Of a stretch of DNA of 34,884 nt, positions 1 through 34,884 are shown in pieces. Where the stretch lies: the NCBI GenBank assembly GCA_022564545.1, contig JADFLG010000015.1, positions 1-34,884 of the forward strand, read 5' to 3'. How positions within the stretch are numbered: the stretch's first letter is position 1; each line of letters begins with the position of its first letter. Below the pieces are notes generated by a model. That model searched no databases and had not been told where the DNA came from. It saw only the letters and a list, made by a program, of their open reading frames with translations. A program made the translations under genes and the position numbers. The stretch is from Chloroflexota bacterium. Lineage in GTDB: Bacteria > Chloroflexota > Dehalococcoidia > Lucifugimonadales > Lucifugimonadaceae.

Positions 1-333
1 ACAGGTGTCTGGGTTGGTGGGCTGCCGAACGACAAGCGGCGACCTGGAGTTAATCCAACAGGCAGGAAAATCGCGGCGATTGGTGTTCGAATAACCGGTG
101 GCGTGTCGATGCACGGCTTCGCTTTAAACGTGTCGACAGACACGAGCTATTTCCAGCACATCATCCCGTGCGGAATGGCCGGTTTGCCGATTTCTTCTAT
201 TCAATTGGAGACCGGCGAGTCTATTCCGCTACTCGACTGCGCCCGGGTTGCGGCCGGGAAACTTGGCGCGAACCTGCACCGGGCGCTCGTATGGTCCGGG
301 CGAGTTGAACTGCCTGTTCACAGTTCGAACTGA
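1..333 (+). CDS. lipB: Octanoyltransferase LipB, C-terminal part (cut by window edge)
   Basis: The frame is open from base 1 to a TGA at 331-333, giving 110 residues with no start in the window, so this is the 3' part of a longer gene. LipB moves the octanoyl group from acyl carrier protein to lipoyl domains, the first step of lipoate synthesis in the cytoplasm. Two family signatures are visible. GRKIAAIGVRI carries the lysine that sits near the thioester (codon 23 of the fragment). SMHGFALNV is followed by IIPCGMAG, whose cysteine (TGC at 169-171) is the acyl-accepting residue. The spacing between Lys and Cys matches LipB. The last 40 or so residues after the Cys are also usual for the family. 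The next gene starts 139 bases further on and shows no sign of being in the same operon. Confidence 0.88.
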   Translation, partial: TGVWVGGLPNDKRRPGVNPTGRKIAAIGVRITGGVSMHGFALNVSTDTSYFQHIIPCGMAGLPISSIQLETGESIPLLDCARVAAGKLGANLHRALVWSGRVELPVHSSN

Positions 334-472
334 TCTTCATTCGCTGTCGATTTCTGGCGATTGAAGCCTGCAAGTTCAGAGTCAATCCACACATCGGCTG
401 GGTGTTGCCCCCAACGCTAATCACACCTTTGGGCACGATGATGAAGCTATCGGGGCAGTAACTCCGTACCGC

Positions 473-2722
473 ATGTCGTTTCTGGCGTGTCGGGCCCGTA
501 TTCCACGCGCAGCACTACGGTTCCAACATGCCAGGAATTCTCGAGCCAGGGCAGTGCCAGTTTTGGCCAATCCAGCAATTTCACAGTCGGTCAACCGCAT
601 AGAGGTCTCGCCAGCCGGAAGAGTCTCCGATAGGGGTCACCTGTTGCAGCGTCTTCCGACGCTCGCCGCTGCCGCGACGCTTGCTATGTTGCTCGCAATG
701 ACCGTGGCCACGGCGATCTCGATTCGTAGTATCAACTACACACGCAGCGACACGCGATTTCAGGAACTTGTAGATTCGGTTTCACTGGAAGTCGATGCCG
801 AGTTCAACAAGAGTTTGAGCGAACTCGCCGCGATCAAAGGGTTCCTCGAAGCGACCGACTCGGTGACGCCTGCACAGTTCCGAACGTTTGCTTCCGCACT
901 CGAACAGGCGAACTGGTCGGTCAACGCACTCGGTTTCATCAAGAAGGTAAACGCTGATGAAACTGCGGAATTCAACCGAATGATGTCGTTGCAGATCAAC
1001 GACGATTTTTCGTTGGAATCCCATGGTCTGAATCCGTATTTCTTGCCAGTGGCGTTCACGTATCCGGAAACGCTGGGGATTCTCAACCCTGGTGAAGACA
1101 TGTTGTATCACCCGACCTACACGCCATTGATGAACAGTGCGGAACTTGAGCGAAAAATAGTCGCCTCGCCTCCGGTGCCTTCGGCTTCAAACCCCCACGA
1201 CCAGGCGGTGGTACTCGTCTTCACGCCGGTGTTTAAGCCCTCTGACGACCCGTTTGCAGCCCCCGAACTGAAGGGTTTTGGCACGGGGGTCTACAGAGTG
1301 GCCGACTTCCTTGCCGGGCCAGTCGAGAGGGCCGGATTGGGCGATATCAAGTTTCGGGTGGTCGATGTAGAAGACGGCGGCACCGGACAGGAAGTCTTCC
1401 CGGTCCCCAACGGAGCAACGAACGAAAACTGGACCGGCGATACGAGTTTTGTCAGCAATTTGAACCTCGCAGGCCGGAACTGGCGATTGGAGTTCAACAA
1501 ACCTGCCGGGTATGGTCTCAGCAGGCTCGAATCACAACTCTGGGTAATCGTATTGTCGGCTGGTCTTGTGATCACCGGATTGGCAACGGCATCGATGTAT
1601 TCGCTGATTGCCGACCGCCAGACCGCGCAGTCGCGCCTGCAGTTACTGACAAGCCGGATGAACATTCTTCTGGATTCAGCTCTGGAATCAATCTTGCTGG
1701 TCGGTGCCGACGACCGGATTGTGTGGGCGAACCGGTCATACGCGAATGTGTTCGGGTTCGGAGATCCAGATTCGATAATCGGCTCTGAATGGGAATCGAC
1801 CCGGTTGGGCGCGGGCGTCAAGTTCGAAAACAGCAGCAAATACCTGCGACGACTTTCAGAGATCAACAACAATCGGGAACTTGCCGTCACTTCAGAGGAC
1901 GTGCAGATTAAAGCACCGGAAGCAAGGACTCTGTCGATGACTTCGGCACCGGCGACGAGCGCAACTTCAGAGTATCTGGGCAGGCTCTGGGTGTTTCGTG
2001 ATGTCACTAACGAAAGGACAGCCGACCGATCGAAGTCCGAGTTCATATCGATGGTTTCCCATGAGTTACGGACTCCTCTCACTTCGCTTACGGGGTTTAT
2101 CGAACTGGTGCTGGATGGCGCCGGCGGCGAAGTGAACCCCGCGATGGAACGGTTGCTGAAAAAGGCACATGCGAATGGAATTCGACTGAGCCGCCTGGTG
2201 GCAGACATTCTGGATATATCCAGGCTCGAATCTGGAAACCTGGCACTCGAAATGAGTGAGGTTTCGTTGCAGGGCCTGGTTCCCGAACTTGTCGAGGCGA
2301 TGGCCCCGCAGTTCGAAGATATGCGGCTCGATGTCACGGTGAATATCTCGTCAAAACTCAGGGCAGTCTGGGCCGACCGCGAACGCTGTGCCCAGGTATT
2401 TTCAAACCTGCTCACCAACGCCTTGCGTTACACACCGGAAGGCGGGGCGATTGACGTTTCAGCGAAACAGGTAGGGGATCAGGTGGAGATCTGCGTCCGG
2501 GACACTGGCATAGGTATTCGTCCCGAAAACCAGGCGCGGGTATTCGATAAGTTCGTGAGGCTGTCGAGAGACGGCAGGCGCCCACCGGGAAGCACGGGCC
2601 TGGGCCTGGCGATTACGAAAACCCTCGTCGAACTGCAGGGCGGCTCTATCCGACTCGAAAGCGAGTATGGCAAGGGGTCGGCCTTCACAATCTCACTCCC
2701 GGTTGCCGAGCGGCCCGAATAG
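473..2722 (+). CDS. CHASE-type membrane sensor histidine kinase with PAS domain
   Basis: A 749-residue sensor kinase. A hydrophobic segment at about 61-84 and another at about 357-379 bracket an extracytoplasmic region of about 270 residues that looks like a CHASE sensor domain. A PAS-like domain follows (about 395-515), then HisKA with the phosphorylatable His530 in SHELRTP, the N box FSNLLTNALRYTPEGG (643-658), the G1 box DTGIGI (677-682) and the G2 box GSTGLGLAI (706-714). All catalytic boxes are intact, so it should autophosphorylate and pass phosphate to a response regulator. The ligand cannot be told from the sequence; CHASE domains elsewhere bind small molecules. The start is uncertain: ATG 473 gives about 60 residues before the first helix and has no clear ribosome-binding site. 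The convergent response regulator at 3043-3768 is the nearest candidate partner. Confidence 0.9.
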   Translation: MSFLACRARIPRAALRFQHARNSRARAVPVLANPAISQSVNRIEVSPAGRVSDRGHLLQRLPTLAAAATLAMLLAMTVATAISIRSINYTRSDTRFQELVDSVSLEVDAEFNKSLSELAAIKGFLEATDSVTPAQFRTFASALEQANWSVNALGFIKKVNADETAEFNRMMSLQINDDFSLESHGLNPYFLPVAFTYPETLGILNPGEDMLYHPTYTPLMNSAELERKIVASPPVPSASNPHDQAVVLVFTPVFKPSDDPFAAPELKGFGTGVYRVADFLAGPVERAGLGDIKFRVVDVEDGGTGQEVFPVPNGATNENWTGDTSFVSNLNLAGRNWRLEFNKPAGYGLSRLESQLWVIVLSAGLVITGLATASMYSLIADRQTAQSRLQLLTSRMNILLDSALESILLVGADDRIVWANRSYANVFGFGDPDSIIGSEWESTRLGAGVKFENSSKYLRRLSEINNNRELAVTSEDVQIKAPEARTLSMTSAPATSATSEYLGRLWVFRDVTNERTADRSKSEFISMVSHELRTPLTSLTGFIELVLDGAGGEVNPAMERLLKKAHANGIRLSRLVADILDISRLESGNLALEMSEVSLQGLVPELVEAMAPQFEDMRLDVTVNISSKLRAVWADRERCAQVFSNLLTNALRYTPEGGAIDVSAKQVGDQVEICVRDTGIGIRPENQARVFDKFVRLSRDGRRPPGSTGLGLAITKTLVELQGGSIRLESEYGKGSAFTISLPVAERPE

Positions 2723-2769
2723 GCACTCGGGGTTGCGGGCTGCACTTGGCCAGAGGTGAAGAGCAGCTT

Positions 2770-2949
2770 CTCCCTACCATTTTGGGAGGGCGTCAGAGGG
2801 TGGGTCGTAAGTAATTCCTTCTCCCCGGGGGAGACGGGTGCCCCGATGCAATCGAGGCGCGGTTGACGGGGAATGTTTTCTATTACGGTGTAGTCGCCAC
2901 CGATAGCATTCTGTCTGCTGAACAACTTGCCCCTCTCGTGGGGGAGAGG
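2770..2949. repeat. Cluster of short G/C-rich palindromes between convergent genes
   Basis: The 320-base gap between the kinase and the response regulator has no credible gene. It holds three hairpin-forming palindromes: CTCCC/GGGAG at 2770-2788, CTCCCC-G-GGGGAG at 2821-2833, and CCTCTC/GAGAGG at 2932-2949. The string GGGTGGGTCG near 2798 also occurs in the cluster at 33547-33712. The first base of the middle part, GTAAGTAA, resembles the left end of the element at 29081. The hairpins sit where both genes end, so they may terminate transcription from both sides or protect the mRNA 3' ends. They look like members of a dispersed repeat family rather than unique terminators. Confidence 0.6.
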
Positions 2950-3042
2950 AAGCCAGGGGCCAGCGCCTCGCCACTTCCCCCGGACGGCCCTGTCGATTCA
3001 ACCGCTGCTACCGGCCATGTCGGCGGAAACTTGGCGCGCGAT

Positions 3043-3768
3043 CTACGCGGCGATGGCGGTCCGTTTGCTGTTCCCGAGCGGGCGCACGTACCGGTAGCCG
3101 AACTCCCGTACCGTCTCGATGAGCGTCGGGCGCTTCGGGTCTTCCTCGATCTTGCCCCTGATGTACGAAATGTACAGCCGCACGCTGTCGGTCGATGTTT
3201 CGTCCGAGTTCGGTCCCCACGCCAGATCGAGCAGCTGTGTGTGGCTCAACACCTGGCCGGGATGCCGGAGCAACGCAGTGAGCAAACGATATTCCAGCGG
3301 CGAGAGTGAAACTTCATTGCCACGGACTGTCACCAGGTGTGCGCGATGGTCAATGGTCAGTACAGGGTCGGCGTAGATTTGCTCGTCCCGCTGGACGGGA
3401 GGCATTGACGCCCGGCGCAGGTTTGCCTCGACCCTCGCCACCAACTCGTCTTTGGAAAACGGCTTGACGATGTAATCGTCCGCACCGACATGCAGGCCTT
3501 CGACCCGGTGGGCCTCCGATCCGAATGCCGTCAGGAAGATAATCGGGACGTCCGACATTTGCCGAATTCGCTCGCAAAGTTCGAACCCGTCCATGCCGGG
3601 CATCTCAAGATCGAGAAGTGCAAGGTCCGGTCGTGCCGTGAAAAAGCACTTCAGGGCCTCTTCGCCGCTCTCAGCCGTGATTGTTTCGTACCCGGCCATT
3701 TCGAGGCGGGTCTGGACAAGCTCGAGAATATCTGGCTCGTCATCCACAACAAGAATCAATGAGGGCAT
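3043..3768 (-). CDS. OmpR/PhoB-family response regulator
   Basis: A two-domain DNA-binding response regulator of about 241 residues, normal for the OmpR/PhoB class. The receiver domain has the acidic pair VVDDEPD, the phospho-acceptor Asp in LLDLEMPGMDG (residue 53 from the ATG start), the switch Thr in FLTAF and the conserved Lys in DYIVKPF. The C-terminal winged helix (from about 130) has the family pattern LSPLEYRLLTALLRHPGQV and ends in a typical ETVREFGYRYV wing. The start is taken as ATG at 3768, which begins MPSLILVVDDEPD. A TTG at 3777 would add three residues and is less likely. The gene runs toward the histidine kinase at 473-2722, and the two may form a pair although they are not co-transcribed. 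Target genes are unknown. Confidence 0.93.
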   Translation of the reverse strand: MPSLILVVDDEPDILELVQTRLEMAGYETITAESGEEALKCFFTARPDLALLDLEMPGMDGFELCERIRQMSDVPIIFLTAFGSEAHRVEGLHVGADDYIVKPFSKDELVARVEANLRRASMPPVQRDEQIYADPVLTIDHRAHLVTVRGNEVSLSPLEYRLLTALLRHPGQVLSHTQLLDLAWGPNSDETSTDSVRLYISYIRGKIEEDPKRPTLIETVREFGYRYVRPLGNSKRTAIAA

Positions 3769-3777
3769 AGAAGTCAA

Positions 3778-4144
3778 CCGAATCTCATATAGCGCATAGT
3801 GGTCGGAGGCGGCGTTAACTCGTCGTTTGAGATCAGATTAGTTTTCTACCGGGGATTGAACGTCCGTGTGAACCCCACGTTCGTGTGCGTGTTCGCATAT
3901 GCCCGCGTTTGGCCGACCGGCCCTATCCCGCGCGTCACCCTGGTGCGCCGCGCACGCCCGGTGACTAACGCATGCAGGGACTGGGAAATTCATAGTGGCA
4001 AACCTGATGCCACGCCATGTCGTATCGTATTTCGATATCTGTAAACGCCTGGAACCCCCCGAGGTCAATACAATTTCACTTGAGACCTGACCTGGGCAAG
4101 TACCGGAGAGCACCCTGAACGGCATCGCGCAAGACATATCCCTG
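3778..4144. other. Intergenic region between divergent genes, with a near-direct repeat
   Basis: This 367-base stretch separates the divergently read response regulator and lipoprotein genes, so promoters for both should lie here. No convincing gene is seen. One pattern stands out: ACGTCCGTGTG (3860-3870) recurs as ACGTTCGTGTG (3878-3888), an 18-base step with one mismatch in 11. OmpR-family regulators often bind tandem direct repeats, though with a longer step, so this could be an autoregulatory site. That is only a suggestion; no clear -35/-10 pair was found next to it. Confidence 0.3.
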
Positions 4145-7081
4145 TTGTCCGTGACCAGATTTCGCAAAAAAAGTCAGTGGAGCCGCTGGCGCCAGAGGCG
4201 ATGGCAATGGGCAGTTGTCCCGGCCGGAATCGCCATGCTGGTGCTTGCCGGTTGTACTTCTTCGCCGCCCCCGGTCGCTGAATTCAGTGCAACGAATGAT
4301 TCGGGCAATGCGCCCCTCGATATTTCATTCTTTCCTGGCGAGACGGTCGAAGGCGAGAGTTTCAGCTGGGATTTTGGTGACGGGAGCGGTAGCGACGAAC
4401 CCGAACCGGACCACACTTTTCAGGATGCCGGTACCTTTACCGTACGGCTGACCGTAAAAAACGGCGAACTCGTCTCTATAGCAGAAACCACCATTACGGT
4501 CGAGCCCGGCGAGGCAGGCTGGGTTGCGATCGAAGGAGGGGCGGATTCGATTTCTTCGCTCGGCACCGTCCAGTTCAGCGCAAACGCATTCGACGCACTT
4601 GGAAACCCGATCATCGACCAGGCCTTCAGCTGGAGTGCGGACGCCGCGGCGGGCGATATCGACGAAGAAGGGTTGTTCACTGCCGGAGCCGACCTCGGAA
4701 AATTCCCAAATGCCATATCGGTCGAATTCGAGAGGCTTGGTGCGACTGCCAGTCAAAGTGTCGGAATCGCGATTGTCGAAGGCCGGCTGCACGCAATCTC
4801 AATCGTGCCGAACGAACTGGACATCGGCGTGGGGAGAGAGGTGCCAATCAGAGTGCGGGCGGCAGACGAGGCCGGGCATGTGCTGGATTCAGCACTCGTT
4901 CTTTTCACCGCATTGCGCACGGGCGACTCGGTAGATTCATCGGGTCTGTTCACGGCCAGCACCACTGCTTCCGATGAGGGCTCGGAACTGGTCTCGGTAG
5001 AGGTGGAAGTGGCCGGCCAGATAATTGAAGCGACGATATCCGGCGTCGTACGCCCAGGAATAATTGACGAGGTGCACGTGTCTTCCCTGCCAGCCAGCAT
5101 GGACATCGGCGAGTCGGTTCAACTCGTGGCATTCGCAACAGACCGGTTCGGAAACGAACTCGACCTCGACGAACTCCTCTGGACGGTGACCGGCCCCGAC
5201 ATCGGGTCGGTCACTGAATTCGGGTTGTTCACCGCCGGCACCGCGGCTGGGACTTACATCGAAGAGGGGCTCACCGTTCGGGGAATCCTTGACCGGGTCG
5301 AGACGGTGACCACCGCCCCGGTAACGATTTCCCCCGGCCGGGCCGCGTCGATCAAGATCGTCCCCGATGGCGATTCCGTCCCCATCGGGGCAGGGTCACC
5401 GTTCAATGTCGTGGCATACGACGTCCACGGCAACCTGCTCGAAACTGATCACGAAGATTACGAGTACGAATATTCGATTGCCGGGCGGGGGACCGAAACA
5501 GCAGTGTTTATCGCCGGCTATGAGCTTGGCGACTTCGAAAACGCAATCACCGTCAAGTTGCCGATTGGCGTCGCCGGGAATACCGGCGAGCTTGTAGTTC
5601 AGTCCGACATCAACATCAGGCAACGGTCATCGAACATCGTCGCGATCGAGATCGTCGACCAGGACGGCGGCATAATCATGCTTATCGATCTCGAAACCGC
5701 GACATTCAGACCAGCCGACCTCGATTTTGTTGACAACGGGGCAGTTGAGTTGTCGCCGTCGTGGTGGCCTGACGGTTCGCGTTTGGTATATATCTCCAGC
5801 CTTGCCGGCGACCTGCAGGTTTACACACTTGACCTTGCCACGCGAAAGACAGTCCAGTTGACGAGCATCGATGGCGGTGTGTCGATGCCCGAGATATCGC
5901 CGGACGGCAAATCGATCGCATTCGTACACCTGGCGAGCGACGCCTGGCAGTTGTATGTTGCGCCGGTACCGGACGATGCAGCGGTGAATCCGATCACGCT
6001 GGCAGACGCTACACGCGTCAGCGTTGACGACTCGGCACAGCACATCCTCCCCCACTGGTCGCCCGACGGTTCGCAACTGCTCGTTTCCGTAAACACGCCC
6101 GACGGCAGCGTTCGCATGGTGTTGTTTGATCCGACACGGACAAATGATCCGGTGCCGATCAGCCCGTTCGGCACTGTCGGATTCGGCTGGGCTGCAGATG
6201 GCACGGGTGTCCATTTCGGAGTGTCGGCCTCCGATGGTGCACTGGAACTGGGAACGTTCGACCTGGACACAGGAATTCCGTCATATATCGAATCCTCGCT
6301 GGAATTCCTGGTGGCGGCATGGGCGCCTGACGATTCCGAACTGATGGTAATCGACTCCCTTCTTGGTGCGGCATGGTTTCTGGATTCGGACGGCACAGGG
6401 TTGCGACGTGCTGTCGATTCCGGCCAGTTCCCGACTCGCATGTCGTGGCGGCCAAGAGAATACGGAGATCCAGTGGCTGAACGGGTCGCAAACCCAGGAT
6501 CAGCGGGCATGCCGGTGATGCTGGAAGCCGGTGATGAACCTGCGCCACCGGTTGGCGCCCTGGACACACGCTTGAACTATTCGGCGGTGATTTCGACCGA
6601 ACTGGGTGAGATAAGCATTGACCTGTTCGACGACCTGGCCCCGATGACAGTCGAAAACTTCATCAACCTGGCGCGTATCGGTTTTTACGATGGGCTGCAG
6701 TTCCATCGCGTAGTTTCCGGCATTATTTCTCAGGCGGGGAAACCATTGGATGGCGGGGACGTTGGCCCCGGATACAGGTTCAACGATGAGTTCAGCAGCG
6801 AGTTATCGCATGATTCAGCAGGGGTCGTATCAATGGCGAACGGGGGGGTGGCGAATGCAAACGGCAGCCAGTTCTTCATTACACATGACGCAGCCACTCA
6901 CCTTGATGCGTACGATGACGGCGTGAAGAAAAACTGTGCCGACGATGCGGTTTCCTGCCACCCGATTTTCGGTGTTGTTACCGGTGGCATGGAGATTGTC
7001 ACGGGGATGGCGGAACGTGATCCTGCGACCTCGACTACCCCGGGGTTAACGATACTGTCGATCGTGATCATCGAGAGTTGA
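4145..7081 (+). CDS. Multidomain lipoprotein: PKD, Ig-like repeats, TolB-like propeller, C-terminal cyclophilin
   Basis: A 978-residue surface or periplasmic lipoprotein. An Arg/Lys-rich N-terminus, a hydrophobic stretch and the lipobox LVLAGC (Cys37) form a class II signal peptide. A PKD-like domain (about 44-121, SFSWDFGDGSG) is followed by four Ig-like repeats (about 125-490); three carry a GLFTAG/GLFTAS turn and the fourth the variant AVFIAG. Residues about 500-775 contain TolB/PD40-type propeller blades (SPSWWPDGSRLVYI, MPEISPDGKSIAFV, PHWSPDGSQLLVSV). Residues about 810-978 are a cyclophilin peptidyl-prolyl isomerase: LFDDLAPMTVENFINLA, FHRVVSG with the catalytic-type Arg855, NGSQFFITHD and IFGVVTGG. 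The usual QGGD motif is altered to SQAGKPLDGGD, and an insert carries two Cys (931, 938). The start is TTG 4145 or GTG 4151. It may fold or hold proteins at the cell surface; that role is inferred. Confidence 0.88.
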   Translation: MSVTRFRKKSQWSRWRQRRWQWAVVPAGIAMLVLAGCTSSPPPVAEFSATNDSGNAPLDISFFPGETVEGESFSWDFGDGSGSDEPEPDHTFQDAGTFTVRLTVKNGELVSIAETTITVEPGEAGWVAIEGGADSISSLGTVQFSANAFDALGNPIIDQAFSWSADAAAGDIDEEGLFTAGADLGKFPNAISVEFERLGATASQSVGIAIVEGRLHAISIVPNELDIGVGREVPIRVRAADEAGHVLDSALVLFTALRTGDSVDSSGLFTASTTASDEGSELVSVEVEVAGQIIEATISGVVRPGIIDEVHVSSLPASMDIGESVQLVAFATDRFGNELDLDELLWTVTGPDIGSVTEFGLFTAGTAAGTYIEEGLTVRGILDRVETVTTAPVTISPGRAASIKIVPDGDSVPIGAGSPFNVVAYDVHGNLLETDHEDYEYEYSIAGRGTETAVFIAGYELGDFENAITVKLPIGVAGNTGELVVQSDINIRQRSSNIVAIEIVDQDGGIIMLIDLETATFRPADLDFVDNGAVELSPSWWPDGSRLVYISSLAGDLQVYTLDLATRKTVQLTSIDGGVSMPEISPDGKSIAFVHLASDAWQLYVAPVPDDAAVNPITLADATRVSVDDSAQHILPHWSPDGSQLLVSVNTPDGSVRMVLFDPTRTNDPVPISPFGTVGFGWAADGTGVHFGVSASDGALELGTFDLDTGIPSYIESSLEFLVAAWAPDDSELMVIDSLLGAAWFLDSDGTGLRRAVDSGQFPTRMSWRPREYGDPVAERVANPGSAGMPVMLEAGDEPAPPVGALDTRLNYSAVISTELGEISIDLFDDLAPMTVENFINLARIGFYDGLQFHRVVSGIISQAGKPLDGGDVGPGYRFNDEFSSELSHDSAGVVSMANGGVANANGSQFFITHDAATHLDAYDDGVKKNCADDAVSCHPIFGVVTGGMEIVTGMAERDPATSTTPGLTILSIVIIES

Positions 7082-7175
7082 CCAACACCGGGATTTGTGC
7101 CCTCTGCTGAATGCGCCACCCGCCGCAGGCACCACTTGCCCAAATGCCACAGGCCAGAATTGCACGGAGTTTCGC

Positions 7176-8378
7176 TTGCCAGAAAGAACGCAGTTTTACA
7201 GCCAGTTGACACACCTCGAGTGTTCGTTGACGGGAGAGCGCTTTGAGCACGATTACCCGCACCGGCTGAACCCCGCAAACGGCAAGCCGTTGCTGGCCCG
7301 CTACGACCTGGCAAAGGCCTCCGAAACGCTCACAAAATCGGCGATTGCCGGTCGAGAGCCGAACATGTGGCGCTACCGCGAGGTCATGCCGGTCATCGAC
7401 CCGGCAAACATTGTGACTCTCGGTGAAGGCTTCACGCCGCTGCTGCATGCCGGGCAACTGGGCAAGCACCTGGGGATGGGTTCACTGCTGATCAAGGATG
7501 AAGGCGTAAACCCGACAGGTTCCTTCAAGGCGCGCGGATTGTCTGCCGCCGTCTCCAGGGCCCTGGAGCTCGGGTTGACAAGGCTGACAATGCCCTCTGC
7601 CGGGAATGCTGCCGGTGCAATGGCGGCCTATGCGGCGGCGGCCGGAATGGAAGCCCATGTTTTCATGCCACGCGACGCGCCACAGGCGAACCAGATCGAG
7701 TGTGTAGCCTACGGAGCGAAACTGAATCTCGTCGATGGGTTTATCACCGATGCCGGGCGCGCTTCCGAAGAGGCAGCCGAAAAGCACGGTTATTTCGATG
7801 TGTCGACGCTCAAGGAGCCCTACCGTGTAGAAGGCAAGAAGACCATGGGTTACGAGATCGTTGAGCAGCTCGGCTTCGAGGTCCCCGATGTCGTGATTTG
7901 TCCGACGGGTGGCGGGACGGGCATCATCGGGATATGGAAAGCGCTGGACGAGATGGAACAGATCGGTTGGATCGGCCCGGCACGCCCCAGGATGATTTGT
8001 GTTCAGGCAGAGGGGTGTGCGCCGCTCGTGAACGCTTACAGGAAAGGCGAGGAGTTTGCAGAACCAGTCGCGAACCCCACGACGCTGGCGGCCGGGATGC
8101 GAGTCCCTGCCGCAGTTGGCGACTTCCTGGTCATCCGCGCAGTGCGAGAGAGCGGCGGTACAGCGCTGACGGTAACCGACGAGCAAATGGTTGAAGCGGT
8201 CAGGGATATGGCCGGTTTCGAGGGCATCTTCCCGGCGCCAGAGGGCGGCGCCACGCTCGCCGCGCTGGAAAAACTTCTGGAAACCGGCGAAGTAAACCAC
8301 GACGACCGCGTTGTGCTGCTGAATACCGGTTCCGCACTGAAATACCTGGACGTACTTGGCCCGGCTCTGGGGTTGTAG
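7176..8378 (+). CDS. thrC: Threonine synthase (PLP-dependent)
   Basis: Threonine synthase makes L-threonine from O-phospho-L-homoserine in the cytoplasm. The 400-residue protein has the fold-type II PLP pattern: GEGFTPLLHA, then KDEGVNPTGSFKARG, whose Lys (residue 118) binds the cofactor, then SAGNAAGAMAAYAAAAG and the phosphate-binding CPTGGGTGIIG. The C-terminal PEGGATLAALEKL also fits. The length is usual for the shorter bacterial and archaeal class. The start is set at TTG 7176 because GGAG (7166-7169) lies six bases upstream and the recognisable protein begins at QLTHLECS. An open frame back to TTG 7095 would add 27 Cys/Pro/Thr-rich residues that look non-coding. Related lyases such as cysteate or diaminopropionate enzymes are less likely. 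Confidence 0.88.
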   Translation: MPERTQFYSQLTHLECSLTGERFEHDYPHRLNPANGKPLLARYDLAKASETLTKSAIAGREPNMWRYREVMPVIDPANIVTLGEGFTPLLHAGQLGKHLGMGSLLIKDEGVNPTGSFKARGLSAAVSRALELGLTRLTMPSAGNAAGAMAAYAAAAGMEAHVFMPRDAPQANQIECVAYGAKLNLVDGFITDAGRASEEAAEKHGYFDVSTLKEPYRVEGKKTMGYEIVEQLGFEVPDVVICPTGGGTGIIGIWKALDEMEQIGWIGPARPRMICVQAEGCAPLVNAYRKGEEFAEPVANPTTLAAGMRVPAAVGDFLVIRAVRESGGTALTVTDEQMVEAVRDMAGFEGIFPAPEGGATLAALEKLLETGEVNHDDRVVLLNTGSALKYLDVLGPALGL

Positions 8379-8490
8379 GGGACAGCAGCCAGCAGATTCA
8401 TTGGGCATTGTCATTTGCGGTGTCGTCTACATCGGCGAGTCGACTGGCATAATGCCGATCAGAATAACGGCGAGGCACCAGGAGAACACG

Positions 8491-9453
8491 ATGAAAGCGA
8501 TCGTCTACCGCAAGTACGGCTCACCCGATGTCCTCAAACTTGAGGAAGTCGACAAGCCGACCCCCGCCGACGATGAAGTCCTTGTAAAAGTTCACGCGGC
8601 ATCAATAAATGACTGGGACTGGGGTCTCCTGAGGGGAAAGCCGTTAATTAACCGCATATCCGGGCTTCTTCGGCCAAGACACAAGATACTTGGAACTGAC
8701 GTAGCGGGGCGGGTTGAAGCGGTTGGCAAGAACGTAACGCAGTTCCAGCCGGATGATGACGTATTCGGCGACCTGTCCGAATGTGGGTTCGGTGGTTTTG
8801 CCGAGTACGTTTGTGCCCGTGAAACCGCACTAACTCCGAAACCGGCCAGTATGACATTCGAACAGGCGGCCTCCGTACCGCATGCGGCAGCTCTTGCCGT
8901 CCAGAGTCTTCGCCATAAAAGCCAGATTCGATCGGGGCAACGGGTTTTGTTTAATGGCGCAGGTGGCGGCGCTGGCACGTTCGCCGTGCAGATTGCCAAA
9001 TCCTTAGGAGCTGAAGTGACTTGCGTGGACAGTTCGATGAAATTGGACATGCTAAGTTCGCTTGGCGCCGATCATGTGATTGATTACACCCGGGAAGATT
9101 TCACTCGGAACGGGCAGAGATATGACCTGATTATTGATGTCAAGGCACGTCGTTCGGTTTTCGCCTACAGGCGTGCGTTAAACCCCGGTGGAATATGTGT
9201 CATGGTCGGGGGTTCCATGCCCCGAATTTTCCTGGCAATGATCGCGGGACATCTATTTTCGATGATCGGGCGAAAGAAGATCGGAATTCTATGGCACAGG
9301 GCAAACAGGGGTTTGGACTTTGTGATCGAGCTTTTTGAAGCCGGAAAAGTAGTCCCTGTCATCGACAAAAGTTTCACGCTGAGCGAGGTCGGTGAAGCAC
9401 TCCGATATTTTGGAGAAGGAAAACACCAGGGCAAAATCGTTATCACCGTGTGA
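8491..9453 (+). CDS. NAD(P)-dependent quinone oxidoreductase-like protein (MDR superfamily)
   Basis: A 320-residue zinc-free medium-chain reductase. The N-terminus MKAIVYRKYGSPDVLKLEEV is the standard start of the quinone oxidoreductase group. The substrate domain has VKVHAASINDWDW and ILGTDVAGRVEAVGKNV. The Rossmann nucleotide site is FNGAGGGAGTFAVQIAKSLGAEV, followed by SSLGADHVIDYTREDF. No four-Cys structural zinc site is present. The C-terminal GKIVITV is also typical. These enzymes reduce quinones, enals or enones with NAD(P)H; the substrate here is not known. The start ATG 8491 has a good ribosome-binding site, AGGAG, seven bases upstream; the open frame back to 8356 overlaps thrC and is not used. 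Confidence 0.9.
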   Translation: MKAIVYRKYGSPDVLKLEEVDKPTPADDEVLVKVHAASINDWDWGLLRGKPLINRISGLLRPRHKILGTDVAGRVEAVGKNVTQFQPDDDVFGDLSECGFGGFAEYVCARETALTPKPASMTFEQAASVPHAAALAVQSLRHKSQIRSGQRVLFNGAGGGAGTFAVQIAKSLGAEVTCVDSSMKLDMLSSLGADHVIDYTREDFTRNGQRYDLIIDVKARRSVFAYRRALNPGGICVMVGGSMPRIFLAMIAGHLFSMIGRKKIGILWHRANRGLDFVIELFEAGKVVPVIDKSFTLSEVGEALRYFGEGKHQGKIVITV

Positions 9454-9482
9454 CGGGAAGTCGCGGAAGGCAATCGCCTTGG

Positions 9483-10097
9483 CTAGACCTTTGGTGAGTC
9501 CCAGGTGGTGACGTGGCTGAGCGTCCCCCCGGGGAAGGCAGAGGCATACTCGTCTGCCAGCATTCCCAGGATCACCGAGTTATGACGCGCCCCATGATGC
9601 GGCCGGCTCTGCCGTAACGTACCTTCGTGCTGGAACCCGATGTGTTCGAACATTGCACGGGCCGCCGTGTTGTATTCCGGTACGTCGACCCAGGCGCGGT
9701 ACAGCCCGAGGTGTTCGAAAATATGTTCGATCATGGCAATAACCGCCGAAGTGCCGTAGCCGTGGTGCCACAGCGACCTCTGGCCGATCAGCACAGATAT
9801 TTGCGCGTCGCCAAGGGCCTCGTCGATCGAGAGCTGACCCTCGCCGATATGTTCTCCAGAAAGCGTATATATCGAGAAGATGTCCCGGTGCGGCTCGTGA
9901 TGGGGGTCGTGGAATACCTCGTCCCAGGCGTCATCGTCCGCATCGATCATTATCTTCGGCTCGTAGCCGAGGTGCGCCGCGTCGCCGTAGGTGTAGCGGC
10001 CGAACCACGCATCTGCAACCTCGGTGTCGTCCAGCCATACCGCGATCCGTTTTACGTCATCACGGGTAACCGGGCGCAACTCAACTAATGAGGGCAC
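9483..10097 (-). CDS. GNAT-family N-acetyltransferase (RimJ/RimL-like)
   Basis: A 204-residue acetyltransferase of the RimJ/RimL-like GNAT group. It opens with LVELRPVTRDDVKRIAVWL, has the acetyl-CoA site as ISVLIGQRSLWHHGYGTSAV with the helix that follows, and the motif LYRAWVDVPEYNTAARAMFEHIGFQHEGTLR, which is diagnostic of the group. These proteins acetylate the N-terminal or side-chain amine of a protein or small molecule; the substrate is not known. GTG 10097 is preferred as start because GAGGAGG lies five bases before it and the conserved domain starts at once. A TTG at 10214 would add 39 acidic residues with no clear site. The gene is divergent from the SelW-like pair, with a 326-base gap. 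Confidence 0.85.
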   Translation of the reverse strand: MPSLVELRPVTRDDVKRIAVWLDDTEVADAWFGRYTYGDAAHLGYEPKIMIDADDDAWDEVFHDPHHEPHRDIFSIYTLSGEHIGEGQLSIDEALGDAQISVLIGQRSLWHHGYGTSAVIAMIEHIFEHLGLYRAWVDVPEYNTAARAMFEHIGFQHEGTLRQSRPHHGARHNSVILGMLADEYASAFPGGTLSHVTTWDSPKV

Positions 10098-10102
10098 TTC
10101 GT

Positions 10103-10109
10103 CCTCCTC
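10103..10109 (-). promoter_or_regulatory. Strong ribosome-binding site deciding the acetyltransferase start
   Basis: On the minus strand the bases read GAGGAGG, followed by five bases and GTG at 10097. This near-perfect Shine-Dalgarno match supports the GTG start over the upstream in-frame TTG. The same bases would encode Glu-Glu-Asp in the longer reading, so chance cannot be excluded. Confidence 0.6.
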
Positions 10110-10423
10110 AATATCGGCGTCATTGACGATATTAACGGTTTCGGGGGCCACGCGATGGTCTCTGAACACACACCAGTCGAGGCTCTGGTGCCCGATCAAG
10201 CTGCGGTAAGACAATCAGGGCCGGGTGCCCGAGTATACCCGACAGCGCCAGACAGCAATTGTGGGCATTCACGGAGCGTGTCGCATCAGGATTGCCCGGC
10301 CGCGCCTGGTAGCACGAATTGCTTCACATGATACGATTTGGCATCTTGGGCGGTAGCAATCGATGTCACACAGGTGGCTCGACGCCCGGTATCCAGCTTA
10401 ACAAGCAGATTTGAGGTAGAAAA

Positions 10424-10708
10424 ATGTCCGATCACTGGAAAATGGAAGCCGAGATCGAGTACTGCGTGCCCTGCGGCTACGCCAACCTGGCCGCGAACAT
10501 GGTAAATGAGCTGTTCCAGGCAGCCGGCCCTGCACTGGCGATTTCGCTGAAGCCCGGACACAGCGGAGCGTTCAAGGTAACCGTCGATGGTCGTGTGCTG
10601 TGGGACAAGAAGACCGAAGGCCGGTCTCCACACATCATGGAAGTCAAGGAAATAAAGGCTACGGTCGCCAACATGATCGAGTCCGGTGCCGTAATCCAGA
10701 CCAGCTAA
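10424..10708 (+). CDS. SelW/Rdx-family thioredoxin-fold protein, Cys form (CxxC)
   Basis: A 94-residue protein of the Rdx family (SelW, SelT, SelH, Rdx12), small thioredoxin-fold redox proteins. It begins MSDHWKMEAEIEYCVPCGY, with the redox pair Cys14 and Cys17 right after the first beta strand. It continues with the helix YANLAANMVNELF, the strand ISLKPGHSGAFKVTVDG and VLWDKK, all as in the family. A ribosome-binding site (GAGGT) lies about seven bases before ATG 10424. The next gene, 53 bases on, is a close paralogue in which the second Cys is replaced by TGA. The shared residues run the whole length, so the two arose by tandem duplication. The pair is probably co-transcribed and ends at the terminator at 11107. 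The redox partner is unknown; thioredoxin or glutathione are candidates. Confidence 0.88.
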   Translation: MSDHWKMEAEIEYCVPCGYANLAANMVNELFQAAGPALAISLKPGHSGAFKVTVDGRVLWDKKTEGRSPHIMEVKEIKATVANMIESGAVIQTS

Positions 10709-10751
10709 ACGACTCACCAAATACCCGAACGGCCCTAACCGTCTTTGATAT

Positions 10752-10756
10752 GGAGG
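10752..10756 (+). promoter_or_regulatory. Ribosome-binding site of the selenoprotein gene
   Basis: GGAGG stands five bases before ATG 10762. It fixes the start of the TGA-containing paralogue and shows that the segment upstream of the TGA is set up for translation, as expected of a functional gene rather than a decayed copy. Confidence 0.7.
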
Positions 10757-10761
10757 TCTCT

Positions 10762-11043
10762 ATGGCCGATGTACCGGCGAAGGTGCATGCTGAAATCGAA
10801 TACTGCGTGCCGTGAGGCTACCATTCCGTGGCTTTCTGGATGGGAAGCGAACTGTATGTGGCGGGCGGATCGCAGGTGGCCGTGAAACTGACGCCCGGCA
10901 AGGGTGGAGTGTTCAAGGTCACCTTGAACGGCGAGGTTGTATGGGACAAGGCTGAGCAGGGCAGGTACCCGGCTTTGCCCGACGCAAGGGAGATAAAGAC
11001 GAAGGTGGCAAACATGGTTGAAGCGGCCGCTGCCAATAGTTAA
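10762..11043 (+). CDS. SelW/Rdx-family selenoprotein with in-frame TGA (Sec), CxxU
   Basis: Reading from ATG 10762, a TGA at 10813-10815 (codon 18) is followed in the same frame by 75 sense codons to TAA at 11041-11043, for 93 residues. Before the TGA the protein reads HAEIEYCVP and after it GYHSVAFWM, so the TGA falls exactly on the second Cys of the CxxC in the upstream paralogue (AEIEYCVPCGY). Downstream, KLTPGKGGVFKVTLNGEVVWDK and EIKTKVANMVE match that paralogue closely. A hairpin with Gs in its loop lies just after the TGA. The simplest reading is selenocysteine: Cys15-x-x-Sec18, the active site known from SelW. Automated annotation would split it into a 17-codon stub and a fragment from 10828. 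A recent nonsense mutation is possible but would not explain the intact frame and the hairpin. Confidence 0.82.
10821..10843 (+). promoter_or_regulatory. Candidate bacterial SECIS hairpin after the TGA
   Basis: Five bases after the TGA, CCATTC (10821-10826) can pair with GGATGG (10838-10843) with one G-U pair, leaving an 11-base loop CGTGGCTTTCT. Loop guanines at 10828, 10830 and 10831 lie 13 to 16 bases from the TGA, about the distance known for bacterial SECIS elements read by SelB, which lie inside the coding region. The pairing was found by eye; no folding energy was computed. Confidence 0.55.
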
Positions 11044-11106
11044 GACCGCTGGCCGAGACCCGTGCCTGGGACCATCGTTCAAGCCCATCAGGGTAATAAT
11101 CGAGAG

Positions 11107-11139
11107 AACACCCGGGTCGCGACTGGCCGGGTGTTTTTT
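11107..11139 (+). terminator. Rho-independent terminator after the SelW-like pair
   Basis: AACACCCGG (11107-11115) pairs perfectly with CCGGGTGTT (11127-11135) across an 11-base loop, and the stem runs into six Ts (11134-11139). It lies 64 bases after the selenoprotein stop and closes the two-gene unit, separating it from the alcohol dehydrogenase. Confidence 0.85.
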
Positions 11140-11247
11140 CTTGATTTGGGCAACGGTTCGGCAGAGCAATGTGTTTCAGCCCGAAATTAGCGCTAATTTA
11201 CGACTATCAAAATCCCGGAAACCCCTGAAACCAAATGGAGCCCGTGC

Positions 11248-12342
11248 GTGAAAGCAGCCGTCCTGTTCGAGTCGAATAAGCCCATGCCGATCATGGAGCT
11301 TGACCAGTCGGAGCCAAAGACGGGCGAGGTGCGGGTCAGGATGTCGGCCGCAGGTGTTTGCGCCTCGGATTACCACGTGATGATCGGTCATAACCCGACC
11401 CCGATGCCAATAGTTCTGGGTCACGAGGGGGCCGGGGTCGTCGAGACTATCGGACCGGATGTAACTACCGTGAAAAAGGGCGACCGCTGCGTCCTGTCGT
11501 TCGTTCCGAACTGCGGCCACTGCCGGTCGTGCCGCACCGGTCTTTCGAACCTCTGCGACACCAACAGGGAAACTGGCACCCGCCAGTACGACGGTACGTT
11601 TCGTCTTCACACCGCCGACGGCATCGAGGTTCACCAGTTCGCCAAACTCGGCGTTTTCGCCGAATCGATAGTCGTTCCTCAGCAGGCCTGCTATCCGATG
11701 CCCGACGATGTGCCCATGGAGGTCGGCGCCCTGATCGGATGCTCGGTAACCACCGGAATTGGCGGGGTGATAAACCAGCCTGGCATGCGGGCCGGAATGA
11801 CTGTTGCCGTGATAGGGGCCGGCGGCGTCGGGCTGAATGCCCTCCAGGGCGCAAGACTGATGAACGCTTCGAAGGTGATTGCCGTCGACATATTCGATCA
11901 CAAGCTTGAGTTTGCGTACAAATTCGGGGCGACGCACGTCATTAACTCCAGGGAGCAGGACCCGGTTCCCGCGATCCAGGAAATGACCGGCGGCGGCGTT
12001 GATTTCGCCTTCGACACGTTCGGTCACAGGATCACCACCGAGCAGGCCTACGGGGCCACCCGCAAGGGCGGCACTACCGTCGTCATCGGTCTCGCGCCAG
12101 ACGGCATGAATGCCGAGATTCCGCTGGTCGACCTGGTCCGCAACCAGAAAACCCTGGTTGGCAGCTATTACGGCTCCGCCAGCCCGCACGAAACGTTCGG
12201 CAAACTGCTCGACTTCTATTTGCAGGGGCGAATTGACGTGGCCGGTATGGTGACCCGCCGTCACAAACTCGAAGAGATCAACGAGGCGTACGAAGCGCTG
12301 GCGAGGGGTGAGGATGGCAGGGGAGTGATTGTCTTCGATTAA
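11248..12342 (+). CDS. Zinc-dependent alcohol dehydrogenase (class III-like MDR)
   Basis: A 364-residue zinc alcohol dehydrogenase. Catalytic zinc ligands appear as Cys38 in GVCASDYH, His59-Glu60 in GHEGAG and a Cys in LIGCSVTTGIG. The structural zinc site is complete: Cys89, Cys92, Cys95 and Cys103 in CGHCRSCRTGLSNLC. The NAD site is VAVIGAGGVGLNALQGARL, followed by an Asp in VIAVDIF, which favours NAD over NADP. The family includes formaldehyde and S-nitrosoglutathione dehydrogenases and broad alcohol dehydrogenases; the substrate is unknown. The start GTG 11248 has GGAG seven bases upstream. The gene stands alone between the terminator at 11107 and the hairpin at 12366. Confidence 0.92.
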   Translation: MKAAVLFESNKPMPIMELDQSEPKTGEVRVRMSAAGVCASDYHVMIGHNPTPMPIVLGHEGAGVVETIGPDVTTVKKGDRCVLSFVPNCGHCRSCRTGLSNLCDTNRETGTRQYDGTFRLHTADGIEVHQFAKLGVFAESIVVPQQACYPMPDDVPMEVGALIGCSVTTGIGGVINQPGMRAGMTVAVIGAGGVGLNALQGARLMNASKVIAVDIFDHKLEFAYKFGATHVINSREQDPVPAIQEMTGGGVDFAFDTFGHRITTEQAYGATRKGGTTVVIGLAPDGMNAEIPLVDLVRNQKTLVGSYYGSASPHETFGKLLDFYLQGRIDVAGMVTRRHKLEEINEAYEALARGEDGRGVIVFD

Positions 12343-12365
12343 GCCGCCGCGAATCCCCCCGGTGA

Positions 12366-12408
12366 CCCCCACTGAATGGTAATTCTCACGGGCTAACCAT
12401 AGTGGGGG
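12366..12408 (+). terminator. Long hairpin after the alcohol dehydrogenase gene
   Basis: CCCCCACT (12366-12373) pairs with AGTGGGGG (12401-12408), and after a two-base bulge ATGGT (12376-12380) pairs with ACCAT (12396-12400). It begins 23 bases after the stop codon. There is no run of T afterwards, so it may be a factor-aided terminator or an mRNA 3' end hairpin rather than a classic terminator. Confidence 0.5.
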
Positions 12409-12753
12409 GACTCACTGTTGCTGTGCGTGGCAAACGCAGTGCAACTGGTCCTCGCCGGACCGGTTACATCCACGGCTGCGATCACTCCCGTCTGAACGGC
12501 GTCGTCGGTGGCGCAGTTCCCGCCTCAAGACTGTGAGCAACGTCCGTGGGAAGTACAACGTGATTTGCCCGGAACAACGCAGCCAGTTCAGCGCTGACCT
12601 CTGTATTCGGGCGACCCGTAAAATCTCCCTTCCTGCCATCTGAATCAGGCCGAATTAGCCGGATTGTTCATTTTTTCACTTGCTGGCAAAACGGGCGACT
12701 GCTATGCTCCAAACCGGTCTTTTTTCGAACTCTAAATCAGTGTCTGGCAATCG
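12409..12753. other. Intergenic region upstream of the nuo operon
   Basis: About 345 bases hold no gene that can be supported. A minus-strand frame at 12412-12639 gives 75 residues rich in Arg and Ser with no family signature and no ribosome-binding site, so it is not called. The region ends in the only convincing promoter-like sequence for the nuo operon, at 12680-12708, leaving a 5' leader of about 40 bases. Confidence 0.4.
12680..12708 (+). promoter_or_regulatory. nuoA: Candidate sigma-70-type promoter of the nuo operon
   Basis: TTGCTG (12680-12685), a 17-base spacer and TATGCT (12703-12708) make a plausible -35/-10 pair, with three and four matches to the consensus hexamers. It stands about 45 bases before the nuoA ATG and after the hairpin that ends the previous gene. 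No other promoter is evident between here and nuoN. Confidence 0.4.
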
Positions 12754-13158
12754 ATGTTCGAGGATTATTTCAGGCAGTACGCGCTGCTCATCATTTTCGC
12801 CGCCGCTGCGGTATCCGTCCCCGTCGGGATGATGATGATGAGCTACATGGCCCAGTCCATCGGGGTCAGGCCGTCCCGCCCCACGCCGGTCAAAGAGAGC
12901 GCATACGAAGGTGGAATGCCTCCGTTCGAGGGGCGGCCTGCACGATTTAACTTCCGCTACTACTACTACGCGCTGCTGTTCGTTATCTTCGATGTCGAAA
13001 CCGTTTTCCTGTTTCCGTGGGCCGTTAAATACGGCGTAATGTCGAGGCAGTTCGGGTTTGCTGCACTCGGGGCGGTGCTCGTATTCCTGATCGTTGTGAC
13101 CTTCGCATATGCTTACGCCTGGCGGAAACATGCCCTGGATTGGGTGTACAACGAATGA
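12754..13158 (+). CDS. nuoA: NADH-quinone oxidoreductase subunit A
   Basis: NuoA is a small membrane subunit of complex I at the junction of the peripheral and membrane arms, next to the quinone cavity. The 134-residue protein has three transmembrane segments and the conserved loop [19 protein letters not shown], followed by [27 protein letters not shown], which is diagnostic. The Cys usually found in the loop (YECG) is replaced by Tyr-Glu-Gly. It is the first gene of an 11-gene complex I operon. It ends 10 bases before nuoB. Confidence 0.95.
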
Positions 13159-13168
13159 CCGGTCCAAA

Positions 13169-13813
13169 ATGCCAAAATTAACGGACCCTTACGGTGCTCC
13201 TCCGGGCGCTGACCCGCGGGGCGCGCTACAGTCGATTACTCTCGACCTTGACCGGACCGAAGGGGATGCGGTCAACAGGATGAAGGCGACTCACCTCGAG
13301 CCGTTCCCTGACCCCGTGATTGAAGTCCCAGACGACCTGCACCGCAGCGTGATCGTCAGTTCCATCGATTACCTGCTGAACTGGGCCCGCAAGTCTTCAG
13401 TGTTCCCGTTGCAGTCGGGCCTTGCGTGCTGTTCATTCGAAATGATCAGCGCCGCCATGGCGCGGTTCGACCTCTCGCGCTTCGGCATGGAGGCGTTCCG
13501 GGCGTCGCCCCGGCAGGCCGACCTCCTGATCGTTGCCGGCACGCTTACGTGGAAGATGGCCGTTCCGCTGCGTCGACTGTACGACCAGATGGCCGAACCC
13601 CGGTGGGTCATTTCGATGGGCGTATGCGCTACGTCAGGTGGTCCTTATTACCAGAGTTATTCGGTCGTTCCCGGTGTGAACCACATCATGCCGGTCGACG
13701 TGTATGTGCCCGGGTGTCCGCCACGTCCGGACGCCCTGTTGTACGGCATCATGCAGCTCCACGACAAGATTCGTCGATACAGCCTCAAAGGGCAGGTGGC
13801 AGGGCAGGCATGA
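13169..13813 (+). CDS. nuoB: NADH-quinone oxidoreductase subunit B (N2 cluster)
   Basis: NuoB carries cluster N2, the last Fe-S centre before quinone. The four ligands are visible: the Cys-Cys pair in GLACCSFEM, the Cys in MGVCATSGG and the Cys in [10 protein letters not shown]. The 214-residue protein has an N-terminal extension of about 60 residues before the conserved [21 protein letters not shown]. The start is set at ATG 13169. The frame is open back to 13109 inside nuoA, but those codons repeat the nuoA coding region out of frame. The TGA overlaps the ATG of nuoC by four bases. Confidence 0.94.
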
Positions 13814-14325
13814 CCACGCCGTGGAGCGGGGCCGCACTTGCCGAGGCCATTGAGGCATTCGCGCCTGGCTCAACCGAGAAGAGCAAAGATGGCGATGTCT
13901 GGCTGAAGCCAGAAGCGATTTTCAGGGTTTGCGAGGGTCTCAAGACCCGGCCTGAGTTTAAATTCGATCTGCTGAACAGCGTTACGGCGGTCGACTACAT
14001 CGATCATTTTGAAGTCGTTTACCATCTCACGTCTCTCCCGAAGAATGCGTCGGCAGTGGTGAAAACCCGCGTTGGGCTGGGCCGGACCGATGCTTCGGTC
14101 CCGAGCGTCGTGCCGATCTGGCGGGGCGCCGATTACCAGGAACGCGAGGTGTGGGACCTGATGGGCATCCGCTTTGAAGGACACCCGAACCACAAGCGGA
14201 TCATGCTGTGGGAGGGCTTCCCCGGACACCCGCTCCGAAAGGACTACGTAACTTACGACCAGTCGATCGCAACTCTGGCCCCCGATAGTGACGTTGATGA
14301 CACGAGTTCCAGGGCCGGACAGTAA
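13810..14325 (+). CDS. nuoC: NADH-quinone oxidoreductase subunit C
   Basis: NuoC is a peripheral-arm subunit of the hydrogenase-like module. The 171-residue protein has the family signature [20 protein letters not shown], followed by [17 protein letters not shown], near its C-terminus. The start ATG 13810 overlaps the nuoB stop (ATGA), so translation is probably coupled. An open frame back to 13426 runs through nuoB and is not real. NuoC and NuoD are separate here, unlike the fused NuoCD of E. coli. Confidence 0.94.
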
Positions 14326-15437
14326 TGGCGATCAAGACACAGCCAGTCACTGTCAACCTCGGGCCACAGCACCCATCGACTCACGGCGTATTCCGATTGC
14401 GTGTGATGTTCGATGGCGAAGAGATCGTCGATGTGGAGCCGATCTTCGGATACCTGCACCGCGGGTCGGAAAAGCTTGCCGAAGAGCGGACATACACCCA
14501 GATCATCACGCTGACCGACCGCATGGACTACGTATCGTCCATGCTCAACAACCAGGCCTACATGCTGGCAGTCGAAAAGCTGGCCGGAATAGAACCGACG
14601 CCCCGGGGAGTGTGGCTGCGGATGATCGCATCGGAGCTGCAGCGGATTGCCAGCCACCTTGTTGCCACCGGTTTTCTCTTGCAGGACCTCGGCGCACTCG
14701 GCACTCCCCTTATCTATGCGATGCGCGAGCGTGAAAATATTCTGGACCTGTTCGAGATGCTCTGCGGTGCGCGCATCACGACCTCATACCTGAGGCCGGG
14801 CGGCGTCTTCATGGACGCCCCGAAAGAGTTCTGGCCGGCCCTCGACCGTGAACTGGTCGACATTGTGAACACACTCGACGAGCTTGAGAAGTATTTGAGC
14901 GGGAATGAGATCGTATTCTCCCGCACAAAGGGGACTGCGGTCCTCCCACCCGAAATGCTGATCAACGCGTCGATAACCGGCCCGATGCTGCGCGCCAGCG
15001 GTGTCGACTGGGACCTGCGGCACCGCAACCCGTATGACTACTACGACAGGATCCAGTTCAAACGGATACTGCACACGGCGTCCGACAACTACGCCCGGTA
15101 CTGGGTGAGGATCCAGGAAGCGCGCGAGAGTGTGGTGATCATCCGGCAGTGCGTCGAACAGATCGAGCCGGGAGAGGTCCGGCCTTCTTTCGACGAAGTA
15201 CCCCACCTGATAAGACCGCCCAAGGGCGATGCATACGTCGCGATCGAAAGCTCGAAGGGCGAACTCGGCTTCTACCTCGTCAGCGATGGCGGAATAGCTC
15301 CTTACCGCATGCACGTGAGGGCTCCCTCGCTTATCAACCTCACGCTGCTGCGCGAAATGCTGATCGGCGGCTTGTTCGGCGACCTGTTCGTTAGCTTCGG
15401 AAGCATCGACCTGAACATGGGGGAGGTCGACCGCTAG
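14325..15437 (+). CDS. nuoD: NADH-quinone oxidoreductase subunit D
   Basis: NuoD is the 49-kDa-type subunit that forms most of the quinone pocket with NuoB. The 370-residue protein has the quinone-site loop NLGPQHPSTHGVFRLRV, with the His expected at the headgroup, then LHRGSEKLAEERTYTQ and DRMDYVSSMLNNQAY. The C-terminal region has PKGDAYVAIESSKGELGFY and ends GSIDLNMGEVDR, all standard. The length is usual. Its ATG shares one base with the nuoC stop (TAATG), and its TAG shares one base with the GTG of nuoH. The next gene is nuoH: nuoE, nuoF and nuoG, which usually follow nuoD, are missing here. Confidence 0.95.
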   Translation: MAIKTQPVTVNLGPQHPSTHGVFRLRVMFDGEEIVDVEPIFGYLHRGSEKLAEERTYTQIITLTDRMDYVSSMLNNQAYMLAVEKLAGIEPTPRGVWLRMIASELQRIASHLVATGFLLQDLGALGTPLIYAMRERENILDLFEMLCGARITTSYLRPGGVFMDAPKEFWPALDRELVDIVNTLDELEKYLSGNEIVFSRTKGTAVLPPEMLINASITGPMLRASGVDWDLRHRNPYDYYDRIQFKRILHTASDNYARYWVRIQEARESVVIIRQCVEQIEPGEVRPSFDEVPHLIRPPKGDAYVAIESSKGELGFYLVSDGGIAPYRMHVRAPSLINLTLLREMLIGGLFGDLFVSFGSIDLNMGEVDR

Positions 15438-16744
15438 TGGACCAGGCCTTCCTCGACAACTCGCTATGGCGAAATATCTACTGCAACCTTGCTGGCGGCA
15501 GCACAGGTAGCGCCAGTTGCGCAGCGCACGGTTACTCTGAGGGCATTTTGCCGGCCGGAATGGAGTGGCTGGCGTTCGCCATCGCGGCGCTCGCGATCGT
15601 CGGGCTGTTTGTCAACGGCATCCTCGGCGGGGTGATCGTGCTCATCTGGGGCGAGCGCCGCCTGTTCGGTCGCTTCCAGACCCGCACCGGCCCAAACCGC
15701 TGGGGTCCGTTCGGCATGCTCACTTCGGTTGCGGATGCGATCAAGACGATGTTCAAAGAAGACGTTGTCCCGAAGGACGCCGACAGGATTCTGTTCAACA
15801 TGGCACCGATCATGATGACTGCGCCAGCGGTGCTGGTCTTCGCGGTGATTCCGTTCGGCGTCGGGACCTATATTGCCGATCTTAACGTTGGCGTGCTGTT
15901 CATCATGGCCGTTGGCTCGCTCACCACGCTGGCGGTGCTCACGGCCGCCTGGTCGTCGGCGAACCGCATAGCGATTCTCTCGGCATTCCGTGCTGTCGCC
16001 CTGCTTATCAGCTATGAAATCCCAATGGCGCTGGCGCTCGTCGGCGTCATCATGCTTGCCGGCTCGATGTCGCTCGGACAAATAGTGCAGGCACAGGCAA
16101 TTCCGTTCATCCTGGTACAGCCACTTGCGGTGTTCGTCTTCTTTATCGCGGCGATGGCCGAAATGGCAAGGGCCCCGTTCGACCTGACCGAAGCCGAATC
16201 GGAACTGGCCGCCGGGTACTTGAACGACTACGCCAGCATGAAGTTCGGCCTGTTCTTCCTCGCCGAGTTCATGGCCGAGATCAGCACATCGGCGATTTTC
16301 ACGGTACTGTTCCTCGGTGGCTGGCGGGGCTGGGATCCGGTTCCGTCGCACTTCTGGTTCGGCGCCAAACTGATACTGGTCCTGTTCGTTATCATCTGGT
16401 TCCGCATGACACTGCCCCGACTCCGCGTCGACCAGGTGCTGAAGCTCGCCTGGAAGGGGCTGTTTGAACTGACGCTGATCAACATTGTCGTTACCGCCGT
16501 GCTGATCGGGATATGGCCGGAACCGACGACAAATCAGTTGTGGATCATGGCAGCAGTGAACTGGCCGGTCGCAATTATCTCAATATGGGCTGTCAGCAAG
16601 CTGCTCGGGACGTCGGGCTACGCCGACCCACTGCCGGACGCGGACGCACCGGTCTACCCGGTTGCAACTGAACAGATACCGGCAGCGGCTGTTCACGTCC
16701 CCAGTTCTCCCGGCAATTCTCAAACTCAACAGGGAGGTGACTGA
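15437..16744 (+). CDS. nuoH: NADH-quinone oxidoreductase subunit H
   Basis: NuoH forms the membrane part of the quinone channel. The protein has the expected helices and conserved loops: WGERRLFGRFQTRTGPNRWGPFG, with VADAIKTMFKEDVVP after it, AEMARAPFDLTEAESELAAGY, and FRMTLPRLRVDQVLKLAWK. At 435 residues it is about 100 longer than E. coli NuoH. The extra length is an N-terminal stretch of about 40 residues with Cys at 16, 28 and a C-terminal Pro/Ala-rich tail of about 45. The start GTG 15437 overlaps the nuoD stop; ATG 15560 would remove the N-terminal extension but has no better ribosome-binding site. The stop overlaps the ATG of nuoI. Confidence 0.94.
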   Translation: MDQAFLDNSLWRNIYCNLAGGSTGSASCAAHGYSEGILPAGMEWLAFAIAALAIVGLFVNGILGGVIVLIWGERRLFGRFQTRTGPNRWGPFGMLTSVADAIKTMFKEDVVPKDADRILFNMAPIMMTAPAVLVFAVIPFGVGTYIADLNVGVLFIMAVGSLTTLAVLTAAWSSANRIAILSAFRAVALLISYEIPMALALVGVIMLAGSMSLGQIVQAQAIPFILVQPLAVFVFFIAAMAEMARAPFDLTEAESELAAGYLNDYASMKFGLFFLAEFMAEISTSAIFTVLFLGGWRGWDPVPSHFWFGAKLILVLFVIIWFRMTLPRLRVDQVLKLAWKGLFELTLINIVVTAVLIGIWPEPTTNQLWIMAAVNWPVAIISIWAVSKLLGTSGYADPLPDADAPVYPVATEQIPAAAVHVPSSPGNSQTQQGGD

Positions 16745-17424
16745 TGATCGGACTTGGTTTGACGCGCGGGTTCCTGGTCACCCTGAGGAACTTCGTCAGG
16801 TCCCCTGTCACCATTCAGTACCCGGACCGTCACGTGGGGCTATTCGGCGCGGCAAAAGAGGCCGGGATGAACCCGTTCAGGTTCCTGGTCGGAAGGCCGG
16901 GCGATTCGATCAAGGCGATTGCCGGGCTTGCGACTGTGCCGGTCAAGCTCGAACAGTCGCCCCGGTTCCGGGGTAACGAATTTGTGTTCTTTGAAGACCG
17001 CTGCACGGCATGCGCCAGTTGCGCCAAGTACTGCCCGCTCGGGATCATCGAGATCGTAAGCGTCCCCGGCAAGATCGACGCCCTGGAGGGTGAGAGCTAC
17101 AAGCTCGAGGTTTTCGACATCGATATCGGGCGTTGCATGTTCTGTGGCCTGTGTGTCGAGGCCTGCCCATACGACGCCCTTCACATGGGCACGGGGTTTG
17201 AGCAGTCGACCTACGTTCGCGACGAGTTGATTTTGACTCTCGACGTGTTGAATGCAGCTGAAAAAAAGCCCAGTTCGTTCTACCGGCCGCAATTCGAAGA
17301 AAACGCGTTCGACCCGTTCGCCGAAACGATCGAAAACCATTACGACGCAGGCCGGCACGAACGTCCTTCAGACGAAGACATGAAGAAGAGGTGGGTCGAC
17401 GAGCGATGGACGAACGATGATTGA
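16744..17424 (+). CDS. nuoI: NADH-quinone oxidoreductase subunit I (two 4Fe-4S clusters)
   Basis: NuoI carries clusters N6a and N6b and passes electrons to NuoB. The two ferredoxin motifs are CTACASCAKYCP (Cys87, 90, 93, 97) and CMFCGLCVEACP (Cys131, 134, 137, 141). The protein is 226 residues. Between the N-terminal TIQYPD (23-28) and RFRGNE (74-79), which are nearly adjacent in E. coli NuoI, there is an insert of about 40 residues. A perfect ribosome-binding site AGGAGGTGA-like string (16731-16740, GGGAGGTGA) lies in the end of nuoH, three bases before ATG 16744. The acidic tail ends a few codons past the nuoJ start. Confidence 0.95.
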   Translation: MIGLGLTRGFLVTLRNFVRSPVTIQYPDRHVGLFGAAKEAGMNPFRFLVGRPGDSIKAIAGLATVPVKLEQSPRFRGNEFVFFEDRCTACASCAKYCPLGIIEIVSVPGKIDALEGESYKLEVFDIDIGRCMFCGLCVEACPYDALHMGTGFEQSTYVRDELILTLDVLNAAEKKPSSFYRPQFEENAFDPFAETIENHYDAGRHERPSDEDMKKRWVDERWTNDD

Positions 17425-18085
17425 AGTTTCGACCCTGACCACCGTCGCATTCTGGGGCGCTTCTGCGATGACGCTCGGGTTCGCTCTCATCGTTGTGACT
17501 CAGCGCGATGTATTCAGGGCGGCGATCGCGCTGGCCGGTTCCTTTCTGGGCGTTGGAATCCTGTACTTCGTGCTCAGCGCGGAATTCGTTGGTGTCGTCC
17601 AGATCCTCGTTTATGTTGGCGCAATTTCGTCATTGATGGCATTCGCGGTGATGTTCATTCAGGACGTCAAGGCGGGTAGCCGACCGGTGCAGGGCCGGTT
17701 GGTCGGTGCGGCGGTGGCGGTGCTCATTCTCGCGGCGGTGGCGTTTACGGCGTTAAACACCGATTGGTCGACGATGGATGAAATTTCCGATCAGGTCGCA
17801 GGTGCCCTGACCGAGGGATACGTACAGGTTGGCACCGGCGACGAAATAAGGATCGAAAAAGTGGGATTTACTGATCCCGACGAGGTAGTTGTGCCAAACG
17901 GCGGTGTGCTGGTCGACAGCACAAGCGCGATCGGAGTCCTTCTCGTTCGTGAATACGTCCTTGCTTTCGAAATCATCGGCCTGTTGCTTGTTGCCGCACT
18001 GATCGGTGGGCTGCTGCTGATACGTGACCCAAAGCCAGAGCCTGAGGTCGTGACGGGGTCAGAGAAACGAGAAGCCCCGGTATGA
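17417..18085 (+). CDS. nuoJ: NADH-quinone oxidoreductase subunit J
   Basis: NuoJ is a membrane subunit beside the quinone channel and helps couple electron transfer to proton pumping. Five hydrophobic segments are seen, with the family pattern ILYFVLSAEFVGVVQILVYVGAISSLMAFAVMF. The 222-residue protein has a soluble loop of about 70 residues between helices four and five, then LVREYVLAFEIIGLLLVAALIG. Its start ATG 17417 lies inside the end of nuoI (eight-base overlap). Its stop overlaps nuoK by four bases. Confidence 0.93.
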   Translation: MIEVSTLTTVAFWGASAMTLGFALIVVTQRDVFRAAIALAGSFLGVGILYFVLSAEFVGVVQILVYVGAISSLMAFAVMFIQDVKAGSRPVQGRLVGAAVAVLILAAVAFTALNTDWSTMDEISDQVAGALTEGYVQVGTGDEIRIEKVGFTDPDEVVVPNGGVLVDSTSAIGVLLVREYVLAFEIIGLLLVAALIGGLLLIRDPKPEPEVVTGSEKREAPV

Positions 18086-18432
18086 CCATCGAAAACGTTC
18101 TTCTCGTCTCCGCTGTACTTTTTGCCATTGGTGCCTACGGGGTCGTATCGCGGAGCAGCCTCATCACCGTGATCATGTCGCTCGAGCTCATGTTTAACGG
18201 GGTCGTAATTGCCGCAGTTGCGTTCAGCCGCTTCACGCCGTCCGCCGCGCTGCTCAGCGGAGACCCCCTGACAGGTGAAGCCATTCGTTCGGCCCTGACC
18301 GGGCATGCGTTCGCGATTTTCATTATTTCAGTCGCTGCCGGCGAGGCGGCGCTGGCATTTGCGCTTGTGTTCGCTATGTACAGGGCAGGGGAGTCGATAG
18401 AAATTACCGATGCCTCTCAAATGAAGAACTGA
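18082..18432 (+). CDS. nuoK: NADH-quinone oxidoreductase subunit K
   Basis: NuoK is a three-helix antiporter-related subunit. The two essential membrane glutamates are in place: one in VIMSLELMFNGV and one in AAGEAALAFAL. The protein is 116 residues, a little longer than the usual 100, because the loop between helices two and three has an extra stretch around LLSGDPLTGEAIRSALTGH. The start ATG 18082 overlaps the nuoJ stop. It is followed by a 53-base gap and a small gene before nuoL. Confidence 0.94.
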   Translation: MTIENVLLVSAVLFAIGAYGVVSRSSLITVIMSLELMFNGVVIAAVAFSRFTPSAALLSGDPLTGEAIRSALTGHAFAIFIISVAAGEAALAFALVFAMYRAGESIEITDASQMKN

Positions 18433-18485
18433 TCGGCCCCACCCCGGGTAATAAACGATAAAACGGGATTCGGATTTAAATAAAA

Positions 18486-18680
18486 ATGTGGGTCGATTAC
18501 AAAAAAACACCGAACCTGATCTCGGCGCAAATGTGGAAAGACCTTCTCGAAGGTGAAGGGCTGCCCACGATGATCATCCCGGAGGGCAACATCCTCGACT
18601 GGGCTGAGGACGCCGCGTTCCGTGTGATGGTCCCCAAGGGTCGAGAACACGTGGCCGACGAAATTTTGAGAAAGCTGTAG
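18486..18680 (+). CDS. Small DUF2007-like protein inside the nuo operon
   Basis: A 64-residue soluble protein between nuoK and nuoL. The pattern TPNLISAQMWKDLLEGEGLPTMI, then FRVMVPKGREHVADEILRKL, resembles DUF2007 (putative prokaryotic signal-transducing protein): a helix after an APN/TPN turn, a short strand, then a VMVP strand and C-terminal helix. The start ATG 18486 lies in an A-rich stretch with no clear Shine-Dalgarno sequence. It ends 12 bases before nuoL, so it is almost surely co-transcribed with the complex I genes. It has no Cys, metal site or membrane segment. It could be an accessory or assembly factor; that is inferred only from position. Confidence 0.8.
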   Translation: MWVDYKKTPNLISAQMWKDLLEGEGLPTMIIPEGNILDWAEDAAFRVMVPKGREHVADEILRKL

Positions 18681-18692
18681 CAGGGAATTTCT

Positions 18693-20693
18693 GTGATTAC
18701 CGAAGGCCTGGTATGGCTGATAATCGCGCTGCCCGTCATCAGCCTGCTGGTGAACGGCGTGTTAGTGCGCGCCTTCGCCGGCCCCGATTCGAAATACGCC
18801 GGTTACATCACCGTCGCGGCCATCGGCGGGTCGTTCGTGCTTTCGATCTGGGCCCTCCTGACCGTGATGTCCAACGGACGACCGCTCACGCTCGAACTAC
18901 ACGACTGGATCGCGGTTGGCGGCCTGAACCTGAAGTTCGGGCTAATGCTCGACCAGTTGACCGTAATCATGCTTGTCGTTGTCAGCGGAGTGAGCCTGCT
19001 CGTACAGATTTACGGGCAGGCCTACATGCACGGCGACAAGAGCTACACGCGCTACTACGCATATATGTCGCTTTTCACAGCTTCGATGCTCGGTCTCGTG
19101 CTGTCGAGCAACATGATCCAGCTCTTCGTCTTCTGGGAACTCGTCGGTATTTCGTCTTACCTGCTGATCGGCTTCTGGATGGACCGTCCCTCGGCCGCCG
19201 CCGCTGCGAAGAAGGCGTTCCTGATGACCAGGTTCGGCGACTTCGGGTTCCTGCTCGGAATCCTGTACCTCTACTCGGTCAATCCGTCCTACATGGACAT
19301 TGGAACGCTGTACAAGGCCATTGCGGCTAACGAGATCGCGGTCGCGGTGGCGACCTGGGTCGCGCTTGGACTGTTCGCGGGTGCGGTTGGCAAGTCGGCA
19401 CAGTTCCCGCTCCACTCGTGGCTCCCCGACGCCATGGAAGGTCCGACCTCCGTATCGGCGTTGATCCACTCGGCGACCATGGTCACTGCCGGCGTGTTCC
19501 TCGTCGCACGCTTCTTCCCGCTGTTTCAGTACTCCGACATGATGACGCTCGTCGCGCTCGTCGGCGGCTTCACCGCGGTATTTGCGGCAACGATGGGACT
19601 CGTCGCCAACGACATCAAGCGCGTACTGGCCTACTCGACGATCAGTCAGCTTGGCTACATGATGCTGGCGCTGGGAATTGGCGCCTACGCCCCGGCGATC
19701 TTCCATCTGTTCACCCACGCCTTCTTCAAGGCGGCGCTGTTTCTGGGCGCAGGCTCCGTCCATCACGCTTCCGGCACGTTCAACATGAAATACATGGGGG
19801 GGCTGAAGCGGCACATGCCCTGGACCTACTGGAGCATGGTCATCGCCAGTGTGAGCCTTGCCGGGCTGTTCCCGTTCTCGGGGTTCTGGTCGAAAGACGA
19901 GATTCTCGGGCATGCGGCAGAGGTCGGGACGGCCACCGCCGCAATCGTGCTGGCTCTCGGTCTTATTGCCGCGCTAATGACGGCGTTCTACATGTTCCGG
20001 GTGATATTCCTTACGTTCCATGGCGAGTGGCGAGGCGGCGGCGAACTTGAAGAGGAACACGCTGAAGACGCTGGCGATCCGGCACCGGTCGGCAACACGC
20101 ACTCCCACCTGGCAGAGGCTCCGTGGCTGATGATCGGGCCGGTTGCACTGCTTGCTGTGTTCGCAATATTCATCGGTTTCTTCTCGAATCCAACGGTGGA
20201 TGTCGGGCCAATCGAAAAGCATGCGTTCGCGCATTTCGTGACGGTCCAAAACGAAGCCGTGTTCCCGACCGACGACGCAGCGGTCGAGGCGGGTGCCAGC
20301 CCCGAATTCAATTTCGTGGTCGCTGGCGCATCGACCGTGCTGGCGCTGGCCGGTATTGGCCTGGCGTACTTGATGTACATCAGGGGAACGATCTCCCCGG
20401 CGTCGGTGGGTGCCAGGTTCCAGCCGGTTTACAGGCTGCTGTTCCGCAAGTACTACGTCGACGAGTTGTACGAAGACCAGCTGGTCCGCAAGGCCTTCTA
20501 CAAGTACATCGCCGATGCGTTGCGCTGGTTTGACGAACACTGGATCGATAACGCAAACGTTCACCTTTACACCTGGGTGAACCGACTCGGCAAGAGCGGC
20601 GCCCTGGTCCAGAACGGACAGACGCAGACATATGCCGTTGGCATGGTCATCGGGGTGATCGCAATCGTTGCGGGGTTCCTGCTCTGGGGCTGA
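18693..20693 (+). CDS. nuoL: NADH-quinone oxidoreductase subunit L
   Basis: NuoL is the distal antiporter-like proton pump of complex I, with a lateral helix running along the membrane arm. The 666-residue protein has the signature helices: FVFWELVGISSYLLIGFW (pump Glu), AVGKSAQFPLHSWLPDAMEGPT (channel Lys), SALIHSATMVTAGVFLVAR, then RVLAYSTISQLGYMMLALG and HLFTHAFFKAALFLGAGS. A cytosolic acidic, His-containing loop (GGGELEEEHAEDAGDP, about 450) precedes the last helices. The C-terminal part (RKYYVDELYEDQLVRKAFYKY) matches the lateral helix and anchor. The start is GTG 18693, with AGGGA eight bases upstream. Confidence 0.95.
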   Translation: MITEGLVWLIIALPVISLLVNGVLVRAFAGPDSKYAGYITVAAIGGSFVLSIWALLTVMSNGRPLTLELHDWIAVGGLNLKFGLMLDQLTVIMLVVVSGVSLLVQIYGQAYMHGDKSYTRYYAYMSLFTASMLGLVLSSNMIQLFVFWELVGISSYLLIGFWMDRPSAAAAAKKAFLMTRFGDFGFLLGILYLYSVNPSYMDIGTLYKAIAANEIAVAVATWVALGLFAGAVGKSAQFPLHSWLPDAMEGPTSVSALIHSATMVTAGVFLVARFFPLFQYSDMMTLVALVGGFTAVFAATMGLVANDIKRVLAYSTISQLGYMMLALGIGAYAPAIFHLFTHAFFKAALFLGAGSVHHASGTFNMKYMGGLKRHMPWTYWSMVIASVSLAGLFPFSGFWSKDEILGHAAEVGTATAAIVLALGLIAALMTAFYMFRVIFLTFHGEWRGGGELEEEHAEDAGDPAPVGNTHSHLAEAPWLMIGPVALLAVFAIFIGFFSNPTVDVGPIEKHAFAHFVTVQNEAVFPTDDAAVEAGASPEFNFVVAGASTVLALAGIGLAYLMYIRGTISPASVGARFQPVYRLLFRKYYVDELYEDQLVRKAFYKYIADALRWFDEHWIDNANVHLYTWVNRLGKSGALVQNGQTQTYAVGMVIGVIAIVAGFLLWG

Positions 20694-20768
20694 AAAAGCA
20701 CGTGAAATTTAGCTCAAGCAAAACCGAATACATCGTGACAGACCCGGCAACTGAATCGGGGGTGATCC

Positions 20769-22322
20769 ATGTTTGATGGATTGCTGACGGTCACCGTGTT
20801 CCTGCCCGCCGCGGTGGCGGTCCTGGTTGCATTGTTCGCGCGCGGAGAAAATGCCAATCGGCAGATCCGCTGGATTGCGATCGGCGCGACCGTCGTCACG
20901 TTCGCGCTCACGGTGCTGATATTCGCCGGGTACGACCGTGCGATCGGCGGCGTGCAAATGATCGATTACTTTGAGCGCTGGATTCCGGTCGATGCCCTCA
21001 GATCGTCGTACATCCTGGGTGTAGACGGCCTGAGCGCCCCGCTGGTGTTGCTGACGGGGCTGCTCGGCATGGCGGCGGCGTTCGCATCGTGGCGAATTAA
21101 CACGCGTGTCCGTGAATACTTTCTGTGGCTGCTGCTGCTGGAAACCGCGGTGCTCGGCGTGTTCATGTCGCTCGACCTGCTCCTGTTCTTCATCTTCTTC
21201 GAGTTCGAGTTGATCCCGATGTACATGCTCATCGCAATCTGGGGCTCTGGCCGCCCTCGTTACTCGGCGATGAAGTTTGTGTTGTTCACGCTGGCGGGCG
21301 GTGCGTTCATGCTGATCGGCATCCTCGCCATTTACGTCACTCCGGGTGTGAACACGCTGGCGATGGTCTCGATTCCAGAACTGGGAATCACTGGAATCCC
21401 GGAACTCATCGCGGCGGCCGACCTGGTGATTCCGGCTGCGCTTATCTTCGGGTTCTTCTTTATCGCGTTTGCGATCAAACTGCCGCTCTGGCCGCTCCAC
21501 AGTTGGCTGCCCGACGCCCACACCGACGCGCCGACCGCCGTTTCTGTGATGCTGGCCGGCGTGCTGCTGAAGATGGCCGGTTACGGCCTGCTGAGGATCA
21601 ACCTTGGCTTTTTTCAAGAAACGAGGGGTTTTACGATTCACGATGTGGCCGGTGCATTGGCGATCTTAGCGGCAACATCGGTTATCTACGGAGGAATCGT
21701 CACCGTTCGTCAAACAGACATGAAGCGCCTTATTGCATTCAGCTCGGTGAGCCACATGGGCTTTGTGTTGCTCGGCGTGGCCGCAATAGGGGGGTCGAAA
21801 GCCGATACCTCGCCTGCCGGGCTCAATGGCGCGGCGCTCCAGATGTTCACGCACGGCACTATTACGGGATTGGCGTTCCTGATGGTCGGCCTTTCCTACG
21901 ACCGCACACACACCCGCCACATCCCCCACCTGGGCGGACTGTGGAAAAAGATGCCGCTGATCGCAATATTCTTCGTGATCGCCGGCTTCGGATCACTGGG
22001 GCTGCCCGCGCTTTCCGGGTTCGTGGCAGAAATCATGGTCTTCCTGGGCACGTTCTCGGTCTGGCCGTGGCCAACCGGTGTAGCTGCATTCGGCGTCGTC
22101 CTGGCGGCGGGCTACACGCTCTGGATGGTGCAGCGGGTATTTTTCGGCGCACGCCCGGCGAACCCCGGGCTGTCCGATGAGATTTACGACAGGCTCGACG
22201 ACGCAAACTGGGTCGACATGGTCCCCGTCATCGCGCTGGCAGCTCCCATCTTCATCATCGGAATCTGGCCCTCTGTGATCACAGATGTGTTCGATATCGG
22301 TATCAAGGCGGTGCTCAGGTGA
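20769..22322 (+). CDS. nuoM: NADH-quinone oxidoreductase subunit M
   Basis: NuoM is the middle antiporter-like pump of complex I. The 517-residue, many-helix protein has FFEFELIPMYMLIAIWG with the pump Glu, AFAIKLPLWPLHSWLPDAHTDAPTA with the channel Lys, VMLAGVLLKMAGYGLLR and RLIAFSSVSHMGFVLLG, all diagnostic. The length is usual. A ribosome-binding site GGGGGTGA ends three bases before ATG 20769. A 75-base gap separates it from nuoL, the longest inside the second half of the operon. Its stop overlaps the start of nuoN. Confidence 0.95.
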   Translation: MFDGLLTVTVFLPAAVAVLVALFARGENANRQIRWIAIGATVVTFALTVLIFAGYDRAIGGVQMIDYFERWIPVDALRSSYILGVDGLSAPLVLLTGLLGMAAAFASWRINTRVREYFLWLLLLETAVLGVFMSLDLLLFFIFFEFELIPMYMLIAIWGSGRPRYSAMKFVLFTLAGGAFMLIGILAIYVTPGVNTLAMVSIPELGITGIPELIAAADLVIPAALIFGFFFIAFAIKLPLWPLHSWLPDAHTDAPTAVSVMLAGVLLKMAGYGLLRINLGFFQETRGFTIHDVAGALAILAATSVIYGGIVTVRQTDMKRLIAFSSVSHMGFVLLGVAAIGGSKADTSPAGLNGAALQMFTHGTITGLAFLMVGLSYDRTHTRHIPHLGGLWKKMPLIAIFFVIAGFGSLGLPALSGFVAEIMVFLGTFSVWPWPTGVAAFGVVLAAGYTLWMVQRVFFGARPANPGLSDEIYDRLDDANWVDMVPVIALAAPIFIIGIWPSVITDVFDIGIKAVLR

Positions 22323-23827
22323 TGACCGCTCAGGACTTCTGGGTAATTTCCCCCCAGATTGCGATGGCCTTGCTTGCACTGGTCGTGGTGTCGGTCGACC
22401 TTGTCACGCGCAGCATGGCGAAGGTTTCGGCGGTGGCCCTCACCGGCCTGGCCGCGCCGCTGGTCCTGACGCTGAACCTCTGGTACGGCTGGTTTGGCGA
22501 CCCGGCCACCGGCCCCGCGTTGTTCGGGACGGTCGAGGCAGACCGGTTCTCGCTGTTTTTCAACTTCCTGTTGATCACGGTCACGGCCGGGACGGTCCTC
22601 GCCTCAACGAAATACATCGCTTCCGACCGAATGAAAGACTATGGCGGCGAGTTCGTTGCGTTGGTGTTGTTCTCGGTAACAGGAATGATGCTGCTCGTAT
22701 CCGCGACAGAACTGATCACGATTTACGTGGCGCTCGAACTCACGGCCCTGCCGGTCGTCGCCCTCGCCGCGATTCACCGCACGCGGCAGGCAGTCGAAGC
22801 CGGCACTAAGTTCTTTGTCCTCTCCGCGATATCCAGTGCAATCCTGCTTTACGGTTTTGCCTATATCTACGGTTATACAGGCAGCACCAATCTCGATGTG
22901 ATATTGGAACGCCTGGCCGTTCTGCCAACTCAGGCTGGCGTCCCGTTCGGTTCATACGCCGTGTTGCTGGCCGTGATCATGATTGTTGCGGGGTTCGGAT
23001 TCAAGATGGCAGTCGTTCCGTTCCAGATGTGGGTGCCCGACGTATACCAGGGCGCGCCGACTCCAGTGGCCGCGTTCCTATCGGTCGCGTCCAAGTCGGC
23101 GGCTTTCGCCGTAATCATGCGAATCATGTACTCCGCATTTGGCGAACCCGGCCTGATGCAGGACTGGTCGGGACTATTTGCGATTCTGGCGGCGGTGTCG
23201 ATGACAGTCGGCAACATGCTGGCGCTTTCACAATCGAACATAAAACGACTACTTGGCTACTCCACAATTGCACAGGCCGGATACGTCCTGGTCGGTGTGG
23301 CATCTGTGCCGGCAAACCAGATCGGTGCCACGTTTGCCGGGGCGGGAGCGCAGGGCGTCCTGTATTACCTGGCCGGCTACGCATTCACGAACCTTGCAGT
23401 CTTCTTCGCCGTGATCGCGATTACGTCACGGACCGGCGACGATTCGATCGCGGGCCTGAACGGGCTGATCAAGCGGTCACCGTTGCTCGCGTCTCTGCTC
23501 GTATTCGGCCTGCTTTCTCTCCTTGGCATGCCGCCGACCGTTGGGTTCATGGCCAAGGTCGTCGTGTTTGGGTCTGCTCTGAATGCCAACCTCGCATGGC
23601 TCGCAGTGATTGGCGTGGTCAACACCGTCATTGCCGCCTACTACTATCTCCGGGTCATCCGTGCGATCGTGTTCGAGGACCCTGTCGATACCTCGCCCAT
23701 CAAGAGCGATGTGCCTGTCCTCGTGGCAACCGGCGTCGCGGCCGTTGGCGCAGGGGTGCTCGGGATTGCTCCATTCCTCCTTCTCGAATTCGCCAGGAGC
23801 GCACTTTCGATACTTCCCGACCTGTAA
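22322..23827 (+). CDS. nuoN: NADH-quinone oxidoreductase subunit N
   Basis: NuoN is the antiporter-like pump nearest the quinone module. The 501-residue protein has ELITIYVALELTALPVVALAA with the pump Glu, GFGFKMAVVPFQMWVPDVYQGAPTP with the channel Lys, VASKSAAFAVIMRI, and RLLGYSTIAQAGYVLVG. The start is ATG 22322, which overlaps the nuoM TGA (TGATG). A GTG at 22319 directly before it would add one residue. It is the last gene of the operon; an inverted-repeat element with a hairpin follows 21 bases after the stop. Confidence 0.95.
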   Translation: MTAQDFWVISPQIAMALLALVVVSVDLVTRSMAKVSAVALTGLAAPLVLTLNLWYGWFGDPATGPALFGTVEADRFSLFFNFLLITVTAGTVLASTKYIASDRMKDYGGEFVALVLFSVTGMMLLVSATELITIYVALELTALPVVALAAIHRTRQAVEAGTKFFVLSAISSAILLYGFAYIYGYTGSTNLDVILERLAVLPTQAGVPFGSYAVLLAVIMIVAGFGFKMAVVPFQMWVPDVYQGAPTPVAAFLSVASKSAAFAVIMRIMYSAFGEPGLMQDWSGLFAILAAVSMTVGNMLALSQSNIKRLLGYSTIAQAGYVLVGVASVPANQIGATFAGAGAQGVLYYLAGYAFTNLAVFFAVIAITSRTGDDSIAGLNGLIKRSPLLASLLVFGLLSLLGMPPTVGFMAKVVVFGSALNANLAWLAVIGVVNTVIAAYYYLRVIRAIVFEDPVDTSPIKSDVPVLVATGVAAVGAGVLGIAPFLLLEFARSALSILPDL

Positions 23828-23848
23828 ATTGGTTTTGTAACGTCGCTC

Positions 23849-23931
23849 ATCAGAGACTCTCCCGAAACCCCGTCTCCCAGGGGCGAGGGAACTAACCACA
23901 CCTGCCAGTGTATTTTGAGATAGTTTCTTAG
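23849..23931. repeat. 83-bp MITE-like inverted-repeat element after nuoN
   Basis: The right end, TTTTGAGATAGTTTCTTAG (23913-23931), is nearly identical to the right end of the element at 29081-29164. Its reverse complement matches the left end (23849-23867) at 13 of 19 positions, so the terminal inverted repeat is degraded. The centre holds GTCTCCCAGGGGCGAGGG, a weak C/G-rich hairpin. No target-site duplication or coding capacity is seen. It may act as the 3' end of the nuo transcript. Confidence 0.6.
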
Positions 23932-24000
23932 TGACCGCAGGTACGTGTGAGGGCCGCAGGCTCTTGCCGGGATCGGACCCACGAACGGCAACCGGCCAAT

Positions 24001-24870
24001 ATGCCACGCTACAAGAACATAGGAATCGTCCACCACGGTCTGCTGGCCGGGGCAGGTGATCTGGCGAAAAGTCTTACGCACAAATATGAGGCTGGGCGCA
24101 ACTGGTGGCTGGCGACGCAGGACACGCTGCACGACATCGAGGACGATCTCAAATCTACTGATCTGATTATTACTATCGGTGGCGATGGCACGATCCTCAG
24201 GGGAGTCCACGTTGCCGCGGCGCGCGACATTCCCGTTCTGGGCGTGAACATGGGACGGGTCGGCTTCATGAGTGAAATCGAGGCCAAAGACGCAGTCGAC
24301 GAGATTTCCTGGTACCTCGATGGCAACGCCCGGATAGAGCGGCGTTACATGCTGAGCGCCACGATCAGGGCCGGGAGACAGGATTCGGAGTCAGTGCTTG
24401 CGCTGAACGACATTACGGTTGCACGCGGCGCATTGTTGCGCGTCATCGAGGTAAGCACGGTCGTCGACGGCGTGCACCTGGCGACCTACCGGGGGGACGG
24501 CGTCGTCGTTTCGACCGCGACCGGCTCGACCGGTTACAGCCTGGCGTTGGGTGGTCCGGTCATGGACCCGCAATCACGAGATTTCCTGGTGAAACCGATA
24601 GCGACCCATATGAGTCAGGTTGGCGGCGTGATACTGCAGGAGTCTTCAAGGGTCGAACTAACCGTCCTGACCGATCATGACGCGACCCTGAGCGCCGACG
24701 GTTTCGTAGATCAGCCCCTGGGCGTTGGCGAGCCCGTAACGATCACACAGGCGGGCGACTATGCGTCGTTTTTGAGACGGAAACCGCCGGCCGATTTCTG
24801 GGGTGACCTGTCCAGGCGTTTGGGACTTCGAAAAGGTTCATTCAAAACAACGCGGCAACGCCGCCGCTAG
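24001..24870 (+). CDS. nadK: NAD kinase
   Basis: NAD kinase phosphorylates NAD to NADP in the cytoplasm. The 289-residue protein has the catalytic GGDGT motif (60-64), the conserved VLALNDITVARG and the glycine-rich GDGVVVSTATGSTGYSLALGGP, all diagnostic. ALNDITVARG has Asp in the NE/D position, which occurs in the family. The C-terminal Lys/Arg-rich tail is ordinary. ATG 24001 opens MPRYKNIGIVHHG, where the family normally begins; the open frame back to 23947 adds unrelated residues. The next gene follows 31 bases later. Confidence 0.94.
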   Translation: MPRYKNIGIVHHGLLAGAGDLAKSLTHKYEAGRNWWLATQDTLHDIEDDLKSTDLIITIGGDGTILRGVHVAAARDIPVLGVNMGRVGFMSEIEAKDAVDEISWYLDGNARIERRYMLSATIRAGRQDSESVLALNDITVARGALLRVIEVSTVVDGVHLATYRGDGVVVSTATGSTGYSLALGGPVMDPQSRDFLVKPIATHMSQVGGVILQESSRVELTVLTDHDATLSADGFVDQPLGVGEPVTITQAGDYASFLRRKPPADFWGDLSRRLGLRKGSFKTTRQRRR

Positions 24871-24901
24871 CAACTGATAATTTCGGTAAAATACGAACGA
24901 A

Positions 24902-25471
24902 TTGCGACCCAAACGCCCAACCACCGTGTCAGTCAGCCGCAAGTACGAGGGAAATCGAATCTCCCTGAGGGTCGACACAGCCAGGTTCGATGATGGTCCC
25001 GAGTTTGATCGTGAGATCGTTGAACATCCCGGATCTGTGGTGCTGATACCCATCACCACCACAGGCAAAGTGCTGTTGATCCGGCAGTTTCGACAGTCGG
25101 CAGAAAAAGTCCTGTTGGAAGCACCTGCCGGAACAATAGAGTCGGGCGAGGACCCGGAAGCAACAGCACGACGGGAGCTGCAGGAAGAGGTCGGATACAA
25201 AGCCGGGAAACTAATCCCCATCGGCGGCTCGTGGGTCGCTCCGGGGTACTCAACCGAGTATTCCCATGCTTACATAGCGACGGAACTGGAACCCGACCCG
25301 CTGCCTGCCGACGAAAGTGAAGACATCGTTGTAGCAGAATTTGACTTCAGCGATATCCACCGCTTGATTATCGAAGGCGAACTGGAGGACCAGATGTCTA
25401 TAGCCGCTCTGCTCTCGGCGCAGCATGTGTACATGGATAACATCAAGGCCAGATCCAACGAATCCGAATGA
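24902..25471 (+). CDS. Nudix hydrolase, ADP-ribose pyrophosphatase-like
   Basis: A 189-residue Nudix hydrolase. The Nudix box is complete: GTIESGEDPEATARRELQEEVGY fits G-x5-E-x7-RE-U-x-EE-x-G-U and provides the metal-binding glutamates. Upstream VVLIPITTTGKVLLIRQFRQSAEKVLLEAPAG is typical of ADP-ribose pyrophosphatases, as is the GGSWVAPGYSTEY loop after the box. Such enzymes split ADP-ribose to AMP and ribose 5-phosphate, which fits a neighbour of NAD kinase. The start is TTG 24902 or GTG 24926, neither with a clear ribosome-binding site. TAAAAT at 24887-24892 could be a -10 box of a nearly leaderless transcript. Confidence 0.88.
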   Translation: MRPKRPTTVSVSRKYEGNRISLRVDTARFDDGPEFDREIVEHPGSVVLIPITTTGKVLLIRQFRQSAEKVLLEAPAGTIESGEDPEATARRELQEEVGYKAGKLIPIGGSWVAPGYSTEYSHAYIATELEPDPLPADESEDIVVAEFDFSDIHRLIIEGELEDQMSIAALLSAQHVYMDNIKARSNESE

Positions 25472-25507
25472 CCAGACGAATAAATCACCGCAGTGCGAGG
25501 CGAACCC

Positions 25508-27190
25508 GTGTACGAGCATGATGTCCTGATAATTGGTGGGGGGCTTGCCGGGCTCAGAGCGGCCGTCGAAGTGTCGCGTGCGGGCACCGATGTCGCAGTG
25601 ATCTCCAAGGTCCACCCGGTACGCAGCCACTCGAACGCTGCGCAGGGCGGCATCAACGCCCCGCTGACCGACCGGGGTGACGACTGGGAAAGCCATGCTT
25701 ACGACACGATCAAGGGAAGCGATTTCCTTGCTGACCAGGACGCCGTCGTGATCATGTCGCAAGAGGCCGGCGAGGCCGTGCTCGAACTCGAGCGGATGGG
25801 CGTCATCTTCAGCCGGGGCGAAGACGGCAAGCTCGGGACCCGCAAGTTCGGTGGTCAGAAAAAGGCCCGGACGTTCTATGTTGGCGCGATCACCGGTTCA
25901 GCCATCCTTCAGGTCCTGTTCGAACAGTCGCTCAAGATGGGGCTGAATGTTTACGAAGAGTGGTTCGTCACCAGGCTGATAATTGAAGATGGCGCATGTC
26001 GCGGTGTGGTGGCCCTCGATATCAAGACCGGCGAAATGCACACGATCAAGGCCAAGGCGGTCATCATGGCGGCCGGCGGGGCCGGTCGTGTTTTCGAGCC
26101 TTCGACCAACGCGCTCATTTGCACCGGCGACGGGCTGGCACTGGCATACCAGGTGGGTGCCCCGTTGATGGACATGGAAATGATCCAGTACCACCCAACA
26201 ACCCTCGCCCGCACCGGAATTCTAATCTCCGAGGCTGCACGGGGCGAGGGTGCATACCTGCTTAACGCCGACGGTGAACGCTTCATGGAGAAGTACGCTC
26301 CCGACTACATGGAACTTGCGTCGCGGGACGTTGTGTCACGTTCGGAGCAGACCGAAATCGACGAGGGCAGGGGAATCGACGGCAACGTGCTCCTCGACCT
26401 GCGGCACCTCGGTCGCGAGTTTATCGAACAGAAACTCGGCTACCTCCAGGAGGTTTCGGTCGAGTTTCTGGGCATCGATCTGGCCGAGCAGCCCGTACCC
26501 GTCCAGCCCGGCATGCACTACATCATGGGCGGCATCAAGACGACCGTCGATGGTGAGACCAGCATCCCCGGCCTGTACGCCGCCGGCGAATGTGCAAACG
26601 TCAGCGTCCACGGCGCGAACCGGCTCGGCGCCAACTCACTCCTCGACACGGTCGTCTTTGGCCGGCGCTCTGCCGTCCACGCACTCGAATACATCAAGGG
26701 CGTCGGTACCGCCTCCAGGGCGGAAGAAGACCTGGCATTTGAGAAAACCCGGCTGCAGGCGATTCTCGACCGTCCAAAGGGCGAGCGCTCTGCAGCGGTC
26801 CGAGACGACATGGCACGCGGCATGACAAAGGGAATCGGTGTGAACCGGGACCAGGCGACAATGGAAGGTGCGCTCGAGAACCTGGTCAACGTGAAATCTC
26901 GCCTTCCCGGTGTGTCAGTTGAAGACAAGGGGAAGGTGTTCAATACCGACCTGATGTTCGCTCTCGAACTCGAATTCATGGTCGATTGCGCCGACGCCAT
27001 CGTGGCCGGTGCGCTGGCCCGAAAAGAGAGTCGTGGAGCGCATTACCGCACCGATATGACCGGGCGCGACGACGAAAACTGGCTGAAGCACACGCTTGTG
27101 TACAAGGACGGTTCGCAGGAGCATGGGACGCGTGTCGAGACGGCGCCCGTGACGATCACCCGGTGGGAACCGGTGGAGAGGGTCTACTAA
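25508..27190 (+). CDS. sdhA: Succinate dehydrogenase/fumarate reductase flavoprotein subunit
   Basis: SdhA oxidises succinate to fumarate with covalently bound FAD. The protein opens with the dinucleotide site [15 protein letters not shown]. His41 in [13 protein letters not shown] sits where FAD is attached by a histidyl bond. Active-site motifs are [27 protein letters not shown] (split across His and Arg residues) and [13 protein letters not shown]. The C-terminal helical domain ends in a short [14 protein letters not shown] strand. The length of 560 is usual. The start is GTG 25508 with AGG about eight bases upstream; GTG 25493 would add five residues. It is followed directly by sdhB. Confidence 0.93.
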
Positions 27191-28150
27191 ATGCAGGTCG
27201 GTCTGAAAGTAAAGAGATTTGATCCCACTGATTCGGGGGGCAAGACCTGGTGGCAGGAATACGAGGTCGACGTTCACCCCGACTCAACGGTGCTGGATGC
27301 GCTGATCCAGGTCCGTGAACACGTCGATGGCACCCTTGCGATGCGCTGCGCCTGCCGCGCATCGATCTGTGGATCGTGCGGAATGAAGGTCAACGGCAAC
27401 GCCAAGCTGGTCTGCAAGACGCGGGTCGTGTCGCTTTCACCCAACGGCGAGCAGTTGATCATCGAGCCGATGGGCAACCATCACGTCGTTCGCGACCTCG
27501 TCATTACGCTCGACACGTTCTTCGACCAGATCAACCGGGTCGAGCCCTACCTGCAGCCGAGCTTCGTTCCCGAGCATGGGGAATACGTCGTGTCGAACGA
27601 GTCGATGGAGAACCTTCTCAAGTCGATGAACTGCATCATGTGCGGCTGCTGTGTTTCCGACTGCACGGTCCTCGAAGTCGACTCCAACTTCATCGGTCCG
27701 GCCGCGTTTGCCAAGGCATGGCGGTTTACTGAAGACCCCCGCGATTCCAAACGTGACGAGCGGCTCAAGGCCCTGAACGATGAAGACGGCGGCATCTGGG
27801 ACTGCACACGCTGCTTGAAGTGCGTCGAAGTCTGCCCGAAGGGTGTCGACCCGATGGACCTGATCATGGAACTCCGCGAATCGGCCATCGAAGCCGGCAA
27901 CACCAACACGCACGGTTACCACCACACGGAATCCTTCTACAAGTCGGTAAAAAAGAACGGTCGGCTCGACGAGACCCGGCTGGCCATAGATTCGGCAGGC
28001 TGGACGAATATCCCGCGATTGCTGGACCTCGCACCGATAGGTCTCGCCGCCATGCGGAGGGGCAAATTGCCGCCGCTGATCCCCCACAAGTCCGAGGATC
28101 ACAAGAAGGTCAGAGAACTGTACGACAGCGTGGAAGGTGAATCGAAATGA
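27191..28150 (+). CDS. sdhB: Succinate dehydrogenase/fumarate reductase iron-sulfur subunit
   Basis: SdhB passes electrons from FAD to the membrane-facing subunit. The N-terminal domain has a 2Fe-2S site with Cys55, Cys60, Cys63 and Cys75 (CRASICGSC and LVC). The C-terminal ferredoxin domain has CIMCGCCVSDC (148-158) and CTRCLKCVEVCPKG (205-215). The protein is 319 residues, about 80 longer than E. coli SdhB. The ATG at 27191 abuts the sdhA stop. An extra Cys near the usual ligands suggests a cluster makeup like that of type E enzymes, in which a 4Fe-4S centre replaces 3Fe-4S, but this cannot be settled by eye. Its stop overlaps the next gene by four bases. Confidence 0.92.
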   Translation: MQVGLKVKRFDPTDSGGKTWWQEYEVDVHPDSTVLDALIQVREHVDGTLAMRCACRASICGSCGMKVNGNAKLVCKTRVVSLSPNGEQLIIEPMGNHHVVRDLVITLDTFFDQINRVEPYLQPSFVPEHGEYVVSNESMENLLKSMNCIMCGCCVSDCTVLEVDSNFIGPAAFAKAWRFTEDPRDSKRDERLKALNDEDGGIWDCTRCLKCVEVCPKGVDPMDLIMELRESAIEAGNTNTHGYHHTESFYKSVKKNGRLDETRLAIDSAGWTNIPRLLDLAPIGLAAMRRGKLPPLIPHKSEDHKKVRELYDSVEGESK

Positions 28151-29049
28151 AGTACGCCTTTTACCCCGGATGTGTGGCCCGCGGCGGCGCACCGGAACTC
28201 TACGACTCCGCTTTAGCGGTAATGGAACGGCTCGGTATCGAGTACGTCGAGCTGACCAGGGCCACCTGCACCGGTGCAGGCGTGCTGCAGGAAAAGAACC
28301 TGAAGATGGGCGACGTCCTGAACGTACGGACCTTTGCGATGGCCGAGGAGATGGGCCTGCCGATCATGGTCCTGTGCTCGACCTGCCAGGGCGTGATGAG
28401 CCAGGCAAATCACCGTGTGCAACGTGACCCCGAGTATCTTGCCGAGATCAACAGGCACCTGGCCAAAGAAGGTCTTGAATACAAGGGCACAACCACGGTC
28501 AAGCACATGCTGTGGGCGCTGATCGAGGACATCGGGCTCGACAGGCTGAAGGAGACCTTCACGCGGGAGCTGACCGGGATGAACATGGCGCCGTTCTACG
28601 GCTGCTACATTGTTCGACCGTCCGAGGCGCTCGGGTTCCTTGATCACCCGGAGCGTGAAACTTCACTCGAAACGCTTATCGAGCTGGTCGGCGGGACAGT
28701 GACCGATTTTCCCGGTAAGACAGCATGCTGCGGATTTCCAATTCTGTTCATCAACCAGGCCAACTCCATGAAGATGGTCGCCAACCACACAGGCACCGCC
28801 AGAGACCTTGGCGCCGATGTGATGGTCACGCCGTGCCCGCTGTGTCATTTGAACCTGGACGGCTACCAGCCGAAAGCCCGCAGGCAGGTACGTGGCGACA
28901 AGGCCGACCTGCCGATCATCCACCTGCCACAGCTGATCGGTCTGGCAATGGGCATGAGCGAAAAGGCGCTGGGACTCCAGAAGCACATCGTCTCGACGAA
29001 GCAGCTGGTGAAGCAGGCCGAGGCTGCGGCGAGCCCCCTGTCGTCCTGA
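28147..29049 (+). CDS. HdrB-like CCG-domain subunit, probable third subunit of a type E succinate dehydrogenase
   Basis: A 300-residue protein with two CCG (DUF224) domains, as in HdrB and the third subunit of type E succinate:quinone reductases. The second domain is complete: Cys153, Cys194-Cys195 (ACCGFP) and CPLC (Cys230, 233). The first has Cys9, Cys41 and CSTC (Cys77, 80), but the expected Cys-Cys pair is Cys41-Thr42 (CTGAG), so one ligand is lost. No membrane helices are seen. The start ATG 28147 overlaps the sdhB stop (ATGA). No separate membrane-anchor gene follows, so attachment to quinone is probably through this subunit. Function is inferred from the operon. Confidence 0.88.
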   Translation: MKYAFYPGCVARGGAPELYDSALAVMERLGIEYVELTRATCTGAGVLQEKNLKMGDVLNVRTFAMAEEMGLPIMVLCSTCQGVMSQANHRVQRDPEYLAEINRHLAKEGLEYKGTTTVKHMLWALIEDIGLDRLKETFTRELTGMNMAPFYGCYIVRPSEALGFLDHPERETSLETLIELVGGTVTDFPGKTACCGFPILFINQANSMKMVANHTGTARDLGADVMVTPCPLCHLNLDGYQPKARRQVRGDKADLPIIHLPQLIGLAMGMSEKALGLQKHIVSTKQLVKQAEAAASPLSS

Positions 29050-29080
29050 ACTCGCCTGGCGATGTTAATAGGAACTGCAC

Positions 29081-29164
29081 GTAAGTAACTATCCCAAAAC
29101 TCCCTCTCCTCGGGGAGAAGGAATTTCACTTCGCCTATTAATGTGTTTTGGGATAGTTTCTTAG
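29081..29164. repeat. 84-bp MITE-like inverted-repeat element after the sdh operon
   Basis: TAAGTAACTATCCCAAAAC (29082-29100) and GTTTTGGGATAGTTTCTTA (29145-29163) form a terminal inverted repeat of 19 bases with one mismatch. The centre holds CTCCTCGGGGAG, a short hairpin. The right end is shared with the element at 23849-23931. No coding capacity or clear target-site duplication is present. The element lies 32 bases after the CCG-subunit stop. The rest of the gap to fumC (29165-29319) shows nothing further. Confidence 0.75.
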
Positions 29165-29319
29165 CCCCAATTCTTGGGCGGTCGCCACTGCACCGGGTCG
29201 TGCGCCGGTCCTCGTGAAGCAACTGCCACGATAGCCGACCACGCTTATCATTATTTTCTGTGCTGAATCAAAGACTCGATCCAGACGACCCAGACGACCA
29301 ACGGTACCGGGGGAAAATA

Positions 29320-30723
29320 ATGGCCTCGCAGGAAATGCGGCTCGAACGCGATTCGATGGGAGAGTTGGAGGTCCCGGCCAACGCTTATTACGGGGCCAAC
29401 TCCCGGCGCGCCGAACTCAATTTCCCAATAAGTAAACTGCGGCTGGGCAGGTCGTTCGTGAAAGCCATTGGCCAGATCAAGCAGTCGGCAGCGGTCGTAA
29501 ACCTGGAACTCGGGGCGATCGAAAGCGACATCGCCGAAGCGATCATCGCCGCGGCGCAGAGAGTGATCGACGGCGAGTTCGACGACCAGTTCATTGTCGA
29601 CGTGTTCCAGACCGGCTCTGGCACATCGACCAACATGAACGCCAACGAGGTGATCTCAAACGTCGCGATCGAATCCCTCGGCGGTGTGATTGGCTCCCGG
29701 ACCCCGGTCCACCCGAACGACCATGTGAACAAGGGGCAGTCGTCCAACGACGTGATCCCGACCACGATTCACCTTGCAGCGGCCAGCGCGATCCAGGACA
29801 ACCTGCTCCCTGCCCTGCAAGAACTCGAGGATTCGCTACGGGCCAAGTCGGAAGAGCTCTGGGGCGTGGTAAAAACTGGCCGCACACACCTGCAGGACGC
29901 TACCCCAATCCGGCTTGGACAGGAATTTCTCGGCTATGCCGGTCAGCTTGAACTCGCCGGCAAACGAGCGCGGGCAGCGCTCGCCGAACTTTCTGTGCTT
30001 GCACTGGGCGGCACCGCCGTCGGCACAGGCATCGGAATGCATCCCGAGTTCAGCGGTCGCGTCATCGCGCGGCTGCGGGAACTGACGGGTCTCGATCTTT
30101 CCGAAACCACGAACCACTTCCAGGCGCAAAGCACACTCGACGCCGTTGTGGCTGCCTCCGGCCAGTTGAAGTCCATTGCTGTAGGTCTGTTGAAAATCGC
30201 CAACGACCTCCGGTGGCTTGGTTCTGGCCCCCGTGCTGGAATCGGCGAAATCACACTTCCTGAAGTCCAGCCCGGCTCGTCGATCATGCCGGGCAAGGTC
30301 AACGCGGTCATTGCCGAATCAGTCACGATGGTCTCTGCCCAGGTAATTGGCAATGACGCCACGATCACCATAGCCGGTCAGTCTGGCAACTTTGAGCTGA
30401 ACGTGATGATGCCGGTGGCAGCACACAACCTGCTCGAATCGATCGATCTGCTGGCAACATCGACGGTGAACCTCGCCCGGCAGTGCATTAACGGCCTGGT
30501 GGCGACGGACCAGGGACCCGAGATGGTCACGCAGGGTCTGGCGATCGGCACCGCGTTGGCCCCGATCATCGGTTACGACGCCGCTGCCAGCATCGCCCAC
30601 GAAGCCTCAAAAAGCGGTGAGACGATCAGGGAGGTCGCACTGCGCGTGACCGATCTCACCGCGGAACAACTTGACGAAATCCTTGACCCACTTTCCATGA
30701 CCGAGCCGAAGGCTTCACCCTGA
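29320..30723 (+). CDS. fumC: Class II fumarate hydratase
   Basis: Fumarase converts fumarate to malate, the step after succinate dehydrogenase. The 467-residue protein has VFQTGSGTSTNMNANEVI, NDHVNKGQSSNDVIPT, VKTGRTHLQDATPI and the superfamily signature GSSIMPGKVN, with ITIAGQSGNFELNVMMP after it. This arrangement fits class II fumarase best; aspartase is the nearest relative and is less likely given the TCA-cycle context. The start ATG 29320 has CCGGGGGA about five bases upstream and begins MASQEMRLERDSMGELEVP. An in-frame GTG at 29260 would add 20 charged residues and is not preferred. The next gene starts eight bases after the stop. Confidence 0.92.
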   Translation: MASQEMRLERDSMGELEVPANAYYGANSRRAELNFPISKLRLGRSFVKAIGQIKQSAAVVNLELGAIESDIAEAIIAAAQRVIDGEFDDQFIVDVFQTGSGTSTNMNANEVISNVAIESLGGVIGSRTPVHPNDHVNKGQSSNDVIPTTIHLAAASAIQDNLLPALQELEDSLRAKSEELWGVVKTGRTHLQDATPIRLGQEFLGYAGQLELAGKRARAALAELSVLALGGTAVGTGIGMHPEFSGRVIARLRELTGLDLSETTNHFQAQSTLDAVVAASGQLKSIAVGLLKIANDLRWLGSGPRAGIGEITLPEVQPGSSIMPGKVNAVIAESVTMVSAQVIGNDATITIAGQSGNFELNVMMPVAAHNLLESIDLLATSTVNLARQCINGLVATDQGPEMVTQGLAIGTALAPIIGYDAAASIAHEASKSGETIREVALRVTDLTAEQLDEILDPLSMTEPKASP

Positions 30724-30731
30724 ATAAAGCG

Positions 30732-31634
30732 ATGCCGAGCAGCATTCGGATCAAGACTATCAACCACGTCGGAATCCCAATCTGGGACCGTCGGGTCTCG
30801 CTGCCGTTCTACCGCGACATCCTCGGCCTGCAGGTAATCCCGTCAATGGTCGATTCGCAGAACATCGTCTGGACCAGGACCCTGGACGGAACGATGGTCC
30901 ACCTTATCGAGCCTTCCGACGGTGAAACCCTCGTCAAGCCGCACACGGCGTTCGAGGTGGAAGATTTCGACTCGACGGTCGAGGACCTGCGGAACTCGGG
31001 ATTTCCGGATATCAGTGATCCTGGCGAACGGCACGACGGCCAGCGCCATATCTCCATCTATGACAACGACCGCAACCGGCTCGAATTCACCACGGCAGGC
31101 GGTCTGCGCCCTGCAACACGGGTGGTTGACGCTAACGGCTACACCAGTGATTCGGGAACCGACGCGCCCGTTCGATCTCCGTCCCGGTCTTCGGCGAATA
31201 TCAAGATCATCACCATCAATCACATTGGACTGCCGATAAATGACCGGGCCGGGTGCATGGGGATGTACCGGGACCTGCTGAATATCAACGTGATCCCCCA
31301 CCAGATCGATGGCAACAGCCTCGCATGGACAGAGATGGGCGATGGCTCGATGGTTCACGTAATCGACCCGCCGAAATCGGTCGGCCCGCGTGGCGACGGC
31401 CGGCAGCACGTTGCGTTTGAAGTTGCCGACATCGAAGCGGCGGCTGACGCCCTGGAAGAGGCCGAGATCGAAATCGTCGGGGCGCCAGGAACGCGCCACG
31501 ACGGGCAGCAGTTCCTGTTCATCTACGACCCCGACGGCAACCGGCTCGAACTGGCCACGCGCGGCGATCACTCAGACACCCCGCGCACAGTCGACGAAAA
31601 CGGCTACACGAGCGAGAACGGCGAGTTGCTGTAG
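30732..31634 (+). CDS. Tandem VOC (glyoxalase-like) domain protein
   Basis: A 300-residue protein of two VOC domains. Each begins with a strand-His pattern (INHVGIPIWD at 11, INHIGLPIND near 160), followed by FYRDILGLQVIP or MYRDLLNINVIP, then MVHLIEP or MVHVIDP and a final RLEFTTAGG or RLELATRGD. Each also ends in the same tail, VDANGYTSDSG and VDENGYTSENG, so the whole unit of about 145 residues was duplicated. VOC enzymes include glyoxalases, ring-cleaving dioxygenases and resistance proteins; the substrate is unknown. It follows fumC by eight bases and is probably co-transcribed. Confidence 0.88.
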   Translation: MPSSIRIKTINHVGIPIWDRRVSLPFYRDILGLQVIPSMVDSQNIVWTRTLDGTMVHLIEPSDGETLVKPHTAFEVEDFDSTVEDLRNSGFPDISDPGERHDGQRHISIYDNDRNRLEFTTAGGLRPATRVVDANGYTSDSGTDAPVRSPSRSSANIKIITINHIGLPINDRAGCMGMYRDLLNINVIPHQIDGNSLAWTEMGDGSMVHVIDPPKSVGPRGDGRQHVAFEVADIEAAADALEEAEIEIVGAPGTRHDGQQFLFIYDPDGNRLELATRGDHSDTPRTVDENGYTSENGELL

Positions 31635-31666
31635 CTTCCGGCCTGGGCCGACTTGGAAATCCGTCG

Positions 31667-32140
31667 CTACGCAGGGTAGCTCGCCCGCTCCACGCTGGCG
31701 AAATATTCGTCAAGGAACCCGGTTACGGCGGCCTGTATCTTCGAGTCGGAGACTTTCTTAAGTAATCCGGAAGTATGCACCGTACCCGTCATCTTGACCC
31801 GCGTTGACCGCGTCGAATCCCCCTCTGGGTTCCCATGCGGATTCTCACCCGAATTTAGCGATACCGTCGCCGCTCCCTCTATCCCGGCGCCCATGGCTTT
31901 TCCGTCAAACTCGAACTTGAACGAGTCTTTCGGGTTGACGTCCGATAGCCGGACATCGACATTCACGGTCGGGCGCAGAAAACCCATCGAAATCTTCATC
32001 GAAACTCGAAGTTTTTCCGGACCGGCGCTGGTGACGCGCGTGGTCCCGGGCAGGTGCGATTCCATGGTCGTAGTTTCGGTCAGGGCCGCCCAGACTGCTT
32101 CTGCCGGGGCCTCGACCAGCCGGTCGTATTCGAATTCCAA
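31667..32140 (-). CDS. CoxG-like SRPBCC family protein
   Basis: A 157-residue SRPBCC protein similar to CoxG (carbon monoxide dehydrogenase subunit G family). It starts MEFEYDRLVEAPAEAVWAALTE, the usual first strand and helix, and has LPGTTRVTSAGPEKLRVSMKISMG and GAGIEGAATVSL in the middle. The C-terminal helix GFLDEYFASVE is also typical. CoxG proteins in other bacteria help membrane association or maturation of CO dehydrogenase, but no cox genes are present here, so that role is not assumed. The start is TTG at 32140; AAGG lies about eight bases upstream and no ATG is near. It is divergent from the MFS gene. Confidence 0.82.
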   Translation of the reverse strand: MEFEYDRLVEAPAEAVWAALTETTTMESHLPGTTRVTSAGPEKLRVSMKISMGFLRPTVNVDVRLSDVNPKDSFKFEFDGKAMGAGIEGAATVSLNSGENPHGNPEGDSTRSTRVKMTGTVHTSGLLKKVSDSKIQAAVTGFLDEYFASVERASYPA

Positions 32141-32252
32141 TCAGGTCGCCTTCTTGTTCTGTGGGTTTCTGCTCAATTCAATACAGCCAGACCCGGTATC
32201 GACGATATCCGTGGAACTGTCGCTGTTCAATCCCCATCGGCCATCGATTTGC

Positions 32253-32272
32253 CCATGCTGGCGATAGCATGG
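32253..32272. promoter_or_regulatory. Inverted repeat directly before the MFS gene
   Basis: CCATGCT (32253-32259) and AGCATGG (32266-32272) form a perfect seven-base dyad around a six-base centre, ending seven bases before ATG 32280. It could be an operator for a dimeric repressor or a hairpin affecting translation of the transporter. No regulator gene lies next to it in the window. Confidence 0.35.
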
Positions 32273-32279
32273 TCTATCC

Positions 32280-33521
32280 ATGTCATCGCCAGGGCCCCCA
32301 GGGGCCCCAAATGTCAACCCGCGGCGTTCTTCACTCCGATCGACCATACGATCTCTGGTATGGACCGTTTACGTACCCTCTTTCATGCTTTCGGTCGGCC
32401 AGGGCATCCTCATCCCGGTGCTGCCCGGATACGCAAAAGAAGAGATGGCAGCGACCGTGGCGCTGGTTGGTGTGGTCGTTGCCGCCCGCTATCTGGGGAC
32501 GATGATATTCGACGTTCCAGCCGGGATACTGGTGACCCGGCTTGGAATGCGCCGCACCATGATCAGCGGTGTGGTCCTGTTCGGCCTGGCCGCGGTGTGG
32601 GCCGGTCTGTCGCCAAACCTCACATCGCTGCTGGCAGCCCGCATTCTTGCCGGAATCAGCTTCGCTCTCTGGAGTATCTCACGCCACTCGTACATCGCAA
32701 CCACGGTGCCGATGGATGTCCGGGGACGTGCTCTGTCGCTGTTTGGTGGGATCTCGCGAATAGCAACGATACTTGGCCCGCTGATCGGCGGTCTCCTGGC
32801 GGCATTTGTCGGGATTCGCGTGCCGTTTTTCGCACAGGGCGGGGTGGCCCTGCTGACGCTGATAATGATTATCGCGACCACCCGGAACATGGTCGAGCCG
32901 CAGCAGTCCGGAGCACGGCACAATGTCTTCAGAGAGCTGAGTGGCGTTGTGACCAGGCACCGCCGGGACTTTGCCACGGCCGGAGTGGCGGCAATCATGC
33001 TGCAGTTCGTGCGGGCGGGACGCGAGTTCCTCATCCCGGTGTGGGGCGGCGAAATCGGGCTGGGCAAAGACCTGATCGGGTATATCGTCACGGCGTCGTT
33101 CGCAATCGACTCGATGCTGTTCCCGTTCGTCGGCTACTCGATGGACCGCTGGGGACGCAAGTCGACCGGGATCCCTGCTTTCATCGTCCTGGCACTGGCA
33201 TTGGCGCTCATTCCAACCACGGGAAGCTTCGGGGGACTGTTGGCCGTCGGGTTGCTCGCCGGACTCGGCAACGGTCTCTCGAGCGGATTCGTTCTCATCA
33301 TGGGGACCGACCTCGCGCCGAGGGACAATCCGGGCGAGTTTCTCGGTGTATGGCGGTTGATCTCGGACACCGGCGGTGCGGGCGGCCCGATCGTGATCGG
33401 CGGCATCGCCCAGGTCGTCACCCTGGGTGTCGCCTCGGTAGCGACGGCCGGAGTCGGTGTGTTCGGCGCGCTAATGCTGATCTTCATCGTTCGAGAAACC
33501 ATGACGCGAGGGCCACGTTAG
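32280..33521 (+). CDS. Major facilitator superfamily transporter
   Basis: A 413-residue integral membrane transporter with about 12 hydrophobic segments in two halves. The MFS loop motif is present in both halves: DVPAGILVTRLGMRRT near residue 80 and MDRWGRKSTG near 285. The helix after the first motif has LSPNLTSLLAARILAGISFALWS, common to drug and sugar exporters of the family. The substrate cannot be told. ATG 32280 gives a soluble N-terminus of about 25 residues before the first helix. It is followed by a palindrome cluster and a convergent gene. Confidence 0.88.
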   Translation: MSSPGPPGAPNVNPRRSSLRSTIRSLVWTVYVPSFMLSVGQGILIPVLPGYAKEEMAATVALVGVVVAARYLGTMIFDVPAGILVTRLGMRRTMISGVVLFGLAAVWAGLSPNLTSLLAARILAGISFALWSISRHSYIATTVPMDVRGRALSLFGGISRIATILGPLIGGLLAAFVGIRVPFFAQGGVALLTLIMIIATTRNMVEPQQSGARHNVFRELSGVVTRHRRDFATAGVAAIMLQFVRAGREFLIPVWGGEIGLGKDLIGYIVTASFAIDSMLFPFVGYSMDRWGRKSTGIPAFIVLALALALIPTTGSFGGLLAVGLLAGLGNGLSSGFVLIMGTDLAPRDNPGEFLGVWRLISDTGGAGGPIVIGGIAQVVTLGVASVATAGVGVFGALMLIFIVRETMTRGPR

Positions 33522-33546
33522 CCGCCGAAGGTTGATTCGATCCTCG

Positions 33547-33712
33547 CTCCCTCTGAGGGAGACGGGATTGGCCTGTTCTCCCTCCCTCCGAGGGAGGGAG
33601 TTAGAGCATGTGCTGAGCCTGTCGAAGTGGGTGGGTCGAACTGCACAAATGATCAGTCTTCCCATCCGCAGATCCCACCCACACCCTAACCCTCTCCCTC
33701 AAAGGGAGAGGG
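33547..33712. repeat. Second palindrome cluster between convergent genes
   Basis: The 225-base gap between the MFS transporter and the convergent DUF4392 gene holds no gene. It carries four inverted repeats: CTCCCTCTGAGGGAG (33547-33561); an 11-base arm pair CTCCCTCCCTC/GAGGGAGGGAG (33578-33600); GTGGGTGGG/CCCACCCAC (33627-33635 with 33674-33682); and CCCTCTCCCT/AGGGAGAGGG (33690-33712). TGCTGAGCCTGTCGAAG at 33611-33627 resembles a short intergenic repeat seen in many bacterial genomes. These hairpins could end transcription from both sides. Confidence 0.65.
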
Positions 33713-33746
33713 GAAATTGAACTGTCTGGGGGTCGTATTGCGCTTC

Positions 33747-34607
33747 TTACAGCCCCTCAGCGGCCAGCAGCTCGTGCAGGTCACGCAGGCACATGGCGTC
33801 GTCTTCAGGTGCCCGGCCATCGACCCAGTCCTTCGATTCGCCCGACATGCCTTCGACAGCGCCAACCGCAACGATGTCCGTGACCCACTCGTGGCCCTTT
33901 TCGACCGACGGCAGCATATTTTTGCCTGTCTTGATCGATAGTGCCGCGACGAGACCGTAGCCGCCCCAGTTCGACACGCTGGCAATGATCAGCTCGGTGG
34001 TCGTGGTCGTACACGGGTCGTCGGGCAGGTTTTCGATATCGGGAATGACATCGCGCATGTTGCCCATCCCGATTTCGTTGCCGCCGTCGCCAATGCCGAC
34101 CGAGTGGGGGTGCTGCTCGAACATGTGGTCGATCTTGGCGTTGTGTTCCGAGAAATCGACGCCCTTCCAGTTGCGGTATGTGCCGTCTCCGACCAGTCCT
34201 GCCCTTTCGATCGAAACCAGCGCCGAGGGTGCGTGCTTCACGAGCAGGTCATGGGCGAACTCCATCGATTCCTTGTGATTGGTGATCGGAAACTCGATCA
34301 CTTCATCATCGCCCGCTATCGCACGCATCGCTGTCGAGCTCTTCTCGTCCGTTACATAGGCGACCGTGCCGCCGAGGGCTTTTAGAGCATCGCCAATTGC
34401 GACGGCTCCGGGAGGACCGTCGGTTTCGGGTTCGCCCGCACGCAAGATGTAAAAGCCGGTGGCGATCAGGACCTTGCCGGGGCGGTCGAGCAGCAGTTGT
34501 GCGGAGGAGTCGAGCCAGCCGTCCTTCATGTGCTCCCGCAGAGCCTTCATGCCCCGGATGTCGTCCTGCAGGACGATGTCTTCGATTTGGGTGATGGATG
34601 ATGTCAC
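33747..34607 (-). CDS. D-glutamate cyclase-like protein (DUF4392)
   Basis: A 286-residue protein of the DUF4392 family, whose studied member converts D-glutamate to 5-oxo-D-proline. The signature is clear: LVSIERAGLVGDGTYRNWKG, then SVGIGDGGNEIGMGNM, and later TELIIASVSNWGGYGL. The N-terminal part has KVLIATGFYI and a PPGAVAIGDAL stretch of the same family. The start is set at GTG 34607, which overlaps the TGA of the upstream gene by four bases (GTGA); a TTG at 34625 would add six residues. The overlap suggests co-translation with the upstream gene. Activity on D-glutamate is inferred from family only. Confidence 0.85.
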   Translation of the reverse strand: MTSSITQIEDIVLQDDIRGMKALREHMKDGWLDSSAQLLLDRPGKVLIATGFYILRAGEPETDGPPGAVAIGDALKALGGTVAYVTDEKSSTAMRAIAGDDEVIEFPITNHKESMEFAHDLLVKHAPSALVSIERAGLVGDGTYRNWKGVDFSEHNAKIDHMFEQHPHSVGIGDGGNEIGMGNMRDVIPDIENLPDDPCTTTTTELIIASVSNWGGYGLVAALSIKTGKNMLPSVEKGHEWVTDIVAVGAVEGMSGESKDWVDGRAPEDDAMCLRDLHELLAAEGL

Positions 34608-34884
34608 AGGTGCTTGTCCGTCCAATCGAAATCATAGATTTCTTGTCTTATCAACTCATACTCATCCGCGTCGACTGGCCTACCGTTCGGTGTATAGCCT
34701 TCGCCATGCAGGCCTCTTACCAGCCCCACCGCCAGGGCGTTCAGATGGGGCCAATTCCGGTTCTTGCAAATCCGCCAGATTTCAGCGAGTTCGCGTCCTC
34801 CCAAATTACGCCGGTTACCGCCAACGTCATCAGCGACATTTGAGTACAGGACAATCTCGCGCCTGGCGGCGACGAACTTCAGAT
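34604..34884 (-). CDS. Unrecognised protein, C-terminal part (cut by window edge)
   Basis: The minus-strand frame is open from the window edge to a TGA at 34604-34606, giving 92 complete codons with no required start in the window, so the gene continues to the right. It reads LKFVAARREIVLYSNVADD, then LGGRELAEIWRICKNRNWPHLNAL, and ends EYELIRQEIYDFDWTDKHL. The pattern of a helix, Cys, WPxLNAL and a closing FDW is like the tail of small proteins that link to nuclease-type domains, but the family was not identified. Its stop overlaps the start of the DUF4392 gene by four bases, so the two are probably one transcript. Confidence 0.6.
   Translation of the reverse strand, partial: LKFVAARREIVLYSNVADDVGGNRRNLGGRELAEIWRICKNRNWPHLNALAVGLVRGLHGEGYTPNGRPVDADEYELIRQEIYDFDWTDKHL

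Follow-up and report, generated by a model that had tools for sequence, protein, structure and literature searches.

The window analysed here is a whole contig of 34,884 nucleotides (JADFLG010000015.1) from a Chloroflexota bacterium of the Lucifugimonadaceae. It contains two neighbouring paralogous genes, and the second one is interrupted by an in-frame TGA exactly where the first one has a cysteine. The question is whether this TGA ends a gene or is read as selenocysteine (Sec). We regard it as very probable, on comparative sequence grounds, that the frame 10762–11043 is a working bacterial Rdx/SelW-like selenoprotein gene. The features of the locus are collected in Table 1.

Table 1. Predicted features of the SelW-like locus (coordinates in the window)
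Feature	Coordinates	Strand	Evidence
Cys paralogue (Rdx, CVPC), 94 aa, upstream partner	10424..10708	+	Pfam Rdx E=8.2e-19; pair in 17 loci
GGAGG, Shine-Dalgarno-like	10752..10756	+	sequence, 5 nt before ATG
SelW-like (Rdx) selenoprotein gene (predicted), 93 residues, Sec18	10762..11043	+	frame, profiles, relatives
UGA predicted to be read as selenocysteine, second position of CxxU	10813..10815	+	TGA in 17/17 aligned copies
bacterial SECIS hairpin, predicted	10831..10848	+	fold, frozen codons, synonymous control, covariation
intrinsic-terminator-like hairpin CACCCGG...CCGGGTG + T6	11109..11139	+	fold

The reading frame and its family

The frame starts with the ATG at 10762–10764 and ends with the TAA at 11041–11043, with 75 sense codons between the TGA and the TAA. 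Under the standard code it yields only two ORFs, both of 71 aa: 10600–10815, which stops at the TGA, and 10828–11043, which starts at a GTG behind it. Read through, the frame matches the Pfam Rdx profile PF10262 over residues 11–83 (E=1.8e-18, 66.9 bits, cut-off 22.6) and NCBIfam TIGR02174 (SelT/SelW/SelH; 51.5 bits, cut-off 34.2). The narrower equivalog profile NF041051 (SelTWH_Campy) is not reached by the read-through protein (51.4, cut-off 88). The motif is CVPU where the upstream neighbour shows CVPC. Thus the elements on which the initial annotation had based its selenoprotein call, that is, the TGA in place of the second Cys of CxxC, the long open frame behind it and the GGAGG before the ATG, are all seen in the sequence, and the open frame carries the Rdx match. 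Among the other TGA-bearing frames of the window, outside the main ORFs, nothing convincing was found by eye.

Relatives and selection on the frame

The read-through protein has a match in 155 of the 197 genomes drawn from the order and in 59 of the 76 genomes of the family. The genus of the window includes the cultivated SAR202 bacterium Candidatus Lucifugimonas marina. A TGA copy lies directly behind a Cys copy in 16 of the 19 genomes of this genus; of the other three, G114 (96% complete) retains its second copy in decayed form, G218 has the Cys copy only, and G188 (84% complete) has no match. The alignment considered below consists of 17 loci, sixteen from the genus and one (L065, SMWD01000133.1) from a record titled Gammaproteobacteria. 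The latter carries a Cys/Sec pair of the SAR202 type, 86% identical to that of the window, and is possibly a misnamed bin.

At this codon TGA is present in all 17 aligned copies, including that of CP046147.1, the complete genome of the isolate Ca. L. marina JH1073, hence the UGA is not there by chance. The initial annotation had named TGC in close relatives, together with relaxed selection behind the TGA, as signs against a selenoprotein. The close orthologs keep TGA, not TGC, and the pN/pS ratio of the Sec copies at the 17 loci amounts to 0.10 upstream and 0.19 downstream of the TGA, compared with 1.6 and 2.3 in the shifted reading frames; these ratios are rough, the synonymous sites being near saturation, and only pN/pS is given because the corrected dN/dS figures saturate. 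The constraint on the Cys copies is stronger still (0.06 after the motif). These ratios indicate purifying selection before the TGA as well as after it.

In two genomes the frame has a further stop: the G166 copy has two TGA codons and the G190 copy has TGA plus TAA, the second stop in both cases being the end of the gene. A distant TGA copy, L137 (G064:C6:96683-97140), has an extra in-frame TAG further on. There is also a weak third match in G219 (L195).

Selenocysteine machinery

The host genome (2.9 Mb in 195 contigs, 93% complete), of which the window is one contig, encodes SelA (501 bits, cut-off 268), SelB (318 bits, cut-off 242), SelD (366 bits, cut-off 125) and a tRNA-Sec with anticodon TCA (66 bits). 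The contig carrying SelB ends within the SelB frame, and so the C-terminal, SECIS-binding part of SelB is unseen. A search for these genes in the rest of the genome had been proposed as a check of the selenoprotein call, their absence counting against it, and all four were found, SelB being cut by the contig end. Further, the motif CAGU of the host SelD gene (L020, G000:C77:5104-6033, minus strand) is encoded with an in-frame TGA, hence SelD is probably a second selenoprotein, of the CxxU type. Of the 26 ORFs of the window that were taken as genes by eye, 14 have TGA as their normal stop, and therefore UGA is not generally reassigned.

The tRNA-Sec (L001, L181; G000:C163:23500-30390) adjoins a thioredoxin-like ORF. 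Upstream of it lies a cluster that resembles, by eye, a formate dehydrogenase/hydrogenase-type complex, and no TGA occurs in the two long frames of this cluster.

Throughout the family, tRNA-Sec was counted only at 65 bits or more, with stricter search filters. Matches of 52–56 bits are doubtful, since a 54-bit match in the host is tRNA-Ser(GCT) according to ARAGORN. Among the 76 family genomes, SelA exceeds the cut-off in 53, a tRNA-Sec of at least 65 bits is present in 46, and the TGA form is present in 37; the last count leaves out the decayed copy of G114 and a fragment of 23 residues in G234 (61% complete). The TGA form occurs in 36 of the 54 genomes with SelA and/or such a tRNA-Sec, and in one of the 22 with neither (Fisher p=4e-7, indicative only, as the genomes are related). 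This one genome, G232 (82% complete), contains a fragment of SelA. The association holds in one direction only, as 18 of the 53 genomes with SelA have no TGA form.

Fold of the hairpin and the bacterial SECIS limits

The initial annotation placed a hairpin behind the TGA. Its stem is formed by 10831–10836 and 10843–10848, starting 15 nt after the UGA, with the loop around UGGAU (10837–10841). The 24 nt at 10828–10851 fold with −7.7 kcal/mol (z −2.78), compared with −2.5 kcal/mol (z −0.05) at the same place in the Cys paralogue. The fold of the 51 nt starting from the TGA is unexceptional by itself (z −1.06), and it is the comparative evidence that is strong.

The part of PMC13188914 available to us gives the following limits for bacterial SECIS elements: an apical loop of 3–9 nt, an upper stem of 4–16 bp, G in at least one of the first two loop positions, 16–37 nt between the UGA and the loop, and an energy of at most −7.5 kcal/mol. 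The candidate hairpin can be described either as the loop GGAU closed by U-G on 7 bp or as UGGAUG on 6 bp, both within the size limits. Columns 26 and 27 of the alignment are G in all 117 rows, and the spacing between the UGA and the loop is 21–22 nt. The energy, −7.7 kcal/mol for the 24-nt stretch, lies close to the limit, and the window hairpin was missed by the automatic bSECIS scan.

Overall, the scan with the published limits does not separate the two forms, as 80 of 117 Sec copies and 18 of 36 Cys copies pass. They differ only in the position of the loop, which lies 20–23 nt after the codon in 56 of 117 and 3 of 36, respectively. The Rfam scan of the window produced no match at the gathering thresholds.

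Conservation of the hairpin

The Sec set was compiled from 106 loci with motif hits, of which 104 passed the score, and the 17 aligned copies, 121 in total. Removal of L090 and L101, which are the same places as L051 and L099, and of two rows that were identical or contained N left 117 rows. The 80 order-level places are a selection from the TGA-bearing places among the matches listed. Since the rows were chosen by TGA, they are not counted as evidence for its conservation. The Cys set, obtained with a narrow motif, comprises 17 + 20 copies, 36 of them distinct; 15 more were added for the larger tree.

In pairs having the same residue, the codon is identical in a fraction of 0.87 of cases at codons 5–14 after the TGA in the Sec copies, as opposed to 0.44 for the Cys partners at these loci. 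The fractions for codons 15–44 are 0.43 and 0.45. Compared with random synonymous versions, codons 5–12 have a mean z of −2.00 in the Sec copies (n=117) and −0.32 in the Cys copies (n=36), and 56% of the former, against 8% of the latter, fall within the best 5% of the versions. Two control stretches, codons 20–27 and 30–37, have mean z of 0.08 and −0.16 in the Sec copies and of −0.32 and −0.58 in the Cys copies. In the wider interval of codons 1–12 the Sec and Cys copies are alike (mean z −0.90 and −0.79).

The alignment cannot be described with a single stem register; it takes two. Register 54 is the best or tied in 86 Sec copies and register 55 in 31 (n=117); the stem of the window itself, with six pairs, is of register 55, shifted by one base. 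The better register pairs on average 4.54 of 6 positions, compared with 3.71 (range 3.48–3.86) when the arms are swapped between genomes. At most two of the six positions are paired in either register in 15 of the 117 copies. RNAalifold applied to the 117 rows yields only three pairs with a weak energy of −0.58, probably because the two registers are mixed.

The covariation score for register 54 is 0.395, the shuffled mean being 0.184 and none of 500 shuffles being as high, although related sequences can exceed such shuffles without any structure. When the partners are slid, the score falls to 0.056–0.171. Two of the five measures are unclear: 146 of 500 shuffles are as high for pairs changed on both sides, and 57 of 500 for pair types. 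When the partners are slid by −3, almost as many cells are paired as in register 54 itself (65.0% vs 69.8%). Covariation in register 55 is weaker (0.213 vs 0.135 shuffled, with 435 and 483 of 500 shuffles as high by the same two measures), and sliding it by −1, that is, into register 54, gives 0.436.

Columns 21 and 33 hold the wobble positions of codons 6 and 10, and a standard pair is possible between them in 91 of the 105 distinct rows (UA 29, CG 28, GC 27, AU 5, GU 1, UG 1). Four interchanging Watson–Crick pairs at mostly silent columns would be hard to explain otherwise than by a structure. Codon 8, in the loop, is UGG (Trp) in all 117 Sec copies, whereas only nine of 36 Cys copies have Trp and 27 have Asn, Tyr or Ser. 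It looks as if the RNA loop holds Trp at this codon, with the caveat that the Cys copies share descent. Taken together, the comparative data argue that the hairpin after the UGA is under selection at the RNA level, acting on silent bases.

Organization of the gene pair

At all 17 aligned loci the Cys copy is directly upstream of the Sec copy, the distance between the Cys codon and the Sec codon being 334–382 nt. In the window the two genes are separated by 53 bases, and downstream of the Sec gene there is a terminator-like hairpin; the region 11100–11140 folds with −22.5 kcal/mol. Given the short gap and this hairpin, the two genes probably form one transcript, of which the hairpin is likely to be the end. 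By itself the terminator pattern is not significant in a scan of 10100–11300 (2 sites observed vs 1.3 expected). The next gene, at 11248–12342, is dehydrogenase-like, as named by eye.

In another genus of the family the pair is adjacent but reversed, with the Sec gene first and the Cys gene second (L051/L090 in G107; L088 in G233).

Alternative explanations

One alternative is a pseudogene, that is, a decaying gene in which TGA has arisen from a Cys codon by mutation. Real decay of a Sec copy does occur in the genus, in G114. The window and 16 other copies, unlike G114, retain the TGA, the open frame and purifying selection on both sides of it; with the frame after the TGA conserved in 17 of 17 aligned copies, we consider this explanation highly improbable and reject it. 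An error of sequencing or assembly at a single base might be suspected in one contig of a 195-contig draft. However, the same TGA is found in 16 other copies, among them that of Ca. L. marina JH1073, which is described in the available part of PMC10444878 as an isolate sequenced on PacBio. The error explanation has a negligible probability and was rejected too.

The locus might also encode a peptide of 17 residues, terminated by the TGA, and separately a protein restarted at the GTG 10828, from which an ORF of 71 aa is indeed open. The restarted protein would be without CxxU and without the beginning of the Rdx domain, conservation upstream of the TGA is no lower than downstream of it (pN/pS 0.10 vs 0.19), and codon 5 is not a start codon in many relatives. 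This makes a restart very unlikely, and it was rejected. We give the same low weight to the UGA being decoded by an ordinary tRNA, via programmed read-through or a reassigned UGA. While the amino acid is not visible from DNA alone, the genome has the Sec machinery, with which the TGA form is associated, the UGA is situated exactly at the redox Cys and is followed by a SECIS-like hairpin that is under selection, and TGA terminates 14 of 26 ORFs of the window taken as genes. Decoding as Sec, as originally proposed for this gene, is supported by the machinery, the retained TGA and the hairpin, and remains the preferred reading.

Proposed function

By analogy with the known bacterial pathway, SelA and SelD would make Sec-tRNA(Sec), and SelB would bind the mRNA hairpin and deliver Sec at the UGA. 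The product would be a protein of 93 residues with a Cys-Val-Pro-Sec redox pair. Because of the CxxU motif and the family, it may be a cytosolic thiol/selenol oxidoreductase, although this step is less certain than the decoding. The function of SelW is described as unclear in the consulted part of PMC1088965, CxxU suggesting a redox role and an interaction with glutathione having been found. We would guess that the Cys paralogue, probably co-transcribed, can take over under selenium shortage.

Comparison with known SelW-like proteins

The gene is of a well-known kind and ordinary for its family; it is the gene pair that is useful, and the SECIS candidate is unusually well supported. With the known SelW-like bacterial selenoproteins (PF10262; TIGR02174) it shares the Rdx domain, CxxU and a hairpin behind the UGA. 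It differs in the host, SAR202 (Chloroflexota), in the position of the Sec gene directly behind a Cys paralogue, and in the support of the hairpin by covariation across an order. According to the sections available to us, SelW-like proteins are the most numerous marine selenoprotein family in the GOS survey (427 Sec and 56 Cys sequences; PMC2398784), are represented by 48 Sec and 7 Cys sequences in the Sargasso Sea (PMC1088965), and account for 11.3% of marine selenoprotein genes (PMC9402790). The excerpt of PMC1794560 at hand states that very few or no Cys homologues of SelW-like proteins occur in Sec-containing organisms; in contrast, here the Cys and Sec forms are present in one genome. Neighbouring Prx and SelW genes were reported in GOS reads (PMC2398784, in the same available part), likewise a SelW selenoprotein gene adjoining a redox gene, but here the neighbour is a Cys-form Rdx paralogue and not a peroxiredoxin. 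The solved Rdx structures 3dex, 2ojl, 2fa8, 2oka, 2p0g and 2obk belong to the same family by sequence (E from 4e-11 to 9e-8); in the alignments with 3dex and 2ojl, Cys is at the Sec position of the window protein.

A limited literature search found no mention of SAR202 together with selenoproteins, and the SAR202 cultivation paper (PMC10444878) has no word beginning with "selen". Within the limits of this search, the SAR202 host and the Cys/Sec pair may be unreported. With this locus, the commonest marine selenoprotein family is assigned to an ocean lineage that has a name and is in culture (SAR202, Ca. Lucifugimonas), so that its use of selenium is open to testing; the locus also provides a comparative case for a SECIS hairpin kept by selection within a coding sequence.

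Transitions between Sec and Cys and loss of the Sec copy

In the tree of 117 Sec and 36 Cys copies, constructed without the Sec/Cys column, all 36 Cys copies form one group (97/84; 98% of bootstrap trees). When 15 further Cys copies are added, two changes are needed and 50 of 51 Cys copies stay together. The remaining one, L183 (G041, from another family of the order), is placed among Sec copies, and is apparently the result of a second, independent Sec-to-Cys change of Rdx. The large Cys group, which includes L047 from another family, sits among the Sec copies of the family of the window. Since it lies inside the Sec copies, the Cys form is most simply derived from Sec via one duplication. 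The tree is based on few columns and lacks an outgroup, and the direction from Sec to Cys is what we infer from it; this direction agrees with the available part of PMC1794560, where Sec is taken as the original form of SelW-like proteins.

Loss of the Sec copy is seen in G114. The remains of this copy (L182, G114:C108:19800-20600) have frame shifts and an extra stop TAA, and the first Cys is lost; they are flanked by the Cys gene on one side and, downstream, by the dehydrogenase-like gene that also follows the pair in the window. In genera g2 and g7, eleven genomes have SelA and a strong tRNA-Sec, and Rdx in the Cys form only. Presumably other selenoproteins keep the pathway there.

These observations suggest a tentative description, possible rather than probable in our view, of the adjacent Cys and Sec genes as a selenium-buffered redox unit, the Cys duplicate also being the stepping stone by which SAR202 lineages abandon Sec in this protein. 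The order of events would be a duplication, the change of one copy to Cys and then the loss of the Sec copy. The grouping of 50 of the 51 Cys copies, the eleven Cys-only genomes and the decaying copy of G114 fit such an order. With Cys and Sec copies side by side and one Sec copy caught decaying, the family offers a natural experiment. G114 itself keeps SelA, and its only tRNA-Sec-like match, of 53 bits, may be tRNA-Ser.
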